Source of the DNA: Hymenobacter canadensis
GTDB taxonomy: Bacteria; Bacteroidota; Bacteroidia; Cytophagales; Hymenobacteraceae
DNA length: 64,000 nucleotides
Direction of reading: 5' to 3'
NCBI RefSeq assembly: GCF_027359925.1
Contig: NZ_CP114767.1
Location: forward strand, 4,266,501 to 4,330,500
In this document: positions 1 through 64,000 of the stretch, piece by piece
Layout: the number at the start of each line of letters is the position of its first letter
Numbering within the stretch: position 1 is the stretch's first letter
The notes under the pieces: generated by a model
Database searches by the model: none
What the model was told of the DNA's origin: nothing
The model's input: the letters and a program-made list of their open reading frames with translations, nothing else
Position numbers and translations under genes: made by a program

Positions 1-296
1 ACGATGCCCTTGCGCACGTCCAGCACCTGCGGGTTAGTGGTGTTTTCCACCACCATCCCATCCTGCACCGGCGTCACGCACGAGGCCACCAGTTTGGGCA
101 TGGGGCGCGGGTCTTTGGCCGAGCCGGCCGCCACGCGAACGAGGCAGGCGCGGCACTTGCCACCCGAGCCTTTCAGCGGGGTGTAGTAGCACATGGCCGG
201 GGGCACAATGCTGCCGCCAATCTGGCGGGCCGCATTCAGGATGGTGGTTCCGTCCGGAACTTCCACCTCGATGCCGTCGAAAGTAATTTTAGCCAT
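1..296 (-). CDS. nuoG: NADH-quinone oxidoreductase subunit G, N-terminal part (runs off window)
   Basis: The first 98 codons of the large iron-sulfur subunit of complex I, which carries electrons from the NuoF FMN toward quinone. It starts MAKITFDGIEVEVPDG and shows the N-terminal ferredoxin-like 2Fe-2S domain, with cysteines in MCYYTPLKGSGGKCRACL (about residues 36-50) and a further one in LVASCVTP (about 73). The gene continues beyond position 1, so the other clusters cannot be seen. It is the last visible gene of the leftward nuoA-G operon and is separated from nuoF by a 102-bp palindromic element. The assignment is firm from the sequence and the gene order. Confidence 0.95.
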   Translation of the reverse strand, partial: MAKITFDGIEVEVPDGTTILNAARQIGGSIVPPAMCYYTPLKGSGGKCRACLVRVAAGSAKDPRPMPKLVASCVTPVQDGMVVENTTNPQVLDVRKGI

Positions 297-307
297 TGGT
301 CAGTTTT

Positions 308-409
308 GTCATCCTGAGCGGAGCGAAGGACCTTATCACGTCCGCGCCCCGGTATGTACTAATCCTGAAGAACGCAGCGGTGATAAGATGCTTCGTTCCT
401 CAGCATGAC
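308..409. repeat. Interspersed palindromic element, type A (copy 1)
   Basis: A 102-bp imperfect inverted repeat. The left arm begins GTCATCCTGAGCGGAGCGAA and the right arm ends TTCGTTCCTCAGCATGAC; inner stem bases CTTATCACG pair with CGGTGATAAG. It lies between nuoF and nuoG and would form a long hairpin in the nuo mRNA. Five other type A copies occur in this window, and copy 2 has the same length. Confidence 0.9.
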
Positions 410-418
410 GTTCTAGAG

Positions 419-1759
419 TTACGCCAGCACGGCCTCAGCCCGGTACACCGCGCCGGGTTGGGCGGCTTCCTTGGCGTGGGTCACGTGCCATTCAAACTCG
501 TGGCGGAAGTGGCGCACGGCGGCGGCTACGGGCCAGGCGGCGGCTTCACCGAGGGGGCAGATGGTGTTGCCCTCGATTTGCTTGGCCACGCTCACCAGCA
601 GGTCGATGTCCTCCATGTGGCCGTGGCCGTGCTCGAGGCGGTGCAGCACCTTCTCCATCCAGCCCGTTCCCTCGCGGCAGGGCGAGCATTGCCCGCACGA
701 CTCGTGGTGGTAGAAGCGGCTGAAGTTCCAGGTGTTGCGCACGATGCAGGTCGTCTCGTCCATGGCAATGAAGCCCCCCGAGCCCAGCATGGTCCCCGTC
801 ACGAAGCCCCCGTCGCTGAGCGATTCGTAGGTCATCAGGCGGTTTTCGCCGGCGGCGGTTTTCAGGATCAGCTCTTTGGGCAGAATCGGAACGGACGAAC
901 CACCGGCTACTACCGCCTTCAGGTCTCGGCCTTTCCAGATGCCGCCGCAGTATTCATCGGAGTAGATGAATTCCTCAACGGGCAGACCCAGTTCAATTTC
1001 GTAGATGCCGGGCTTGTTGAGGTGGCCGCAGGCCGAAATCAGCTTGGTGCCGGTGCTCCGGCCCACCCCGATTTTGGCGTACTCGTCGCCGCCCTCGTTC
1101 ACAATCACCGGCACGGCGGCAATGGATTCCACGTTGTTCACCACCGTGGGGCGGGCGTAGAGGCCCTGCACAGCCGGGAATGGCGGCTTGTTGCGCGGGT
1201 TGCCGCGCTTGCCCTCCAATGATTCCAGCAGGGCGGTTTCTTCGCCGCAGATGTAGGCGCCGCCGCCGGGATGCACGAACAGGTCCAGGTCGTAGCCCGA
1301 GCCCAGGATGTTCTTGCCCAGGAAACCGGCCGCGTAGGCCTCAGCAATGGCTTTTTCCAGGATGCGCAGCACGTACAACAACTCGCCGCGGATGTAGATG
1401 TACGAGGTGTTGGCGCCCAGCGCGTACGAACCCGTAATCATGCCCTCGATGAGCAGGTGGGGCAGCTTCGACATAAGCTGGCGGTCCTTGAAGGTGCCCG
1501 GCTCCGATTCGTCGGCGTTGCAGACGAGGTAGCGCGGCACGCCCTCCGGCTTGGCCAGGAAGCTCCACTTCATACCCGTGGGGAAGCCAGCGCCGCCGCG
1601 GCCCCGCAGGCCCGACTTCTTCACTTCTTCCACCACCTCATCGGGCGTCATCGTTTTCAGGGCTTTCTCCACCGAGCGGTAGCCGCCATGTTTGCGGTAC
1701 ACCTCCAGGGTGTCGATGCCTTCAACGTTAATATGTTCGGTCAGCAGTTTGCGTCCCAT
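419..1759 (-). CDS. nuoF: NADH-quinone oxidoreductase subunit F
   Basis: The 51-kDa NADH-binding, FMN-containing subunit of complex I, in the peripheral arm on the cytoplasmic side. The 446 residues match the family length. Glycine-rich GRGGAGFPTG (53-62) and CNADESEPGTF (80-90) belong to the NADH/FMN site. The 4Fe-4S ligands are C355, C358, C361 (SCGQCSPC) and C401 (TICPLGEA). The ATG at 1759 is preferred to an upstream in-frame start at 1822, because the longer version would overlap nuoE and add a poor N-terminus. The gap to nuoE is 20 bp, so co-transcription is expected. Nothing is missing. Confidence 0.97.
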   Translation of the reverse strand: MGRKLLTEHINVEGIDTLEVYRKHGGYRSVEKALKTMTPDEVVEEVKKSGLRGRGGAGFPTGMKWSFLAKPEGVPRYLVCNADESEPGTFKDRQLMSKLPHLLIEGMITGSYALGANTSYIYIRGELLYVLRILEKAIAEAYAAGFLGKNILGSGYDLDLFVHPGGGAYICGEETALLESLEGKRGNPRNKPPFPAVQGLYARPTVVNNVESIAAVPVIVNEGGDEYAKIGVGRSTGTKLISACGHLNKPGIYEIELGLPVEEFIYSDEYCGGIWKGRDLKAVVAGGSSVPILPKELILKTAAGENRLMTYESLSDGGFVTGTMLGSGGFIAMDETTCIVRNTWNFSRFYHHESCGQCSPCREGTGWMEKVLHRLEHGHGHMEDIDLLVSVAKQIEGNTICPLGEAAAWPVAAAVRHFRHEFEWHVTHAKEAAQPGAVYRAEAVLA

Positions 1760-1779
1760 AGGTTCAGAGCTGAAAGACG

Positions 1780-2349
1780 TTAGTTGTTGGCTACTGCGTT
1801 CGGGAGGCCGGTTTCTTCCCACGGCAGGGCCGGGCGGTGCACTTGGTTGCGCAGCTCCGTGAGCATGGCATCCACGGCTTCCGGGGTATCAAGCTGCTCG
1901 TAGTACTGCTCGCGCACCTGCACGATGGGGGCGAAGCCGCAGGCGGCCAGGCACTCCACTTCCTTGAGCGTGAACAGGCCGTCTTCGGAGGCCGGGCCGC
2001 CTACTTTGGCACCCGTGATGCGCTCCAGCTGGGCCGTCAGCTCGTCGGAGCCGCGCAGCATGCAGGGGCCCGTGCGGCAGATTTCCAGCACGTGCTTTCC
2101 CACCGGCTTGAGGTTGAACATGGTGTAGAACGACGACACCTCGTACACTTCAATTGGCTTCACGCCCAGCACTTCGGCCACCAGATCCTGCACTTCGGGG
2201 CTTACCCAGCCGCCAAATTCGGCCTGGGCAATGTGCAGCACCGGCAGCATGGCCGATTTGCGGCGCTCCTCCGGGTATTGCTTGCAGATGCGCGCAATTT
2301 CAGCCTGAGCGGCTTCGGAGAATTGCGGCTTGGTAGCAGTCGATTCCAT
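1780..2349 (-). CDS. nuoE: NADH-quinone oxidoreductase subunit E
   Basis: The 24-kDa 2Fe-2S subunit of the complex I NADH module, partner of NuoF. The protein has 189 residues when begun at MESTATKPQFSE; a longer in-frame start at 2394 would run into nuoD. The four ligands are visible as C91-x4-C96 (CRTGPC) and C133-x3-C137 (CLAAC). VSSFYTMF (71-78) is a family signature. It sits 22 bp after nuoD and 20 bp before nuoF, so it is clearly in the same transcript. Confidence 0.96.
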   Translation of the reverse strand: MESTATKPQFSEAAQAEIARICKQYPEERRKSAMLPVLHIAQAEFGGWVSPEVQDLVAEVLGVKPIEVYEVSSFYTMFNLKPVGKHVLEICRTGPCMLRGSDELTAQLERITGAKVGGPASEDGLFTLKEVECLAACGFAPIVQVREQYYEQLDTPEAVDAMLTELRNQVHRPALPWEETGLPNAVANN

Positions 2350-2371
2350 ATCAGTTGTATTCAGCAAAAAA

Positions 2372-3640
2372 CTACGCGTCGAGCTCCCCGGCAATGACGT
2401 TCATCGACGACAGGGTCACGATGGCGTCAGAGAGGGTCTGGCCCACCACCATTTCGGTGTAGGCCTGGTAGTAGATAAAGCAGGGCCGGCGGAAGTGCAG
2501 GCGGTAAGGCGTGCGGCCGCCGTCGGAAACCAGGTAGAAGCCCAACTCGCCGTTGCCGCCTTCCACCGAGTGGTAGACCTCGCCCACGGGGGCATCAATC
2601 TCGCCCATCACAATCTTGAAGTGATAAATGAGGGCCTCCATGTTCTGGTACACGGCCTGCTTGGGCGGCAGGTAGAAGTGCGGCGCATCGGCGTGGTAAG
2701 GGCCCTGGGGTAGGTTTTCCAGGGCCTGCTCGATGATGCGCAGGCTCTGCCAGATTTCCTCGTTGCGCACCATGAACCGGTCGTAGGTGTCGCCCTTTGT
2801 ACCCACCGGAATTTCGAAATCGAAATCCTGGTAGCTGGAGTAAGGGTTCATCACCCGCACGTCGTAATCGACGCCGGCGGCGCGCAGGTTGGGGCCGGTG
2901 AAGCCGTAGTTGAGGGCGCGTTCGGCCGAAATAGCCCCCACGTCCACAATCCGGTCCATGAAGATGCGGTTGCGGTTGAACATGGCCTCAAACTCGCGCA
3001 TCACGGCCGGGAAGGTCTTCAGCCAGGCGCGCAGCTTGGCAATGGCCACGTCGGAGAAGTCGCGCTCCATGCCGCCCACGCGGCCCATGTTGGTGGTCAG
3101 GCGGGCGCCGCTTACTTCCTCGTAAATCTCGTACACCTTCTCCCGCTCATCCATGAGGTAGAGGAAGCCGGTGAAAGCGCCCGTATCCACGCCCAGAATG
3201 CCGTTGCAGATCAGGTGGTCGGTGATGCGGGCCAGCTCCATCAGGATAACCCGGATGTACTGGGCGCGCTTGGGTACTTCCACGCCCAGCAGCTTCTCCA
3301 CCGTCATGTGCCAGCCCATGTTGTTGATGGGCGACGAACAGTAGTTCATCCGGTCCGTCAGGGGCGTAATCTGGTAGAAGGGCCGACGCTCGGCAATCTT
3401 CTCGAAGGCGCGGTGGATGTAGCCGATGGTGGGCACGCCGGAAATAATCCGCTCCCCGTCCATCTGCAGAATATTCTGGAAGATGCCGTGGGTAGCGGGG
3501 TGCGTGGGGCCCAGGTTCAGCGTGGTGAGCTCCTGGTTGAAGTCGTTCACGGTCGGGGCCAGCGGATTAATCCGCGACTCTTGCTCCCGGGCCGATTCAA
3601 TGATTTTATGGGTGCCTTCCAGCGTGTCGTTTACTGCCAT
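2372..3640 (-). CDS. nuoD: NADH-quinone oxidoreductase subunit D
   Basis: The 49-kDa subunit that lines the quinone pocket of complex I together with NuoB. The 422 residues include the diagnostic NLGPTHPATHG (about 42-52), PFYQITPLTDRMNYCSSP and the C-terminal FRRPCFIYY. NuoC and NuoD are separate genes here, not fused as in E. coli. A 102-bp palindromic element lies in the gap upstream, between nuoC and nuoD, which is unusual inside a multisubunit operon. Confidence 0.97.
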   Translation of the reverse strand: MAVNDTLEGTHKIIESAREQESRINPLAPTVNDFNQELTTLNLGPTHPATHGIFQNILQMDGERIISGVPTIGYIHRAFEKIAERRPFYQITPLTDRMNYCSSPINNMGWHMTVEKLLGVEVPKRAQYIRVILMELARITDHLICNGILGVDTGAFTGFLYLMDEREKVYEIYEEVSGARLTTNMGRVGGMERDFSDVAIAKLRAWLKTFPAVMREFEAMFNRNRIFMDRIVDVGAISAERALNYGFTGPNLRAAGVDYDVRVMNPYSSYQDFDFEIPVGTKGDTYDRFMVRNEEIWQSLRIIEQALENLPQGPYHADAPHFYLPPKQAVYQNMEALIYHFKIVMGEIDAPVGEVYHSVEGGNGELGFYLVSDGGRTPYRLHFRRPCFIYYQAYTEMVVGQTLSDAIVTLSSMNVIAGELDA

Positions 3641-3649
3641 GTTATTACT

Positions 3650-3751
3650 GTCATCCTGAGCGCAGCGAAGGACCTTATCACGTCCGCGCTACTTGGGTTT
3701 CTAACTCTGGCGAAGGCACCCGTGATAAGATGCTTCCTTCGTCAGCATGAC
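3650..3751. repeat. Interspersed palindromic element, type A (copy 2)
   Basis: A 102-bp inverted repeat with left arm GTCATCCTGAGCGCAGCGAA and right arm ending CTTCGTCAGCATGAC. It has the same length and layout as copy 1, 3.3 kb away in the same operon. It fills nearly the whole nuoC-nuoD gap. In mRNA it would form a long hairpin about 10 nt upstream of the nuoD start codon. Confidence 0.9.
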
Positions 3752-3757
3752 AACTTT

Positions 3758-4321
3758 TTATCGTCCGAAGAACAGGTCGGTTTTGTCTTCGCGGGTGCCG
3801 TCTTCCAGGGCGTACTCTTTGCGCATCGGGTGGTAGTCCATGTCTTCCACATTCAGAATGCGGATGAGGTTGGGGTGACCGGGGAAGATAATGCCGTAGA
3901 AGTCGAAGGCCTCACGCTCCATCCAGTTCGCGGCGGAGTAGAGGTCGGTCAGGGTCGGGGCAACCGGATCAGCAATCGGGAAGAAGATCTTCAGACGCAA
4001 CCGGATGTTGCGGGTGAGGCTGTGCAGATGGTACACCATGCCCAGCTCTTGGTCCTTCTTCTCGGGGAAGTGCATGCCGCACATCGTGGTCAGGAAGTTG
4101 AGCTGGAGCTCCTCGTCCTTCTGCAAACCCTCTATGATGCCGTGAATCTGCTCCCGGGTGGTGGTAGCGGTCAGCAGGCCGTAGGGCTGCTCCACATCAG
4201 TGAAGGCAGCCTCGCCGAATAGGCGGTGCAGCAAAGCCAGCAACTGCGCGTTTTGCTGCGCGGCCGGGTCCTGGGCGGCAGCTTGTTCCTGAGCCGGGAT
4301 GGATTCGTTCTGGTCAGCCAT
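3758..4321 (-). CDS. nuoC: NADH-quinone oxidoreductase subunit C
   Basis: The 30-kDa scaffold subunit of the complex I peripheral arm (187 residues). The family signature is visible as NWMEREAFDFYGIIFPGHPN, followed by a variant of the usual HPLRKDYP motif, here YHPMRKEYALE. The first 30 residues are a Gln/Ala-rich tail (QEQAAAQDPAAQQNAQ) that is probably disordered. The gene follows nuoB after an 89-bp gap filled with heptamer repeats. Confidence 0.95.
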   Translation of the reverse strand: MADQNESIPAQEQAAAQDPAAQQNAQLLALLHRLFGEAAFTDVEQPYGLLTATTTREQIHGIIEGLQKDEELQLNFLTTMCGMHFPEKKDQELGMVYHLHSLTRNIRLRLKIFFPIADPVAPTLTDLYSAANWMEREAFDFYGIIFPGHPNLIRILNVEDMDYHPMRKEYALEDGTREDKTDLFFGR

Positions 4322-4333
4322 TTCTGAGTACTT

Positions 4334-4410
4334 AGTATTGAGTATTTGGTATTGAGTATTGAGATGCCGACGATGAAAAGTCTACCTACTCAATACCCAA
4401 TACTCACTAC
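4334..4410. repeat. TATTGAG heptamer repeats with an inverted arm
   Basis: The nuoB-nuoC gap is built of near-tandem TATTGAG/TATTTGG heptamers (4334-4363), followed by an inverted counterpart rich in CTCAATA (4386-4405). The two arms can pair imperfectly. This is a different repeat type from the GTCAT elements in the same operon. Function unknown. Confidence 0.6.
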
Positions 4411-4965
4411 TTACTTGATGTTGTACGACGCCAGCAGGGCCTGATACTCGGGCGAGTTGCGGCGGCGGAAGGATTCGTTTTTGGCCAGGTCCTGGATGCG
4501 CATCAGGCCGTCGAGCACCTGCTCGGGGCGGGGCGGGCAGCCGGGCACGTACACGTCTACCGGGATAATTCGGTCAATACCTTGGAGCACGGAGTAGGTA
4601 TCAAAAATGCCGCCCGAGGAGGCGCAGGCGCCCATCGCCAGCACCCAGCGGGGCTCGGCCATCTGCTCGTACACCTGCTTCACGATCGGGGCCATCTTCT
4701 TAGCAATGGTACCCATCACCATCAGCAGGTCGGCCTGCCGGGGCGAGAAAGAGGGGCGCTCCGAGCCGAAGCGGGAAATATCGTAGCGGGAGCCCATGGT
4801 GGCCATAAACTCGATGCCGCAGCAGGAGGTGGCGAAGGGCAGGGGCCAGAGCGAGTTGGCGCGGGCAATGCCCACCACTTTTTCCAGCGAGGTAGCAAAG
4901 AAGCCGGCGCCTTCGAGGCCGTCGGGCGCGTCTACCGTTTTGATTTCAGGAACTCGATTATCCAT
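4411..4965 (-). CDS. nuoB: NADH-quinone oxidoreductase subunit B
   Basis: The PSST subunit carrying cluster N2, which reduces quinone. Ligands are seen at C48-C49 (SCCGIEF), C114 (GACASSGG) and C143 ([10 protein letters not shown]). The 184 residues are normal for the family. It is the second gene of the operon, after nuoA. Confidence 0.97.
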
Positions 4966-5047
4966 GGGAGCAAGTCAGGTTAACAGAAGCAGCTAGGCTT
5001 CATAAAGGCAACATCCGGCCGGGGCCAAAGGTTGCCGCTGCGCCGTC

Positions 5048-5440
5048 TTAACGGGCTTCGTTCCAGCGCAGAACGCCCTTTTTGATAACGTAGGCGAAGC
5101 CGGCCATCAGCAAAGCCAGGAACACCAGCATCTGGTAGAAGCCGGTGGTGCCCAACTGGCGGAAGTTCACGGCCCAGGGGTACATGAAGATAACTTCCAC
5201 GTCGAAAAGCACGAACAGAATGGCCGTGAGGAAGTATTTCACCGAAATCGGGGTGCGGGCGTTGCCCACCGACTCGATGCCGCACTCGAAGGCTTCATCC
5301 TTCACCACGCTCTTGCGGCGCGGGCCCAGCAGGTGAGACGTAATCATGGCAAATGCCACGAAGGCAATAGCCAGCACGAACTGCACCACGATGGGCAGAA
5401 AATCCTGGGGCTGGTATTGGGTCGGAACGGCGAGAAGCAT
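5048..5440 (-). CDS. nuoA: NADH-quinone oxidoreductase subunit A
   Basis: A small membrane subunit of complex I. The 130 residues form three predicted transmembrane helices (about 10-32, 68-90 and 96-117), with the conserved loop DEAFECGIESVG between the first and second. The ATG at 5440 (MLLAVPTQYQPQ) is preferred over 5485, which would overlap the promoter. This is the first gene of the operon, with a good Bacteroidota promoter about 43 bp upstream. Confidence 0.94.
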   Translation of the reverse strand: MLLAVPTQYQPQDFLPIVVQFVLAIAFVAFAMITSHLLGPRRKSVVKDEAFECGIESVGNARTPISVKYFLTAILFVLFDVEVIFMYPWAVNFRQLGTTGFYQMLVFLALLMAGFAYVIKKGVLRWNEAR

Positions 5441-5482
5441 AGGCTGCGACAAATAAACGCCGCGTAGAAACGGCATGGGAGG

Positions 5483-5513
5483 CAAAGGTAGGACCTAGCC
5501 GGTTGGGAACAAA
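5483..5513 (-). promoter_or_regulatory. Predicted nuo operon promoter
   Basis: On the minus strand, TTTG (5513-5510), then 19 nt, then TACCTTTG (5490-5483). This is a full match to the Bacteroidota -33/-7 consensus TTTG-N19-TANNTTTG. It would start transcription about 35-40 nt before nuoA. Confidence 0.75.
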
Positions 5514-5571
5514 GGTGAAATAGGAGGGTGGGGGAAAGGCGTATATTCACCCTATCCGCTAGATTCAAACG

Positions 5572-6195
5572 ATGAAACCATTCTACGAGCCATTCATGCC
5601 CGGGCAACTGTATTCGGTGGCTGAATTTCTGGCGCTGGAACAGCAGGCCGATGACCGGCACGAATTCTACGACGGGCAGGTCTGGCCTTTTCCGGCTGAT
5701 ACGCTGCGGCACAACCTGCTGGTGCAGAACTGCTCATTACCCCTATTTGCCCGTCGCAAGCAGGTTGGCCTTGATGTGTTCAGCAATGGGATGCTGCTTG
5801 AAGTCATTCCCGACGGCTATTACACTTACCCAGATGTGGTAATTCGGGACTCCGTGCCATGCTCAGGTCTGGAATATGTAGTGCAGTGCCCGAAGGTTAT
5901 AGTTGAAGTGCTGGACCCGCTATGGGCGGAGCGGGACCGGACGTGGAAGTGCGTCCACTACCGTCGCCTCGAATCACTTCAGCAGTATGTCCTCGTTTCG
6001 CAGACGCAGCAGTTCGTGGAATCCTACCGGCGCACGGCGGCCGGAGAGTGGCGTTACGAGGCGTTTATGAAAACGGATGATGTGTTGTTTATTGCTGATA
6101 CTGGCTTGCAGCTGACGTTGCGGGAAATCTACGATGAGGTGGAAGTGCCGCTGTTGCAGCCGCAGTTTCCGGATATTGCTGAAGTCCTGAAATAA
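5572..6195 (+). CDS. Uma2-family (DUF820) putative endonuclease
   Basis: A 207-residue protein of the PD-(D/E)XK-like Uma2 family. The core is visible: YTYPDVVI (about 84-91) supplies the catalytic Asp. PKVIVEVLDP follows with the Glu. Then WKCVHYRRLESLQQYVLV holds the Lys and the helix that ends the fold. These proteins are widespread in Bacteroidota and Cyanobacteria; their role is uncertain and nuclease activity is inferred from the fold. It is divergent from nuoA and is followed after 10 bp by an unrelated secreted protein. Confidence 0.8.
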   Translation: MKPFYEPFMPGQLYSVAEFLALEQQADDRHEFYDGQVWPFPADTLRHNLLVQNCSLPLFARRKQVGLDVFSNGMLLEVIPDGYYTYPDVVIRDSVPCSGLEYVVQCPKVIVEVLDPLWAERDRTWKCVHYRRLESLQQYVLVSQTQQFVESYRRTAAGEWRYEAFMKTDDVLFIADTGLQLTLREIYDEVEVPLLQPQFPDIAEVLK

Positions 6196-6205
6196 CCCGC
6201 TTCTA

Positions 6206-6781
6206 ATGCGCTGCTGCCTCCTTCTAATCTACTTATTTGTCATCTGCACTGCTTACCCCAGTTATGCGCAATCTGCAAAACAGAATATCGGGAAGATGCA
6301 GAAGGTGCAATTTGACGAGCCAGTAGAAGTGTACGTCAGGCTCGATAAGCCAGTAAAGGGTGCTGAATACAGATTGATTATGGAGAGGAAACTGGTGCCA
6401 CAGCTTGATACCATGACCTTCACAAGGATGCTTCACCATCCAGGTATATTTTTCTCTAAAATCTTCACCAACTCTGTTTCTGGTAAGCCAGTTAGGAAGT
6501 ATTACATGGACAGACCTGAGAATAGAGGTAGCGGCTTGTATCCATTCGATACTACAACACTTCCGGCTAACACATTAGTCAAGCCTTACACAGGAGTATT
6601 TTACACCAGAAAGGAACCAGCAAAAAACTACAGCTATTGGCTGGTGCGAAAGAATTCAAGTGACATGGGCATAAATGACAAAGTAAATACTTTACCAGGG
6701 GTGGATTCTGTACGGGTTGTCTACGTTATCAAAACCAGAGCACGATGGAAGCGTGGGCACAATAACAACGCGGCGAAATAG
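6206..6781 (+). CDS. Secreted protein of unknown function
   Basis: 191 residues with a Sec signal peptide (hydrophobic core LLLIYLFVICTAY, likely cleavage after PSYAQ). The mature part is beta-rich and basic, ending RARWKRGHNNNAAK. No family was recognised. Its base composition is more AT-rich than the neighbours (many AAA, ATA and TTA codons), hinting at a later acquisition. It starts 10 bp after the Uma2 gene and ends just before a bidirectional terminator. Confidence 0.6.
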   Translation: MRCCLLLIYLFVICTAYPSYAQSAKQNIGKMQKVQFDEPVEVYVRLDKPVKGAEYRLIMERKLVPQLDTMTFTRMLHHPGIFFSKIFTNSVSGKPVRKYYMDRPENRGSGLYPFDTTTLPANTLVKPYTGVFYTRKEPAKNYSYWLVRKNSSDMGINDKVNTLPGVDSVRVVYVIKTRARWKRGHNNNAAK

Positions 6782-6801
6782 TCCGAGACCAACTGTCAAT
6801 T

Positions 6802-6838
6802 AAAAAAAGGCCGCCCCGGAATCCCGGAGCGGCCTTTT
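6802..6838. terminator. Bidirectional rho-independent terminator
   Basis: The stem GGCCGC/GCGGCC, with an inner CCGG/CCGG pair, is flanked by an A-run on the left and TTTT on the right. It lies between the convergent ends of the 6206 gene and pruA. Confidence 0.85.
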
Positions 6839-6857
6839 GCATTCAAAACCAAACGGC

Positions 6858-8522
6858 CTACAGGCCCTTGTCCCGGTTCAGATCTTCCTTGGGCTCGGAG
6901 CCCAGGAAGGGGTAGCGGTAGTCCGTCACGGGCACGAAGGTTTCCTTGATGGCGCGCGGCGACACCCAGCGCAGCAGGTTCAGCAGGGAGCCGGCCTTGT
7001 CGTTGGTGCCGGAGGCGCGGGCCCCGCCGAAGGGCTGCTGGCCGACTACCGCCCCCGTGGGCTTGTCGTTGATGTAGAAGTTGCCGGCCGCGTGCACCAG
7101 CTTCTTCGAGGCGTGGTCGATGGCGGAGCGGTCCTGGCTGAAGATGGCGCCGGTGAGGGCGTAGGGCGAGGTGGTGTCCACCAGTTCCAGCACTTCTTCG
7201 AACTTGTCGGCGTCGTAGATGTGCACGGTCACGACGGGGCCGAACAGCTCCTCGCACATGGTCACGTACTTGGGGTCCTTGGTCACGATGACGGTGGGCT
7301 CGATGAAGTAGCCCTTCGACTTGTCGTAGCCGCCGCCGGCCACGATTTCGGCGTTCGTGTCGGCCTTGGCGCCGTCGATGTACTTGGCGAGCTTATCGAA
7401 GGATTTCTCGTCGATAACGGCGTTGATGAAGTTGGAGAAGTCCTCCACGTCGCCCATCCGGAACGAGGCCAGGTCTTCCTTCACGTAGCCCAGAATTTCG
7501 TCGGCCAGGTTGGAGGGCAGGTACACCCGCGAGGCCGCCGAGCACTTCTGGCCCTGGTACTCAAACGCGCCCCGGCTAATGCCCACGGCCACGGCTTTAG
7601 CGTGTGCCGAGGGGTGGGCCAGGATGAAGTCCTTGCCGCCGGTTTCGCCCACGATGCGCGGGTAGCTCTTGTAGGAGGCAATGTTCTGGCCGATGGTCTT
7701 CCAGATGTTCTGGAACACGCCCGTGGAGCCGGTGAAGTGGATGCCGGCAAAGTCGCGGTGCTTGAAGATGACGTCGCCGGCGGTGGGGCCGTCCACATAC
7801 ACCAGGTTGATGACGCCGTCGGGCACGCCGGCTTCCTTGAACAGCTCCATCAGCACCTGGGCCGAGTAGATCTGGGTGTTGGCGGGCTTCCACACCACCA
7901 CGTTGCCCATCATGGCCACGGCGGCGGGCAGGTTGGCGGCAATGGAGGTGAAGTTGAAGGGCGTGAGGGCAAACACGAAGCCTTCCAGCGGGCGGTGCTC
8001 TAGGCGGTTCCACATGCCGGGCAGGCTCTCGGGCTGCTGCTGGTAGATCTGCTGCATGAAGTGCACGTTGAACCGGAAGAAGTCGATCAGTTCGCAGGCG
8101 GCGTCGATTTCCGCCTGGAAGCAGTTCTTGCTCTGGCCCAGCATGGTGGCCGCGTTGATGCGCGCCCGGTAGGGGCCCGCCAGCAGGTCGGCAGCCTTCA
8201 GGAAGATGGCGGCGCGGTGCTCCCAGGGCATTTCGGCCCACAGTGGGCGAGCGGCCAGAGCCGCGTCGATGGCCTGCGCCACGTGCGAGGCGTCGCCTTC
8301 GTGGAACTGGCCCAGCACGTGCTGGTGGTCGTGGGGCGGGGTAATATTCTGCTTCTTGCCGGTGCGGATTTCCTGGCCGCCGATGTGCATCGGAATGTCG
8401 CGCTGCTGCTGCTTGAGCTCCTTGAGGGTCTTAAGCAGCTCAAGGCGCTCCGGCGAGTTGGGCGCGTAGCCCTTTACAGGCTCGTTGATCGGGGCGGGGA
8501 CGTTGAAAAAGCCGTTGGCCAT
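6858..8522 (-). CDS. pruA: L-glutamate gamma-semialdehyde (1-pyrroline-5-carboxylate) dehydrogenase
   Basis: The second step of proline catabolism: glutamate-gamma-semialdehyde plus NAD gives glutamate. 554 residues, typical of the stand-alone Bacteroidota/eukaryotic form; it is not the bifunctional PutA. The aldehyde dehydrogenase signatures are complete: WKPAN with Lys212, VGETGGKDF with Glu293, and the catalytic Cys327 in YQGQKCSAASR. A C-terminal FGGARASGTNDKAG motif is also present. No proline dehydrogenase gene lies nearby. It probably forms a single-gene transcript ending at the 6802-6838 terminator. Confidence 0.96.
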   Translation of the reverse strand: MANGFFNVPAPINEPVKGYAPNSPERLELLKTLKELKQQQRDIPMHIGGQEIRTGKKQNITPPHDHQHVLGQFHEGDASHVAQAIDAALAARPLWAEMPWEHRAAIFLKAADLLAGPYRARINAATMLGQSKNCFQAEIDAACELIDFFRFNVHFMQQIYQQQPESLPGMWNRLEHRPLEGFVFALTPFNFTSIAANLPAAVAMMGNVVVWKPANTQIYSAQVLMELFKEAGVPDGVINLVYVDGPTAGDVIFKHRDFAGIHFTGSTGVFQNIWKTIGQNIASYKSYPRIVGETGGKDFILAHPSAHAKAVAVGISRGAFEYQGQKCSAASRVYLPSNLADEILGYVKEDLASFRMGDVEDFSNFINAVIDEKSFDKLAKYIDGAKADTNAEIVAGGGYDKSKGYFIEPTVIVTKDPKYVTMCEELFGPVVTVHIYDADKFEEVLELVDTTSPYALTGAIFSQDRSAIDHASKKLVHAAGNFYINDKPTGAVVGQQPFGGARASGTNDKAGSLLNLLRWVSPRAIKETFVPVTDYRYPFLGSEPKEDLNRDKGL

Positions 8523-8562
8523 AATAAAGTGCTGGTTTGGCGTTATGGGTGGTGGGGAAGGG

Positions 8563-8570
8563 CAAAGGTA
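8563..8570 (-). promoter_or_regulatory. Predicted -7 box for pruA
   Basis: TACCTTTG on the minus strand, matching TANNTTTG, 40 bp before the pruA ATG. No good -33 TTG was found at the expected distance, so the prediction is moderate. Confidence 0.5.
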
Positions 8571-8598
8571 GAAGGAATGAGGAAGTCCGATGCCGCAC

Positions 8599-9048
8599 CT
8601 ATACTGGCAACACTTGTCGGGGCCTAGCTATTTGGGTGGCGGCCCAGAGCAGCGACAAACCGAGAAGCAAAGAGGGCAGGCTTCGCCAGCTAAACCAATG
8701 CGCGGAAGCCAGCAGCACATTTTGAGGATTATGGCGGTCATAGGTTACGGCTACCCGGTCACAGGGCTTCAAGGTCAGAAAATCCTCATGCGCTACCTCT
8801 GCTGTGGCCGTTACAGAATCTGCAGCGGGCAAGGCAAATGCAAGTTGCAATTGATAGATATGGATCATGCCTTTGCGCGGAATCTCGTCAGACTTCGACA
8901 GAACAACTGCTGTAGCCGTGGGCCCCTGACTTGCTTTCCAAGCGGTGTAGTTTGCCACGAAAAAAGCGGCCACTAACAACAAACTTCCTGGCACTGTGAG
9001 CATCAATCCCAGGATCCGGCCCAACTTCTGTTTCAGAGGAAGTGGCAT
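8599..9048 (-). CDS. DUF3592-like membrane protein
   Basis: 149 residues from the ATG at 9048 (MPLPLKQKLGRI); a TTG 15 bp upstream is an alternative start. There is an N-terminal transmembrane helix (about 12-34), an extracytoplasmic beta domain with the motif LKPCDRVAVTYDRHNPQNVLL typical of DUF3592, and a second helix near the C-terminus (about 122-140). Function is unknown for the family. It follows the deoxynucleotide kinase gene by 15 bp and is probably co-transcribed. Confidence 0.65.
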   Translation of the reverse strand: MPLPLKQKLGRILGLMLTVPGSLLLVAAFFVANYTAWKASQGPTATAVVLSKSDEIPRKGMIHIYQLQLAFALPAADSVTATAEVAHEDFLTLKPCDRVAVTYDRHNPQNVLLASAHWFSWRSLPSLLLGLSLLWAATQIARPRQVLPV

Positions 9049-9063
9049 AAAAAACGAAACCAA

Positions 9064-9612
9064 CTACAGCCGCTGCAGCAGCGCCCGCACCTGCCATTCC
9101 AGGTCGGCGACGGATCCGGTGTTGTGGAGGGTGAAGTCAAAATGGGGGTAGTGGTCGAGGGCGGTTTCGGAGGGGTGGTCGTCGTCGCGGGTGCCGTCGC
9201 CGCGCTGGTGGAGTGGGTCGCCTTCCACGCGCACCATCAGGCCGCCGCGGCTGCGGATGAGGTCGGCCTCGTTGGGGAAGCGCACGTCCGGAATCAGCGT
9301 GTGCTGCTCGGCCGGGAGCTGGGAGAAGAACGCCTGCACCCAGATATCGGGCTCCCAGAGGCGCAAAGCCAGGCCTACCTGCTGGAGCATTTCGCCACGG
9401 GTGCGGCCGAACGTTGGGAGTAGCTCGGTTTTGCCCTGCTGGGAGAAATACGGGGCCGTGTCCTCGCCGGCCAGCGCCGCACACACGGCCTTGATGGGCT
9501 CGCCCACCGAGCGAATATGCCAGCGCTGCTGGGGCTGCAGCTGCTGCATGAGGCGGGCCACCGTGTCTTTGCCACTGCCCCGGCGGCCTGAGAAACCAAG
9601 TAAGCGAATCAT
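9064..9612 (-). CDS. P-loop deoxynucleotide monophosphate kinase-like protein
   Basis: 182 residues beginning MIRLLGFSGRRGSGKDTVAR, a Walker A loop (GRRGSGKDT) like that of phage T4-type dNMP kinases. RFPNEADLIRSRGG also matches that family. These enzymes phosphorylate dNMPs to dNDPs; the substrate here is inferred. An in-frame extension up to 9681 exists only because the neighbouring palindromic element is open in this frame (it reads SFAPLRMTG); it is not part of the gene. A -7 box ends only 4 nt before the ATG, so the mRNA may be leaderless. Confidence 0.75.
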   Translation of the reverse strand: MIRLLGFSGRRGSGKDTVARLMQQLQPQQRWHIRSVGEPIKAVCAALAGEDTAPYFSQQGKTELLPTFGRTRGEMLQQVGLALRLWEPDIWVQAFFSQLPAEQHTLIPDVRFPNEADLIRSRGGLMVRVEGDPLHQRGDGTRDDDHPSETALDHYPHFDFTLHNTGSVADLEWQVRALLQRL

Positions 9613-9616
9613 GCGG

Positions 9617-9624
9617 CAAAGGTA
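9617..9624 (-). promoter_or_regulatory. -7 box abutting the start codon
   Basis: TACCTTTG on the minus strand lies 4 nt from the ATG at 9612. With the usual spacing, the start site would fall at or next to the ATG. The -33 element is weak. Confidence 0.5.
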
Positions 9625-9649
9625 GGGGCTGATAATTCCTATAACGCCT

Positions 9650-9734
9650 GTCATCCTGAGCGGAGCGAAGGACCTTACCACGTTGTTACGCCTCGTGCTA
9701 ACGTGATAAGATCCTTCGCTCCGCTCAGGATGAC
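9650..9734. repeat. Interspersed palindromic element, type A (copy 3)
   Basis: 85 bp, the shortest and most symmetrical copy. The arms GTCATCCTGAGCGGAGCGAA and TTCGCTCCGCTCAGGATGAC are exact complements over 20 bp and continue as AGGACCTTACCACG / CGTGATAAGATCC. It separates the dNMP-kinase-like gene from the YjjG gene. Confidence 0.93.
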
Positions 9735-9750
9735 AGATGTTGATATAGAC

Positions 9751-10446
9751 TTACAGAATCTCCTTCAGCTCGCTCAGGCAGCTGATTTCGTAGGTAATCT
9801 GGTTGAAGTGGCGGCGCTTGGCGGGGTTGAAGTACACCTGGTCTAGGCCGGCGTTGTAAGCGCCCAGCACGTCACACTCCAGGTTGTCGCCAATCATGAG
9901 GCTTTCCGGGGCGTTGGCACCGGCGCGCTCCAGCGCATGCTCGAAAATGCGGGTATCGGGCTTGAGGTGGCCACAGCACTCCGACGTTACGATTTCCTCG
10001 AAATACTCCGTGAGCCGGGACGCATCGAGCTTAATGTACTGGATGTCGCGGAAGCCGTTGGTGATGAGGTGCAGGCGGTAACCCTTGTCGCGCAGATAAT
10101 CCAGCACCTCGTAGGTGTACGGAAATACGGCCTTCTTCTGGGGTAGAATATCCGTGAACTGCTCCGAGATGCCCGCCGGCGAGTCTTCCTCCCGCAAACC
10201 CATCTGCAAGAACGTGCGCGGGAAACGGGTGGCGCGCAGCTGCTGCTGGTTGATTTTACCGCCCTGGTACAGCCGCCACAGGCCGTGGTTGATATCAGAA
10301 TACTCCTTGATAAACTTCTCTACCGACACCCCGTGCCGGCCGATGTTGTGCTCCGCAAACAGGTGGCGTAGAGTTTCGTCGGCGTTGGTTTCAAAGTCCC
10401 ACAGCGTGTGGTCGAGGTCGAAGAAGATGTGCTGGTACGTTTTCAT
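9751..10446 (-). CDS. YjjG-family HAD noncanonical pyrimidine nucleotidase
   Basis: 231 residues. HAD motif I is FFDLDHTLWDF (8-18), with nucleophile and acid/base aspartates. Motif II is LITNGF, motif III is the lysine in CGHLKPDTRIFEHAL, and motif IV is MIGDNLECDVLGA. The large alpha-helical cap matches the YjjG/YfnB subfamily, which dephosphorylates dUMP, dTMP and modified pyrimidine nucleotides (family knowledge). It lies near a putative dNMP kinase, but a palindromic element intervenes. Confidence 0.85.
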   Translation of the reverse strand: MKTYQHIFFDLDHTLWDFETNADETLRHLFAEHNIGRHGVSVEKFIKEYSDINHGLWRLYQGGKINQQQLRATRFPRTFLQMGLREEDSPAGISEQFTDILPQKKAVFPYTYEVLDYLRDKGYRLHLITNGFRDIQYIKLDASRLTEYFEEIVTSECCGHLKPDTRIFEHALERAGANAPESLMIGDNLECDVLGAYNAGLDQVYFNPAKRRHFNQITYEISCLSELKEIL

Positions 10447-10465
10447 TCAGGATTAAGCAATACTA

Positions 10466-11143
10466 CTAGGTAAACAGCTTCACTTTGAAGGGAAGCCAAG
10501 TGGCTGGTTCATCTGCAATGGTGTCTGTGTAAGAAGCAACACGTTGGCAGTCGGCTTCACCAGGAAATAAACCATACTCATTCAATTCTATACTGAACAA
10601 GGTGTGATATTCTTCCTCCAGAACGTGGTAGGAAAAAGGCTCATAGCCACCGTAATCGAAGAGGCCCAATAAGTCAAAGCCAATTGTCAGACCGGCTTCA
10701 GGCTCGGGAACCCGCTGTTGCAGGAGCGTCGCCAGAGTCGGCCAGTCAGGGCTAGTATGTGGTTCGACTTCAGCATTAGCAGTTGAGCAGTGAGATTCAT
10801 GTAGAAAAATACCTAACAGCCTCACCTGAGGTAGATCAGATAAAAACTGCTCCTGAAATGCAAGAGCATCTTTCTGTTCGAAGAAAAACCCTGGCGCCCC
10901 GTATTTACTCTGTTCGAATAGCGCATTTATGCAGGCATGCAGTTTGGTTAGCTCTGATTCGGCGAGCGAAAAGTTCTTAGGCACCTGCCGTTTGCTGTAT
11001 TCCCAGCTGAAGCCCCAGTTGCTGGGATAGACATAGCTGATGTACGTGCTTACCGACCATACCCGACTGATGAAAGTATAGCCGTTGACTGTACCACGCT
11101 CATGCTTGGGAATAACCAGATAATAACCAGCTGTAAAATACAT
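10466..11143 (-). CDS. Hypothetical protein, 225 residues
   Basis: Soluble, acidic protein without signal peptide or membrane segment and with many aromatic residues (e.g. YISYVYPSNWGFSWEY near the N-terminus). No family was recognised. Its composition is somewhat more AT-rich than the neighbours. It begins one base after the end of the 2Fe-2S gene upstream, so the two are probably translated from one mRNA. Codon use and length support a real gene. Confidence 0.55.
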   Translation of the reverse strand: MYFTAGYYLVIPKHERGTVNGYTFISRVWSVSTYISYVYPSNWGFSWEYSKRQVPKNFSLAESELTKLHACINALFEQSKYGAPGFFFEQKDALAFQEQFLSDLPQVRLLGIFLHESHCSTANAEVEPHTSPDWPTLATLLQQRVPEPEAGLTIGFDLLGLFDYGGYEPFSYHVLEEEYHTLFSIELNEYGLFPGEADCQRVASYTDTIADEPATWLPFKVKLFT

Positions 11144-11144
11144 T

Positions 11145-11480
11145 TTATGTAATCTGAAGCCGTTCTATAACCCGGCCTTCGCCCAGGTGTTCGTGCACGA
11201 TGTCGGCGGCGTCTTTGGGCCGGACGTTGCCGTACACGGTGCCTTCGGGATAGACGATGAGGGCGGCGCCGGAGCCTTTCTTGCACTGCTTACACAGGTC
11301 GAGGCAGTTGCAGGTTTGCACCCGCACTTTGCGCTTCTCGCCGCCGCTGAGCAGCTTTTTGAGGCCCTGCTTCTTGAGCTCGGTTTTCAGGGCTTTGATG
11401 ACGTCCTTGCCCACCTCATCCTTCTGGGCAGTGCAAACAAACAGGCGGGTAACAGGCGCAACGGATTTCACTGGCAACAA
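11145..11480 (-). CDS. Thioredoxin-like 2Fe-2S ferredoxin
   Basis: About 111 residues with the ligand pattern of thioredoxin-fold 2Fe-2S ferredoxins: one Cys in RLFVCTAQK near the N-terminus and a cluster CNCLDLCKQC in the middle, followed by YPEGTVYGNV typical of the family. It is an electron carrier with unknown partner. No in-frame ATG is present; translation probably starts at TTG 11480 or at GTG two codons later. It is followed directly by the 225-residue unknown. Confidence 0.75.
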   Translation of the reverse strand: MLPVKSVAPVTRLFVCTAQKDEVGKDVIKALKTELKKQGLKKLLSGGEKRKVRVQTCNCLDLCKQCKKGSGAALIVYPEGTVYGNVRPKDAADIVHEHLGEGRVIERLQIT

Positions 11481-11543
11481 ACAGAAACGAAAAGATAACT
11501 ATCGAAAGCCCCGGTGAAAAATCAGCGTAAACATCTGCGCCAA

Positions 11544-11933
11544 TCAGTGATTCCCGGTCCAGCGACGGTTTTGCAGCTTATACGCGGCCAGTTCCCGGTT
11601 CGACCAGAGCGTCTGGTAAATCTTCTGGTCGTGCAGTAGCTGCGGGTCGCGCTCCATGTAGCCCAGCAGCTGCTGCACAAAGTCCAGGGCTTCGTCTTTG
11701 AGATAGTAGAACACCCAGTTGTCGAGGCGCCGGAAGCTGACCAGACCCGCATTTTTGAGCAGGGCCAGCTGGCGCGAGGTTTTGGTCTGGGTGAAATCCA
11801 GCACCTGTTCCAGGTCGGAGATGCACATTTCCTGGTTGCGCCAGAGCAGATGCAGAATTCGCACCCGGCTTTCGTCGCCGAAAGCTTTGAATAGTTGCTG
11901 GCCGAATGCAACGCTGAAGTGTTTGAGGCGCAT
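11544..11933 (-). CDS. ArsR-family winged-helix transcriptional regulator
   Basis: 129 residues. A winged helix-turn-helix spans about 10-85, with the ArsR pattern FGDESRVRILHLLWRNQEMC, DLEQVLDFTQTKTSRQLALL as recognition region, and NWVFYYL as the wing. The only N-terminal-half cysteine is in the EMCI segment, where ArsR members often bind metal, but the CxC pair is absent, so the signal sensed is unknown. The gene lies divergent from the 12045 gene. Confidence 0.85.
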   Translation of the reverse strand: MRLKHFSVAFGQQLFKAFGDESRVRILHLLWRNQEMCISDLEQVLDFTQTKTSRQLALLKNAGLVSFRRLDNWVFYYLKDEALDFVQQLLGYMERDPQLLHDQKIYQTLWSNRELAAYKLQNRRWTGNH

Positions 11934-12044
11934 CTTTAGACGAAGAAGTAGCAAAAGTGAACCGGAGCCGGCCGGCGCGAATTTACCTCAAACCCGGTAG
12001 CGGCCCCCAAAAGTGCCGTATACTTGTAGTCTGTAATACCCTGT

Positions 12045-12731
12045 ATGTCTGTAGTAGTTCGATTTTCTTTGCGGCTGGCCGCTTGTACGCTGGTAATGCT
12101 GGCCTGCTGGCTGCTGCCGACTGCCGTCCGGGCCCAGGGCCAGCAGCGCGTGGTGCAGTTCACGGGCATCGTGGCCACCGGCGACTCGCTGCTGGGCGTG
12201 CCCGGGGCCACCGTATTTGTGCCCAAGGCTGGCCGCGGCACCGCCACCAACGCCTACGGCTACTTCTCGCTGCCCGTGCTGGCCGGCGACAGTATCATCA
12301 TCCGCAGTCTGGGCTACCGCAACCAGTACGTGGTGATTCCGCCCAACTACCCGCGCCAGAGCTACTCCGTGATTGTGCAGCTGCGCGAAGACGTGACTGT
12401 ACTGCCCGAGGTGCGCATCTTCCCCTACGCCACCGAAAAGGCCTTCAAGGAAGCTTTTCTGGCGTTGCGCCTACCCAAGGAGCGGGGTTCCAGCGCCGCT
12501 GAAAACCTCAACCAGGATATTCTGCGCCGCATCTTCAACAACGCGCCCGTCACGAGCATGGGCAACTACCGCCAGACCATGCAGATGCAGCAAATGGACC
12601 AGCAGCGCCGCATGGGCATGGGCCCTTCGCCCTACACCAACAACCCGCTGCTCAACCCGTTCAGCTGGCTGCAGCTGATCAAGCAGGTGAAAGACGGCGA
12701 ATTCAAGAAAAAGGAAGGCGTCGATTACTAA
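12045..12731 (+). CDS. Secreted CarboxypepD_reg-like domain protein
   Basis: 228 residues. A signal peptide (about 1-30, ending AVRAQ) is followed by a carboxypeptidase-regulatory-like beta sandwich (about 38-115). This shows the usual pattern FTGIVATGDSLLGVPGATVF, GTATNAYGYFSL and IIIRSLGYR. The domain occurs at the N-terminus of TonB-dependent receptors and as stand-alone envelope proteins. The C-terminal part is Met/Gln-rich (MQMQQMDQQRRMGMG). Function unknown; periplasmic location is inferred. The stop codon overlaps a perfect palindrome. Confidence 0.75.
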   Translation: MSVVVRFSLRLAACTLVMLACWLLPTAVRAQGQQRVVQFTGIVATGDSLLGVPGATVFVPKAGRGTATNAYGYFSLPVLAGDSIIIRSLGYRNQYVVIPPNYPRQSYSVIVQLREDVTVLPEVRIFPYATEKAFKEAFLALRLPKERGSSAAENLNQDILRRIFNNAPVTSMGNYRQTMQMQQMDQQRRMGMGPSPYTNNPLLNPFSWLQLIKQVKDGEFKKKEGVDY

Positions 12732-12781
12732 GAATGGTTGAAAGCCCGTCATGCAGTGCATGACGGGCTTTCAACCATTCT
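12731..12781. terminator. Perfect 25-bp inverted repeat (terminator-like)
   Basis: Two 25-nt arms pair without mismatch around a single central G, beginning with the last base of the 12045 gene's stop codon. The core AAGCCCGTCATGCA / TGCATGACGGGCTT resembles a rho-independent terminator without an outer U-run. The palindrome also holds the GTCATGCA motif seen at the tips of the type C elements. Confidence 0.7.
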
Positions 12782-12824
12782 AGCCTATATTCAGTACAGC
12801 CACTGTTTGACCTTCGACTTTGCT

Positions 12825-14207
12825 ATGGATACCAACCTGCCGCGTACTTCCCAACCTCGTATCGTGATTATCGGCTGCGGCTTTGCCGGGCTGCGGCTGG
12901 CCAAGGACCTGGCCGATGCGCCCGTGCAGGTGGTGGTGATTGACCGCAACAACTACCACAACTTCCAGCCTCTGCTCTATCAGGTGGCTACCGGGGCGCT
13001 GGAAGCCGACAGCATTGCGTATCCGATTCGGAAGATTTTCGCCGGCCAGCCCAATTTCTTCTACCGCATGGCCGACGTACAGCGCGTGGACGCGGCTGCC
13101 AATACGCTCACGACCAACATCGGCGATATCCGCTACGACCACCTCATTATTGCCACCGGCTCGGTCACCAATTTCTTCGGTCTGGAAAGCATCGAGCAGA
13201 ACGCCATGCAGATCAAGAGCGTGCCCAACGCCCTGAACCTGCGCAGCTACCTGTTTCAGAACTTCGAAAAGGCCATCCTTACCGAGGACCCCGCCCGCCG
13301 GCAAGCCCTGATGAACGTAGTGGTGGTGGGTGGTGGCCCTACAGGCGTGGAAATCTGCGGCTCGCTGGCCGAAATGCGCAAGGACGTGCTGCCCAAAGAT
13401 TATCCCGAGCTGGACCTCAAGCAGATGGAAATCTACCTGATAGAAGCCGGTGCGGAAGTGCTGGGGCCGATGTCGAAAGACTCGCAGGTGCAGGCCAAGG
13501 GCTATCTGGAGGAAATGGGCATCCATATCCGGCTCAACACCTCCGCCAAGCACTTCGAGGACGGTAAGCTTTATTACTCCGACACCGAGTTTATCCGGAC
13601 CGAAAACCTGATCTGGGCGGCCGGCGTGAACGGTGCGGCGCTGGAAGGCCTGCCCGAAGCCGCTGTGGCCCGCAACAAGCGCGTGAACGTGGACACGCTG
13701 AACCGCGTGCTGGGCTTCCAGAACGTGTACGCCATCGGCGACGTGGCCAATATGGCAACCGACGAAATGCCGCGCGGCTACCCCATGCTGGCGCCCGTGG
13801 CCATTCAGCAGGCCGAGCAGCTGGCCGACAACCTGCAGCGCCTGCTGCGCGGCGAAACCCTCAAGCCGTTCAAATACACCAACAAAGGCAGTATGGCCAT
13901 TGTGGGCCGCAACCGCGCCGTGGTAGACCTGCCCGGCGACAAGCATTTCGGCGGCTTCTTCGGGTGGCTGACTTGGCTGTTTGTGCACCTGATGACGCTG
14001 GTGGGCTTCCGCAACAAAGTCGTGACGCTGGTAGGCTGGGGCATCAGCTACTTCAGCTCCGACAAGGCCCTGCGCCTCATCATCCGCCCCTACAAGCGCA
14101 ACGACTTCAAATCGGACAAGGGCCTGGCCACCGCCATCCACAACGCCGCCACGCCCGAGTACAACCCCTCCGTGCCCGCCCCCAACGCGCCTGTGGTGGG
14201 TGGGTAG
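12825..14207 (+). CDS. ndh: Type II NADH:quinone oxidoreductase (NDH-2)
   Basis: 460 residues from the ATG at 12825 (MDTNLPRTSQPRIV). FAD-binding Rossmann motif VIIGCGFAGLRLA is near the N-terminus. NADH-binding motif VVVGGGPTGVEICGSLAEM is near 165. The second FAD motif NVYAIGDVANM lies near 305. A hydrophobic C-terminal segment (about 385-415) probably anchors it to the inner membrane. It oxidises NADH without pumping protons, so the cell has two NADH entry points (this and Nuo). A longer reading from 12738 would start inside the palindrome and is rejected. Confidence 0.93.
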   Translation: MDTNLPRTSQPRIVIIGCGFAGLRLAKDLADAPVQVVVIDRNNYHNFQPLLYQVATGALEADSIAYPIRKIFAGQPNFFYRMADVQRVDAAANTLTTNIGDIRYDHLIIATGSVTNFFGLESIEQNAMQIKSVPNALNLRSYLFQNFEKAILTEDPARRQALMNVVVVGGGPTGVEICGSLAEMRKDVLPKDYPELDLKQMEIYLIEAGAEVLGPMSKDSQVQAKGYLEEMGIHIRLNTSAKHFEDGKLYYSDTEFIRTENLIWAAGVNGAALEGLPEAAVARNKRVNVDTLNRVLGFQNVYAIGDVANMATDEMPRGYPMLAPVAIQQAEQLADNLQRLLRGETLKPFKYTNKGSMAIVGRNRAVVDLPGDKHFGGFFGWLTWLFVHLMTLVGFRNKVVTLVGWGISYFSSDKALRLIIRPYKRNDFKSDKGLATAIHNAATPEYNPSVPAPNAPVVGG

Positions 14208-14229
14208 CGTTTGGGAAACAGTGTTAGGG

Positions 14230-14269
14230 AAAAAAGAACGGCCCTACCGACACAGCAGGGTCGTTTTTT
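14230..14269. terminator. Bidirectional terminator after ndh
   Basis: Stem AACGGCCCT/AGGGTCGTT, flanked by A5 on the left and T6 on the right, between the convergent ndh and 14285 genes. Confidence 0.75.
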
Positions 14270-14284
14270 ACTTAGGATGCTGCT

Positions 14285-15004
14285 TCAAAGCGGCGGGAGA
14301 GATACATTCTTAGCAGCAGGATACTGCCCGTTTTCCAGAAAATAGCAATACCGGCGTAAGTCCGTTTCCGCTGCCCCGGCCAGGTAATCCAGATATGCTT
14401 GGGCCTGCCCATTGTTGGCCCGTTGCACATCCGGTTGTGACAAGGCTACTATCAATTCCCGACGGTTACTCCACCAGCCCTTACAGGCAGTACAGGTCCA
14501 GTGCTCATTGCCGTTGGCGGAGTAGCTGTCGAATACTTCCACCGCCGCCGCATCTAGTACGCGCAGAAATTGCGGGTAATCTAGGGGTTGTCGGAACACA
14601 AACTCACAGCCGTATTCGTCAAGCGCCACGTTGTCGGGAGCTTGGCAGATTCCCGTGCCGCAAGTATCCGACTCGCCCGTGTAAAAAGGTCCGGGAAAAT
14701 TAAACGGGTGCTTGTTCGACCAATGGTTGTGGTAGAGGAATTGCAGGTGCGGGTTATCTGGCTCCCAAGCCGACAGAAACTTCTTTCTGACGAATTCATC
14801 AAAATCGGGCCGGTACAGAAACGTGTGAAAGTCGCCGTAGTGCTCTGCCAGGGATTTGGGCTCCTGCGCAATGAGCGCTGCTTTCTGCGCTAAATAGGCC
14901 GCGTGTCGTATCCGGAATTGCTGCGCATCCGGATGGTAAATGGAGGCGTGCTCCGGTGAAACCGGCTGGCGAAACAGGGCTTTTAAACGGGAGAAAACGG
15001 ACAT
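14285..15004 (-). CDS. Hypothetical protein with two cysteine pairs
   Basis: 239 residues, soluble. Not assigned to a family. The central part has a cysteine pair in GESDTCGTGICQAP (about 112-125), a nearby single Cys (DEYGCEF) and a later CTAC pair (WTCTACKGWW, about 168-177), which suggests metal binding or a structural disulfide. The style resembles small polymorphic-toxin immunity proteins, but that is only an impression. It is monocistronic between two terminator-like sites. Confidence 0.5.
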   Translation of the reverse strand: MSVFSRLKALFRQPVSPEHASIYHPDAQQFRIRHAAYLAQKAALIAQEPKSLAEHYGDFHTFLYRPDFDEFVRKKFLSAWEPDNPHLQFLYHNHWSNKHPFNFPGPFYTGESDTCGTGICQAPDNVALDEYGCEFVFRQPLDYPQFLRVLDAAAVEVFDSYSANGNEHWTCTACKGWWSNRRELIVALSQPDVQRANNGQAQAYLDYLAGAAETDLRRYCYFLENGQYPAAKNVSLPPL

Positions 15005-15059
15005 TCAGGTACAATTGCTTGACAACATCAGCAACGACGAGACGCGATGTGTCACGTCT

Positions 15060-15710
15060 CTACATAGCCGGCTGCAGCGCCGCCAGTAGCTCCCGCACTT
15101 GAGCCGTGAGGCGGGCCGGCTCATCAGTGTCCAGCAGGCGGGCATCGAGACCGACGCAGGTGGCCCCGGCGGCTTTCCACTCCTCCAGGCTCTCTACGGT
15201 GGGCTGGATGCCGCCCGTGACCATGAGCGGCACCTGCGGCAGCGGGCCACGCAGGATGCGCAGGTATTCCGGCGTGAGGTAGGCCGAGGGAAATACCTTC
15301 ACCAGCGTCGCGCCGAGGCGGTGGGCCTCGTACACTTCGTTCAGCGTCTGGGCGCCGGGCAGCCAAGCTAGGTCGTAGCTGCGGCACACGGCGGCCACAT
15401 CGGGGCTGCACACGGGCTGGATGATGAAGTCGGCGCCGGCCTCAATGAAGCGGCCGGCCTCCTCAGCCGTGAAAATGGTGCCCGCCCCCAGCAGCAAATC
15501 CGGAAATTCAGCCTCCACGAAACGCTGCAGCCGCTCGAAGATTTCCGGTGCCTGAGGGCCACGGTTGGTGAACTCAAACAGTCGCACGCCCGCCGCGTGG
15601 CAGGCCGCCAGCACCCGGCGGGCGTAGTCTTCCTGAGCGTGGTAAAACACCGGAATCAGCGGATGCTGGCGGGCTTGCGTGAGGGCGTGGGCGGCAGTAA
15701 AGCGGGGCAT
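15060..15710 (-). CDS. eda: KDPG/KHG aldolase-family protein
   Basis: 216 residues, a TIM-barrel class I aldolase of the 2-dehydro-3-deoxy-6-phosphogluconate / 4-hydroxy-2-oxoglutarate aldolase family. The catalytic Glu region is RLFEFTNRG, the phosphate or substrate loop is LLGAGTIF, and the Schiff-base Lys is in GATLVKVFPS. PLMVTGGIQP forms the last substrate loop. It cleaves 2-keto-3-deoxy sugar acids to pyruvate plus an aldehyde. No edd or kdgK lies beside it, so the exact substrate is open. Confidence 0.85.
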   Translation of the reverse strand: MPRFTAAHALTQARQHPLIPVFYHAQEDYARRVLAACHAAGVRLFEFTNRGPQAPEIFERLQRFVEAEFPDLLLGAGTIFTAEEAGRFIEAGADFIIQPVCSPDVAAVCRSYDLAWLPGAQTLNEVYEAHRLGATLVKVFPSAYLTPEYLRILRGPLPQVPLMVTGGIQPTVESLEEWKAAGATCVGLDARLLDTDEPARLTAQVRELLAALQPAM

Positions 15711-15729
15711 AGAGGAAAGTTAACGGATT

Positions 15730-15829
15730 GTCATCCTGAGCAGAGCGAAGGACCTTATTACGGCAGAACGGCTCATTGGTACGTCAATCGTTGAGGCGTG
15801 GTAAGGTCCTTACCTCTGCTCAGGATGAC
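15730..15829. repeat. Interspersed palindromic element, type A (copy 4)
   Basis: 100 bp with arms GTCATCCTGAGCAGAGCGAA and ACCTCTGCTCAGGATGAC. Pairing continues outward for five bases (GGATT/AATCC), giving 15725-15834. It lies upstream of eda and downstream of the PH-domain gene. Confidence 0.92.
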
Positions 15830-15853
15830 AATCCGCTAATCACAACCCGGTAA

Positions 15854-16228
15854 CTAAATAGCAAACTCCCCGAGGGCGCGGTACACGTCGTACACGTTTT
15901 TGTCGCCGCGGAAGGTTTTGCTGATGGGCTCGGTCTGGCCGCGCACCCAGATTTTCAGCTCGGCGTCGAGGTCGAAGTGGCCGGTGGTTTCCATCGAGAA
16001 CCGCTCGATGCTGCGGTAGGGCAGGCTCAGATATTCGCGCTTCTTGCCGGTTACGCCTTGCTTGTCTACCATGATGAGCCGCTTGGTGGTGAACACCATC
16101 AGGTCGCGGATGACGGCGTAGGAGTTGCGCACTGTTTCGCCGGGCGAAAGAAGCTGGCTCAGTTCCAGCTGAACCTGTTGCGCGTCGGTTTCGGAAGCAT
16201 TGCCCAGCAGGCCGTCGAGAAGTCCCAT
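15854..16228 (-). CDS. Bacterial PH-domain protein
   Basis: 124 residues from MGLLDGLLGNASETD. The segment from about 30 to 115 reads as a bacterial pleckstrin-homology beta barrel: NSYAVIRDLMVFTTKRLIMV, then KREYLSLPYRSIERFSMET and a final helix DVYRALGEFAI. These proteins are mostly cytoplasmic and of unknown role. A longer in-frame reading to 16444 crosses a terminator and overlaps the M1 peptidase gene, so it is rejected. Confidence 0.8.
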   Translation of the reverse strand: MGLLDGLLGNASETDAQQVQLELSQLLSPGETVRNSYAVIRDLMVFTTKRLIMVDKQGVTGKKREYLSLPYRSIERFSMETTGHFDLDAELKIWVRGQTEPISKTFRGDKNVYDVYRALGEFAI

Positions 16229-16275
16229 AGTGGTAGTGAAAAAGTTAGAAATGGAAGATGCAGGTAAGCTATACG

Positions 16276-16310
16276 AAAAGAGCCGGACTACGCTGTAGAC
16301 CGGCTCTTTT
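16276..16310. terminator. Terminator of the M1 peptidase gene
   Basis: AAAAGAGCCGG / CCGGCTCTTTT, an 11-bp perfect stem with A/T tails, between the PH-domain and M1 peptidase genes. Confidence 0.88.
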
Positions 16311-16337
16311 GTTGTGGCCCGCAGGCGGGTAGTAAGC

Positions 16338-18698
16338 TTAGTTGGTGCCGCCGCCGGTGCTGCTGCCAGCGGGCTTCTGCTCCATCTTCTGCATTGAAGT
16401 CTGTTGCTGCATGGGGTTGGGCTGCGTGCGCTGCTGTTGCTCAAACAGCTCGAAGCGCGAAGGGGCTGCCTGCTGGGGCCAGGCGTTGTTGCTCAGGTCA
16501 ACGTCGGCGGTTTCCAGGTTGGGGTCCAGCACGAAGCTTACTACGGGCTTCTCAGTGATGAATACCTTGGTTACCTCGGCGTTGTTTTTGCGCCAGATTT
16601 CGGCCGGAATCGTCATCTTTTCCTGCTTGCCGTCCTGGTAAGTCATCTGCACGATAACGGGCATCGTGAGGCCGCCCAGGTTCTTCAGGCTCACCTCGTA
16701 GAAGTTGAGGCCGGCGTTCAGGCGCTGCTGCTGCTCGGGGCTGAGGCCCTTGGCCATTTGCTGGTAGCGCTGCTTGTCGGCGTCGGTGGTGGCCAGCGGG
16801 TCGTAGTTATTGTAGAAGTCCTTCAGCTCAGGCTTCTCGTCCACGAGGGTGCGCTTGATGTCCTGCAGGTTGCGCTGCTGCGACAGAGTCTGGGGCGCTT
16901 TGTTGATTGTTTCGCGCTTGCGGGCGTTTTCAATTTCGGGGTTCTTGGAGTCCACCGAGTACCACTTCACGCCCGTGATGGCCAGGTCGGAGGCGTCGGT
17001 GGTGTAGAACCAGCCGCGCCAGAACCAGTCGAGGTCGGTGCCGGAGGCGTCTTCCATGGTGCGGAAGAAGTCGGCGGGCGTGGGGTGCTTGTAGGCCCAG
17101 CGGCGCGCGTATTCCTTGAAGGCGTAGTCGAACAGCTCGCGGCCCAGAATCGTCTCACGCAGAATGTTGAGGCCGGTAGCGGGCTTGGCGTAGGCGTTCG
17201 GCCCAAACTGCAGCACCGACTCCGAGTTGGTCATAATCGGGGTCTGCAGGTTTTTGCCGGTGCGCATGTAGTCCACAATGTTCTTGGGCTCGCCGCGGCG
17301 CGACGGGTAGTTTCGCTCCCATTCCTGCTCCGTGAGGTACTGCGTAAACGTATTCAGGCCCTCGTCCATCCAGCTCCACTGCCGCTCATCGGAGTTGATG
17401 ATCATCGGGAAGAAGTTGTGACCTACCTCATGGATAATCACCGAAATCATCCCGTATTTCCGGTCGGCCGAGTAGGTGCCGTCCTTCTCGGGGCGGCCAC
17501 CGTTGAAGCACAGCATCGGGTACTCCATGCCGCCCACCGGGCCGTGCACCGAAATAGCCACCGGGTATTCGTAGTCGATGGTGTACTTGGAATACACCTT
17601 GATGGTGTGCGCCACCACTTCCGTCGAGTACTTGCCCCACAGCGGGTTGCCCTCCTTGGGGTAGTAGCTCATGCACATTACTGGCTTGCCCTTCTGCATG
17701 ATGCCCATGGCATCCCAGATGAACTTGCGCGAGCTGGCCCAAGCGAAGTCACGCACGTCTTTGGCGGCGTAGGTCCAGGTTTTGGTGCCTTTGGCGCGGC
17801 TGGTTTCGGCCTTTTCGGCTTCCTGCTGGCTCACGATGAGCACCGGCGTTTTGGCGCCTTTGGCTTTTTCGAGGCGCTGGCGCTGGGCGCTGGTCAGCAC
17901 GTCGTTGGGGTTTTGCAGCACGCCGGTGGCGCCCACCACGTGGTCGGCGGGAGCCGTAATGCTCACGCGGTAGTCGCCGAAGGGCAGGGCGAATTCGCCG
18001 TTGCCGAGGAACTGCTTGTGCTGCCAGCCCTGGTTGTCGGAGTACACGGCCATGCGCGGGTAGAACTGCGCAATTTCGTAGAGGTAGTTTTTGTCTTCGG
18101 CGAAATACTCGTAGCCGCTGCGCTGGTTGATTTTCAGCTGGTCGCTGATGTTGTAGCTCCACGCAATGCTGAACGTGACGGCCTGCTTGGGCCGCAGCGG
18201 CGTGGGCAGGTCCACGCGCATCATGGTGTGGTTGATGACGTAGGGCAGCGCCTTGCCGCCCTTCATCTTCACCTCCGAAATCTTGAACCCGCCCTCAAAC
18301 TCGCTGCGCTGCAGGTACTCCATCGCCTGGAACGGCATCCGGTCCTGAATCTGGCCCACCTGCGTGGCCGTGGTGATGGAGTTTTTGTCGAGAATATTCT
18401 GGTCGAGCTGCACCCACAGGTAGGTCAGCACGTCGGGCGAGAGGTTGGTGTAGGTGATGTCCTCGGAGCCCGTAATGGCCTGCTTCTCATCATCCAGCTT
18501 CACCCGGATGTTGTAGTCGGCGCGCTGCTGCCAGTAGTCGGTGCCGGGGGCGCCGGAGGCCGTGCGGTAGGAGTTGGGCGTGGGCAGCAGGGTTTCGAGC
18601 TGCGCAAATTTGTCGGTGCCGGAGTTGGTGTTCTGGGCCGCGGCCGGCAGGGCCAGCAGCGCCGCCAGCCCGGCGGCCAGCAGGTAGGGTTTCAGCAT
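16338..18698 (-). CDS. Secreted M1-family (gluzincin) metallopeptidase
   Basis: 786 residues from the ATG at 18698. The signal peptide (about 1-21) ends ALPAAAQ. The catalytic zinc site is H423-EVGH-427 with the third ligand E446 (MDEGLNTF), the exact HEXXH-x18-E spacing. The substrate motif is GGMEYPM, a variant of the classical GAMEN. The family are aminopeptidases, and Bacteroidota members are often periplasmic. The C-terminus (last 90 residues) is Gln-rich and of low complexity (FEQQQRTQPNPMQQQT). There is no T9SS sorting domain. Confidence 0.92.
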   Translation of the reverse strand: MLKPYLLAAGLAALLALPAAAQNTNSGTDKFAQLETLLPTPNSYRTASGAPGTDYWQQRADYNIRVKLDDEKQAITGSEDITYTNLSPDVLTYLWVQLDQNILDKNSITTATQVGQIQDRMPFQAMEYLQRSEFEGGFKISEVKMKGGKALPYVINHTMMRVDLPTPLRPKQAVTFSIAWSYNISDQLKINQRSGYEYFAEDKNYLYEIAQFYPRMAVYSDNQGWQHKQFLGNGEFALPFGDYRVSITAPADHVVGATGVLQNPNDVLTSAQRQRLEKAKGAKTPVLIVSQQEAEKAETSRAKGTKTWTYAAKDVRDFAWASSRKFIWDAMGIMQKGKPVMCMSYYPKEGNPLWGKYSTEVVAHTIKVYSKYTIDYEYPVAISVHGPVGGMEYPMLCFNGGRPEKDGTYSADRKYGMISVIIHEVGHNFFPMIINSDERQWSWMDEGLNTFTQYLTEQEWERNYPSRRGEPKNIVDYMRTGKNLQTPIMTNSESVLQFGPNAYAKPATGLNILRETILGRELFDYAFKEYARRWAYKHPTPADFFRTMEDASGTDLDWFWRGWFYTTDASDLAITGVKWYSVDSKNPEIENARKRETINKAPQTLSQQRNLQDIKRTLVDEKPELKDFYNNYDPLATTDADKQRYQQMAKGLSPEQQQRLNAGLNFYEVSLKNLGGLTMPVIVQMTYQDGKQEKMTIPAEIWRKNNAEVTKVFITEKPVVSFVLDPNLETADVDLSNNAWPQQAAPSRFELFEQQQRTQPNPMQQQTSMQKMEQKPAGSSTGGGTN

Positions 18699-18799
18699 AG
18701 TAGTCAAGCGCGGAAAAAGCGGAAAGCGAAGAAGGTAAATTTAGGCAAAATCAACGGCAGATTCGGCAAGGACGCTACGGGCGGACCAGTGTTGCATGC

Positions 18800-18915
18800 A
18801 GCATAAGCTTACGCTTGCGCCGGATAGAGAGCGGCTGCCGTAAGCTACAAGCCGTAACATCGGCAGGGTTAGCTGGCCGCTCACGCACGGAACGGCACAA
18901 GCTAAAGCCTATGCT
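18800..18915. repeat. Separate palindromic element (AGCATA type)
   Basis: A 116-bp imperfect inverted repeat. The left arm AGCATAAGCTTACGCTTGCG and the right arm ending AGCTAAAGCCTATGCT are complementary at 18 of 22 positions. It is unrelated in sequence to the GTCAT elements but similar in size and placement, between the starts/ends of two leftward genes. Confidence 0.65.
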
Positions 18916-18919
18916 ACAC

Positions 18920-19522
18920 TCAGCCTACCAGCAGCACCCCCGCAATACCGATGGCAGCACCGCTGACCACCAGCAGCCAGTCGCGGCGCTGCACCCCGAA
19001 GCCGCGCAGCAGCAGCAGCCCCAGCAGCAGAATTAGACTCACAATCAGCAGCTGGCCCAGCTCTACGCCCACATTGAAGGCCAGCAGCTCCAGCACCGGC
19101 CGGCTCTGCTGGCCCAGCAGCTCGCGCAGGTAGCTGGAAAAGCCCAGGCCATGCACCAGCCCAAACACCATGGCCAGCAGGTTGGGCAGGGCCAGTACCA
19201 CGGGCTCGGGCCGGCTCACGCGGGCCAGGCGCGGCTCAGTGCGGCGCGCCCGCATCAGGTTCACGACGCAGGTCAGCAGAATGGTTATCGGAATCAGCTT
19301 CTCCACCAGGCCGGGGCTGTAGTCCACTACGCGCAGCGTGGCCAGGGCCAGCGTGAGCGAGTGGCCCAGCGTGAAGCTGGTGACCAACGCCAGCACCCGG
19401 CGCCAGTCGGCCAGCACGTAGGGGGCACACAGCGCCAGCAGAAACACGAGGTGGTCGTAGGCCCGCAGGTTGAAGATGTGGAAGAACCCAAGCTGCAGGT
19501 AAGTCTGAAACAAAGACGCCAT
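18920..19522 (-). CDS. HupE/UreJ-like integral membrane protein
   Basis: 200 residues with about six transmembrane helices. Characteristic histidine motifs sit at membrane edges: AYDHLVFLLAL (22-32), FTLGHSLTLALA (50-61) and GLVHGLGFSSYL (121-132). These match the HupE/UreJ_2 family, proposed to carry Ni or Co in some members. No urease, hydrogenase or nickel enzyme gene is nearby, so the substrate is unknown. The start codon lies only 4 nt from a TAGCTTTG box. Confidence 0.8.
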   Translation of the reverse strand: MASLFQTYLQLGFFHIFNLRAYDHLVFLLALCAPYVLADWRRVLALVTSFTLGHSLTLALATLRVVDYSPGLVEKLIPITILLTCVVNLMRARRTEPRLARVSRPEPVVLALPNLLAMVFGLVHGLGFSSYLRELLGQQSRPVLELLAFNVGVELGQLLIVSLILLLGLLLLRGFGVQRRDWLLVVSGAAIGIAGVLLVG

Positions 19523-19526
19523 GCCG

Positions 19527-19534
19527 CAAAGCTA
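19527..19534 (-). promoter_or_regulatory. -7 box abutting the start codon
   Basis: TAGCTTTG on the minus strand ends 4 nt before the HupE-like ATG. The geometry is the same as for the 9612 gene and suggests a leaderless transcript. The -33 element is not clear. Confidence 0.5.
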
Positions 19535-19970
19535 CACGGGTAGCTGAATATGGGGTGGTTGGGCAGAATGCAGCGCTGCCACCGCTGCTACTGCCTGGTG
19601 GCGACGTAGCGACGGTGGCAGGGCGGCAAGTGTGGTTGGGAAGAGCAGACGGGAAGCAGAGCCGGCAAAAAGCCTTGCCTGACACCTCCATTCCCAGCAG
19701 TGGGGGAATCCGGGAATGGAGGTGTCGAACGGCGGGCAGGGAAAACCCAGGAATGTTTACTATGTAATGTATCTGATAATTATTTGTAAATATATAAGAC
19801 AAAATTGAATAGACAATAGATAGCCAATGATATTTTTCCTTGTGGTCAGCAATGGCAAATTCACTTCGGAGGTGAACGAAATTACTTGCCAAAGCTAATG
19901 GTAGCTGCAGGCTTGCCGGGCAGCAGCAAAGCCCCATCAACACCTGTGGCTACTGGAAATAACACGCACA
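19535..19970. other. Intergenic region with hairpins, no gene seen
   Basis: No convincing coding frame. It holds a hairpin with a 15-bp perfect stem (GACACCTCCATTCCC, 19681-19695, pairing with 19712-19726). A weaker one has CTGCCACCG/CGGTGGCAG ends (19576-19621). An AT-rich stretch runs from 19755 to 19835. Confidence 0.6.
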
Positions 19971-20005
19971 AAAAAGCCCTGTCGGCATTGCCGACAGGGC
20001 TTTTT
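19971..20005. terminator. Terminator of the repetitive T9SS gene
   Basis: AAAAAGCCCTGTCGGC-ATT-GCCGACAGGGCTTTTT: a perfect 16-bp stem with A5/T5 tails, downstream of the 20038 gene. Confidence 0.92.
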
Positions 20006-20037
20006 GCTACCAGGTATGCCTGGCAGTAAGCTAATGA

Positions 20038-23000
20038 TTACTGCTTGGTGATGCGGCGCACATCGAGGCCGCCCTCGGTGCGGGCGCGCAGGATGTAGAC
20101 GCCGGCCGGCAGCTGGCGCAAATCCAGCGTGGCGGTCTGCACGCCAGGCTGGCCCGGGAGCGTACGCTCCAGCACCTGCTGGCCCACGGCGTTGTAAACG
20201 CGCAATTCCGTGGCCTTGGTGTAGCCGCGCAGCTCCACGCTGACGTTGCCGTCAACAGTAGGGTTGGGGTACACGCTCAGTGCCGAGCCGGCCAGCGGCT
20301 TCACGCTGCTGTTGACGAGCAGCGGGGCCGAGGGCAGCGAAGTGCAGCCCGTAGCAGCGTTGGTCACGACTACCGTGTACTGGCCAAACTGGGCCGTGGT
20401 GTTCACCACGTACGTCTGGTCGGTAGCACCGGCAATCAGCGTGCCGTTGAGGTACCACTGGTTGCCCGTAGTGCTGGAGCTGGTGAGCGTGGTGGTGGCC
20501 CCGTTATAAACCGGCGCCACCGTCGGCTGGGCCGGAAGGGCGTTGATGGTCACGCTGAACGTAGCCGTGGTAGCAGCGCAGGCGCCCGAAGCGGCTACCG
20601 TGTTGGTCACGGTATAAGTGCCGGCCGTGCTCGTGGCCAGGTCGATAACGCCGGTAGTGGCGTCAATGGTCAGGCCCGTAGTCGAGCTGAACGTGCCGGC
20701 CGTGGCGCCGGCGGCGAGGGCTGGGGCAGCCGTGCCGGTGGCGCCCACGCAGTAGGCGGCGTTGGTGTAGCTGAACGTGGCTACCGGAGCAGCCGTGATG
20801 GTCACGCTGAACGTGGCCGTAGTCACAGCGCAGGCGCCGGAAGCGGCTACCGTATTGGTCACGGTATAAGTGCCAGGCGTGCTGGTTGAAGGAGTAATGG
20901 CACCCGTGGTGGCATCAATGCTCAGGCCCGTAGTGGAGCTGAACGTGCCAGCCGTGGCGCCGGTGGCCAGCGTGGCGGCTGCCGTGGCCGTCTGCGAGGT
21001 ACAGAAGCTAGTGGCAGCGTAGCTGAACGTAGCCACTGGCGCGGCCGTAATCGTCACGCTGAACGTGGCCGTGGCGGCGGCACAGCCACCGGCGGCGGCA
21101 ATGCTGTTGGTCACGACATACGTACCGGGCGTGCTGGTCGAAGGCGTGATGGCACCGGTAGCGGCATCAATGGTCAGGCCCGTGGTGGAGCTGAACGTGC
21201 CGGCCGAAGCACCGGCGCCGAATACCGGCGCGGCCGTGGCCGTCTGCGAGGCGCAGAAGCCAGTAGCGTCGTAGCTGAACGTGGCAACGGGAGCCGTGGT
21301 AATGGTCACGCTGGCTGTGGCTGAAGACGGGCAGGCGCCGCCTACCGAGTAAGTCACGGTGTAGGTGCCGGGCGTGCTCGAGGACGGCGTGATGGCGCCG
21401 GTTGTGGCGTCAATGGTCAGGCCCGTGGTGGAGCTGAATGTGCCACCGGCAGTACCCGTTACGGTAGGCGTGGTGGCGCTGCCGCTCACGCAGAGCGTGG
21501 TGCTGGCGTAGCTGAACGTAGCCGTGGTGGCTGGATTCACGGTGACCGTGGTTGCAGCCGAAGTAGTAGTGCAGCCCGCCGCGTTGGTTACTGTCACCGT
21601 GTAGCTGCCCGCCGTCGTGGCGGTGTAGGTGGCTGTGGTAGCGCCGCTGATAGTCGTGCCGTCGAGTGCGAACTGGTAGGTCAGGCCCGTACCGGTAGGA
21701 GCAGAAAGCACCACCGAGCTGCCTTGGCAGAACGTAGTGGCGCCACTGGCGGTGAGCGTAGCAGTGGGTACGTCGCTGATGGTTACCGTCGTCGTGCTGA
21801 TGACGGCATCACAGCCGCCGTTAGCAGCTACCGTGTTGGTCACGGTGTAGGTGCCGGGGGTTGAGGTGGAAGGCGTGATGGCTCCGGTCGTGGCGTCCAG
21901 CGTCAGGCCTGTGGTCGAGGAGAACGTACCGGCCGTAGCGCCCGTGGCTAAGACAGGCGCAATGGCCGCCGTGTTAGCTGTGCAGTAGTTAGCCGTGCTG
22001 GCATAGCTGAAGCCGGCCGTAGCCGGAGCCGTAACAGTGACGGTAGTGGTAGCCGCCACGGCGGCGCAGCCGCCGGTTGCGGCTACTGTGTTGGTCACGG
22101 TGTAGGTGCCGGGCGTGCTGGTCGAAGGTGTGATGGCGCCGGTCGTAGCGTCAATGGTCAGGCCTGTGGTGGAGCTGAACGTGCCAGCTGTGGCGCCCGT
22201 CGTGAGCGTTGCGGCAGCGGCCGTGGTCTGCGAAGCGCAGAAGCTGGCGGCCGCGTAGCTGAAGCCAGCCGTAGCTGGCGTGGTGATGGTCACCGATGCT
22301 GTGCTGCTGCAACTAGCAGAAATCGTGTACGTCACGGCATAAGTGCCGGCCGTGGAGGTCGCCAGGTTAATGGTGCCGGTAGCCGCGTCGAGGCTCAGCC
22401 CCGTGGTCGAGCTGAACGTGCCGCCCGTGGTACCCGTTACCGTAGTGGTGGGGTTGGTACCGCTGGCGCAGAAGGAAGTAGCTGCGTAAGCGAAGGCTGC
22501 ATTGCAAGCCGGAGCGCTGGTGGTAGCCGTAATGGAAAAGTCGTCGATGGCCAAGCCGTCATCGGTGCCAACAGCGTTTGCGTCGACAAAGCGAAGGTAA
22601 AACGTGGCGCCCGCGGGAATGGTCAGACCCGTGATGGTGCCCGTAATGGCGGTCCGGTTGGCGTCGTCGTTGCCATCGTAGCCTGCGGCCGTGGTGAGGT
22701 TATTAACCGGGCCGGTGAAGTCGAGCGAATTTACGTCCGTGAAAGTGCCCGTGGTGAGCGAAGTGGCGTCGGTGCTGTACTGGAAATCCAAACGGTCCGA
22801 CGCGTTGCGGGGCGTTGTGTTGCCTCCCAGGCGGTAAACTTCGCCCGTGTAGCCAATTGCCAGGCTGGTAATGGTAGCGCCGGTCGTGTTGGTGAAAGCA
22901 AAGCCGAACTGCGGAACCAGCGAACCACTCTGAAGGCTGCCGAAGGCGCGGTCGGTAGTAGCGGAGGCGCCGAAGCCAAAGCTGTAGGTGTCACCCGCGT

Positions 23001-23322
23001 TGGGGCTAGTGGTAGCCGTAATGGTCGTGGCGGTGTAGGTGCTGTTGGCACCGGTGCCGGTGCCGGCATTGGTTTCTACAAACCCGAAGCCAGTTGGAAC
23101 GCTGTTGCTGGTACCAGTGATAGCCAGGGTGTTAAAATCCTGGGTGTAGGCGGCGGTGCCCAGGCTGATAGGGGTGAGGGTTGTTGGGGTTTGGACCTGG
23201 GCCCAAGTCAGCGAAGGCGTAAGTAGCAGTACCAGAGCCAGCATCAACTGACATGTGCGCGACCAACAAGCAAACAGGTAGCCGTACCCGGCCCCATGTG
23301 TTGCGGGTAATTTTAGTTTCAT
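20038..23322 (-). CDS. Repetitive cell-surface protein with T9SS type A sorting domain
   Basis: 1094 residues. A signal peptide (about 1-42, ending SLTWAQ) precedes a beta-sandwich region (about 45-275) with GLAIDDFSITA near its end. Seven repeats of roughly 70-85 residues follow, each reading FSY...C...GTFSSTTGL..D..TG.I...TSTPGTYTVT, with two variant Ig-like modules. The C-terminal domain begins SVYPNPTVDGNVSVEL and ends GVYILRARTEGGLDVRRITK, a clear T9SS type A signal. The repeats are Thr/Ala/Ser-rich, almost free of charge, with two cysteines each, which fits a rod-like surface adhesin (inference). Confidence 0.9.
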   Translation of the reverse strand: MKLKLPATHGAGYGYLFACWSRTCQLMLALVLLLTPSLTWAQVQTPTTLTPISLGTAAYTQDFNTLAITGTSNSVPTGFGFVETNAGTGTGANSTYTATTITATTSPNAGDTYSFGFGASATTDRAFGSLQSGSLVPQFGFAFTNTTGATITSLAIGYTGEVYRLGGNTTPRNASDRLDFQYSTDATSLTTGTFTDVNSLDFTGPVNNLTTAAGYDGNDDANRTAITGTITGLTIPAGATFYLRFVDANAVGTDDGLAIDDFSITATTSAPACNAAFAYAATSFCASGTNPTTTVTGTTGGTFSSTTGLSLDAATGTINLATSTAGTYAVTYTISASCSSTASVTITTPATAGFSYAAASFCASQTTAAAATLTTGATAGTFSSTTGLTIDATTGAITPSTSTPGTYTVTNTVAATGGCAAVAATTTVTVTAPATAGFSYASTANYCTANTAAIAPVLATGATAGTFSSTTGLTLDATTGAITPSTSTPGTYTVTNTVAANGGCDAVISTTTVTISDVPTATLTASGATTFCQGSSVVLSAPTGTGLTYQFALDGTTISGATTATYTATTAGSYTVTVTNAAGCTTTSAATTVTVNPATTATFSYASTTLCVSGSATTPTVTGTAGGTFSSTTGLTIDATTGAITPSSSTPGTYTVTYSVGGACPSSATASVTITTAPVATFSYDATGFCASQTATAAPVFGAGASAGTFSSTTGLTIDAATGAITPSTSTPGTYVVTNSIAAAGGCAAATATFSVTITAAPVATFSYAATSFCTSQTATAAATLATGATAGTFSSTTGLSIDATTGAITPSTSTPGTYTVTNTVAASGACAVTTATFSVTITAAPVATFSYTNAAYCVGATGTAAPALAAGATAGTFSSTTGLTIDATTGVIDLATSTAGTYTVTNTVAASGACAATTATFSVTINALPAQPTVAPVYNGATTTLTSSSTTGNQWYLNGTLIAGATDQTYVVNTTAQFGQYTVVVTNAATGCTSLPSAPLLVNSSVKPLAGSALSVYPNPTVDGNVSVELRGYTKATELRVYNAVGQQVLERTLPGQPGVQTATLDLRQLPAGVYILRARTEGGLDVRRITKQ

Positions 23323-23428
23323 AAAAAAATGGGTAGAGGAGAAAAAAGAAACAAAAAAGTAGACTGTTTCGAAGGGCCCGAAAAAGGCAAAAAAATTCGT
23401 AATCTATTGATAAACAAGTGGCAAGCCG

Positions 23429-23459
23429 CAAATATAATTAAATTAAGTAGCTTGGACAA
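23429..23459 (-). promoter_or_regulatory. Predicted promoter of the repetitive T9SS gene
   Basis: On the minus strand: TTG (23459-23457), 20 nt, TATATTTG (23436-23429). A match to the Bacteroidota consensus, giving a 5' leader of about 100 nt before the ATG at 23322. Confidence 0.7.
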
Positions 23460-24094
23460 TACGAAGGAAATAGGTGCGAGCACACTATTCCAAACCCCAC
23501 CAATGTTATATTTTAAATCAGGCCTAGGGGCTTCCAGAAGGCAGATTGTTGGTGGGAAGCAGCCGCTGCGCCCATTGCGGGGGGGGGGGTAATTAAAAAG
23601 AACTGGTTCGGGGAGCCCGGCAAAACACGAGGGAAACCAGTTGGTCGGTTATAAGGACATGGTTATGGGACAGGAAGGAAATAAAAATGGCAGCCTGGAA
23701 TTCTGCTTGCGAGGGCTTCCGCAAACAGGCAATAAAGTGCCAGCGCCTGATGCATAGTGGCGTAGCAATAATAGTTGTGCAAATATGCAGTTTTTCCTGA
23801 TAGGCCCTAGCGTGGGCCTGAATAAAAACACAGTAAAAGCAACCCGATGATATCCGAAGCCGGCGACTGCGCCTGCCGATAGGTTTCCGGTGCGCCAGCA
23901 GAATAGCCGCTTTTCATGGGCTGGTCTGCTGAAAACGTCATTTCGGGGCTCTGGCGCTTGTGATGCCAGCCGGCTACCTGGGTACCGGAACCGCCAGGAG
24001 CAACCGCCCGCAATAGTTTCTGCGTGGAATAGGATTTCAGTGCGGCCGGCTTGGTATCTTGCGGCACATTTTCAGGTTTAATATCCTTGCATTT
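23460..24094. other. Long intergenic region, no supported gene
   Basis: 635 bp between divergent genes. It contains an 11-G homopolymer (23579-23589), a small hairpin AGGCCC/GGGCCT (23802-23819) and no frame with convincing coding character. Short open frames exist (e.g. 86 codons at 23807-24067, minus strand) but look accidental. Confidence 0.5.
23579..23589. repeat. Homopolymeric G11 tract
   Basis: Eleven consecutive G on the plus strand, the longest mononucleotide run seen in the window. It lies about 120 bp upstream of the predicted T9SS-gene promoter and about 500 bp from the divergent gene. Confidence 0.85.
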
Positions 24095-24586
24095 ATGCTA
24101 TTTCGAGTGTTGAGCATCAGCGCGCTACTGCTGCCCTGCCTGGCGAAGGCCCAGGCCCCTGTCAACCTGCCTTCCGAGACGTTTAAGCAGCAACTGCGCA
24201 ACCAGTACCTGCGCAACGATACTGCCCAGGCCATCATCAGCCTGTACAGCAAGCGCCAGGCTGGCGGGGCCAGCTGGATGGCGGGCGGCGCGCTTAGCGG
24301 ACTTCGGCTGGCAACTGCTGGCGGCCGCGAAATCTCCAGTGGCCCCGGCTACACGATTTCCCAGGAGGCGCCTTCGGCCGGCGTGGTGCTGCTGGCGACG
24401 CTGCCGTTTCTGGGCTATGGCCTGGGCAAGCTGCTACACTACGGCAACGCCAACTTGGCCGCGCAACTGACGGCCTACGGGGCCGGGCAGCCCTTGCCGC
24501 GCAGCCTGCGGCGCAAGCTCAAGCCACGCTTCTTCAGCACGCCCATTATCCAGTACACGCCGGTACCGGCCACGCCCGCTAAATAA
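24095..24586 (+). CDS. Secreted/membrane protein of unknown function (paralogue 1)
   Basis: 163 residues from the ATG at 24095. The signal peptide ends CLAKAQA. The mature part has a hydrophobic segment GVVLLATLPFLGYGLGKLLHY and a basic tail LPRSLRRKLKPRFF. The following gene has the same layout: signal, short helix with LYSKR or LFRKR, hydrophobic hairpin, then a GQPLP/GQPIP motif and R-rich end. The two are diverged tandem duplicates 5 bp apart. No known family. Confidence 0.65.
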   Translation: MLFRVLSISALLLPCLAKAQAPVNLPSETFKQQLRNQYLRNDTAQAIISLYSKRQAGGASWMAGGALSGLRLATAGGREISSGPGYTISQEAPSAGVVLLATLPFLGYGLGKLLHYGNANLAAQLTAYGAGQPLPRSLRRKLKPRFFSTPIIQYTPVPATPAK

Positions 24587-24591
24587 CTGCT

Positions 24592-25188
24592 ATGCGTACT
24601 TTTTTTCTGTTGCTGATTTTGCTGCTGGCTGGTACGCTGGGGTATGCCCAGCAAGGCCCCGCCGCTGCACCTGTAGCCAGTGCGCCAGTTACCGTGGCCC
24701 CCGCCGCCGCCGCGCCGGCCGATTCCGGCGCGGTACTGCTGTTCAACGGCTGGTACCTGCCCCGCTATGCCCCCAAAGCCACCGAGGCCGACACTACCGG
24801 GGCCCTGCTGAGCTTGTTTCGGAAGCGCCGCTACGCCGGCTGGCTCTACACGCTGCCCTTCATTGCGGGCATGACACTGGCCCTGCCTATTTCCTCCACC
24901 GACCGCTACGGCCAGACCACTGTAGCCGACGAAGCCATTTCGCCGCCGCTGGGCTTTACGATAGTGGGCGGCACGGTAGTAGGCTTCATTATGCATGCCA
25001 GCAAGTTCAACAAAGCCCACCTGGAGGCCGTGGACAAAGCCTACGTCGCCGGCCAGCCCATTCCGGCCAAATACCGCAGCCAGCTCAACGCCAGCCATTT
25101 CAACGAAGCCGCCTACCTGCGCGAGGCCCTGCGGCAGCAGATGGAGCGCGAGCAGCTGCAGCGCGCGGCCGCCGGCGCTACCCGCTAA
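24592..25188 (+). CDS. Secreted/membrane protein of unknown function (paralogue 2)
   Basis: 198 residues. The signal peptide ends GTLGYAQ. A Pro/Ala linker (about 20-45) follows, then FRKRRYAGWLYTLPFIAGMTL and PLGFTIVGGTVVGFIMH as hydrophobic segments. The motif AYVAGQPIPAKYRSQLNASHF aligns with AYGAGQPLPRSLRRKLKPRF of the preceding gene. The C-terminus is a helical Arg/Gln-rich tail. Co-transcribed with its paralogue. Function unknown. Confidence 0.65.
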   Translation: MRTFFLLLILLLAGTLGYAQQGPAAAPVASAPVTVAPAAAAPADSGAVLLFNGWYLPRYAPKATEADTTGALLSLFRKRRYAGWLYTLPFIAGMTLALPISSTDRYGQTTVADEAISPPLGFTIVGGTVVGFIMHASKFNKAHLEAVDKAYVAGQPIPAKYRSQLNASHFNEAAYLREALRQQMEREQLQRAAAGATR

Positions 25189-25372
25189 AGCCAAAGCAGC
25201 CGCTCTGAACGCGGCGCGCGGCCGCGTAAAGGCGAAAACTTGTTGCGGCCGGTACCGGTTACCGACCACAGCTCAGCGGTACCGTTCTGGGTAAAAGACG
25301 GTGCGGCCGCCTGTTGGCAGAGCCTGCTTACCCGCCCGGGCCTGATTTCTCCGTAGAGTAGTATCTTCCCGT

Positions 25373-25723
25373 ATGAATATAGCAGTCGTAGTTGCGCAAC
25401 TCGTCATTGCCCTTTCGGTGGTTATTGTTTGGGTGTTTCGGTTTGATAACATCGTAAAGGAATTCAAGCAGTACGGACTGCCTGACCTAGTGCGCACGAT
25501 GGTAGGAGCCGCCAAAATAGCGCTGGCCACGCTACTGGTAGCGGGCATCTGGTATCCGGGCCTGGTGCTGGTGCCGGCCCTGCTGATGGCCTTTCTGATG
25601 CTGTGCGCCCAGCTGGCCCACATCAAAGTGCGCAACCCCTGGCACAAGTATGTGCCGTCGTTGCTGCTGCTACTCCTGTCGCTGTTCGTGGCCGCCGCTC
25701 ACGCGGGCCTCATTGCCAACTAA
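25373..25723 (+). CDS. DoxX-like membrane protein (copy 1)
   Basis: 116 residues with four predicted transmembrane helices. FDNIVKEFKQYGLPD between the first two helices and the overall layout resemble the DoxX-like/DUF family. Function is not known for this subgroup. The next gene is a paralogue starting 5 bp later, with the equivalent KLKDEFKRYGLAKFG, so the two may form a heteromeric membrane unit (inference). Confidence 0.7.
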   Translation: MNIAVVVAQLVIALSVVIVWVFRFDNIVKEFKQYGLPDLVRTMVGAAKIALATLLVAGIWYPGLVLVPALLMAFLMLCAQLAHIKVRNPWHKYVPSLLLLLLSLFVAAAHAGLIAN

Positions 25724-25728
25724 GCCTG

Positions 25729-26067
25729 ATGACCACTATCCTGATCTGGCTTTCGGCCCTGTCGTTTCTGTTTTACGGCATCAGCTACTTCACCTCGCAA
25801 AAGCTTAAAGACGAATTCAAGCGCTACGGCCTGGCCAAGTTCGGTCCGCTGACGGCCGTGCTGGAAATCCTGGGGGGGCTGGGGCTGCTGGTGGGCCTCC
25901 AGGTTCCGCTGATTCTGTCGGTGGCGTCCGGCGGCCTGGCTGTGCTCATGCTGCTGGGCTTCGGCGTCCGGATGAAAATAAAGGATGGTTTCTGGCTGTC
26001 TCTGCCCTCGTTCCTGTTCATGCTGCTGAACGCGTACATCTTCTACGTATCGTTGCAGGCGTACTAA
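25729..26067 (+). CDS. DoxX-like membrane protein (copy 2)
   Basis: 112 residues from MTTILIWLSALSFLF, with four predicted transmembrane helices. KDEFKRYGLAKFGPL matches the first copy. The final helix is aromatic (LLNAYIFYVSLQAY). A longer upstream reading overlaps copy 1 in another frame and is rejected. It ends about 55 bp before a strong terminator. Confidence 0.72.
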   Translation: MTTILIWLSALSFLFYGISYFTSQKLKDEFKRYGLAKFGPLTAVLEILGGLGLLVGLQVPLILSVASGGLAVLMLLGFGVRMKIKDGFWLSLPSFLFMLLNAYIFYVSLQAY

Positions 26068-26069
26068 CG

Positions 26070-26096
26070 GGCATATTCAGGCGGAGCGCAGGACCT
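26070..26096. repeat. Possible decayed half of a type A palindromic element
   Basis: The segment GGCATATTCAGGCGGAGCGC followed by AGGACCT resembles the left arm of the type A elements (GTCATCCTGAGCGGAGCGAAGGACCT) with several changes. No right arm is present. Low confidence. Confidence 0.3.
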
Positions 26097-26120
26097 GTGC
26101 CCGGTAGACAGCTAACACAC

Positions 26121-26157
26121 AAAAAGCCCCGCCGGCATAACGCCGGCGGGGCTTTTT
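26121..26157. terminator. Bidirectional terminator
   Basis: AAAAAGCCCCGCCGGC / GCCGGCGGGGCTTTTT: a 16-bp stem with A5/T5 tails, between the convergent DoxX-like genes and clpB. Confidence 0.92.
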
Positions 26158-26173
26158 ACTTACTCCAATCTAC

Positions 26174-28792
<2,619 letters not shown>

Positions 28793-28930
28793 GGCTTGCT
28801 TTCGTCGTAGGGTGAGACTTCGCAATGGAAGGTTCTACGAGGGGACTAGCAAACGGGGTGCGAGGATGGTTTTGCTGACTTTTTGGCTGTAAAATTGTTT
28901 TTTGCTATAATTTAATATGACAAAATTTCA

Positions 28931-29497
28931 TTAGTGCTTTGCGTACAATACATGCCTAACTTCATCACATAGGGATTCAAGCTGTTCATAAAGCTTGTAG
29001 ATGTTGATGTTTTTTCCAGCTAATTCAAAATAGTAATTGTCTGACCTACTTCCTCCTGCGCTCATAAAAGGGAAAGATAACATAGCTACAGAAGGTGAAT
29101 TTTTTTCATGCTGTAATCTTCCTTTTCCTATCGAATATTCTTCCCAGTGAGCAATAATATCGCGGATAGTTTTGAACGGAAAATCCTTTTTAAGATCCTC
29201 GATTTTCGCAATTAAATCAGAATCTTCAAACTCTATCGCAACTTCCTCACAAACTGTTGCCAGCTCTGCTATTCCAAGAAACAACAACCAATACTCTTCT
29301 AATCCCGGTTTTAAGCTTCTAGAGATATTACTTAGCTCCAGATGTGAATCTGTGTCTTCAAAATCATGGCTTATCTGAATGTCATCCCACTTAAAGGATT
29401 CTGAAATATTATCTAAACAATACCGAAGGTTTTTCAGCGATGGTATGTATGCTTTAAATACAAAGCGTAGTAAGCCGATATTATGCTTGTTTTTCAT
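28931..29497 (-). CDS. AT-rich orphan gene with HEPN-like Rx4H motif
   Basis: 188 residues, largely helical, no signal peptide or membrane segment. It is strikingly AT-rich compared with all neighbours, so it was probably acquired horizontally. A helix pair (EEYWLLFLGIAELATVCEEV) is followed by TIRDIIAHWEEY, whose R112-x4-H117 fits the catalytic Rx4-6H of HEPN RNases; that similarity rests on one short motif. HEPN proteins are frequent in toxin-antitoxin and defence systems. Its start overlaps by 17 bp the end of a small reading frame that looks truncated at the point where AT-rich sequence begins. Confidence 0.55.
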   Translation of the reverse strand: MKNKHNIGLLRFVFKAYIPSLKNLRYCLDNISESFKWDDIQISHDFEDTDSHLELSNISRSLKPGLEEYWLLFLGIAELATVCEEVAIEFEDSDLIAKIEDLKKDFPFKTIRDIIAHWEEYSIGKGRLQHEKNSPSVAMLSFPFMSAGGSRSDNYYFELAGKNINIYKLYEQLESLCDEVRHVLYAKH

Positions 29498-29681
29498 ATA
29501 TTGATAAATGAATGATTAGATGATAATGCTCGGCCTCCACGACATACCGCAGGTTTTTACGGGTCCGAAACGTGTAATAGTGCGTGCAAACCAAAGGGCC
29601 ATCTTTATGGGATGGCCCTTTGCGGTAATGAAACGGGTAGCCTTCACCTAACTCGCGCTCAGATGGCATACTTGTAAGCAT
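29481..29681 (-). pseudogene. Probably truncated small gene, interrupted by AT-rich DNA
   Basis: 62-66 codons (ATG at 29681 or 29669). The GC-rich 5' part encodes a convincing segment, HYRKGPSHKDGPLVCTHYYT then FRTRKNLRYVVEAEHYHL. Its last 13 residues (IIHLSIYEKQA region) are encoded by AT-rich DNA belonging to the adjacent foreign gene. The start overlaps the preceding 54-codon gene by 11-23 bp, a coupled arrangement. The best reading is the N-terminal remnant of a longer protein whose 3' part was replaced. Confidence 0.45.
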
Positions 29682-29823
29682 TACGACGCAACCGAATCAA
29701 ATCCTCTTCACTGAGCGTGTCAAACTTGAATTGCTTGGCATATTCGCGGGCCTGGGCCAGCCGCTGCTCTTTGGTGAGCTTGGTTGGTTCTGTGGGCGTT
29801 GGCTTGTTGTCGGTGGTTCCCAT
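29659..29823 (-). CDS. Small charged protein, 54 residues
   Basis: Starts MGTTDNKPTPTEPTKLTKEQ and ends RLRRNAYKYAI. It has a Pro/Thr-rich head followed by a charged helical part (QRLAQAREYAKQFKFD). It is not recognised. Its stop codon overlaps the start of the next (truncated) reading frame (ATGCCATCTGA), so the two were probably translationally coupled, as small antitoxin-toxin or partner pairs often are (inference). Confidence 0.5.
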   Translation of the reverse strand: MGTTDNKPTPTEPTKLTKEQRLAQAREYAKQFKFDTLSEEDLIRLRRNAYKYAI

Positions 29824-29964
29824 AATGCAGCAGGGTTAAGTAGCTGTAATACCGCGAAGATACGGCAAAAGGTTCAGCTGGCGGCGCTGTATGGCTAGCT
29901 CCGGAGCCTCCAAACCTACCGGATTCCAGGATGGAGCCCAACCGCTTTTCCGCAACCTGGTTGG

Positions 29965-30366
29965 CTACTCCGCCAACTCGCCCAATTCCCGCAGCCAGTC
30001 GAAAATCAGCTGGTCCACGGCCGATACCTGGGGGCGGTGGCGGTAGCTGAGCCAGACGATTTCCTCGATTTCGGCGGCGGGCTGCAGCTGGCCGGTGTAG
30101 GTGGCGGCGTAGAGCGTCATCTGCACCAGCACGTCGGGGGCGTGGCCGTGGGCGGGGGCCGTGAACACGCCGCGCAACTGCAGGCTGGCCGGGTCCAGCG
30201 TCACGGTCAGCTCCTCCCGGATTTCGCGCAGCAGCGTGTCAGCGTCGGTTTCGCCCGGCTCGCGCTTGCCGCCGGGCAGGTAATAGGCGTCTTTGCCGCG
30301 GCTGCGGGTGCTGAGGATGCGGCCGTCGTGCAGGTGCAGCCAGGCAATCTTGTCGATGAGGGGCAT
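29965..30366 (-). CDS. Nudix hydrolase
   Basis: 133 residues. The Nudix box GGKREPGETDADTLLREIRE, continuing ELTV (about 32-55), matches G-x5-E-x7-REUxEExGU except for the usual final Gly. Such enzymes hydrolyse nucleoside diphosphate-linked compounds; the substrate cannot be told. It lies 35 bp after the sugar kinase gene in the same direction, so a shared transcript is possible. Confidence 0.85.
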   Translation of the reverse strand: MPLIDKIAWLHLHDGRILSTRSRGKDAYYLPGGKREPGETDADTLLREIREELTVTLDPASLQLRGVFTAPAHGHAPDVLVQMTLYAATYTGQLQPAAEIEEIVWLSYRHRPQVSAVDQLIFDWLRELGELAE

Positions 30367-30400
30367 GGGGCGGGAAAGTAGCCGTGAGCTGCGCGGAAAA

Positions 30401-31348
30401 TCAGGCGCGCTGCGGCAGGCGCTGCAACAGGCCCTGGTAGAGCCGGTCTACGTCGGGCTTGCGGAACAGCTCGGTGCCGGGGTTCATGGTGGCCGCCGAG
30501 CCGCAGGCCACGCCCAGGCGAGCGGTTTCGGGCAGGCTCAGGCCGGTGCTGAGGCCGTACACTAGGCCGGCCACCATACTGTCGCCGGCGCCCACGGTGC
30601 TGCGCTTTTTCACGGCGGGAGCCGGCACGTGGTCTACGGCGTCCTTCGTAACCACGCAGGCGCCCTGCGGCCCCAGCGACACCACCACTATTTCGGCCTG
30701 GCCCTCGCGCACCAGCTGCTGGGCGGCGGCCGCTACGGCGTCGTCGTCGAGCTCCTCCACGCCGGTCATCTTGCTCAGCTCGCCCACGTTGGGCTTGATC
30801 AGGTACACGCCTTCCTGCAGGATGCGCTGCAAAGCCGGGCCGGAGGTATCGGCAACGATGCGGGTGCCGGCCTGCTTGGCCCAGCGGGCTATTTCGGCCA
30901 GAAACTCCGGCTCCACGCCGGGCGGCAGACTGCCGCTGATAACCAGAAACCCGGGCACCTCGGGCAGGTTCCGCAGGGCCGCCAGCACCTGCTGCTGCTC
31001 GGTGGCGGTCAGCTCGGTGCCGGGCATACCAAAGCGGTACTGCTGGCCGCTGGAAGCATCTACCACGATGAAATTTTCGCGGGTGCGGCTGGCTGTTTCC
31101 ACGGCCAGCTGCTGCACCTGCTCCTGCGCCAGCAGCTCCTGCAGCAGCTGCCCGGTGGGCCCGCCGGCCGGAAATACCGCCACCGAATCGGCGCCCAACC
31201 GCCGCAGGGCCCGGCTCACGTTGATGCCGCCGCCGCCGGGCTCGAACCTAGGCGCGGCGCAGCGCAGCTTCTGGTCGGGGATGATGTGGTCGGCGGTGGT
31301 GCTTTTATCGACGGTTGGGTTCAGGGTAAGCGTGACGATACGGGCCAT
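30401..31348 (-). CDS. PfkB-family sugar kinase (1-phosphofructokinase / Pfk-2 type)
   Basis: 315 residues from MARIVTLTLNPTVDKS, the typical start of the 1-phosphofructokinase/tagatose-6-P kinase subgroup. GGGGINVSRALRRLGA (about 37-52) is the substrate-binding signature. The ribokinase-family active site GAGDSMVAGLVYG (about 255-267) carries the catalytic Asp. It phosphorylates a sugar phosphate, most likely fructose-6-P or fructose-1-P. No PTS genes are near, which favours a Pfk-2 role (inference). Confidence 0.87.
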   Translation of the reverse strand: MARIVTLTLNPTVDKSTTADHIIPDQKLRCAAPRFEPGGGGINVSRALRRLGADSVAVFPAGGPTGQLLQELLAQEQVQQLAVETASRTRENFIVVDASSGQQYRFGMPGTELTATEQQQVLAALRNLPEVPGFLVISGSLPPGVEPEFLAEIARWAKQAGTRIVADTSGPALQRILQEGVYLIKPNVGELSKMTGVEELDDDAVAAAAQQLVREGQAEIVVVSLGPQGACVVTKDAVDHVPAPAVKKRSTVGAGDSMVAGLVYGLSTGLSLPETARLGVACGSAATMNPGTELFRKPDVDRLYQGLLQRLPQRA

Positions 31349-31542
31349 ACATGCAAAGTAGCTGCGGCGCCGGAATGAGGGCCGCAAGAGAAAAATATGA
31401 AATAAGAACGCAGATGCCGGGCAGAATAAATGCGCTACTGCACTGACCCGTTGGCCGCCGCTGGTGGCTGCGGGGCCAGCTGCTGCAGCAAAACCAACAG
31501 CATGTGGTAGATTTCCTGCAGCTGCGCGGGGTCGGTCAGGGC

Positions 31543-32022
31543 CTACTCTTTGGTGAAAGTCAGGAGCGTGTCGGCGTCCGGCGCATTCGGGTCGGTGGTG
31601 AGGTCGAGACGCAGCTCCTGATACCGCAGCAGGGTTTGGCGCACCGCGGGGTCAGCAAAAAGCAGGGCTCGTAGCTGGTCGGGGTTGTTGGTGGTCATGA
31701 TGTACGCACTATCCAGGTCCGGGTCGCTCAATTCCACGTCTTGCAGGCCCAGCAGCTTGCCCAGCTCGTGCACCCAATCCTGCTCGTGCAGGGTGAAGTG
31801 GAGCGTCGGCTGGCCCGGCACCACGGCCCGGAAGGTGGTGGTTTCGTAGCCGCCTTCGAAGCCGCCGCCCAAATCGATGTCCAGGCTTAGCTGCATCTGA
31901 TAGCCGTTTTGGTGCAGGTTGGCGGTGTACTCGAGCAAGTCAGACTGGCGGATCATGTCGGCGGCTACCTGTTGCCACAGGGCAGCTTCGGTGTCGGCGG
32001 AAAAGGTGCGAATGGTGTCCAT
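31543..32022 (-). CDS. Hypothetical protein, possibly shortened by a recent stop codon
   Basis: 159 residues, acidic, soluble, no family recognised. The frame ends ...LLTFTKE at a TAG (31545-31543). It then stays open for 35 more codons to a second TAG at 31435, encoding the protein-like helix ALTDPAQLQEIYHMLLVLLQ followed by a Pro/Ala tail. A single G-to-T change (GAG to TAG) would explain it. The gene is single, upstream of the pfkB-type kinase in the same direction. Confidence 0.55.
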   Translation of the reverse strand: MDTIRTFSADTEAALWQQVAADMIRQSDLLEYTANLHQNGYQMQLSLDIDLGGGFEGGYETTTFRAVVPGQPTLHFTLHEQDWVHELGKLLGLQDVELSDPDLDSAYIMTTNNPDQLRALLFADPAVRQTLLRYQELRLDLTTDPNAPDADTLLTFTKE

Positions 32023-32192
32023 GGCAGTGGGAAAGTAGGAGTGCGGTAGTTGTACCGGCCTGGGCGCCGTGGGGTTGTTGGTGGCCTGGGCTGAAAGGAC
32101 GAATGAGTGCGTAAGGTATGACGTTGGAAAACGTGGCAGCGGTTGGCTTGACGGGGGCCAACCTGCGGCGCAAGCTTGCGTTAGCAGGGGCT

Positions 32193-32732
32193 ATGAGCCG
32201 TGCATTTACCAAAGAAGACGATTCGCAGGAAGCCCCCATTGTACCGCCCCGCGCGCCCTTGCCGCCCGGCATGGCCAACTACGTCACGCCCCGGGGGCTG
32301 GCCCTGCTGCGGGCCGAGCTGACGACGCTGGAAGCCACCCGCACCCGCGCCGAAGCCAACCGCGAAAACGAGGCCGACCGCACCCGCCTGCTTACCCTCT
32401 ACAATGCCCAGATCGTGGCCCTCAACGCCCGGCTCGGCAGTGCCCGGCTCATAGACCCACGTACGCAGCCCGCCCAGGAAGTGCGTTTCGGCGCTACCGT
32501 GACGCTGCGCACTCGTAGCGGCGGCCGGCCCGGCACCGAGCGGCGCTTCACCATTGTGGGCGTAGATGAGGCCGATGTGGCGGAAGGCCGGCTGGCATTT
32601 GTGGCGCCCATGGCGCGGGCGGTGCAGGGCGCGCAGCTGGGTCAGCTGGTTACGCTGCAGCTCGGGCCGCAGGAGGAAGAGGTGGAGGTAATCGGCATTT
32701 CCTACGACGACATAGCACTGCCGCCTCTCTAG
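32193..32732 (+). CDS. greB: GreB-like transcript cleavage factor
   Basis: 179 residues from MSRAFTKEDDSQE, the usual GreB start. The N-terminal coiled coil (about 40-110; RGLALLRAELTTLEATRTRA) carries acidic residues in ANRENEADRTR at the tip, which position the catalytic Mg2+ in RNA polymerase. The C-terminal FKBP-like domain includes RFGATVTLRT and EVEVIGISYDDI. It rescues backtracked RNA polymerase. An upstream in-frame start at 32118 gives an atypical N-terminus and is rejected. Confidence 0.88.
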   Translation: MSRAFTKEDDSQEAPIVPPRAPLPPGMANYVTPRGLALLRAELTTLEATRTRAEANRENEADRTRLLTLYNAQIVALNARLGSARLIDPRTQPAQEVRFGATVTLRTRSGGRPGTERRFTIVGVDEADVAEGRLAFVAPMARAVQGAQLGQLVTLQLGPQEEEVEVIGISYDDIALPPL

Positions 32733-32825
32733 CGCTTTGGCGGCTGCCCAACACGTATGTGGGTTGCTGCTGAAGATAAACTCCCGACATTTCGATTACC
32801 TGCCTTCTTTCTAATCCGTCTCGTT

Positions 32826-33983
32826 ATGCGGCTCCGATTTCTACTTTGCTGCGGTCTGCTTTTGGCCGCGTCCGGCCTGCGGGCCCAGTCCACTGTCACC
32901 GGCAGCATCCGCTTCGGCGGGGTCGTGCGCGACTACCGGCTGTATGTGCCGCGGGCGTACACCGGCGCGCGGCCGGTGCCGCTGCTGCTCAACCTGCACG
33001 GCTACGGCTCCAACAACCTGGAGCAGGAGCAGTACGGCGACTTCCGGGCCATTGCCGATACCGCCAACTTTCTGGTGGTGCATCCCAACGGCACCCTCGA
33101 CGGCACCGGCAGCCGTTACTGGAACACGTTCACGGCCCCCGGCAGCGGCGGCCCCAACGACGTAGCGTTTCTGGCCGCCCTGATTGATACGCTCAGCGCT
33201 AAATACCGCGTCGATGCCAACCGCGTGTATAGCACCGGCATGAGCAACGGCGGCTTCATGAGCTACGAGCTGGCCTGCCAGCTGAGCGGGCGCATTGCCG
33301 CCATTGCGTCCGTTACGGGCAGTATGGTGGCCAGCCGGCAGGCGGTGTGCATGCCGGGGCGGGCGGTGCCCATCCTCGAAATCCACGGCACCGCCGACGG
33401 CACCGTGCCCTACAACGGCAACCTGCTGTTTGTGCCCATCCCGACGCTGCTGGCAGGCTGGGTGCAGCGCAACGGCTGCAACCCCACGCCCGTCGTCACG
33501 CAGATCCCCGACATCAACACCGCCGACGGCAGCACCGTGGAGCGGCAGCTGTACACGGGCGGCCGCAACGGCAGCGTAGTAGAGCACTACCGCATCATCG
33601 GGGGCGGCCACACCTGGCCGGGCGCGCCGGTGAACATCGGCGTCACCAACCGCGACATCAACGCCAGCCGGGAAATCTGGCGCTTCCTGCGGCCCTACCG
33701 CCTGACTGGGCTGGTGGCTTCCACCAAACCCGAAACTTCCGGCCGGCTGTTGCAGCTGGCTCCCAACCCGGCGCAGGAGCTGGTAACGCTGCGCGCCGAA
33801 GCCGGCCAGCCGCTAACCCGCCTGCGTGTGACGGATGCGCTGGGCCGCGTGGTGCCGGCCACCCCGCGCCGCACTTCCGACGGCAGCCTGCAGCTGTCTA
33901 CAGCCGGCTGGGCGTCCGGCATCTACTGGGTGCAGGCCGAAGTAGCCGGGCAGCCAGTGGTGCGCAAGATGGTGAAGGAGTAG
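32826..33983 (+). CDS. Secreted PHB-depolymerase/feruloyl-esterase-like hydrolase with T9SS domain
   Basis: 385 residues. A signal peptide (about 1-21, ending GLRAQS) is followed by an alpha/beta hydrolase of the LpqC/esterase-PHB family. The oxyanion region is LLLNLHGYGSNN, the nucleophile is Ser140 in GMSNGGFMSY, and the His lies in GGGHTWPG. A C-terminal T9SS type A domain (LQLAPNPAQELVTLRA... to ...QPVVRKMVKE, about 305-385) predicts export to or through the outer membrane. It likely cleaves polyester or feruloyl ester bonds; the true substrate is unknown. Confidence 0.88.
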   Translation: MRLRFLLCCGLLLAASGLRAQSTVTGSIRFGGVVRDYRLYVPRAYTGARPVPLLLNLHGYGSNNLEQEQYGDFRAIADTANFLVVHPNGTLDGTGSRYWNTFTAPGSGGPNDVAFLAALIDTLSAKYRVDANRVYSTGMSNGGFMSYELACQLSGRIAAIASVTGSMVASRQAVCMPGRAVPILEIHGTADGTVPYNGNLLFVPIPTLLAGWVQRNGCNPTPVVTQIPDINTADGSTVERQLYTGGRNGSVVEHYRIIGGGHTWPGAPVNIGVTNRDINASREIWRFLRPYRLTGLVASTKPETSGRLLQLAPNPAQELVTLRAEAGQPLTRLRVTDALGRVVPATPRRTSDGSLQLSTAGWASGIYWVQAEVAGQPVVRKMVKE

Positions 33984-34022
33984 TCGGCCCGGCTTCTTTG
34001 CAGGCACAGGAATTTTATTCAG

Positions 34023-34111
34023 AACGTCATGCTAAGCCTGCCGAAGCAACTCTATTGCAACGGTAATCCAACGAAGCGGTAGAGATGCTTCGGCAGACTC
34101 AGCATGACGTT
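34023..34111. repeat. Interspersed palindromic element, type B (copy 1)
   Basis: 89 bp. The left arm is AACGTCATGCTAAGCCTGCC and the right arm ends GGCAGACTCAGCATGACGTT; pairing continues at AGAG...CTCT and ACCG/CGGT. It lies between the convergent esterase and 2-hydroxyacid dehydrogenase genes, where a terminator would be expected. Confidence 0.88.
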
Positions 34112-34124
34112 CAAGCAGCATTAC

Positions 34125-35060
34125 TCAATACCCGCGGGCCAGCTGCACCAGGTTTTGCAGCGGCTGCTGCTGGCGGAGGCGGTGCAAATTGTCGAGCAGG
34201 ATTTCCACTTTGCCTTCGTCTTCGCGGGGCTGGCCGCCGCCGCTGTGCTGGGTGAGCAGCACGTTGGGCAGGCCCCACAGCGGATTGTCGGCGGGCAGCG
34301 GCTCCCGGGCCGTTACGTCGAGGACAGCCCCGGCCAGTTGGCTGGCTTGCAGGGCCGCCAGCAGCGCTTCCTCGTCGGTGGTGTTGCCGCGCCCGACGCT
34401 GGCGTAGAGGGCGTGGGCGGGCAGGGCCTGCACCATTTCGGCCGAGAAAAACCCGTCGGCGCTGCCGGGTAGGCAGTTTACCACCAGGTCGGTTTCGGGT
34501 AGCGCGGCCAGCAGGTCTTCGCGGGAGTGCAGCTGGGCGCGGGCGTCGGTGCGGGCCAGCAGCTGCACGTGGCAGCGGAAGCCCGCCAGCTGCTCGGCCA
34601 CGGCCTGCCCGATGGCGCCACTGCCCAGAATCACCACCCGCTTGTCGCGCAGCAGCCCCACGCGGCCCCGGATAGGGCCGCCCACCCACTGCCGCCGGCT
34701 CTGTAGCACGGCCAGCTCCGGAATGGCGCGGTACCAGCCCAAAATGCCCGCCACGATGGTTTCGGCGCAGGGCCACGCGAAAAAGTCGCCCACGTTGGCC
34801 ACCGGAAAATCCACCCGAAGCTCCTGATACCGGTCGATTCCGGCCGAATCAATCTGCCAGAACTGCAGCGCGGCTGGCGCCCCGGCCGCAAACCACTCCG
34901 GCGGCGGATTGCCCAGCACCACCTCGGCTTGTTGAAATGCTGCCTGCTGCTGGTTTTCTGGTAAATCCTGCCGGAAAGTGGGGTGGATGTCGGCAGGTAG
35001 CTGCTGAAGCAGTAGCTGCCGGGCCTGGTCGTTGAGGGTGGAGTATACGAAGAGCTGCAT
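34125..35060 (-). CDS. D-isomer-specific 2-hydroxyacid dehydrogenase
   Basis: 311 residues. NAD-binding VVILGSGAIGQAVAEQL (about 144-160) replaces the more common GxGxxG, with Arg/Asp following at LLARTD. The family residues Arg (SVGRGNTTDEEAL) and His (LLTQHSGGGQP) are present at the expected spacing, with Asp/Glu in LDVTAREPLP. The enzyme reduces or oxidises a 2-keto/2-hydroxy acid; the substrate is unknown. It is a single gene between a palindromic element and divergent arsM. Confidence 0.88.
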   Translation of the reverse strand: MQLFVYSTLNDQARQLLLQQLPADIHPTFRQDLPENQQQAAFQQAEVVLGNPPPEWFAAGAPAALQFWQIDSAGIDRYQELRVDFPVANVGDFFAWPCAETIVAGILGWYRAIPELAVLQSRRQWVGGPIRGRVGLLRDKRVVILGSGAIGQAVAEQLAGFRCHVQLLARTDARAQLHSREDLLAALPETDLVVNCLPGSADGFFSAEMVQALPAHALYASVGRGNTTDEEALLAALQASQLAGAVLDVTAREPLPADNPLWGLPNVLLTQHSGGGQPREDEGKVEILLDNLHRLRQQQPLQNLVQLARGY

Positions 35061-35213
35061 AGCGTGCTTGTTCTCTGATTGTCGCCTCTGTATTGCGGAA
35101 TGGCGCTAAAATGCCCGCTTTGTACGGCGCGCCGGCCCCGGCGGCCGCCCAATCCTAAAAACCTGATAGCTTCGTAGATCCGCAGCCTCTCACTTTTATC
35201 CGGTTAGTTTCTT

Positions 35214-36263
35214 ATGGAAGACCTCACGCACAATCAGGTTCAGGACTACTACGGCCAGCAGCTGCGCACGCAGGATGACCTGCAAACCAATGCCTGCTGC
35301 ACCGACGATATTCCGGCCGAGCACAAGCGGATTCTGGCCCAGCTGGAGTCGGAAGTGCTGGAAAAATACTACGGCTGCGGCGTGGCCGTGCCGCCGCTGG
35401 TAGAAGGCTGCACTGTGCTCGACCTGGGCAGCGGCAGCGGCCGCGACGTCTACCTGCTGTCTAAGCTGGTGGGCCAAGACGGCCACGTAATCGGGGTGGA
35501 CATGACCGAGGAGCAGCTGGACGTGGCCCGCCGCCACATCGACACGCACACGGCGCGCTTCGGCTACTCGCGGCCCAACGTGGAGTTCCGCCACGGCTAC
35601 ATCGAAGACCTGCACTCAGCCGGCTTGCCCGACAACAGCGTGGACGTGGTGGTCAGCAACTGCGTGCTCAACCTCAGCACCGATAAGGAAGCCACCTACC
35701 GCGAGATTTTCCGGGTGCTGAAGCCCGGCGGCGAGCTGCACATTGCCGACGTATTCTCGGACCGCCGCGTGCCCGAAGTGCTGCGTCAGGACCCCGTGCT
35801 GTACGGTGAGTGCCTGAGCGGCGCCCTCTACATCGACGATTTCCGGCGCCTGCTGCAGCAGCTGGGCGTGGATGACTACCGCCTCACGGCCAGCCGCCGC
35901 CTCACCATCGGCAACCCCGAAATTGAGGCTAAAGTGGGCAACATCGGCTTCTACTCGCTCACGGTGCGGGCCTTCAAGCTGGCTCTCGAAGACCGGTGCG
36001 AAGACTACGGCCAGGTAGCCACCTACCTCGGTACCATCCCCGGCCACCCGCACGCCTTTGTCCTCGACGACCACCACCGCTTCGAAACCGGCCGCCCCAT
36101 GCTGGTGTGCGGCAACACGGCCGAAATGGTTGGCCTGACCCGCTACGGCGCGCATTTCCGGGTGTTCGGCAATAAGGAGCAGCACTTCGGCCTGTTTCCG
36201 TGCGGCCCTACGGCAGCCGCTCCCGCCGGCACCGATGCCGCGGCGGCGTCCTGCGGCTGCTAG
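35214..36263 (+). CDS. arsM: Arsenite S-adenosylmethionine methyltransferase
   Basis: 349 residues. SAM-binding motif I is VLDLGSGSGRDVYLLSKLVG (about 68-87). The As(III)-binding cysteines expected for ArsM are visible: C28-C29 (NACCTDD), C150 (VSNCVLNL) and C200 (GECLSGAL). The C-terminus ends SCGC, a common extra thiolate pair. It converts arsenite to methylated, partly volatile species. No arsR, arsB or arsC is adjacent; the ArsR-like gene at 11.5 kb is far away. Confidence 0.92.
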   Translation: MEDLTHNQVQDYYGQQLRTQDDLQTNACCTDDIPAEHKRILAQLESEVLEKYYGCGVAVPPLVEGCTVLDLGSGSGRDVYLLSKLVGQDGHVIGVDMTEEQLDVARRHIDTHTARFGYSRPNVEFRHGYIEDLHSAGLPDNSVDVVVSNCVLNLSTDKEATYREIFRVLKPGGELHIADVFSDRRVPEVLRQDPVLYGECLSGALYIDDFRRLLQQLGVDDYRLTASRRLTIGNPEIEAKVGNIGFYSLTVRAFKLALEDRCEDYGQVATYLGTIPGHPHAFVLDDHHRFETGRPMLVCGNTAEMVGLTRYGAHFRVFGNKEQHFGLFPCGPTAAAPAGTDAAAASCGC

Positions 36264-36308
36264 GAGGTAGACCATTCGCTTGCCATAAATAACAGCTTCA
36301 TTCTACTG

Positions 36309-36345
36309 AAAAAAGGCTCCGCATCGGTTGATGCGGAGCCTTTTT
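36309..36345. terminator. Bidirectional terminator after arsM
   Basis: AAAAAGGCTCCGCATC-GGTT-GATGCGGAGCCTTTTT: a perfect 16-bp stem with a tetraloop, between convergent genes. Confidence 0.93.
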
Positions 36346-36367
36346 GCTGACGTCGAATGTCAGGAAA

Positions 36368-36661
36368 CTAGTCTTTCTTGGAGTACTGCCGGTAGCGGAC
36401 CGGATCCTTTTTCTTGTCCTTTTTGCGGCCGATGATGGCCCCGCCTACGGCACCAGCCGCGCCGCCGATGATAGCGCCTTTGCCCCGGTCGCCTTTACCG
36501 GCAATGACGGCGCCGGCCGCGGCACCCGTGCCGCCCCCGATGATGGCGCCTTTGCCTTTCCGGCTCATGCCAGACTGGGCCGCAGCGTCGGAAGCGGAAA
36601 CGGTGCTGCTCAGCATCAGTACGGCCGACAGCATGGCTGCATATATTTTGATGGTCTTCAT
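36368..36661 (-). CDS. Glycine-zipper envelope protein
   Basis: 97 residues. The signal peptide (about 1-29) ends DAAAQS. Two copies of a glycine-zipper unit follow, KGAIIGGGTGAAAGAVIAGK and KGAIIGGAAGAVGGAIIG, linked by GDRG. A very basic tail (RKKDKKKDPVRYRQYSKKD) ends the protein. Such small proteins insert into or line membranes; the function is unknown. The reading frame is open far upstream, but the signal peptide fixes the start at 36661. Confidence 0.82.
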   Translation of the reverse strand: MKTIKIYAAMLSAVLMLSSTVSASDAAAQSGMSRKGKGAIIGGGTGAAAGAVIAGKGDRGKGAIIGGAAGAVGGAIIGRKKDKKKDPVRYRQYSKKD

Positions 36662-36778
36662 GTCAGTGAAATTTAGCAGTTGGGAAACTGATATATGCCC
36701 CTGAAACGGCCGGCGGAATAGTAGGGTTATAGGCAGGCCATAATATTGCACATCAGGAGTATGCCGGCCAGCCGCCAA

Positions 36779-36813
36779 CAAAAAAACACCCCGAGCCAGA
36801 TGGCCCGGGGTGT
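36779..36813 (-). terminator. Terminator of the S9 peptidase gene
   Basis: Stem AACACCCCG/CGGGGTGTT with an A-run on the left, which is a U-run for the leftward transcript ending at 36838. Confidence 0.8.
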
Positions 36814-36837
36814 TGGAAAATGCGTTGGCGGAGCTGG

Positions 36838-39291
36838 CTAGCGGCCGGGCGCCTGCGCGCCGGCTGGTACCGGCGCCGAGCCTACGGTGGCGGGCGTCTT
36901 CACGTATTTGTTCAGCCAGGAGTTCATCTCCCACAGCATGTGCATGATGGACTCGCGGGCGGCGTAGCCGTGGCTTTCCGAGGGCAGCACCACGTAGCGC
37001 ACGGTGGCGCCGTGGCCTTTCAGGGCGTTGTAGAATCGCTCACTCTGGATGGGGAAGGTGCCGGAGTTGTTGTCGGCCTCGCCATGAATCAGCAGGATGG
37101 GCGTCTTGATTTTGTTGGCGTAGTTGAACGGCGACATGGCGTTGTAGACCTCCGGGGCCTGCCAGTAGGTGCGTTCCTCGCCCTGGAAGCCAAACGGCGT
37201 GAGCGTGCGGTTGTAGGCGCCGCTGCGCGCAATGCCGGCCCGGAACAGGTTGGAGTGGGCCAGCAGGTTGGCCGTCATGAAGGCGCCGTAGCTGTGGCCC
37301 ATCACGGCCACGCGCTTGGGGTCCACCACGCCCAGGCGCTGGCCTTCGTCGATGGCGGCTTTGGCCGAGGCTACCAGCTGCTCGGTGTAGGTGTCGTTGG
37401 GCTCCTTAGTGCCTTCGCCCACAATCGGAATGCTGGTGGCCTGCAGCACGGCGTAGCCCTGCGTCACCCAGAACACCGGCGAGCCCCACGAGAGGCGCGT
37501 GAAGGTGTAGGGCGAGCCTTTCACCTGGCTGGCGTCTTTCTTGTCCTTGAACTCCACGGGGTAGGCTTCCATCAGCGTCGGGAGCGGGCCGTCTTCCTTC
37601 TTGTAGGTAGGCGGTAGGTAGAGGTTGGCGGTCAGGTCGACGCCGTCGGCGCGCTTGTACTTCAGCACCTGCTTTTTCAGGCCGCCGAGGCTGGCGTAGG
37701 GGTTAGCGAACTTGGTAAGCGGCGTGAGGCGGTTGCTGCGGGCGTCGCGCAGGAAGTAGTTGGGCGCGTCCGTCACCGACTCGCGGCGGGTGATAAGTTG
37801 GCGCTTGCTTTCGTCGAGGATGGCAATGGGCTGCTCGTAGAACGGCGCCTCCGAGCGCCACCAGCGCAGAATCTTCTTGGTGCGCACGTTCATCTCGTCC
37901 ACGAACGGCCGGTCGCCTTCCGGCGAGGCGCCGTTGCTGAACAGGTAGATGATGCTGCTGGTGGGGTCGGTGACCAGCACCTGGCGGCCCAGGGCGTTGC
38001 GCTTCAGGTAGGGCGTGCCGGGGTCGGTGTAGGTATCCTGCGACGAGCGGTCGAAGAGCACCGTGAGCGAGGTTTTGGTGGCTAGGTCCAGCGTCCAGGT
38101 GGTTTCGTGGCGGTCGGCCCAGCGGTAGCCCTGCACCAGCGCCAGCTTATCGGTGCCCCAGTAGATGCCGGCGTAGCGCATGGGCAGCGCGGCCAGCTCC
38201 AGCGGCGTGCCCTCAAACGGGGCCGCCAGCGCAAACACTTTGTCGCGGATGGCGGCGGCCGTTTTGGGGTCGCCGCCGTCCTGGGCTTCCACCCAGAACA
38301 CGGTGGCAGGGGCATCTTCGCGCCAGCCGTGGGCGCGCGGCCCGGTAGGGGCCGCGTCGAAGCTGGTGGGCACGTTATCGGCCAGCGGCATATCTTCTAA
38401 GGCCTTCACCACGGGCCCGTCGATGCTCAGAATGTCTACCCGCACTGGGAAGCTGCTCACGGGCAGGGTGTAGGAAAACGGCCGGTGGCGCGTTTTCACC
38501 AGCACGTAGCGGCCATTCGGCGACGGCGAAGCCTGCTGAATGATGCCCGGCTCGCCGAGCGGCTGCATGCGCCCGTCGGTCGTCACGCGCACGGCCTGCG
38601 ACAAGGCGAAATACTGGAACTGCCGCTCGTCGGCGGGGTTTTTCAGCAGATCCTGGTAGGTGCGGGCGGCGGCGGTGCGGCCGCTGTTTTCCTGGATGGT
38701 GGGGCCGGTGGGGGCCACCGTGGCCGACGGCACCTCGCCGCGGCCGCCCACAATGGCGCGGGCAATGAGGGCCTTGCTATCGGACACCCATTCGTAGCTG
38801 GTCCCGAACACGCCGTTCAGAAAGATATTCGGCACCAACCGGGCCGACGCCGACGCCACATCCGCCAGCCACAGCTCAATGTGGTTGTTGGTGGTGTGGG
38901 TGAAGGCAATCTTGGTGTTGTCCGGCGACCAGGTGACCTCGCTGATGCGGGCATTGGCCGGCAAGCCCTGAATCAGCAGCTCCTTGCCGTCGGGCAGGCG
39001 CTTGAGACGCAGCATGGTGGCGTAGGTCACGCGGCTGGGCCCGTTGGTGCGCGGGTTGATGCGCAAGCCCGCCAGGCGCAGCTCCGGCTGCGACAGGTCG
39101 GCGATGGTGGGCATGTCCTGCACGTCGAGCTGCAGCATCCACTGGCCGTCGGGCGAGATGCTGACGCGCGGCGTGGGCGGCGTTTCAGCCAGGGTTGCAA
39201 TGGCTTTGGGCGGCAGCTGGTAGGGCAGATCCTGTGCCCGAACGGCCAGGCTGGCCAGCGCCAGCGCAACAAAGAGGAAAGTTTGTTTCAT
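36838..39291 (-). CDS. Secreted S9-family serine peptidase
   Basis: 817 residues from MKQTFLFVALALASLAVRAQ (signal peptide). An N-terminal beta-propeller-like region (about 25-540) precedes a prolyl-oligopeptidase-type alpha/beta hydrolase. The catalytic Ser667 lies in MGHSYGAFMTANLL, the Asp lies near HGEADNNSGTFP, and the His lies in SESHGYAAR. It resembles the glutamyl/dipeptidyl S9 enzymes of Bacteroidota. No sorting domain was seen, so it is probably periplasmic. Confidence 0.9.
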   Translation of the reverse strand: MKQTFLFVALALASLAVRAQDLPYQLPPKAIATLAETPPTPRVSISPDGQWMLQLDVQDMPTIADLSQPELRLAGLRINPRTNGPSRVTYATMLRLKRLPDGKELLIQGLPANARISEVTWSPDNTKIAFTHTTNNHIELWLADVASASARLVPNIFLNGVFGTSYEWVSDSKALIARAIVGGRGEVPSATVAPTGPTIQENSGRTAAARTYQDLLKNPADERQFQYFALSQAVRVTTDGRMQPLGEPGIIQQASPSPNGRYVLVKTRHRPFSYTLPVSSFPVRVDILSIDGPVVKALEDMPLADNVPTSFDAAPTGPRAHGWREDAPATVFWVEAQDGGDPKTAAAIRDKVFALAAPFEGTPLELAALPMRYAGIYWGTDKLALVQGYRWADRHETTWTLDLATKTSLTVLFDRSSQDTYTDPGTPYLKRNALGRQVLVTDPTSSIIYLFSNGASPEGDRPFVDEMNVRTKKILRWWRSEAPFYEQPIAILDESKRQLITRRESVTDAPNYFLRDARSNRLTPLTKFANPYASLGGLKKQVLKYKRADGVDLTANLYLPPTYKKEDGPLPTLMEAYPVEFKDKKDASQVKGSPYTFTRLSWGSPVFWVTQGYAVLQATSIPIVGEGTKEPNDTYTEQLVASAKAAIDEGQRLGVVDPKRVAVMGHSYGAFMTANLLAHSNLFRAGIARSGAYNRTLTPFGFQGEERTYWQAPEVYNAMSPFNYANKIKTPILLIHGEADNNSGTFPIQSERFYNALKGHGATVRYVVLPSESHGYAARESIMHMLWEMNSWLNKYVKTPATVGSAPVPAGAQAPGR

Positions 39292-39506
39292 ATAAGCAAA
39301 GCAGACGCAGACCAACAGATTTGCCGGCAAAAGTCGCTATTTAATCCCGACGGTACAGCATAGCGGCGTCATAATCTGCTAGTTGTGATTATAGATAGGA
39401 TAATTCAGAGGATGATTTGACTGGCTGACGCCCTGCAGCCCGCCCGGCTGGCTACCATCACTGGCGGCCAAGGCAGTTGAAGGCCAATTGGGTAGGCTAC
39501 AAACGC

Positions 39507-39542
39507 CACCGGCCCGGCAACGCTGTGGTTGCCGGGCCGGTG
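39507..39542. terminator. Strong GC hairpin after the pirin operon
   Basis: CACCGGCCCGGCAAC / GTTGCCGGGCCGGTG: a perfect 15-bp stem with a 6-nt loop and no clear U-run, 34 bp beyond the last gene of the leftward pirin-nitroreductase-pirin group. Confidence 0.7.
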
Positions 39543-39575
39543 AGTATGGAAACGGCCAAAGCCGCCGGAAAAGCC

Positions 39576-40286
39576 CTAGTGATTGATAGGCGCTTCGATG
39601 ACAATAAACTTGCTTTCCGCCTCGCAGCTGATGTGCACGTCGGCGGTTTCCCACAGGCCCAGGCTTTCGCGCGGCGCTACGGCCTGGCCGTTCACGGTCA
39701 GTTGGCCTTCGAGCAAAAAGATGAATACGCCTTTGTTGAGCGGGTTCAGGGTGTAGTCCACGGTCTGGCCGGCGTCGAAGAAGCCCAGCGAGAGTTTCGC
39801 GTTCTGGTTGATCCAGCAGTGGGCCGTGCCCTCCTCGTTGCTGACGATGGTGGTGAGGCGGTTGCGGCGCTTCTCGGCCGGGAAGTGGCGGCGCTGGTAG
39901 CGGGGCGTCACGTTCTGCAGCTTGGGCTCAATCCAGATCTGCAGGAAGTTCACCTCGTCGTCGCCGATGTTGTGCTCCTCATGGCGCAGGCCGGTGCCGG
40001 CGCTCATAATCTGCACCCAGTCGGTGGCCACCTCCTCGGAGTAGCCCAGCGAATCCTTGTGGTTCATACGCCCGGCCAGCATCACCGAAATGATTTCCAT
40101 GTTGGCGTGGGCATGCAGGCCGAAGCCGCCGCCGGGTTGCACAAAGTCGTCGTTGAAGACGCGCAGCAACCCGAAGCCGCTGCGGGCCGGGTTGGCGTAG
40201 GGCCCGAAGCTGAGCGAGAAGTTGCTCTGCAGCCATCCGATGTCCTTCAGGCCGCGGTCGGCGGCGGAAATGAGAATGTGTGGCAT
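39576..40286 (-). CDS. Pirin-family bicupin protein (copy 2)
   Basis: 236 residues from MPHILISAADRGLKDIGWLQ. The pirin metal ligands are visible in GFGLHAHANMEIISVML (two His and Glu) and SAGTGLRHEEHN (His). YhhW-type pirins have quercetin dioxygenase activity in vitro; the natural role is unknown. It follows the nitroreductase by 4 bp and forms an operon with it and another pirin (40993). Confidence 0.88.
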   Translation of the reverse strand: MPHILISAADRGLKDIGWLQSNFSLSFGPYANPARSGFGLLRVFNDDFVQPGGGFGLHAHANMEIISVMLAGRMNHKDSLGYSEEVATDWVQIMSAGTGLRHEEHNIGDDEVNFLQIWIEPKLQNVTPRYQRRHFPAEKRRNRLTTIVSNEEGTAHCWINQNAKLSLGFFDAGQTVDYTLNPLNKGVFIFLLEGQLTVNGQAVAPRESLGLWETADVHISCEAESKFIVIEAPINH

Positions 40287-40290
40287 AAGA

Positions 40291-40869
40291 CTAAGCTGGT
40301 AGTTGACCGTGAAAAGCAATTTCGCTTACGGGCTTGCGCTGGCGCGGCGCTTTCTCGCGGCTCAGGAACGGCTCTTCCAAGTGGTCGGCCTCGCCGACGT
40401 AGCCCAGCGCCAGCATGGCCACCGGCTGCAGCGACTCCGGAATCTGGAAGGCTTCACGGGCCTTATTAGCATCGAAACCCGCCATGAAGTGGCCGTGTAG
40501 GCCCAGGGCCGTGGCCTCCAGGATCAGGTTGGCATTGGCCATGCCCAGGTCGTGGAGAGCGGCGCCGTTGGCGTTGCCGTTGTCGTAGTGCGTTTTCACC
40601 AGGGACAGGATGAGCACCGGGGCGTTTTTGGCCCAGGGCTGGTTGCCGGGCATCAGGCAGTCGACCAGCTTCTGGAACGATTCCTGGTCGGATTTATGGG
40701 CATAGATATAGCGCCAGGGCTGCTCATTCATGGCGCTGGCCGCCCAGGCGGCAGCTTCAAACACCTGGTTGAGGGCGTCGGGTGCTACGGGCTGGCTGGT
40801 GAAGGAGCGCGGGCTCCAGCGCTGGCGAATTAGCTCGTGGACGGGATAGGTGGTGGTGGCGTGACGCAT
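40291..40869 (-). CDS. Nitroreductase-family FMN oxidoreductase
   Basis: 192 residues from MRHATTTYPVHELIRQRWSP. The family pattern RWSPRSFTSQPVAPDALNQV, WAASAMNEQPWRYIYA and an FMN loop near LGLHGHFMAGFD are present. Such enzymes reduce nitroaromatics, quinones or flavins with NAD(P)H. The gene lies between two pirin genes, which suggests a joint role in handling quinones, flavonoids or oxidative compounds (inference). An upstream extension to 40947 encodes repeat sequence and is rejected. Confidence 0.88.
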   Translation of the reverse strand: MRHATTTYPVHELIRQRWSPRSFTSQPVAPDALNQVFEAAAWAASAMNEQPWRYIYAHKSDQESFQKLVDCLMPGNQPWAKNAPVLILSLVKTHYDNGNANGAALHDLGMANANLILEATALGLHGHFMAGFDANKAREAFQIPESLQPVAMLALGYVGEADHLEEPFLSREKAPRQRKPVSEIAFHGQLPA

Positions 40870-40872
40870 AGT

Positions 40873-40991
40873 GTCGCAGATGGTGCAGATGAAAAGGATG
40901 TCGCAGATGATGAGTAGCAGATGAAAAGGATGTTGCGGATGATGCAAAGAGCATCGATCCGCAACATCCTTTTCATCTGCACCATCTGCGA
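40873..40991. repeat. Three-arm inverted repeat in the pirin operon
   Basis: Two direct copies of an arm containing GCAGATGAAAAGGATGT (40873-40911 and 40917-40945) face one inverted copy (40951-40991). The second and third copies pair over 29 of 30 bases around AAAGA; the first and third also pair well. Two mutually exclusive long hairpins are therefore possible between pirin copy 1 and the nitroreductase. Confidence 0.8.
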
Positions 40992-40992
40992 T

Positions 40993-41706
40993 TTACAGAC
41001 TCATGGGTACGTCCATCAGCAGCAGGCGGGTGTTGCTGTCGGCCTGCACCGTGAAGGAAGTGGTGTCCCAGATGCCGAAACCGTCGCGGGTGTGCAGGGC
41101 CTGACCGTTGATGGTGGCGTCGCCTTCCAGCACGAACACGTAGACGCCGTTGCCGGGGCGCTTCACCTGGTAGTCGGCGTTGAAACCGGCATCAAAATCG
41201 GCCAGGTGGAACCAGGCATCCTGATGAATCCAGACGCCGGCATCGTCGGGGTCGGGCGAGAGAACCTGCTGAAACTGGTTGTGGCGGTCGGCGGCCCGGA
41301 AGCTCTGCTGGTCGTAGCGGGGCTGCACGCCGCGCTTGTTCGGAAACACCCAGATCTGCAGAAACTTCACTTCCTCGGTGCGGCTGTGGTTTTTCTCGCT
41401 GTGCGCGATGCCCGTGCCGGCGCTCATCATCTGCACGTCGCCGCTCTGGATGATGCCGTGGTTGCCGGCGTTGTCCTTGTGCTCCAGCGTGCCGGCCAGC
41501 GGAATGCTGATGATTTCCATGTTGTCGTGCGGGTGGGCGCCGAAGCCCATGCCGGCGGCCACGGTGTCATCGTTGAGCACGCGCAGCACGCCAAAGTGCA
41601 TTCGCTCCGGGTTCTGGTAGCCGGCAAAGCTGAACGTGTGGTAGGAGTTGAGCCAGCCGTGGCTGGCGTGGCCGCGGGAGTTGGCGGCGTGCAGGAGCGT
41701 TTGCAT
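40993..41706 (-). CDS. Pirin-family bicupin protein (copy 1)
   Basis: 237 residues. The metal site is seen in GFGAHPHDNMEIISIPL and SAGTGIAHSEKNH. It shares the plan of the other pirin (39576) but is well diverged, so the duplication is old. This is the first gene of the three-gene leftward operon pirin-nitroreductase-pirin. Confidence 0.88.
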   Translation of the reverse strand: MQTLLHAANSRGHASHGWLNSYHTFSFAGYQNPERMHFGVLRVLNDDTVAAGMGFGAHPHDNMEIISIPLAGTLEHKDNAGNHGIIQSGDVQMMSAGTGIAHSEKNHSRTEEVKFLQIWVFPNKRGVQPRYDQQSFRAADRHNQFQQVLSPDPDDAGVWIHQDAWFHLADFDAGFNADYQVKRPGNGVYVFVLEGDATINGQALHTRDGFGIWDTTSFTVQADSNTRLLLMDVPMSL

Positions 41707-41998
41707 AATCGGGAAGTTGAAACAGGTCTGAAGGAAGCCGCGGGATGCGGTTGGTGATGCAATATATGTACATACATCAATTGCTTCCTAAAAGTTTACT
41801 GCATTTCCGATATTCTGTTTGAAAGGGAGGCTGAGGTAGCATCGGCCCAGCGGTTCGCCTCACCCCCCGGCCCCCTCTCCGAAAAGGAGAGGGGGTGCCA
41901 GCCGAAGATGACCTGCGCACGAACCTGATTATGGCTATGAGCCGCGTAGCGGCGGTAGATTTATCAGGCTGTGTCTGTGAAGCCGATTAAAACTATCC
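41707..41998. other. Intergenic region upstream of the pirin operon
   Basis: No gene seen. It holds a palindrome TATGTACATA near 41766, which could be an operator, and a perfect 10-bp hairpin CCCCCTCTCC-GAAAA-GGAGAGGGGG at 41871-41895, a simple GC repeat. The rest is unassigned. Confidence 0.5.
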
Positions 41999-42095
41999 GA
42001 ACGTCATGCTGAGCTTGCCGAAGCATCTCTACCGCTCCGTCTGCACCGATTCAACGGAGCGGTAGAGATGCTTCGGCAAGCTCAGCATGACGTTC
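41999..42095. repeat. Interspersed palindromic element, type B (copy 2)
   Basis: 97 bp. The arms GAACGTCATGCTGAGCTTGC and GCAAGCTCAGCATGACGTTC are exact complements over 20 bp and continue as CGAAGCATCTCTACCGCTCC / GGAGCGGTAGAGATGCTTCG. It is one of the most perfect copies, so probably recent. Confidence 0.93.
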
Positions 42096-42137
42096 AGCCA
42101 CAACCCGGGGGGCAACTCATTGGGCTAATGCTGCTTA

Positions 42138-43457
42138 CTACTGCTTCTGCAGCTTGCGCGAGGCCAGCACGCGGCCCTGGCCGTCCAGCCATTGTACCAG
42201 GTACAGCCCCGGCGCCACGCCGGCCACCGATACTTCCGTTTCGGCAGCGGCAGCGGGCCACTGCCGCGCCACTTGCCCGCGGCCATCGAGCAGGCGCATG
42301 GTGCGGCTGCCGGCTGGGGCGCCCAGCGTAAGCGTGGCGGCGGCGGGGTTGGGGTAGAGCGGAATGGTGGCGGCCACGCCGGAGCTGGCCGCCAGCGGCC
42401 GGCACTGCATGGTGGCCATCAGGTAGCGCCACAGCTCGGTGTCAAACGACGATACCGCCAGCCGCGAGTCGCCGGCCGACTTGCCCTGGCGCACCACCAC
42501 CAGCCCCAAGCTGGGCACCACGTAGATCTTCTGGTCGTTTTTGCCCAGCGCCGCAACCAGGTCGGCGGGGGCCGTGGGGATGAGCGGGCCGTTGAAGACA
42601 GCTTGCAGGCCCGGCAGCATGTACGAGGGCTGCCCGTTCAGCCACCAGAGGTAGCCGTAGCTGCGGTTGAAGCCCTGCGAAGGCGTGGTCATGCGGCGGA
42701 AATAAGCCGTGTCGCGCAGGATGGCGGTGCCGTTCCAGGTGCCGCGGGCCAGCGTGAGCAGCCCGAACCGGGCCACGTCGCGGGCCCTGCTGTAATACAC
42801 GTCGTTCACCCACAGCCCGCTCATACCAATGCGGCTGGCCAGGTTCTGGTTGGTGTACTGGTTGATGGTGAGGCCGCTGGCCTGGGCCAGCACGTTTTGC
42901 AGCAAACGGTAGGGGCCGGTGTGGTAGGCCCAGCGCGTACCGGCGTCGGCGCGGTAGAGCAGGCAGCCGGCGGCGGTGCTTTCGTTGTCGCAGGGCGGAG
43001 GTGGGGCGTCGTGGAGGCCGGTGCTCATCGTGAGCTGGTGGCGCACCGTGATGAGGGCCTGCTTGGCAGCCGGCGCCGACGTCCAGCTGCGGCCGAGGTA
43101 GCGGGAGGTGCTGTCCTGAAGCTGCAGCAGACCCTCCTGCTGGGCCACGCCCACCAGCGTCGCCGTCAGCGACTTGCCCGCCGACGCCCAGTACCAGACG
43201 GAATCCTGGGTGAAGGTGCCGTAGTAGCGCTCCACCACCAGCCGCCCGTCCTTCAGCACCACAAACGACTTGGTGCCCTTGCGGCCCAAAAACGCCACCA
43301 GCGAATCGAGCTGGGGCTGGCACCAGCCCAGGCTCTGGGGCGTGGTAGTGGCCCAGGTGCCGCTGGCGGGCGGGAAGTACAGGGGCGTTTGCTGCGCCCG
43401 GCCCGGCAGCACCGGCAGCAGCAGCAGAATCAGCAGGAAGCGTAGAACGTGTTTCAT
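42138..43457 (-). CDS. Secreted class C beta-lactamase-like serine hydrolase with T9SS-type tail
   Basis: 439 residues. The signal peptide (about 1-21) ends LPGRAQ. The SxxK motif is S92-A-G-K95 (ASAGKSLTATLVG), and the second motif Tyr lies in WAYHTGPYRLL. The fold is that of penicillin-binding protein/beta-lactamase class C esterases. The C-terminal 75 residues (IPLYPNPAAATLTLGA... to ...GLYLVQWLDGQGRVLASRKL) resemble a T9SS type A sorting domain. Substrate unknown; antibiotic resistance cannot be inferred. Confidence 0.87.
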   Translation of the reverse strand: MKHVLRFLLILLLLPVLPGRAQQTPLYFPPASGTWATTTPQSLGWCQPQLDSLVAFLGRKGTKSFVVLKDGRLVVERYYGTFTQDSVWYWASAGKSLTATLVGVAQQEGLLQLQDSTSRYLGRSWTSAPAAKQALITVRHQLTMSTGLHDAPPPPCDNESTAAGCLLYRADAGTRWAYHTGPYRLLQNVLAQASGLTINQYTNQNLASRIGMSGLWVNDVYYSRARDVARFGLLTLARGTWNGTAILRDTAYFRRMTTPSQGFNRSYGYLWWLNGQPSYMLPGLQAVFNGPLIPTAPADLVAALGKNDQKIYVVPSLGLVVVRQGKSAGDSRLAVSSFDTELWRYLMATMQCRPLAASSGVAATIPLYPNPAAATLTLGAPAGSRTMRLLDGRGQVARQWPAAAAETEVSVAGVAPGLYLVQWLDGQGRVLASRKLQKQ

Positions 43458-43522
43458 AGGGCAACTACAAGTATAGCGGTTGCCAGATGGATGCCGAAAT
43501 GGCGGCCGGGTTTAATGCGGCG

Positions 43523-44065
43523 CTACCGGCTCAGCACCGTGCCCGAGTAGGAAGTGCCGTCGGCGGTGACGGGGCGGCTGTTGAGGAAGTAGCGGCGGCG
43601 GGTGTTGTAGGAGCAGGGGCAACAGCCGGTGCCTTCCTCAGTGCTGATTTCCAGGTTGCTGACATCGAACTCGCGGTTGGCCAGCGGCACCACAATGCGG
43701 TAGCTGGAGCCCAGAAACTGCGCCGCCGTGCTGATTTTGCCGGCAAACAGCAGGTTCAGCACTACGTCGCGGTTGGAGTAGCCGAAGCCCTGGTAGATAT
43801 TCTGGAACTTCTGCCGGATGGTGTCGCGGGGCTGGGTGAAATCGGGGTTGGCGTAGCGCACCACGTAGGCCGAGGCCACTTCGGCCTGCCGGAAGCCGTT
43901 GCGCAGCGTGTCGGCATCGAGGCGGAACAGCACCAGTTCGTCGGCAAATGGGTCGCAGGTGTCGCAGTCGACGGTGCCACAGCCGCAGCCGGCCAAAGCG
44001 GCACTCAGCAAGCCGGCGGCCAGCAGGCGCAAGGAAAGCGGGCGGGAGGGTAGAGTGGGTAGCAT
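43523..44065 (-). CDS. Cysteine-rich lipoprotein of unknown function
   Basis: 180 residues from the ATG at 44065. The lipobox is LAGC (near residue 29), followed by more cysteines in GCGTVDCDTCDPF and a CCPC motif in the last third (GTGCCPCSYNTR). Beta-rich, no family recognised. An upstream reading to 44272 overlaps the divergent GluQ gene and is rejected. Confidence 0.65.
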   Translation of the reverse strand: MLPTLPSRPLSLRLLAAGLLSAALAGCGCGTVDCDTCDPFADELVLFRLDADTLRNGFRQAEVASAYVVRYANPDFTQPRDTIRQKFQNIYQGFGYSNRDVVLNLLFAGKISTAAQFLGSSYRIVVPLANREFDVSNLEISTEEGTGCCPCSYNTRRRYFLNSRPVTADGTSYSGTVLSR

Positions 44066-44138
44066 AGAATAGCAGGAAGGGAATGAATACCGCGCAGTTG
44101 CATACAGCACCGTAATTTGCCGGCCCTGCAATATACCT

Positions 44139-45011
44139 ATGCTGCCTTCAGAACCGATAGTGTCGCGCCTGGCGCCCACGCCCAGCGGCTTCCTGCACCT
44201 CGGCAACGCCGTCAACTTCACCCTGACCTGGCTGCTCACGCGCCGGGCCGGCGGCACGCTGCACCTGCGCATCGACGACCTGGACCGCGCCCGGTTCCGC
44301 CCCGTCTACCTCGACAACATCTTCCAGACCCTGGCCTGGCTGGGCCTCGACTACGACGCCGGCCCCAGCGGCCCCGCCGACTTCGAGCAACACTACTCGC
44401 AGCGCCACCAGCTGCCCGCCTATGAGGCCGTGCTGCAGCAGCTGGCGCAGGTGCCCGGCCTGCTGGAAGCCAGCACCCGCTCCCGCACCGGGGCCACGCC
44501 CGCCGCCACCGTGCCGCTGCACACACCCGAAGCCGCCTGGCGCGCCCAGGTGCCGCCCGACACCGAAATCAGCTTCCCGGATGCCGCCCAAGGTCCCACC
44601 GCGGTGCCGCTGGGCACCTTGATGCCCGATTTTGTGGTGCGCAAGAAAGACGGCGCAGCCGCCTACCAAGTGGCGTCGGTGGTGGATGATCTGCGGCTGG
44701 GCACCAACCTGATTGTGCGGGGCCTCGACCTGCAGCCCAGCACCGCCGCCCAACTCTGGCTGGCCCGGCAGCTGCCCGAAACCGCGCCGTTCAACGCCGC
44801 CCGTATCCGGTTCCATCACCATAACCTGCTGCTCGCGCCCGATGGGCAGAAGCTGTCGAAATCCACGCAGGCCGGTGGCTACGGCGGCATTGTGGCCGAA
44901 GCGGCCGGCCCGCAGGTGGTGTATGAGGCCGTGGCGTGGCTGCTGGGCTTGCCGCCCGGCCCGGTTGGCTCGCTGCCGGAGTTGGCGGACAGGTGGCGGG
45001 AGGCTGGTTGA
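44139..45011 (+). CDS. Glutamyl-tRNA synthetase-like protein (GluQ type)
   Basis: 290 residues, the catalytic core of a class I glutamyl-tRNA synthetase without an anticodon-binding domain, like GluQ (glutamyl-queuosine tRNA(Asp) synthetase). The HIGH-type motif is PTPSGFLHLGN (13-23), and the KMSKS-type motif is GQKLSKST. Most GluQ proteins have zinc cysteines in a YxCxCSR region; here the equivalent stretch is PGLLEASTRSRTG, without cysteines. tRNA modification is likely, but the substrate could differ. Confidence 0.8.
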   Translation: MLPSEPIVSRLAPTPSGFLHLGNAVNFTLTWLLTRRAGGTLHLRIDDLDRARFRPVYLDNIFQTLAWLGLDYDAGPSGPADFEQHYSQRHQLPAYEAVLQQLAQVPGLLEASTRSRTGATPAATVPLHTPEAAWRAQVPPDTEISFPDAAQGPTAVPLGTLMPDFVVRKKDGAAAYQVASVVDDLRLGTNLIVRGLDLQPSTAAQLWLARQLPETAPFNAARIRFHHHNLLLAPDGQKLSKSTQAGGYGGIVAEAAGPQVVYEAVAWLLGLPPGPVGSLPELADRWREAG

Positions 45012-45029
45012 ACGGTGAATCATAAGGCC

Positions 45030-45174
45030 GTCATGCAGAGGCGCAGCCGAAGCATCTCGCGTGCTGATGTTGCTTCACTAGCCCAGGGTTTAAACCCTGG
45101 GCTACGGAGCGGTTGCTGTTCAACGATTTGGCAACATCAGCACGCGAGATGCTTCGGCTGCGCCTCTGCATGAC
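45030..45174. repeat. Interspersed palindromic element, type C, with a nested palindrome
   Basis: 145 bp. Outer arms GTCATGCAGAGGCGCAGCCG and CGGCTGCGCCTCTGCATGAC are exact, followed by AAGCATCTCGCGTGCTGATG and its complement. Inside lies an unrelated perfect 26-bp palindrome, TAGCCCAGGGTTT/AAACCCTGGGCTA (45079-45104), apparently inserted in the loop. Confidence 0.93.
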
Positions 45175-45212
45175 GTTCTTTCCTACTGTGGTTCAATTCA
45201 CCCAACCAGCCT

Positions 45213-45899
45213 CTACCGCAACTCCTTCTTGAACTCCTCGGCCCAATGATCTGCCAGACGGGTGGGCTCGGGGAGCTTGTAGCCGCGCAGGCAGGCCAGC
45301 GTGAGGCGGGTGGCGGTGGCCTGGTCGCAGCGGTGGCCGGGGCTCACGAACAGCGGCAGCACCTTGTCTTTGCTGCGGATGACTTCGCCCAGCAGCTCGC
45401 CGCTGCGGTCCGTAAGCGGACTGATACTGCCTTTGGTGGGAGCCGGCTCCTGAAACGTGCCGGTCAGCTTCTGCTTGGCCACCCCGAACGTGGGCGTATC
45501 GAGCATGACGCCGATGTGGGCCGCAATGCCCATGCGGCGCGGGTGCGCAATGCCGTGGCCATCCACCATAATGATGTCGGGCTTCTGGCGCAGCTTTTCG
45601 TAGGCCAGCAGCACGTTAGGAGCCTCCCGAAACGACAGCAGCCCCGGAATGTAAGGCAGCGTGACGGCGCTGGTGTGGTACACCTTCTCCACCAGCTCCA
45701 GTGATGGAAAGCGCAACACCACAAACACCGACAGAATAGTGTCGGGCGTGGGAAACGACGAGTCGCAGCCGGCAATGAAGGCGGGCGCGTGGGGCAGCGG
45801 CTCTAGCCGCACTTCGGCGCGCATCGTGTCTTGCAGCTGCGTCAGCTCCCGCACTATAAGCGGATCGGCGGGCGGGCCGGGCGGGCGGTAGTAGGCCAT
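45213..45899 (-). CDS. nfi: Endonuclease V
   Basis: Cuts DNA one nucleotide 3' of deoxyinosine and starts repair of deaminated adenine. 228 residues from MAYYRPPGPPADP. The catalytic Asp is in AGCDSSFP, with the Glu downstream at GLLSFREAP. The metal and recognition loop is MVDGHGIAHPRRMGIAAHIG, and the helix CDQATATRLTL is near the end. Length and motifs are complete. The segment 45901-45934 just upstream holds a 17-bp near-tandem repeat (GAGTAGCTGAGT twice). Confidence 0.93.
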   Translation of the reverse strand: MAYYRPPGPPADPLIVRELTQLQDTMRAEVRLEPLPHAPAFIAGCDSSFPTPDTILSVFVVLRFPSLELVEKVYHTSAVTLPYIPGLLSFREAPNVLLAYEKLRQKPDIIMVDGHGIAHPRRMGIAAHIGVMLDTPTFGVAKQKLTGTFQEPAPTKGSISPLTDRSGELLGEVIRSKDKVLPLFVSPGHRCDQATATRLTLACLRGYKLPEPTRLADHWAEEFKKELR

Positions 45900-46100
45900 A
45901 GAGTAGCTGAGTAATGGAGTAGCTGAGTGATGAGGCGAAAAGACCTTATACACCGGGCGCGGGCCGTGGTTGCGGGAATTGGTGGCGGCCGCAGTTTCCG
46001 CGCTGCCCTACCCGCGCTGCGGCCGCTCCTGGCCGTGGCGGGCCCAACCCCGGCCCGGCCTGCCGCGTTAGCAGCGTAGACAGTTTTACCTGTTTCCGCC

Positions 46101-46670
46101 ATGCCCAAACCCGAACAACCTGCCCACACCGGCAGCGGCGCCTTCTTCGAGCGCCGCTACTGGGTGGACGTGCAGCACGCCCGCCAGCCGGCCGCCGAGC
46201 TGCTCGACCACATTGAGAGCCACCTGCCCGACTTCTCGCCCGATCTGTTGGCCGAGTTCAAAAAATCCAAAGGCGCCGCCCACAGCCTGCGCGTCGGCGA
46301 CGAGTTTGGCGTGAAAATCCTGGGCCCCTGGAACGGCGACGTGCGCGTCACGGACATCGGCCCCGACTACTTCGAGCTGGCCACGCTGGAAAGCCACCCC
46401 GAGGCCGGCCGCATCTGCTTTTCGCTGAAGCCGCACGCCACGCTGCCCGACACGCTGCGCTTTGAAATCCACTCTAAAGCCCGCTCCCGCGACGGGCTGG
46501 TGGCTTTCACCTACGACACGCTGGGCTTTGGCAAGAAAGTGCAGCAACAAACCTGGGAAACCTTCTGCCAGCGTGTGTCCGACTACTGCGGCGGCCTGCA
46601 GCTGGGCCCGGTGCAGGTGGAAACCATCCGGCAGGACGAGTCCGGCACTGAAATCACCCACGATGCCTAA
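46101..46670 (+). CDS. DUF1990-related protein
   Basis: 189 residues, soluble. The segment VKILGPWNGDVRVTDIGPDY, followed by ATLESHPEAGRICFSL and TLRFEIHSKARSRDG, resembles the START-like DUF1990 proteins. It is translationally coupled to a second gene of the same type (overlap ATGCCTAA). Function unknown for the family. Confidence 0.62.
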   Translation: MPKPEQPAHTGSGAFFERRYWVDVQHARQPAAELLDHIESHLPDFSPDLLAEFKKSKGAAHSLRVGDEFGVKILGPWNGDVRVTDIGPDYFELATLESHPEAGRICFSLKPHATLPDTLRFEIHSKARSRDGLVAFTYDTLGFGKKVQQQTWETFCQRVSDYCGGLQLGPVQVETIRQDESGTEITHDA

Positions 46671-47388
46671 ACCAGCCCCTCTCTACGAGCTGCAGAAGGC
46701 GCGGCTGGAATCGTACGCCAGCGCCGGCTACAACTTCGACCACGCCCGCCTCAGCGAATACACGCTCGCCACCGGCTGGCACGTCGACGACTACGAAACC
46801 GAGCTGCCCGCCGAGGCGCCCGGCCCGGCCGAAGCGCACGGCTCCTGGGCCGCCGCCCGCGAAGTGCTGCGCAACTACACGTTTCCGCCGCCCGGCCTCA
46901 TCACCGGCATCTTCGTGCCCGACCAGCCGCTGGAGCAGCGCGTGATGGTGCTGCGAGGCCAGTTCTTGTTCTTCCGGTTCTGGTTTGGCGTGCGCATCGG
47001 CGGCGTCACCGACGAAACCCGCACCCTGCCCGACGGCTCCCGCGAGCAGGTGTGGGGCTACAACTACCGCACGCTGGAAGGCCATTTCGAGCGCGGCCAG
47101 ATTGATTTCACGGTGCACAAGCACTTGGCCACCGGCCGGGTGCGCTTCCACATCCATGCCGTATCCCAGACGGGCCGCATCCGCAACCCGTTCTACTGGC
47201 TCGGCTTCAAGCTGTTTGGCCGGATGCTGCAGGTGCGCTTCTCGCAGCAGTCGGTGCGGCGGCTGAAGGAGCAGGTGGAGGAGATGCTGCGCAAGGGCTG
47301 GACCTCGCCCGACGCCTCGCAAGCGCCGCCCGTGCAGGCCGCCGCCACCAACGCCAGCGCCCAGGAGCAGCTGGATGAAGCTACATGA
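46663..47388 (+). CDS. DUF1990 family protein
   Basis: 241 residues from MPKPAPLYELQKARLESYAS. The family pattern is clear: GYNFDHARLSEYTLATGWHV, SWAAAREVLRNYTFPPPGL, then WGYNYRTLEGHFERGQIDFT and FHIHAVSQ. The C-terminal 35 residues are a Gln/Ala-rich tail. The start overlaps the stop of the previous gene by 8 bp, so ribosomes probably re-initiate. Role unknown. Confidence 0.75.
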   Translation: MPKPAPLYELQKARLESYASAGYNFDHARLSEYTLATGWHVDDYETELPAEAPGPAEAHGSWAAAREVLRNYTFPPPGLITGIFVPDQPLEQRVMVLRGQFLFFRFWFGVRIGGVTDETRTLPDGSREQVWGYNYRTLEGHFERGQIDFTVHKHLATGRVRFHIHAVSQTGRIRNPFYWLGFKLFGRMLQVRFSQQSVRRLKEQVEEMLRKGWTSPDASQAPPVQAAATNASAQEQLDEAT

Positions 47389-47405
47389 GGCAGGCCAACT
47401 GGCAC

Positions 47406-47495
47406 GTCATGCAGAGGCGTAGCCGAAGCATCTCGCCAGTGTGGTAAATGAGTTTAATCCACTGGCGAGATGCTTCGTCTGCGCCTCTGCATGAC
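47406..47495. repeat. Interspersed palindromic element, type C (short)
   Basis: 90 bp. The arms GTCATGCAGAGGCGTAGCCG and the right end TGCGCCTCTGCATGAC pair, followed by AAGCATCTCGCCAGTG / CACTGGCGAGATGCTT. It lies between convergent genes where no other terminator is seen. Confidence 0.92.
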
Positions 47496-47504
47496 GTTCT
47501 GGTA

Positions 47505-48161
47505 CTACGCTTCCTCTACCGGCTCGCCGCCGTTAATCATGTCCGATGTAATACCGGGCTCGTCGGTTACCTCGGCGCGGAACACGCCCACGATGTGCGC
47601 CACCACGAAGGCCAGCACCACGTACATCGAGAATTCGTGGATTTCCTTCATTGTGTGCTCGATGCTGCGGAAGTTGTCTTCGAACACCAGGATGATGCCC
47701 GTCACCACCATCACGGCCAGCACCACATAGAAGGCGCGGTAGCTGTAGCGCACCCACACGGCTTTGGTTGAGCCCGGCTCGCCGGCGGCCACGCGGCTCT
47801 TTAGGCGGGCCAGCTTGGCGGCGGTGCGCTGCCCGCCCCGCTGCCGGAAGCTCACCAGCACGCGGAAAGCCAGCAGCACCGAAATCGTAATGCCAATCCA
47901 GATATGCCAGTCCCAGATACGGTGCGCCACGATGCGCGTGAGGCCGCGCAGCTTGTCGGGCGCAATGGCCACGCCCTGGTCGGCCAGCACCTTGCTGAAC
48001 TCCGGCGCCAGCGTCTTCACCTTCACGATGACGAACAGAAACAGAATCGTCATCAGCTGAGCCAGCACGAGGCCGGAATTGGCCCAGTGCCAGATGCGCA
48101 AGCCCAGCGAATTGCGTTTGGGGCCCGTAGTGATAGGCGAAGAAGGAGTGGTAGAAGCCAT
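47505..48161 (-). CDS. Membrane cytochrome b (b561/Ni-Fe hydrogenase b-type domain)
   Basis: 218 residues with four predicted transmembrane helices. Candidate heme-ligand histidines are in GLRIWHWANSGLVLAQ (helix 1), AHRIWDWHIWIGITI (helix 2), and MKEIHEFSMYVVLAFVVAHI (last helix). This layout fits the cytochrome b/b6 family that hands electrons between quinones and partner oxidoreductases. No partner gene is adjacent. The start at 48161 is chosen by the helix pattern; the longer frame from 48260 is rejected. Confidence 0.8.
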   Translation of the reverse strand: MASTTPSSPITTGPKRNSLGLRIWHWANSGLVLAQLMTILFLFVIVKVKTLAPEFSKVLADQGVAIAPDKLRGLTRIVAHRIWDWHIWIGITISVLLAFRVLVSFRQRGGQRTAAKLARLKSRVAAGEPGSTKAVWVRYSYRAFYVVLAVMVVTGIILVFEDNFRSIEHTMKEIHEFSMYVVLAFVVAHIVGVFRAEVTDEPGITSDMINGGEPVEEA

Positions 48162-48378
48162 AGTGTGGAGTAGGGAGCGAGCAATAATGCCCGTAATGTA
48201 CACGCTTATGCCTGCAACCTCACCAATTGAGCGGTTTTTCGGGGCAGATTCCCGCACCATTCCCGCCGGACACCGGCCATTTACGTATGCTGCCTGTTGG
48301 AACGCATGCTAAACCTTTCGGGCGGCATAGAGTTATACCTTCTCGCACTTTTCTGCTTACTCACTTACCTACCAAACC

Positions 48379-49419
48379 ATGACTGCAGCCAAAGGCTACG
48401 CCGCTCACACGGTAAACGCTCCCCTCGCTCCTTTCGATTTTGAGCGCCGCGACGTCGGCCCGCATGATGTGCGCATTGAAATTCTGTTCTGTGGCGTGTG
48501 TCACTCCGACGTGCACCAAGTGCGCGACGAGTGGGGCGGCTCCATCTTCCCAATGGTGCCCGGCCACGAAATCGTGGGCCGCGTGACCGAAGTGGGTGCC
48601 CACGTAAAAGGCTTCAAGGCCGGCGACCTGGCCGGTGTCGGCTGCATGGTGGACTCGTGCCAGCACTGCACCGAGTGCAACGACGGCCTGGAGCAGTACT
48701 GCGACAACGGCTTCGTGGGCACGTATAACGCCAAAGACAAGGATGGCTCCGTGACTTACGGTGGCTATTCCAACAGCATTGTGGTAACGGAGAAATTCGT
48801 GCTGCACGTGTCTGAGAAGCTGGACCTGGCCCGCGTGGCGCCGCTGCTGTGCGCCGGCATCACCACCTGGTCGCCGCTGCGCCAGTGGAACGCTAAGAAA
48901 GGCGACCGGGTAGCCGTGATGGGCCTCGGTGGCCTGGGCCACATGGCCGTGAAATTTGCCGCCGCTATGGGCTGCGAAGTAACCGTGCTCAGCACCTCGC
49001 CTTCCAAGGAAGAAGATGCCAAAGCCCTGGGCGCCCACAAATTCGTGGTGACCAAGGACCCCGCTGCCATGAAAGGCATCAGCAACTACTTCGACCTGAT
49101 CATCAACACCGTGTCGGCCCCGATGGACCTGACGCCCTATGTGGCCAGCCTGCGCCTCGACGGCACGATGGTCCTGCTGGGCGTGCCACCAGAAGCGCCG
49201 CAGCTGCACGCCTTCAACCTGATTGCCAAGCGCCGCCGCATTGCCGGCTCGCTGATTGGCGGCATCCAGGAAACTCAGGAAATGCTGGACTTCTGCGCCG
49301 AGCACAACGTGATGAGCGACGTGGAGGTAATCCGCATGGACTACATCAACGAAGCCTACGAGCGGATGATGAAGTCTGACGTGAAGTACCGCTTCGTCAT
49401 CGACCTGGCCACGATTTAA
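48379..49419 (+). CDS. Zinc-dependent NAD(P) alcohol dehydrogenase (cinnamyl-alcohol type)
   Basis: 346 residues, medium-chain dehydrogenase. The catalytic zinc site is CGVCHSDVH (33-41), with GHEIVGRV and Cys in DLIINTV-side region. The structural zinc lobe is CMVDSCQHCTECNDGLEQYC (four or more Cys). The cofactor loop is VMGLGGLGHMAVKFA. It resembles YahK/Adh6-type aldehyde reductases with broad substrate range. A single gene, ending at a palindromic element that also works as a terminator. Confidence 0.9.
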   Translation: MTAAKGYAAHTVNAPLAPFDFERRDVGPHDVRIEILFCGVCHSDVHQVRDEWGGSIFPMVPGHEIVGRVTEVGAHVKGFKAGDLAGVGCMVDSCQHCTECNDGLEQYCDNGFVGTYNAKDKDGSVTYGGYSNSIVVTEKFVLHVSEKLDLARVAPLLCAGITTWSPLRQWNAKKGDRVAVMGLGGLGHMAVKFAAAMGCEVTVLSTSPSKEEDAKALGAHKFVVTKDPAAMKGISNYFDLIINTVSAPMDLTPYVASLRLDGTMVLLGVPPEAPQLHAFNLIAKRRRIAGSLIGGIQETQEMLDFCAEHNVMSDVEVIRMDYINEAYERMMKSDVKYRFVIDLATI

Positions 49420-49440
49420 GCACTGACGAAAAAAAAGCCT

Positions 49441-49540
49441 GTCATCCTGAGCGGAGCGAAGGACCTTATTGCAGACGAACGACACGCGTAACAACGGCTC
49501 GTTCTAACGAAATAAGGTCCTTCACTCCGCTCAGGATGAC
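49441..49540. repeat. Interspersed palindromic element, type A (copy 5), terminator-like
   Basis: 100 bp with exact ends GTCATCCTGAGCGGAGCGAA / TCCGCTCAGGATGAC. The pairing is extended outward by AAAAAAGCCT and AGGCTTTTT, so the whole element (about 49430-49549) is a giant bidirectional terminator hairpin between convergent genes. Confidence 0.92.
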
Positions 49541-49561
49541 AGGCTTTTTCGTGCGTATTAC

Positions 49562-50050
49562 TTACTCCTTTTCCACCGGGTACTGAAACTCGCCTTCCAG
49601 CGTGAAGCGGCGGCCACCGCGGCCGGCCTCGCACACCTGGCAGCGGTAGGTGCCGCGCAGCCAGTGCCGTGTGGCATCCACCCCGCTGATAACGACGGTG
49701 CCCGTGTTCTGCCCGCACGATTTGGAGTAGGCCGCTACCGGCCCGAAGCGGTACGAGGCGTCGCGGTTGCGGCCGCTCAGGATTTCCTGGAAGCTGTAGG
49801 TGCCCGCCTGGATGGGAAACCGGTCGATGATGATGGTCAGGCCTTCGCCGTCGGGGTCGTCGGCGCGCACCACGTTCAGGCGCAGGGCGCGGTCCTCACT
49901 CAAGAAGAATCGGGAACTGCTGGTGTCGGCCTTCACGGCCTCACCGTTGATGCGCATCGTGAGCTGCCGGGTTGATTCGGGCAGGGCGGCGGGCCGTTTC
50001 GGGACTAGGCCGAGCAGGGGCAGGAGCAGGAGAGGAAGCAGGCGGTTCAT
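49562..50050 (-). CDS. Secreted protein of unknown function
   Basis: 162 residues from MNRLLPLLLLPLLGLVPKRP (signal peptide). The mature part is beta-rich: LTMRINGEAVKAD, then GEGLTIIIDRFPIQAGTYSF and a Cys pair in RGTYRCQVCEAG. The pattern resembles small Bacteroidota DUF6252-like beta-sandwich proteins, but I cannot assign it. Monocistronic between two palindromic elements. Confidence 0.6.
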   Translation of the reverse strand: MNRLLPLLLLPLLGLVPKRPAALPESTRQLTMRINGEAVKADTSSSRFFLSEDRALRLNVVRADDPDGEGLTIIIDRFPIQAGTYSFQEILSGRNRDASYRFGPVAAYSKSCGQNTGTVVISGVDATRHWLRGTYRCQVCEAGRGGRRFTLEGEFQYPVEKE

Positions 50051-50093
50051 GGGCGGGGCAGGGCAACAATCAGCCCAGAAGATACGCAATGCC

Positions 50094-50248
50094 GTCATTC
50101 CGAGCGGAGCGAGGAATCTCGCGTGCTGACGTTCTAGAGCTAATCAGTACCGTTGCGGCGAAGCAAAAGAGATGCTTCGGCTTCGCTCAGCATGACAATT
50201 GCTTTGGCAACATCAGCACGCGAGATTCCTCGCTCTGCTCGGAATGAC
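50094..50248. repeat. Composite palindromic element, type D outer arms
   Basis: 155 bp. The outer arms GTCATTCCGAGCGGAGCGAG and TCGCTCTGCTCGGAATGAC pair, followed by GAATCTCGCGTGCTGA and its complement. The centre contains an unpaired half of a type B/C element (GAGATGCTTCGGCTTCGCTC then AGCATGAC), so the copy is a mosaic. Its inner arm CAACATCAGCACGCGAGAT is shared with the nested element at 45030-45174. Confidence 0.88.
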
Positions 50249-50287
50249 TTTCTGATAGAATGACGTGCCTTATTCGCGCTGGTCAGC

Positions 50288-51487
50288 TTACGCCAGCGTG
50301 CGGCCGGGGTACTGCTCCAAAGCGGCGGCGAGGCAGTCCATGGCCTGGCCGATGACTTCCTGGTTGACCACGTAGGCCAGGCGCACCTGCTGGCGGCCCA
50401 GGCCGGGCGTGGCGTAGAAGCCCGAGGCCGGCGAAATCATCAGCGTCTGGCCGTGGTGGCTGAAGCTTTCCAGCAGCCACTGCGCAAACCGGTCGGCATC
50501 GTCTACGGGCAGGTGGGCAATGACGTAGAACGCGCCGCTGGGCGTGGGCACCTGCACGCCGGGCATCTCACGCAGGCGGCGCAGCATCAGGTCGCGGCGG
50601 GCCAAATACTCGGCTTTGGTATGGTCGAAGTAGGTGTCGGGCAGGTCGGCGGCGGCTTCGGCCAGCAGCTGGCCCAGACCCGGCGGGCTCACCCGCAGCT
50701 GCGCCAGCTTGAAAAATACGTCGCGCAGGGCCCGGTTCTTCGTGACGATGGCCCCGATACGGGCTCCGCAGGCGCTGTAGCGCTTCGAGATGGTGTCGAG
50801 CAGCACGATGTGGTCGTCGGCGCCGTGCAGGTGCAGGGCGCTGGTGTACTCGGCGTCGTAGCAGAACTCGCGGTAGGCTTCGTCGGAAAGCAGGTAGAGG
50901 TGGTGGCGCAGGCACAGGTCCTTGAGCTGCTCCATTTCCTGGCGGCTATACACGTAGCCGGTGGGGTTGTTGGGGCTGCAGATCAGGATGGCCTTGGTAC
51001 GGGGCGTGATTTTGCGCTCGAACTCCGCAATGGGCGGCAGGGCGAAGTTGTCTTCCAGACGGGACGTAACGGCTACCACGTGGGTGCCCGTGGCCACCGC
51101 AAACGCCGAGTAGGGCCCGTAGAACGGCTCCGGTACAATGAACTCGTCGCCGGGATTGAGGCAGCCCAGCAGCGCAAACGAAATTGCCTCGCTGCCGCCG
51201 GTCGTCACCAGCACGTCGTCGGCCACTACCGGCAAACCCAGGCGCTGGTAGTAGTCGGCCAGCTTGTAGCGGTAGCTGAGGTAGCCGGCCGTGGGGCTGT
51301 ATTCCAGCACCTGAATGGCTGCCCGCTGCACGGCCGCCAGCATGGCCGGCGGGGTTTCGATGTCGGGCTGGCCGATGTTGAGCGGGTGCACCACCAGGCC
51401 GCGCTGGCGGGCGGCATCGGCGTAGGGCGTGAGTTTGCGGTACGGAGAAGCGGGCAGAGCCACGCCGCGCTGAGAAAGCTGAAGCAT
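50288..51487 (-). CDS. Class I/II pyridoxal-phosphate aminotransferase
   Basis: 399 residues from MLQLSQRGVALPASPYRKLT. The PLP Schiff-base lysine is in LLDTISKRYSACGARIG. ICSPNNPTGYVYSRQEM and SDEAYREFCYD provide the Asn, Asp and Tyr contacts. It fits the aspartate/tyrosine aminotransferase group, but the amino-acid donor cannot be told from sequence. The ATG at 51487 is preferred; an upstream reading would overlap the divergent DinB gene. Confidence 0.9.
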   Translation of the reverse strand: MLQLSQRGVALPASPYRKLTPYADAARQRGLVVHPLNIGQPDIETPPAMLAAVQRAAIQVLEYSPTAGYLSYRYKLADYYQRLGLPVVADDVLVTTGGSEAISFALLGCLNPGDEFIVPEPFYGPYSAFAVATGTHVVAVTSRLEDNFALPPIAEFERKITPRTKAILICSPNNPTGYVYSRQEMEQLKDLCLRHHLYLLSDEAYREFCYDAEYTSALHLHGADDHIVLLDTISKRYSACGARIGAIVTKNRALRDVFFKLAQLRVSPPGLGQLLAEAAADLPDTYFDHTKAEYLARRDLMLRRLREMPGVQVPTPSGAFYVIAHLPVDDADRFAQWLLESFSHHGQTLMISPASGFYATPGLGRQQVRLAYVVNQEVIGQAMDCLAAALEQYPGRTLA

Positions 51488-51598
51488 GGTCTTAAAGATA
51501 GGCCAGCCCACGCAAAACCCGGCCAGTATCGGCGGAAAAACCCGCGTCCGGCCCCGCTGCGCCCCAACCCGCGGCCCGCTTCGGCAGTTACAGCCGGT

Positions 51599-52126
51599 AT
51601 GAACTATCCCGCGTCTCTCCCGGAACACTGGCTACGTGGCCCGCTGCCGGGCTTCTCCCCGCTGCTGCTGCCCTTGGCCCACGCCCTGCTGCAGGCCCGC
51701 GACGAAGTAGCCACTGCCCTGCACGACTTCCCCGACCACCTGCTGGGCGCGCGGCCGGCCGGCATGGCCTCGGTGGGGTTCCATCTGCGTCACCTGGCCG
51801 GCGTGCTCAGCCGCATGCAGACCTACACCGCCCATCAGCCCCTGACCGAAGAGCAGTTCCGCTACCTCGCCGCCGAAACCACGGATGATGCCGCCGCCAG
51901 CGCCCCCTCGCTGCTGCGGCAGTTTGGAGAGGCCGTGGAGCAGATGCTGGCCACACTGCGCAGCACGCCGGAAGCCACCCTGCCGGATTTCCGGCCGGTG
52001 GGGCGGCAGGCGCTGCCCAGCACCGTCATGGGTTTGCTCACGCACGCCGCCGAGCATACCACCCGCCACACCGGCCAGCTCCTCGTGACGGCCCGCGTGG
52101 TGCAGGCCGCCGCCATGCATCCGTAA
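51599..52126 (+). CDS. DinB/YfiT-family four-helix protein
   Basis: 175 residues. The metal-binding histidines expected for DinB folds are present in SVGFHLRHLAG (helix 2) and LLTHAAEHTTRHTGQL (helix 4). These proteins include thiol-dependent S-transferases; the function here is unknown. It is divergent from the aminotransferase with 111 bp between starts and ends at a strong terminator. Confidence 0.82.
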   Translation: MNYPASLPEHWLRGPLPGFSPLLLPLAHALLQARDEVATALHDFPDHLLGARPAGMASVGFHLRHLAGVLSRMQTYTAHQPLTEEQFRYLAAETTDDAAASAPSLLRQFGEAVEQMLATLRSTPEATLPDFRPVGRQALPSTVMGLLTHAAEHTTRHTGQLLVTARVVQAAAMHP

Positions 52127-52127
52127 C

Positions 52128-52157
52128 AAAAAAAGGGCCCCGATGCGGGGCCCTTTT
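52128..52157. terminator. Bidirectional terminator
   Basis: AAAAGGGCCCCG-ATG-CGGGGCCCTTTT: a perfect stem with a 3-nt loop and A/T tails, between convergent DinB and astacin genes. Confidence 0.93.
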
Positions 52158-52193
52158 CTGTGCGGGCGGCTGCTGTGCCGGCCGGCTCAGGCG

Positions 52194-53054
52194 CTAGTAC
52201 ATAGCGTCGATGCCGGATTTGTCGCCGGCCGACAGGCCAGTGCGCTGGATGTTGAAGGTCGAGCCGTCTTTGCGGGTGATGGTAGGCTGGCCGTTCGAGG
52301 AAAACGAGAACGAGCCGTACATCATGATGGAGCCGAAGTCGAGCACGCCGTAGTCGGTGCCGCCGTAGCCCAGGCCCGAGTACTTGGTGAAGTTGCCTTC
52401 GTAGCCGGCCTGAATGTTCTGGGTGAGGATGTTCACGTAGGTGTCCCGGTCGTTGCGGGTCTGCTCGTGGAACAGGCCCAGCGCGTGCCCGATTTCGTGG
52501 ATGGTGTTGCCCGTGGAGCAGCCCGAAGCCAGGTTGATGTACTGGCGGCTGCCGATCATGCCGATGTTGGACGAGCAGCCCGAGCCCACCCGGAACGTTA
52601 CGTAGCTGGTCTGGGTGGTGCGGCGCACGAAACGTACCGGCGAGTTGGCCTGCCAGTGCGCAATGGCATCCGTCACGCGGGCCTGGTTGGGCAGGGCGGT
52701 ATCAATGGTGTAGTACACCACGCCCGACGGCCAGCGGCCGGTGGTACGGCCGGCGCTGCCGGGGCGGCCGGCGTCCTGGCCCTGGCTGGCTTCTACTTGC
52801 TCCTGCGTGAGCAGAATGTCACCCTCGTACACTTTCTCGCCGTTGATTTCCTGGTAGCTGATGGGCTGGCCGCCCCATTCGCCGGCCTTGGCGGCACCGG
52901 ACTGGCCGGGGTAGGCTTCCTCGGCTTTGGCATCCTGGGCCTGCTCCAACTGAGCCGGCTGGTTGGCATTGTCCTGATCCTTGTTGCAACCGGTTAGCGA
53001 AATAGTGCTAAGTGCTACTGCGGCGCCTAGCCCAAAAAATGAATACTTACGCAT
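52194..53054 (-). CDS. Astacin-family (M12) lipoprotein metalloprotease
   Basis: 286 residues from MRKYSFFGLGAAVALSTISL. The lipobox is LTGC (Cys23), so it is a membrane-anchored lipoprotein. The zinc site is H186-EIGH-190 plus His196 in ALGLFHEQTRNDRD, the full HEXXHxxGxxHE of astacins. The Met-turn is SIMMYGSFS (about 242-250). Four cysteines in the middle probably form disulfides. It degrades proteins or peptides in the envelope; targets unknown. No T9SS tail. Confidence 0.92.
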   Translation of the reverse strand: MRKYSFFGLGAAVALSTISLTGCNKDQDNANQPAQLEQAQDAKAEEAYPGQSGAAKAGEWGGQPISYQEINGEKVYEGDILLTQEQVEASQGQDAGRPGSAGRTTGRWPSGVVYYTIDTALPNQARVTDAIAHWQANSPVRFVRRTTQTSYVTFRVGSGCSSNIGMIGSRQYINLASGCSTGNTIHEIGHALGLFHEQTRNDRDTYVNILTQNIQAGYEGNFTKYSGLGYGGTDYGVLDFGSIMMYGSFSFSSNGQPTITRKDGSTFNIQRTGLSAGDKSGIDAMY

Positions 53055-53316
53055 GGGAAAAGAGGTTTGGTTGTGGATGGCTGGATAACGAGCAACGAAA
53101 AAGAAATATTCCATCGAAAGTGAAAAAAATAAATTTCATGGAATAGTATAAGATGAATCGGCGCCGTCGGCTGGGTGTTGCCGGACTGCCCGGCGAGCCA
53201 AGCAACGCCCGGCAGCGGCGCGCTGTCCCTGCTGCGCCGCATTTTCAGCAAACACCGGACGGTTGGCACAAATTTTGGAACTGGTCAGGAACTATTTTTC
53301 CTCTTTCATTATCGCC

Positions 53317-54054
53317 ATGAAACACGCCCTACTCCTCGCGCTATCTGCTACGGCCATGCTGTTCTCGGCCTGCGCCAAAGACGACGACCTGCCCGCACCA
53401 GCGGCACCCGTAACCCCGCCCATTGCGAATGCCGGCTACGTGCGGGTGGTCAACAACCTGGCCGTGCGCCCCGGCAGCAACGTGCAGCAGGGCCCCGTGC
53501 AACTGCAGGTGGACTTTCAGCCGCTGGGGCCTGCTACCGCCATTGCTACGGCATCGCCCTATCAGGCCCTGTCGGCCGGCGAGCGGGCTGTGCAGGTGGC
53601 GCTGCCCGTCAGCTCCGGCTCCGGCTGGGTTTCGTTCAGCCGGCTGCCGATTGCCAAAGACCAGCGCTACTCTTTGTTCACGTACAGCAACGGCAGCCAG
53701 ACATCGGCGCGGGTAGTGCAGGAGGCGGCGCTGCCGGCTCCCGTGGCCGGCAAGGCCCAGCTGCGGGTGCTCAACCTGGCCGCCGAATCCACGCCGGTGC
53801 GCATTGAGGAGTCGGCCGCGCCTGCTGCTCTCTACCCGGAAGTGGCCTGGAGCTCCATCACTGGCTATCAGGCCGTGGATGCGCGCACCTACACGCTTTA
53901 CGCCTCCCGCACCAACGGCAACTACGACCCGCTGTTCAACCAGGCCGTGACGCTGGTGCCCGGCAAAGCCTACACCCTGGTGCTGCGCGGTAGCAACTAT
54001 CCTGATGTCGTAGCCCCCGAGAAACTGGCCTTCGACCTGATAGAGGACGAATAA
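53317..54054 (+). CDS. DUF4397-domain lipoprotein
   Basis: 245 residues. The signal peptide with lipobox FSAC (about Cys19) is followed by AKDDD, the acidic residues after the lipid Cys that often favour outer-membrane/surface display in Bacteroidota. Two DUF4397-like beta units follow, with patterns GYVRVVNNLAVRPG and AQLRVLNLAAESTPVRI, each ending near a Y-x-L-Y/F strand (TYTLYAS). Function unknown. Confidence 0.75.
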   Translation: MKHALLLALSATAMLFSACAKDDDLPAPAAPVTPPIANAGYVRVVNNLAVRPGSNVQQGPVQLQVDFQPLGPATAIATASPYQALSAGERAVQVALPVSSGSGWVSFSRLPIAKDQRYSLFTYSNGSQTSARVVQEAALPAPVAGKAQLRVLNLAAESTPVRIEESAAPAALYPEVAWSSITGYQAVDARTYTLYASRTNGNYDPLFNQAVTLVPGKAYTLVLRGSNYPDVVAPEKLAFDLIEDE

Positions 54055-54067
54055 TATCCGCTTCCCC

Positions 54068-54110
54068 AAAACCGAAACAGGGCACCCGCCGGGTGCCCTG
54101 TTTCGGTTTT
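54068..54110. terminator. Perfect 20-bp terminator hairpin
   Basis: AAAACCGAAACAGGGCACCC-GCC-GGGTGCCCTGTTTCGGTTTT: a perfect stem with a 3-nt loop just after the DUF4397 gene. Terminates rightward; A-tails allow leftward use too. Confidence 0.93.
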
Positions 54111-54136
54111 ACGCTTCGCACGCGCTCGGCTGTTCT

Positions 54137-54196
54137 CCGCACTCGCTCGGCTGTGCCGAGTGAGTCCTACGCCTGAGGGGCTGTGCCCCGAATCCG
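54137..54196 (+). repeat. REP unit, left copy flanking the RAYT gene
   Basis: 60 bp with two hairpins, CTCGGC-TGT-GCCGAG and GGGGC-TGT-GCCCC. On the minus strand GTAG (54170-54167) sits 5' of the larger stem, as in known RAYT-linked REPs. It is inverted relative to 54951-55010 with 56 of 60 identical bases. A partial copy of the first hairpin precedes it (54117-54134). Confidence 0.9.
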
Positions 54197-54242
54197 GCCG
54201 CGCCGTCGTGGCAGGCGCACGCAGCATAGCTACTTGAGCGTA

Positions 54243-54272
54243 TTGCTCACTAAGCGGATTCAGCTATCTTTT
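54243..54272 (+). promoter_or_regulatory. Predicted RAYT promoter
   Basis: TTG (54243-54245), 19 nt, TATCTTTT (54265-54272), one base off TANNTTTG. The box ends 4 nt before the ATG, so the mRNA may be leaderless, as predicted for other genes here. Confidence 0.55.
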
Positions 54273-54276
54273 CCTC

Positions 54277-54807
54277 ATGTCTGAGCTGCGCAAAACATAT
54301 CCTGGAGGCCTATTCTTCCTGACGCTGACCGTGGTAGGATGGGTAGATGTATTTATCCGGCCGCAATACACGGAAATCATCATTGATAGCCTCCGCTACT
54401 GCCAGCAGCATAAAGGCCTCGAAATCTACGCCTACGTGGTGATGAGCAGCCACATTCACCTGATTGCGGCCCGTACGGAAGGTAACCTTAGCGACGTGCT
54501 GCGCGACCTGAAGGCGCACACCGCCCGGCAGTTACTCAAAGCCATTGCCGAAAATGAGCAGGAAAGTCGCCGGGAATGGATGATGCGGCTTTTCGCCTAC
54601 TATGCCCGCCCGCAACGCCAAAACGAACAGTATATGTTCTGGCAGAAAACTACCTTCCCCATTGCCCTCTGGACGCCTGCCGTCGTGCAGCAGAAGCGGG
54701 ATTATATCCACAACAACCCTGTAGCCGCTGGTCTTGTCACGGCTCCTGAGCACTACCCTTTGAGCAGTGCTTGCTATTTCAGTCCGTTGCAAACGTTGCC
54801 GTTGTAG
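54277..54807 (+). CDS. REP-associated tyrosine transposase (RAYT, TnpA-REP type)
   Basis: 176 residues, an IS200/IS605-like Y1 HUH nuclease of the single-copy RAYT group. HUH motif: H59-I-H61 in VVMSSHIHLIA. The C-terminal helix carries the candidate catalytic Tyr143 in RDYIHNNPVAAGLV, followed by HYPLSS as in the family. It cuts and rejoins single-stranded REP hairpins (known for E. coli RAYT). It is intact and sits between inverted 60-bp REP units, so it looks able to act on them. It is not a classical IS: there are no subterminal left/right ends of the IS200 kind. Confidence 0.9.
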   Translation: MSELRKTYPGGLFFLTLTVVGWVDVFIRPQYTEIIIDSLRYCQQHKGLEIYAYVVMSSHIHLIAARTEGNLSDVLRDLKAHTARQLLKAIAENEQESRREWMMRLFAYYARPQRQNEQYMFWQKTTFPIALWTPAVVQQKRDYIHNNPVAAGLVTAPEHYPLSSACYFSPLQTLPL

Positions 54808-54861
54808 CGGCTGGTGCTCTGGCGTTGCCTACGCTGTTGCAGTTGCCGCACCGCCGTACTG

Positions 54862-54921
54862 CCGCACTCGCTCGGCTATGCCGAGTGAGGATTACGCTCA
54901 AGCAGCTGTGTTGCGCGCGTC
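54862..54921 (+). repeat. REP unit, middle copy (diverged)
   Basis: Same orientation as the left copy. The first hairpin CTCGGC-TAT-GCCGAG is intact, and the second is changed to GCAGC-TGT-GTTGC. The tetranucleotide on the minus strand is GTAA instead of GTAG. With the right copy it forms an inverted REP pair 29 bp apart, a BIME-like unit. Confidence 0.85.
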
Positions 54922-54950
54922 TGCCACGGCGGCGCGGACGGGGCGCGGAC

Positions 54951-55010
54951 GGATTCGGGGCATAGCCCCTCAGGCGTAGTACTAACTCGGCATAGCCGAG
55001 CGAGTGCGGA
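54951..55010 (-). repeat. REP unit, right copy (inverted)
   Basis: 60 bp reading CGGATTCGGGGCATAGCCCC at its left end and AGCCGAGCGAGTGCGG at its right end: the reverse complement of the left unit with four changes. The loops TGT/TAT differ, but stems are kept. GTAG is at 54977-54980, 5' of the larger hairpin. Confidence 0.9.
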
Positions 55011-55189
55011 GTGCCGTTGTATTCTGGCCTATAGCTGGAGTAGCTGTAGAGGCTACCGCAACAGCTGTTACTATTTGAAAAAGGGTACGCATGGAGCGAA
55101 GAGGATTTGGAAATTATTCTTGGGTTGAGTTGGTCACTGGTTGAGAGGTGTTAAGCTCGCGCCAGATGGGATATAAGTTGAAATAAAAT

Positions 55190-56152
55190 TTATTGACCTG
55201 GTTTGTATAAAAAATGATACCATTTATTGATGAATTCTGGCTCTTTAATGGATATTTTTTCAATAGAAGATTTGAAGAATTCTATGTTATTAGATAATGC
55301 ATTGCAATACTGATGTATGAATTCGCCCAGGTTTTTATTTTTAAAGGCAATATCGGTAAATTTATGAGTTGTTGATTTACTGCTAATTGCTAAATTTATG
55401 CAATCCGAATCATTTAAATGCCCGCCCTGTATTATCCCTTCTACTAGAGGTCTAACAAATTCATTTTGATGATATGTTAGATCAGTTGTATTTGATCTTG
55501 AATCATAAAAATCCAAAGTCACCTTGTCAATAAGCGTGAATAATCTGTCTAGTTTGTATATGGAATTTCCATTGTATGTTTGATATTTGATTTTATTGGC
55601 TTTTTTTGAAAATTCATCAGCTAAGTCAGCAAATAGCTTAACATATTCTGTTTTTAAGACATGTACTTCCTTTATGTCACGATCTGTCTGGTCATTGATG
55701 TTCTTAAATGATTCTGAATAGAAGTCTATGTATTTATAGATGTCGTGTATAGTTTTTGTTGCGTTATTATCTTGAAATGATAAAAATATGTGATGCATTT
55801 TCTCATGACTTATTTTTTCTAGCCTAAATAGAGGAATGGTTGGATATGAATTTAGTATATGTGATTCATAAGGTTGTTTAATTATTTTGTTTGCATAATC
55901 TGTTAGTATTAAAATTTGCGATTCGATGAATTTTACCGCATCATTCAAAACAAGTTGAAAATATTCTGTATCAGCTTTGCTTTGTTTGTATTCGTTGAAT
56001 ATTTTTATATCCTTATCTCTTTGTATTTGCAACCAATATACGAATATTGCTCCTCCTGCTCCTAATGCAGCGCCTATTGCTGCTGTTGTAATTTCTTGAA
56101 GAAAAGATGAATCCGCAGAAAGGAACTCTCCATTTTGAAATATTATATCCAT
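55190..56152 (-). CDS. AT-rich membrane-anchored coiled-coil protein, unknown function
   Basis: 320 residues with very AT-rich codon use, unlike the surroundings, so probably acquired. An N-terminal segment (about 18-42, EITTAAIGAALGAGGAIFVYW) is a predicted transmembrane helix, followed by Lys-rich helical and coiled-coil segments (QIQRDKDIKIFNEYKQSKAD). The C-terminal half is helical, without recognised motifs. It follows the REP/RAYT block by 180 bp. Single-gene cargo of this kind is often defence-related, but nothing here shows that directly. Confidence 0.6.
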   Translation of the reverse strand: MDIIFQNGEFLSADSSFLQEITTAAIGAALGAGGAIFVYWLQIQRDKDIKIFNEYKQSKADTEYFQLVLNDAVKFIESQILILTDYANKIIKQPYESHILNSYPTIPLFRLEKISHEKMHHIFLSFQDNNATKTIHDIYKYIDFYSESFKNINDQTDRDIKEVHVLKTEYVKLFADLADEFSKKANKIKYQTYNGNSIYKLDRLFTLIDKVTLDFYDSRSNTTDLTYHQNEFVRPLVEGIIQGGHLNDSDCINLAISSKSTTHKFTDIAFKNKNLGEFIHQYCNALSNNIEFFKSSIEKISIKEPEFINKWYHFLYKPGQ

Positions 56153-56171
56153 TGTTATACATGGTTATAAT

Positions 56172-56209
56172 AGAAACAGCGCTGGAAAATTAATCCCAGC
56201 GCTGTTTCT
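56172..56209. terminator. Terminator between icd and the AT-rich gene
   Basis: AGAAACAGCGCTGG / CCAGCGCTGTTTCT: a perfect 14-bp stem with a 10-nt AT-rich loop. It lies just after the icd stop in the direction of icd transcription. Confidence 0.8.
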
Positions 56210-56225
56210 ATTGGTAACAGATCTA

Positions 56226-57491
<1,266 letters not shown>

Positions 57492-57548
57492 TGTTGAAGG
57501 TACTTTGGACTGTAGGTTTTTAGTTGTGTGGCTCAAGCCGCTTCGTCT

Positions 57549-57644
57549 GTCATCCTGAGCGGAGCGAAGGACCTTATCACGGCTGAATTACTACCGAACG
57601 ATTCGTTCTGGCGTGATAAGATCCTTCGCTCCGCTCAGGATGAC
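57549..57644. repeat. Interspersed palindromic element, type A (copy 6)
   Basis: 96 bp. The arms GTCATCCTGAGCGGAGCGAA / TTCGCTCCGCTCAGGATGAC are exact over 20 bp and continue AGGACCTTATCACG / CGTGATAAGATCCT. It lies between M16 and icd. Confidence 0.93.
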
Positions 57645-57663
57645 GGGCGGGACAGGCGGCGTT

Positions 57664-60600
57664 CTAATACCCGAAAATCTCTTCCAGGGTAAGTTGCTGG
57701 ACCTGGCCGTACTTGGCCAGCTCCTTGAAATTGAGGCGGTCTTTGGAGCCTATCACCAGAATGGTCTGGTTCTGGCCTTTCACGCGGGCCTGCTGAAACT
57801 TCTGCAGGTCCTGGAAGCTCATGTTGGGCGTCTGCTCATACACGTCGCGGCGCAGATCGTAGTCGAGGCCGAGGCGGCGGGCACGCTCGTAGCTGAGCAG
57901 GATGTCGGCCTTGGTGATGCGCTCCGTGGCGATGCTGTTGCGGATAGCGTTCTTGGCGATTTGCAGGTTGGCTTCGGCCACGGGCATGTCGTTGAGCAGG
58001 GTGTTCATGCCGGCCATGGCCTCGGGCAGCTTGTCGCTCTGCGTGCCGATGTAGCTGAGGTTGTAGCTGCTGCGGCCGGCCTTGTCGGCGTTGGCGTAGC
58101 GCGACGAGGCCGAGTAGGCCAGGGCCTTGCTCTCGCGCAGCTCCTGAAACACGATGCTGCCCATGCTACCTCCGAAATACTCGTTGTAGAGGCTAGTAGT
58201 CGGCACCAGGGTTTTGTCGTAGAGGGTGCCTTTGGTCAGGAACAGGATTTCGGCCTGCACCATGTTGTAGTCCACCCAATACACCTTGCGCTGGTTCATA
58301 GCCTGCTCCGCGAAATCCTTAGCCGCCGGGGTAGGGGTGAGCTTAGCCGGGCCGCGGTGGTATTTTTGTAAGGCATCTGTTATGCCTGGCAGAATTATTA
58401 CAAGGTTGTCTGGGTATTTCTTACTCTCTTCTAAAGACGCCTTACTGTCTTCGGTATTAACAGGTCGCGGCCCGTAGTACAGCACGCGGTGCTGGTAGGT
58501 CGGGATGGTTTTGATGGTGGCGGTGAGCTGCTCGGGTTTCAGGGCCTTTAGTTCTTTCTCACTCAGCTGCGTGGTGAAGGGGTTTTGGGGGCCGTACTTG
58601 GCGAAGTTCACCATGGCTTGGCTCAGAATCACCTGCTTGTTGAGCTTGGCATCCTGACGCGACTTCAGCACGCCAGCCACCATGTTCTTGAGGGCGGCGG
58701 CATCGGGCTTGGGCGCGGCCAGCAAGCTCTCAAATAGCTGCAGCGCCTTTTCGAAGTTGCTGTCGAGGCCGGAGAGGCTGACGGTGGTGCGGTCCTGCCC
58801 GCTCTGCACCGCGAAGGAGCAACCCAGCTTGTAGAACTCCTGCTGCAGCTGCGCGGCCGTGTATTTGTCGGTGCCCAGGTACTGCAGGTAGTCGGTGGCG
58901 AGGCCCAGCTTGGGGTCGTTGTTGGTGCCCAGGTCGAGCACGTAGAACAGGTTGAAGAGGTTGTTTTCGGTGTTGTGGGTGTAGTACACCGGCATGCCCG
59001 AAGCCAGCTTCACTTCCTGAATGTCCTTCTTGTAATCCACGAACACCGGCTGCAGCTCGGGGCTGCTCAGGCCGGTTACCTGCTTGTAGAAGTCGGAGGC
59101 CACTTCGCGGTTCACGGGCACCGGCGTAATAGCCGGCTTCACCACTTTCACGGCGTTGGCATCTTTGCCGGTGCGCTTGTAGATGGCCGCGTAGCCGGGG
59201 CCATAATACTGCTGCGCCACCCGCATCACCTCTTCCTTGGTGATGGTGCCGAAGTCGTCAATCTGCTTCAGGTAGTCCTTCCAGTCCTCGCGGGCCACGA
59301 AAGCCGCCACAAAGGCGCCGGCGCGGGCCTCGTTGTTTTCGTAGCTTTTGGTGCGCTGCAACTGCTCGTTGTTGATGATGGCCGGAATCAGCCAGTCGGG
59401 GAAGTCGCCCTTTTTCACCTTGTCGAGCTGGGCGAGCAGCAGGTCGCGCACCTCTTCCAGCTTCTGGCCCTGGCGGGGCGTCGCGTAGAGGATGTGCGAA
59501 GAGTAGTCGTTGTTGATGTCGGTGAACGAAGCGGCCTGCAACACCTTCTGTTGCTGGTTGAGGTTCAGGTCAATCAGACCGGCCTGGCCGTTGCTCAGGA
59601 GCTTGTCCACCATGCGCAGCACCAGCGCCTCGCGGGTGGTCGTGCCGGGGAAGCGGAAGCCGAGCATCACGTTTTCGGCGTCGGGCCCCACAATCTGCGT
59701 CACGAGGGGTGCCGTGATGGGGGCTTCCTGGGCGGGCGTGAAGGCCGGCACCGGCTTGCTCTGCAGCTTGCCGAAATACTGGTCGATTACGCGGATGGTC
59801 TGGTCGTAGTCCAGGTCGCCGCTGAGGCAGAGGGCCACGTTGTTGGGCACGTAGTATTTGTCGAAATACCGTTTAATCTCCGTGATGGACGGGTTTTGCA
59901 GGTGCTCGATGGTGCCGATGGTGGTCTGGGTGCCGTACTCGTGCTTCTGATAGAGGCTGCGGTTCAGGGCCTCGTACTGCTTGCTGAAGTCGTTGTCGAG
60001 GCCGCGGTTTTTCTCCTCGTACACGGCTTCCAGCTCGGTGTGGAACAGGCGCGGCACCATCTCGCCCAGCCGCTCGCTCTGGATGGCGGCCCACTTCTCC
60101 AGCTGGTTGCTCGGAATATCCTCTTGGTACACCGTCTGCTCCACCGAGGTGTAAGCGTTGGAGCCCTTGGCCCCGATGGCGCCCATCACCTTGTCGTACT
60201 CATTCGCCACGGCGTACTTGGCCGCCACGCCGGAAATCGAGTCGATCTGGTGGTAGGTGCGCTTGCGGGCGGCGGGGTCGTTGCGCTGGGCGCGGTACTG
60301 CTCGTAGAGCGCCTCAATCTTGGTCAACTCCGCTTTTTCGGCCTGCCAGTTCTGCGTGCCCAGCTTGGAAGTGCCCTTGAACACCATGTGCTCGAGGTAA
60401 TGCGCGAGGCCGGTGGCAGTAGCCGGGTCATTTTTGGAGCCGGCGCGCACGGCTAAGTAGGTCTGGATGCGCGGTGCGTCGTCGTAGTCGGAGAGGTAGA
60501 CGGTCAGGCCGTTATCCAGCGTGTAGATGCGCGCTTTGAGCGGGTCGCCTTCCACGGTTTGGTACTGGTATTCCTTCTGCTTGGGCGCTTCCGGGCTGGT

Positions 60601-60705
60601 GGCTGAGGTGCTGGCTGCTGCCGTAGCGGCGGGCTTGCTGGTCTGGCATTGCGTAAGACCGAGCGTGGCCAGGGCCGGAATAAGAAGCAGAAGCGGTTTT
60701 TTCAC
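57664..60705 (-). CDS. M16-family (insulinase-like) metallopeptidase
   Basis: 1013 residues, start GTG at 60705 (no in-frame ATG upstream). The signal sequence ends LTQC, a possible lipobox, so a lipoprotein is likely. The inverted zinc motif is H102-YLEH106 (AHYLEHMVFKGTS), and the distal Glu lies in LEAVYEEKNRGLD. A second M16 repeat (about 540-1000) lacks the zinc residues, as usual for the inactive half. It degrades peptides in the envelope. Around 58380-58460 the codons are distinctly more AT-rich than the rest of the gene. Confidence 0.9.
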   Translation of the reverse strand: MKKPLLLLIPALATLGLTQCQTSKPAATAAASTSATSPEAPKQKEYQYQTVEGDPLKARIYTLDNGLTVYLSDYDDAPRIQTYLAVRAGSKNDPATATGLAHYLEHMVFKGTSKLGTQNWQAEKAELTKIEALYEQYRAQRNDPAARKRTYHQIDSISGVAAKYAVANEYDKVMGAIGAKGSNAYTSVEQTVYQEDIPSNQLEKWAAIQSERLGEMVPRLFHTELEAVYEEKNRGLDNDFSKQYEALNRSLYQKHEYGTQTTIGTIEHLQNPSITEIKRYFDKYYVPNNVALCLSGDLDYDQTIRVIDQYFGKLQSKPVPAFTPAQEAPITAPLVTQIVGPDAENVMLGFRFPGTTTREALVLRMVDKLLSNGQAGLIDLNLNQQQKVLQAASFTDINNDYSSHILYATPRQGQKLEEVRDLLLAQLDKVKKGDFPDWLIPAIINNEQLQRTKSYENNEARAGAFVAAFVAREDWKDYLKQIDDFGTITKEEVMRVAQQYYGPGYAAIYKRTGKDANAVKVVKPAITPVPVNREVASDFYKQVTGLSSPELQPVFVDYKKDIQEVKLASGMPVYYTHNTENNLFNLFYVLDLGTNNDPKLGLATDYLQYLGTDKYTAAQLQQEFYKLGCSFAVQSGQDRTTVSLSGLDSNFEKALQLFESLLAAPKPDAAALKNMVAGVLKSRQDAKLNKQVILSQAMVNFAKYGPQNPFTTQLSEKELKALKPEQLTATIKTIPTYQHRVLYYGPRPVNTEDSKASLEESKKYPDNLVIILPGITDALQKYHRGPAKLTPTPAAKDFAEQAMNQRKVYWVDYNMVQAEILFLTKGTLYDKTLVPTTSLYNEYFGGSMGSIVFQELRESKALAYSASSRYANADKAGRSSYNLSYIGTQSDKLPEAMAGMNTLLNDMPVAEANLQIAKNAIRNSIATERITKADILLSYERARRLGLDYDLRRDVYEQTPNMSFQDLQKFQQARVKGQNQTILVIGSKDRLNFKELAKYGQVQQLTLEEIFGY

Positions 60706-60750
60706 AGGAAGGCCAGCGCGGAAAGCAGAGCGGGAAGGAAATTAAGGAAC

Positions 60751-60758
60751 CAAAGATA
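60751..60758 (-). promoter_or_regulatory. Predicted -7 box for the M16 gene
   Basis: TATCTTTG on the minus strand, matching TANNTTTG, about 46 bp before the start codon. The -33 region is only T-rich. Confidence 0.5.
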
Positions 60759-61023
60759 GGCGGCCCCCCCGGGAATAAAAAGCTCCGCCGCAGCCCTTCC
60801 GGCGCGAAGTGCGAAAAAATGCTTATGAGAATCACGGATTGCTCCGGATTGATTGGATTGGTCGGATTTTGGGAACGGTGCGCGGTAACGAGAAGCTTTT
60901 GCTCGGTACCTCGCTACTGGCTGCTACGCCAGTAATTCCCGCTGCTAATGGTAACGAACACCGTTCAACGATACGTGAAGAAAGAGCTGCGCGCTACACT
61001 ACGCTGGCCACAGAATCCGTAAT
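60759..61023. other. Intergenic region with phased GGATT repeats, no supported gene
   Basis: Four GGATT words start at 60836, 60846, 60855 and 60864, spaced 9-10 bp, close to one helical turn. A 72-codon open frame (60809-61027, plus strand) lacks coding character. Confidence 0.5.
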
Positions 61024-63246
61024 TTAGTCGACGTCGAGGCCGAGCTTCTGCTTCATCTCGCCCAGCATCGGATACTTCTCCATCAGGTAGTCCATCTTGT
61101 CGGTGGAGGTGTAGAGCTTGCGGCCGGTTTCCACCCGTTCCACTATTTCCACCGTCACGTTCAGGCGCGGGTAGCCGGAGCGGCGGCGCAGCTCGCCCAG
61201 GAACTCGGCCCGCAGCTCATTGAACAGGTCTTCCTGCACCGGGTTGTCGACGCGCAGCAGAATCATGTGCTGCTCGTTGGCCTGCACCGGGCGGTTGAGC
61301 AGGCTGTAGTGCATCATGCTGACGGGCTTGCGCTCCTCGGTCAGCTCTTTCCACACGCGCTGCAGTACCTCGTCGTTGATAACTGGAAGACCAGTAACGG
61401 GGCCGCTGGGCTCGGCGTCGGTGGCGGCTTTGCCGGCGGCGGCCTTCTGCTCCATCTGGGCCTTCATGGCGCTCAGGCTGCCCAAACCGGGGAGCTTGGT
61501 GCCGAGGCCCAGGGGTATGCCGGCCGGCGGCATCCCGGGGCGGGGCGGAGGCATGGGCGCGGCCGTTACGGCCATCTGGCCCGGCTCGTGGCCGGCAATG
61601 CTGGGTGCCCCGATTTCCACGTGCGGTACGGTGTCGCGCAGCTGCCGGGTGGTGGGCACCTGGGTGGCCGTTTCGTCCTCGATGCTGGGTGTGTCGTGCA
61701 GCTCTTCCACGCCGCTTTCCACCGGCACAATAGGCTCGGGGTCAGCTGGGGCGTGGGCTAGTTGGCTATCTTCTACTCGTGGCTGGCTGTTGGCTGCCAG
61801 TGGCGCTGGAGCGGGTGCGACATAGCCGTTGGAGCGACCATAAGCGGCTGGCGTTTCGGCGGTGCCGTCGGCTACGAGCTGGCCGTTGGCGGCTGTTGGA
61901 GCGGCCGGAGCCGGCGACACAGCTGCCGCAACTGGCGCGGTGGCGGCCGGAGCAGGCGTTACGCTACTCGTTACGCTACTTTTTTTTTTCACCTCGCCGT
62001 TGGCGGCTGGGATGGCCACGCCGCCTTGCAGGTCGCGGGCAAACTGCACGGCGCTGTTGAGGTAGGCCAGCTTCATGAGCGTGAGCTCCACGTGCAGGCG
62101 CTGGTTTTTAGCCTGTTTGAATTCCCGGTCGCAGAGGCTCACCAGGTTCAGGGCCGAGAGCAGGAAAGGCAGGGGCGCATCCTGAGCCTGCTGCACGTAG
62201 CGCGCCCGGATGTTGTCGGACACCTCCAGCAGCTGCACCGTCACGGAGTCTTTGCACACCAGCAGCCCGCGCAGGTGCTCGGCCGCGCCCACCACAAAGT
62301 TGTGCAGATCGAAGCCCTGCTGCATCACCTCATCCAGCAAGAGCAGCGTGGCCGACAGGTTTTCGGTCAGCAGGGCGTCAATCAGCCGGAAATAGTACTC
62401 GTAGTCCAGAATGTGCAGGTTCTGCACCACGTCCTGATAGCGCAGATTGTGGCCCGAGAAGGTCACCATCTGGTCGAACATGCTCAGGGCGTCGCGCAGG
62501 CCGCCATCAGCCTTTTGGGCCAGTAGGTGCAGGGCGTCGTCTTCGGCCTGAATCTGCTCCTGGGTGGCCACGTAGCGCAGGTGGTTGCGCATGTCGTCCA
62601 CCTTGATGCGGTTGAAGTCGAAAATCTGACACCGCGACAGGATGGTCGGAATAATCTTGTGTCGCTCGGTGGTAGCCAGGATGAAGATGGCGTAGCTCGG
62701 CGGCTCCTCCAGCGTCTTGAGGAAGGCGTTGAAGGCCGCATTCGAGAGCATGTGCACTTCGTCGATGATGTACACCTTGAAGCGGCCCTGCTGCGGCGCG
62801 TAGCGCACCTGCTCCACCAAACTGCGGATGTCCTCGACGGAGTTATTGGAGGCCGCATCCAGCTCGTGGACGTTGAACGAAGCGTTTTCCTGGAAGGCCC
62901 GGCACGACGAGCATTTGCCGCAGGCTTCCAGATCGAAGGGCGTATTGTCGGGGTCGGCGGCACTGAGCAGCGCGTCGGGCACGATGTCGGGCTGCTGCTG
63001 AATCAGCTCGGAAACCGGCCGGCTTTTGCGCACGTGCTCTTCTACAAACTCGCAGTTGATGGTTTTGGCCAGGATCCGGGCGCAGGTGGTTTTGCCCACG
63101 CCCCGGGGGCCGCAGAACAGAAACGCCTGGGCCAGATGCTGGCTGGCAATGGCGTTCTGCAGGGTGGTGGTAACGTGCTGCTGCCCCACCACGCTGCGAA
63201 ACGTGGCCGGGCGGTACTTACGGGCCGAAACAACAAAATTTTCCAT
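61024..63246 (-). CDS. dnaX: DNA polymerase III subunits gamma/tau
   Basis: The clamp-loader ATPase of the replisome. 740 residues (tau form) from MENFVVSARKYRPATF. Walker A is FCGPRGVGKTTCARILA (about 44-60), the zinc cysteines are in ACGKCSSC, Walker B is VYIIDEVHML, and SRC is in ILSRCQIFDF. After the three clamp-loader domains comes an Ala/Pro-rich linker (about 424-540), then a C-terminal tau-like domain (about 620-740). At codons 420-423 the mRNA has A10; slipping either way ends translation within three codons, predicting a 423-residue gamma-like product (see the A10 feature). Confidence 0.95.
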   Translation of the reverse strand: MENFVVSARKYRPATFRSVVGQQHVTTTLQNAIASQHLAQAFLFCGPRGVGKTTCARILAKTINCEFVEEHVRKSRPVSELIQQQPDIVPDALLSAADPDNTPFDLEACGKCSSCRAFQENASFNVHELDAASNNSVEDIRSLVEQVRYAPQQGRFKVYIIDEVHMLSNAAFNAFLKTLEEPPSYAIFILATTERHKIIPTILSRCQIFDFNRIKVDDMRNHLRYVATQEQIQAEDDALHLLAQKADGGLRDALSMFDQMVTFSGHNLRYQDVVQNLHILDYEYYFRLIDALLTENLSATLLLLDEVMQQGFDLHNFVVGAAEHLRGLLVCKDSVTVQLLEVSDNIRARYVQQAQDAPLPFLLSALNLVSLCDREFKQAKNQRLHVELTLMKLAYLNSAVQFARDLQGGVAIPAANGEVKKKSSVTSSVTPAPAATAPVAAAVSPAPAAPTAANGQLVADGTAETPAAYGRSNGYVAPAPAPLAANSQPRVEDSQLAHAPADPEPIVPVESGVEELHDTPSIEDETATQVPTTRQLRDTVPHVEIGAPSIAGHEPGQMAVTAAPMPPPRPGMPPAGIPLGLGTKLPGLGSLSAMKAQMEQKAAAGKAATDAEPSGPVTGLPVINDEVLQRVWKELTEERKPVSMMHYSLLNRPVQANEQHMILLRVDNPVQEDLFNELRAEFLGELRRRSGYPRLNVTVEIVERVETGRKLYTSTDKMDYLMEKYPMLGEMKQKLGLDVD
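61980..61989 (-). promoter_or_regulatory. A10 slippery run in dnaX
   Basis: The coding strand reads GTG AAA AAA AAA AGT AGC. A -1 shift (or an extra A) gives AAG TAG, stopping at once; a +1 shift (or one A fewer) gives GTA GCG TAA. The run lies exactly after the clamp-loader domains, like the frameshift in E. coli and the slippage in Thermus dnaX. A 12-bp tandem repeat AGTAGCGTAACG follows. Confidence 0.7.
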
Positions 63247-63554
63247 ACGAGCTAGGGGCAAAGATACGCAACCGCCCGCCCGATTCCGCCCGTTTGCCGC
63301 TCTCGGTTGCCGGATTTCCCGCCTGATTTCGGCCAGCAGAATAACCACATGATGATGTGATTATGATTATATTTAATAGAATTTATTTTCTATTTGTGCG
63401 CCGTCATTTGGCTGGCTTCCACCCGTGTCGGCAGATGCTTTGCTTGCTGCCTGTGAAGTGGCAACAAGCTGTATGTGTTCGACTTGGGGCAATGCAGCCG
63501 GCCCCAACGGTGAAGGTTCGGCTGTCAGTTTCGTTTCCTCTATTCGCCTCGCTC
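63247..63554. other. Intergenic region between dnaX and a peptidase gene
   Basis: 308 bp, divergent. A -7 box TATCTTTG (63266-63259, minus strand) fits dnaX, with only about 12 nt to the start codon. A palindrome CACAT-GATG-ATGTG (63346-63359) and an AT-rich tract (63360-63400) lie in the middle. No gene seen. Confidence 0.55.
63259..63266 (-). promoter_or_regulatory. Predicted -7 box for dnaX
   Basis: TATCTTTG on the minus strand, 12 nt before the dnaX ATG. The leader would be only a few bases. Confidence 0.5.
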
Positions 63555-64000
63555 ATGAAACACCCCGTTCTGTTGCCGCTGCTGGGCGGCCTGCTGTTGG
63601 CCACCGCTGCCATTGCCCAGCCTTCCGTGCCCGCTGCCCCCGCGAAAGCCGCCTCCGACACCTATTTCGGGGTGAAGGTGGACGACCCGTACCGCAACCT
63701 GGAGAACCTGCAGGACCCCGCCGTGGCTTCCTGGATGAAGGCCCAGAGCGAGTACGCCCGCCGCACCCTTGATGCTATTCCGGGCCGGCAGGGCCTCATC
63801 GACCAGATGGTGGCCATCGACAAGCGCAAGGCCGCCCGCGTATCGGACCTGCGCGTGGCCGACAACGACCGGTACTTCTACTACAAATCCCGCCCCCAGG
63901 ACCAGCAGCCCAAGCTCTACTGCCGCGACGGGTACAAGGGTGCGGAAGTGCTGCTCTTCGACCCCGAAAGCTTCGAGCCGGGCAAGGTGTACAACATCAA
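63555..64000 (+). CDS. Prolyl oligopeptidase-family (S9A) peptidase, N-terminal part (runs off window)
   Basis: 148 codons visible. Signal peptide (about 1-22, ending AAIAQ), then SDTYFGVKVDDPYRNLENLQ, the typical start of the prolyl oligopeptidase beta-propeller, followed by the R(V)SDLRVADNDRYFYYKSR and propeller strands. The catalytic triad lies beyond the window. Secreted to the periplasm; cleaves proline-containing peptides (family knowledge). Confidence 0.88.
   Translation, partial: MKHPVLLPLLGGLLLATAAIAQPSVPAAPAKAASDTYFGVKVDDPYRNLENLQDPAVASWMKAQSEYARRTLDAIPGRQGLIDQMVAIDKRKAARVSDLRVADNDRYFYYKSRPQDQQPKLYCRDGYKGAEVLLFDPESFEPGKVYNI

Follow-up and report, generated by a model that had tools for sequence, protein, structure and literature searches.

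Background

Among the TnpA_REP proteins, or REP-associated tyrosine transposases (RAYTs), those of the Bacteroidetes have been placed in subclass 2.6, which has been equated with Bertels's group 5 (Quentin et al. 2018, PMC6006769). The passages of that paper devoted to the subclass describe its REPs as 'atypical', with little structure and no GT[AG]G. For the E. coli REP, the relevant part of PMC8266576 describes the mismatches A12A13-G26C27, in which C27 is contacted by K82 of the protein. Both a long-hairpin and a clover fold are raised for REPINs in the sections of Bertels and Rainey (2011, PMC3116915) that deal with them. In the open-access literature we found no paper on REPs in Hymenobacter, none that was relevant by its title on RAYTs in the genus, and for TnpAREP in Bacteroid only PMC6006769; among the matches listed, no title pointed to a two-hairpin unit in Bacteroidota beyond PMC6006769, PMC8266576, PMC3116915, PMC3733652 and PMC2817692.

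Here we describe a RAYT locus of Hymenobacter canadensis, analyzed within a 64,000-nt stretch of its genome (the window). A first-pass annotation had proposed a REPtron in a Bacteroidota genome, and this is borne out by a RAYT, flanking REPs and dispersed copies. With a probability of roughly 0.8, we read the locus as a REPtron of TnpA_REP subclass 2.6, in which a vertically inherited, single-copy RAYT of the Y1 HUH type acts in trans on small non-autonomous elements.

Results

The RAYT gene and its protein

Features of the locus are given below in window coordinates.

54137..54254, plus strand: left REPIN/BIME copy, second outer hairpin lost
54142..54164, minus strand: left outer hairpin, CTC-A-CTCGGC-ACA-GCCGAG-C-GAG (3 bp, A x C, 6 bp, 3-nt loop)
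54167..54170, minus strand: left foot, GTAG, 2 nt from the basal stem
54177..54189, minus strand: left inner hairpin, GGGGC/GCCCC
54221..54250, plus strand: decayed second half of the left copy, with inner hairpin GCAGC/GCTAC, GTAT in the place of the foot and the outer hairpin absent
54277..54807, plus strand: RAYT / TnpA_REP gene, an ORF of 176 aa with HUH at H59-I60-H61, W122-Q123, Y143 in YIHNNP, and S163-S164
54862..55009, minus strand: right REPIN/BIME copy, full, in the orientation opposite to the left copy
54867..54889, minus strand: right outer hairpin a, CTC-A-CTCGGC-ATA-GCCGAG-C-GAG
54892..54895, minus strand: right foot a, GTAA
54902..54914, minus strand: right inner hairpin a (GCAGC/GTTGC read on the plus strand)
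54957..54969, plus strand: right inner hairpin b, GGGGC/GCCCC
54976..54979, plus strand: right foot b, GTAG
54982..55004, plus strand: right outer hairpin b, CTA-A-CTCGGC-ATA-GCCGAG-C-GAG, one basal pair mutated

The ORF confirms the earlier call of a complete RAYT with HUH at residues 59-61 and Tyr143 intact. Its product exceeds the cut-offs of the REP-associated tyrosine transposase model NF047646 (101.1 bits, cut-off 80) and of Y1_Tnp (29.1 bits, cut-off 23), and E. coli TnpA_REP (4er8) is a weak match to it (E 0.0037 with the single sequence, 2.1e-7 with a profile). In an alignment of 29 proteins that includes the window RAYT, both HUH histidines and the catalytic tyrosine are invariant, as is K79, the lysine preceding the position aligned to E. 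coli K82. The residue before the first HUH histidine is S or N throughout (SHIH in the window RAYT). At the K82-aligned residue itself the window clade has alanine, which was counted against the REPtron reading. Two relatives' RAYTs, at loci L028 and L032, are missing one HUH histidine, their motifs reading NQAH and SHLR, and given these losses some members of the family may be inactive.

A protein search of the H. canadensis genome found a single RAYT of the window kind, the second match being distant (32% over 64 residues). The second, distant RAYT (~197 aa; L016:1068-1944, contig C1, about 4237936-4238812) is flanked by REPs of its own, GTAACGCGAAGT-TCC-ACTTCGCG, arranged in inverted pairs that resemble the double-foot type of subclass 2.4. 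Similar double-foot pairs with GTAGCGCGAAC flank the RAYTs of loci L151 and L152. Our RAYT tree comprised 66 relatives (window included) and two outgroup RAYTs. The motifs of the window protein fit a subclass with flanking repeats, as expected of a RAYT in a REP-linked clade, an assignment that is one of motifs rather than of position in the published tree.

The flanking elements

The 60-bp units at 54137-54196 and 54950-55009, previously described as reverse complements, agree at exactly 56 of 60 bases. The TGT/TAT loops, the GTAG/GTAA tetranucleotides and a third, diverged unit (from 54862 onward) were also as claimed, and the two-hairpin unit is indeed longer than the classical REP. Similarity between the flanks exceeds 60 bp, with 70-nt arms at 93% and 58-nt arms at 84%, and a fourth, decayed half-unit lies at about 54221-54250. 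Together, this decayed half and the third unit indicate that the real unit is a double element of ~148 nt, in which two two-hairpin units stand head to head with their feet inward as an inverted pair (REPIN/BIME). Its order is outer CTCGGC/GCCGAG, inner GGGGC/GCCCC, linker, inner GCAGC/GCTGC and outer CTCGGC/GCCGAG. With up to three mismatches, the unit core matches twice in the window versus 0.01 expected, and the outer stem-loop, with up to two, matches three times versus 0.51 expected.

Other repeats were observed in the window. Just outside the left element, 20 nt (54114-54133) repeat part of the element end, with 90% identity to the true end, and a perfect, terminator-like 21-bp inverted repeat with a 1-nt loop (54068-54110) follows the DUF4397 gene. 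A further family of palindromic repeats, comprising the CATCCTGAGCGGAGCGAAGGACC type and one related to it, occurs at 49435-49549, 50093-50255 and 57544-57647, with matches also in L046-L049.

Local hairpins and the long hairpin

Folds were compared on a sequence-only alignment of 74 elements with 500 shuffles; relatedness among the elements inflates both of the tests reported here. The four local hairpins are paired in 97.3% of 2049 cells, and 11 pairs and 93 cells are changed on both sides, versus shuffle means of 4.9 and 30.9 (reached in 0 of 500). The right outer hairpin has A x C in 70 of the 74 elements, and the left outer hairpin, on the other strand, has G x T in 72.

The selected fold could instead be one long hairpin formed by pairing both halves. 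For the right copy, energy minimization predicts this fold whichever strand is used (-51 and -55.5 kcal/mol, z -7.0 and -7.3), RNAalifold chose it as well, with the arms paired and two inner hairpins, and cross-arm changes exceed their own shuffles (91 cells changed on both sides versus 55.5, 0/500). Cross-arm pairing, however, reaches 86.2% overall and 71.0% in the inner helix, against the higher figure for the local hairpins. Nearly all element halves have C-G or G-C as their basal pair, and 13 of the 74 elements have halves with opposite basal pairs (C-G versus G-C), so that the local pairs hold while the cross-arm pair is broken. On covariation, and against the folding energy, we favour the clover of four local hairpins as the selected form and consider selection for the long hairpin quite unlikely.

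Copies in the genome and across Hymenobacter

The objection that the unit has no other copies in the genome fails: the search proposed in the first-pass annotation, done at the DNA level, found five further element places, four full and one half, for a total of seven when the pair beside the RAYT is included. In H. citatus, H. rigui, H. piscis and H. metallilatus the RAYT is flanked by the same elements, and in H. gummosus and H. busanensis by diverged ones. A covariance model built from 15 elements has matches in 30 of the 101 genomes of the genus; up to 31 candidates were scored per genome, making per-genome counts lower bounds. The hairpin pattern, with one mismatch allowed, has matches in 29 of the 101, and the reversed pattern has two matches in total. 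RAYTs of the window clade (at least 93% identity to the window protein) occur in five genomes, all of which have elements, while RAYTs matching the window protein at 1e-10 occur in 41 and RAYTs in the wide sense (NF047646, E 1e-5) in 90. Sixteen of the 30 element-bearing genomes (G044, G030, G025, G060 and 12 others) have no RAYT that matches the window protein at 1e-10. These genomes speak against a simple one-to-one link between RAYT and element, and they were counted against the REPtron reading.

Elements in genomes without a window-clade RAYT might have been moved by another RAYT class. The element model matches 25 of these 96 genomes, some of which, such as G016, hold the elements of another clade, and mean element identity within RAYT-less G044 (0.824, nine elements) is near that within RAYT-carrying G059 (0.843, 19 elements). 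Among 23 loci searched, which covered part of the RAYTs in these genomes, strong element matches near a RAYT of another class were nevertheless confined to L151 and L152, whose RAYTs have their own double-foot REPs; L160 gave a weak match (E 0.0013) and L170 is of subclass 2.6. Loss of the RAYT with slow decay of the elements explains the pattern equally well, and we judge movement by another class to be unlikely. Elements in G044 and G079 that had been tied to a second RAYT class were taken as chance neighbours, because those RAYT genes have their own REPs.

History of the locus and mobility of the elements

The inverted flanking copies in the window would suit an IS-like transposon with long inverted ends, and the 874-bp block had been called 'self-contained'. 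As a moving block this did not hold up: the genome has one RAYT of the window kind, orthologues in five species lie near the same isocitrate dehydrogenase gene (a neighbourhood common to the window, L046, L047, L048, L049 and L051), and in L046, L047 and L049 the flanking copies stand as direct rather than inverted repeats. A self-moving block was rejected on RAYT copy number and synteny, and we regard it as highly improbable.

The RAYT lies near isocitrate dehydrogenase (PF00180) in the window, H. citatus, H. rigui, H. piscis, H. metallilatus and H. busanensis, the distance from isocitrate dehydrogenase to the nearest element being ~0.1 kb in H. rigui and H. piscis and ~0.5 to 1.2 kb in the others. 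In the 6.5 kb of the H. gummosus locus that was examined, there was no isocitrate dehydrogenase match. Compared with all five other species, the window RAYT is inverted relative to its neighbours; the flanking elements are inverted repeats in the window, direct in H. citatus, H. rigui and H. metallilatus, and mixed in H. piscis. Recombination between inverted elements would explain the flip of the window RAYT. Between the right element and isocitrate dehydrogenase, the window has a 320-aa ORF (55190-56152) of 30% GC (window 61%), which had no Pfam match and no blastn match in the loci of six relatives.

One clean empty site was found among the sites compared. An element of H. metallilatus (G077) is missing at the same site in H. 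rigui (G012), H. piscis (G092) and the H. canadensis genome, and the flanks join directly in H. rigui and H. canadensis. The insert measures 193-204 nt, element included, with no target duplication visible; because it exceeds the element in length, this case does not define the exact ends of the moving segment. Because the nearest relative and two others lack the element, its gain in G077 would be the simplest reading. Comparisons at L002, L003, L010 and L011 gave no decision. At L007 similarity to H. rigui extends through the left flank as far as the edge of the element and the right flank differs, and at L210 the flanks are without a clear counterpart. The L196 element is absent from G025 and G060, but with diverged flanks; that of L207 is common to G060 as well, and that of L208, together with one flank, is common to G012.

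A shared hairpin rule and clade-specific feet

A pattern of 3 bp, A x C, 6 bp and a loop of 3-4 nt was scanned over 450 nt on each side of 68 distinct relatives' RAYT genes. There were 58 strict matches, which are not 58 independent events, in 23 of the 68 loci, versus 0.35 expected from shuffles and none in 125 control segments 900-1350 nt away; the contrast with the far controls was counted for the REPtron reading. The excess over the far control is located at the apical stem of 6 bp. Near the genes, no other mismatch was counted more than three times apart from G x T, most of whose 65 cases are these A x C hairpins read on the opposite strand. Of the 68 loci, 45 are without a strict A x C hairpin, several of them having perfect or otherwise bulged hairpins, and this was counted against the REPtron reading. 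Longer hairpins with internal loops of at least 2 nt, closer in shape to the E. coli REP, were seen in the flanks of L121 and L135.

On the RAYT tree, the strict hairpins require at least 10 label changes versus 19 for shuffled labels; they are clustered, but over several clades and not one. They occur in records named Hymenobacter, Chitinophaga, Chryseolinea, Marinifilum, Saprospiraceae and Flammeovirgaceae. Among 18 example hairpins there are 15 different apical stems, all starting with C, and all basal stems end with C. When all loci were examined with a C-A-C core required, 191 distinct hairpins were obtained. In 160 of them a second hairpin occurs in the 42 nt preceding the foot, and in 15 one follows the unit; shuffled upstream stretches (one plain shuffle each) have a second hairpin in 26 of 191.

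The foot sits 2 nt from the outer-hairpin stem. Feet were read on copies found by foot-free hairpin patterns, restricted to exact hairpins rather than every pattern match. Window-type feet are GTAG in 66 of 105 cases, ATAG in 13 and GTAA in 12, whereas CGCGTC-type feet (G091, G016) are CCGG in 11 of 12. Feet of the CGGGSC type are ATAG in 14 of 29 and, within that type, CACC in four of seven in G052. In the Chitinophaga genome reached via L069 there are 10 pattern matches, many with an upstream hairpin, and no foot tetranucleotide is common to the 10. The shared unit consists of an inner hairpin, a short gap, the foot, 2 nt and the outer hairpin (3 bp, A x C, 6 bp, 3-4-nt loop), and its stems and foot differ by RAYT clade, dispersed copies included.

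We offer tentatively, at a little below even odds, the proposal that subclass-2.6 RAYTs read a modular substrate, in which a constant handle is combined with a swappable address, the foot tetranucleotide 2 nt away, that is recoded clade by clade. The handle would be the mismatched hairpin (C-A-C...G-C-G core) with the second hairpin, a composition we hold just as tentatively, and the addresses would be GTAG, ATAG, CCGG and perhaps CACC.

The elements could also be kept for an RNA or chromosomal role, such as a terminator or mRNA end protection, and not as mobile DNA. Elements from genomes that lack any RAYT match to the window protein remain highly paired (mean 96.7%, 29 elements), compared with 98.0% (35 elements) in genomes with a window-clade RAYT and 94.5% (seven elements) in those with only another subclass-2.6 RAYT. 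In 37 of 40 cases no open frame runs through the element and 120 nt on either side, versus 26 of 80 flanking windows, a weak test because the elements carry their own stops. Such a role would, however, leave the constant foot spacing unaccounted for, and it sits poorly with the H. metallilatus insertion and with the correspondence between RAYT clade and element type at the RAYT genes. Rfam has no match within 48000-60000 of the window, which speaks of absence from that library only. We consider maintenance for an RNA or chromosomal role very unlikely, and continue with the REPtron reading.

Discussion

In the REPtron that we envisage, the element would become single-stranded, for example on the lagging strand, and fold into local hairpins. 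The RAYT would bind the mismatched outer hairpin and the foot, cleave nearby through Tyr143 and move the inverted pair to a new site without target duplication. The foot and the inner hairpin would both have roles in this process, which would operate in trans.

For a subclass whose REPs had lacked a definition, the family supplies a structural consensus, together with matched pairs of protein and foot and an evolutionary vote for local hairpins. These bear on questions left by the parts of PMC8266576 and PMC3116915 discussed here, namely cleavage-site choice by TnpA_REP and the REPIN as a long hairpin versus separate hairpins. Should the cleavage or target site be chosen by the foot, in the manner of the IS608 guide sequences, the clades would be a natural set of re-targeted single-strand transposases.

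The locus differs from IS200/IS605 elements in that its transposase is single copy in the genome, not present as several near-identical copies, and has YIHNNP rather than Y---Q; the IS200 model NF033573 scores 23.8 bits against a cut-off of 55. As in REPINs, as these are presented in sections of PMC3116915, an inverted REP pair is dispersed and associated with a RAYT that is presumed to act in trans; unlike them, the element here has four hairpins, is ~148 nt long and is low in copy number (seven places).

The likeness to proteobacterial RAYT/REP pairs suggested by the first-pass annotation is upheld for the GTAG foot, but the nearest published class is the Bacteroidetes subclass 2.6 and not the proteobacterial groups. 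The E. coli REP (group 2 / subclass 2.2; PDB 4er8) shares with the window a GTAG foot and a Y1 HUH enzyme and, by the numbering in the relevant part of PMC8266576, A12 faces C27, the A lying toward the foot and the C toward the 3' end as here. It differs in that the unit described here has one A x C mismatch, set between a basal stem of 3 bp and an apical stem of 6 bp, as well as 2 nt separating the foot from the stem and a second, 5' hairpin. The protein motifs given for subclass 2.2 (DHLH, WE, YIHYNP) also differ from those of the window RAYT.

Set against the description of subclass 2.6 in the text of PMC6006769, the window RAYT agrees in length (176 aa, median 179), in HuH-Y distance (82, median 82), in its WQ, YIH[QN]NP (as YIHNNP) and SS motifs and in its Bacteroidetes host, and, as described there, secondary structures flank the gene and have copies elsewhere in the genome. 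Its HuH motif is SHIH, not NH[LIV]H, a difference at a consensus position and not at a catalytic residue. The REPs also differ, having a fixed architecture with GTAG as the commonest window-type foot, where the published account has no GT[AG]G. Compared with that text description, rather than with the paper's REP tables, what appears to be new here is a defined REP architecture for a known subclass.
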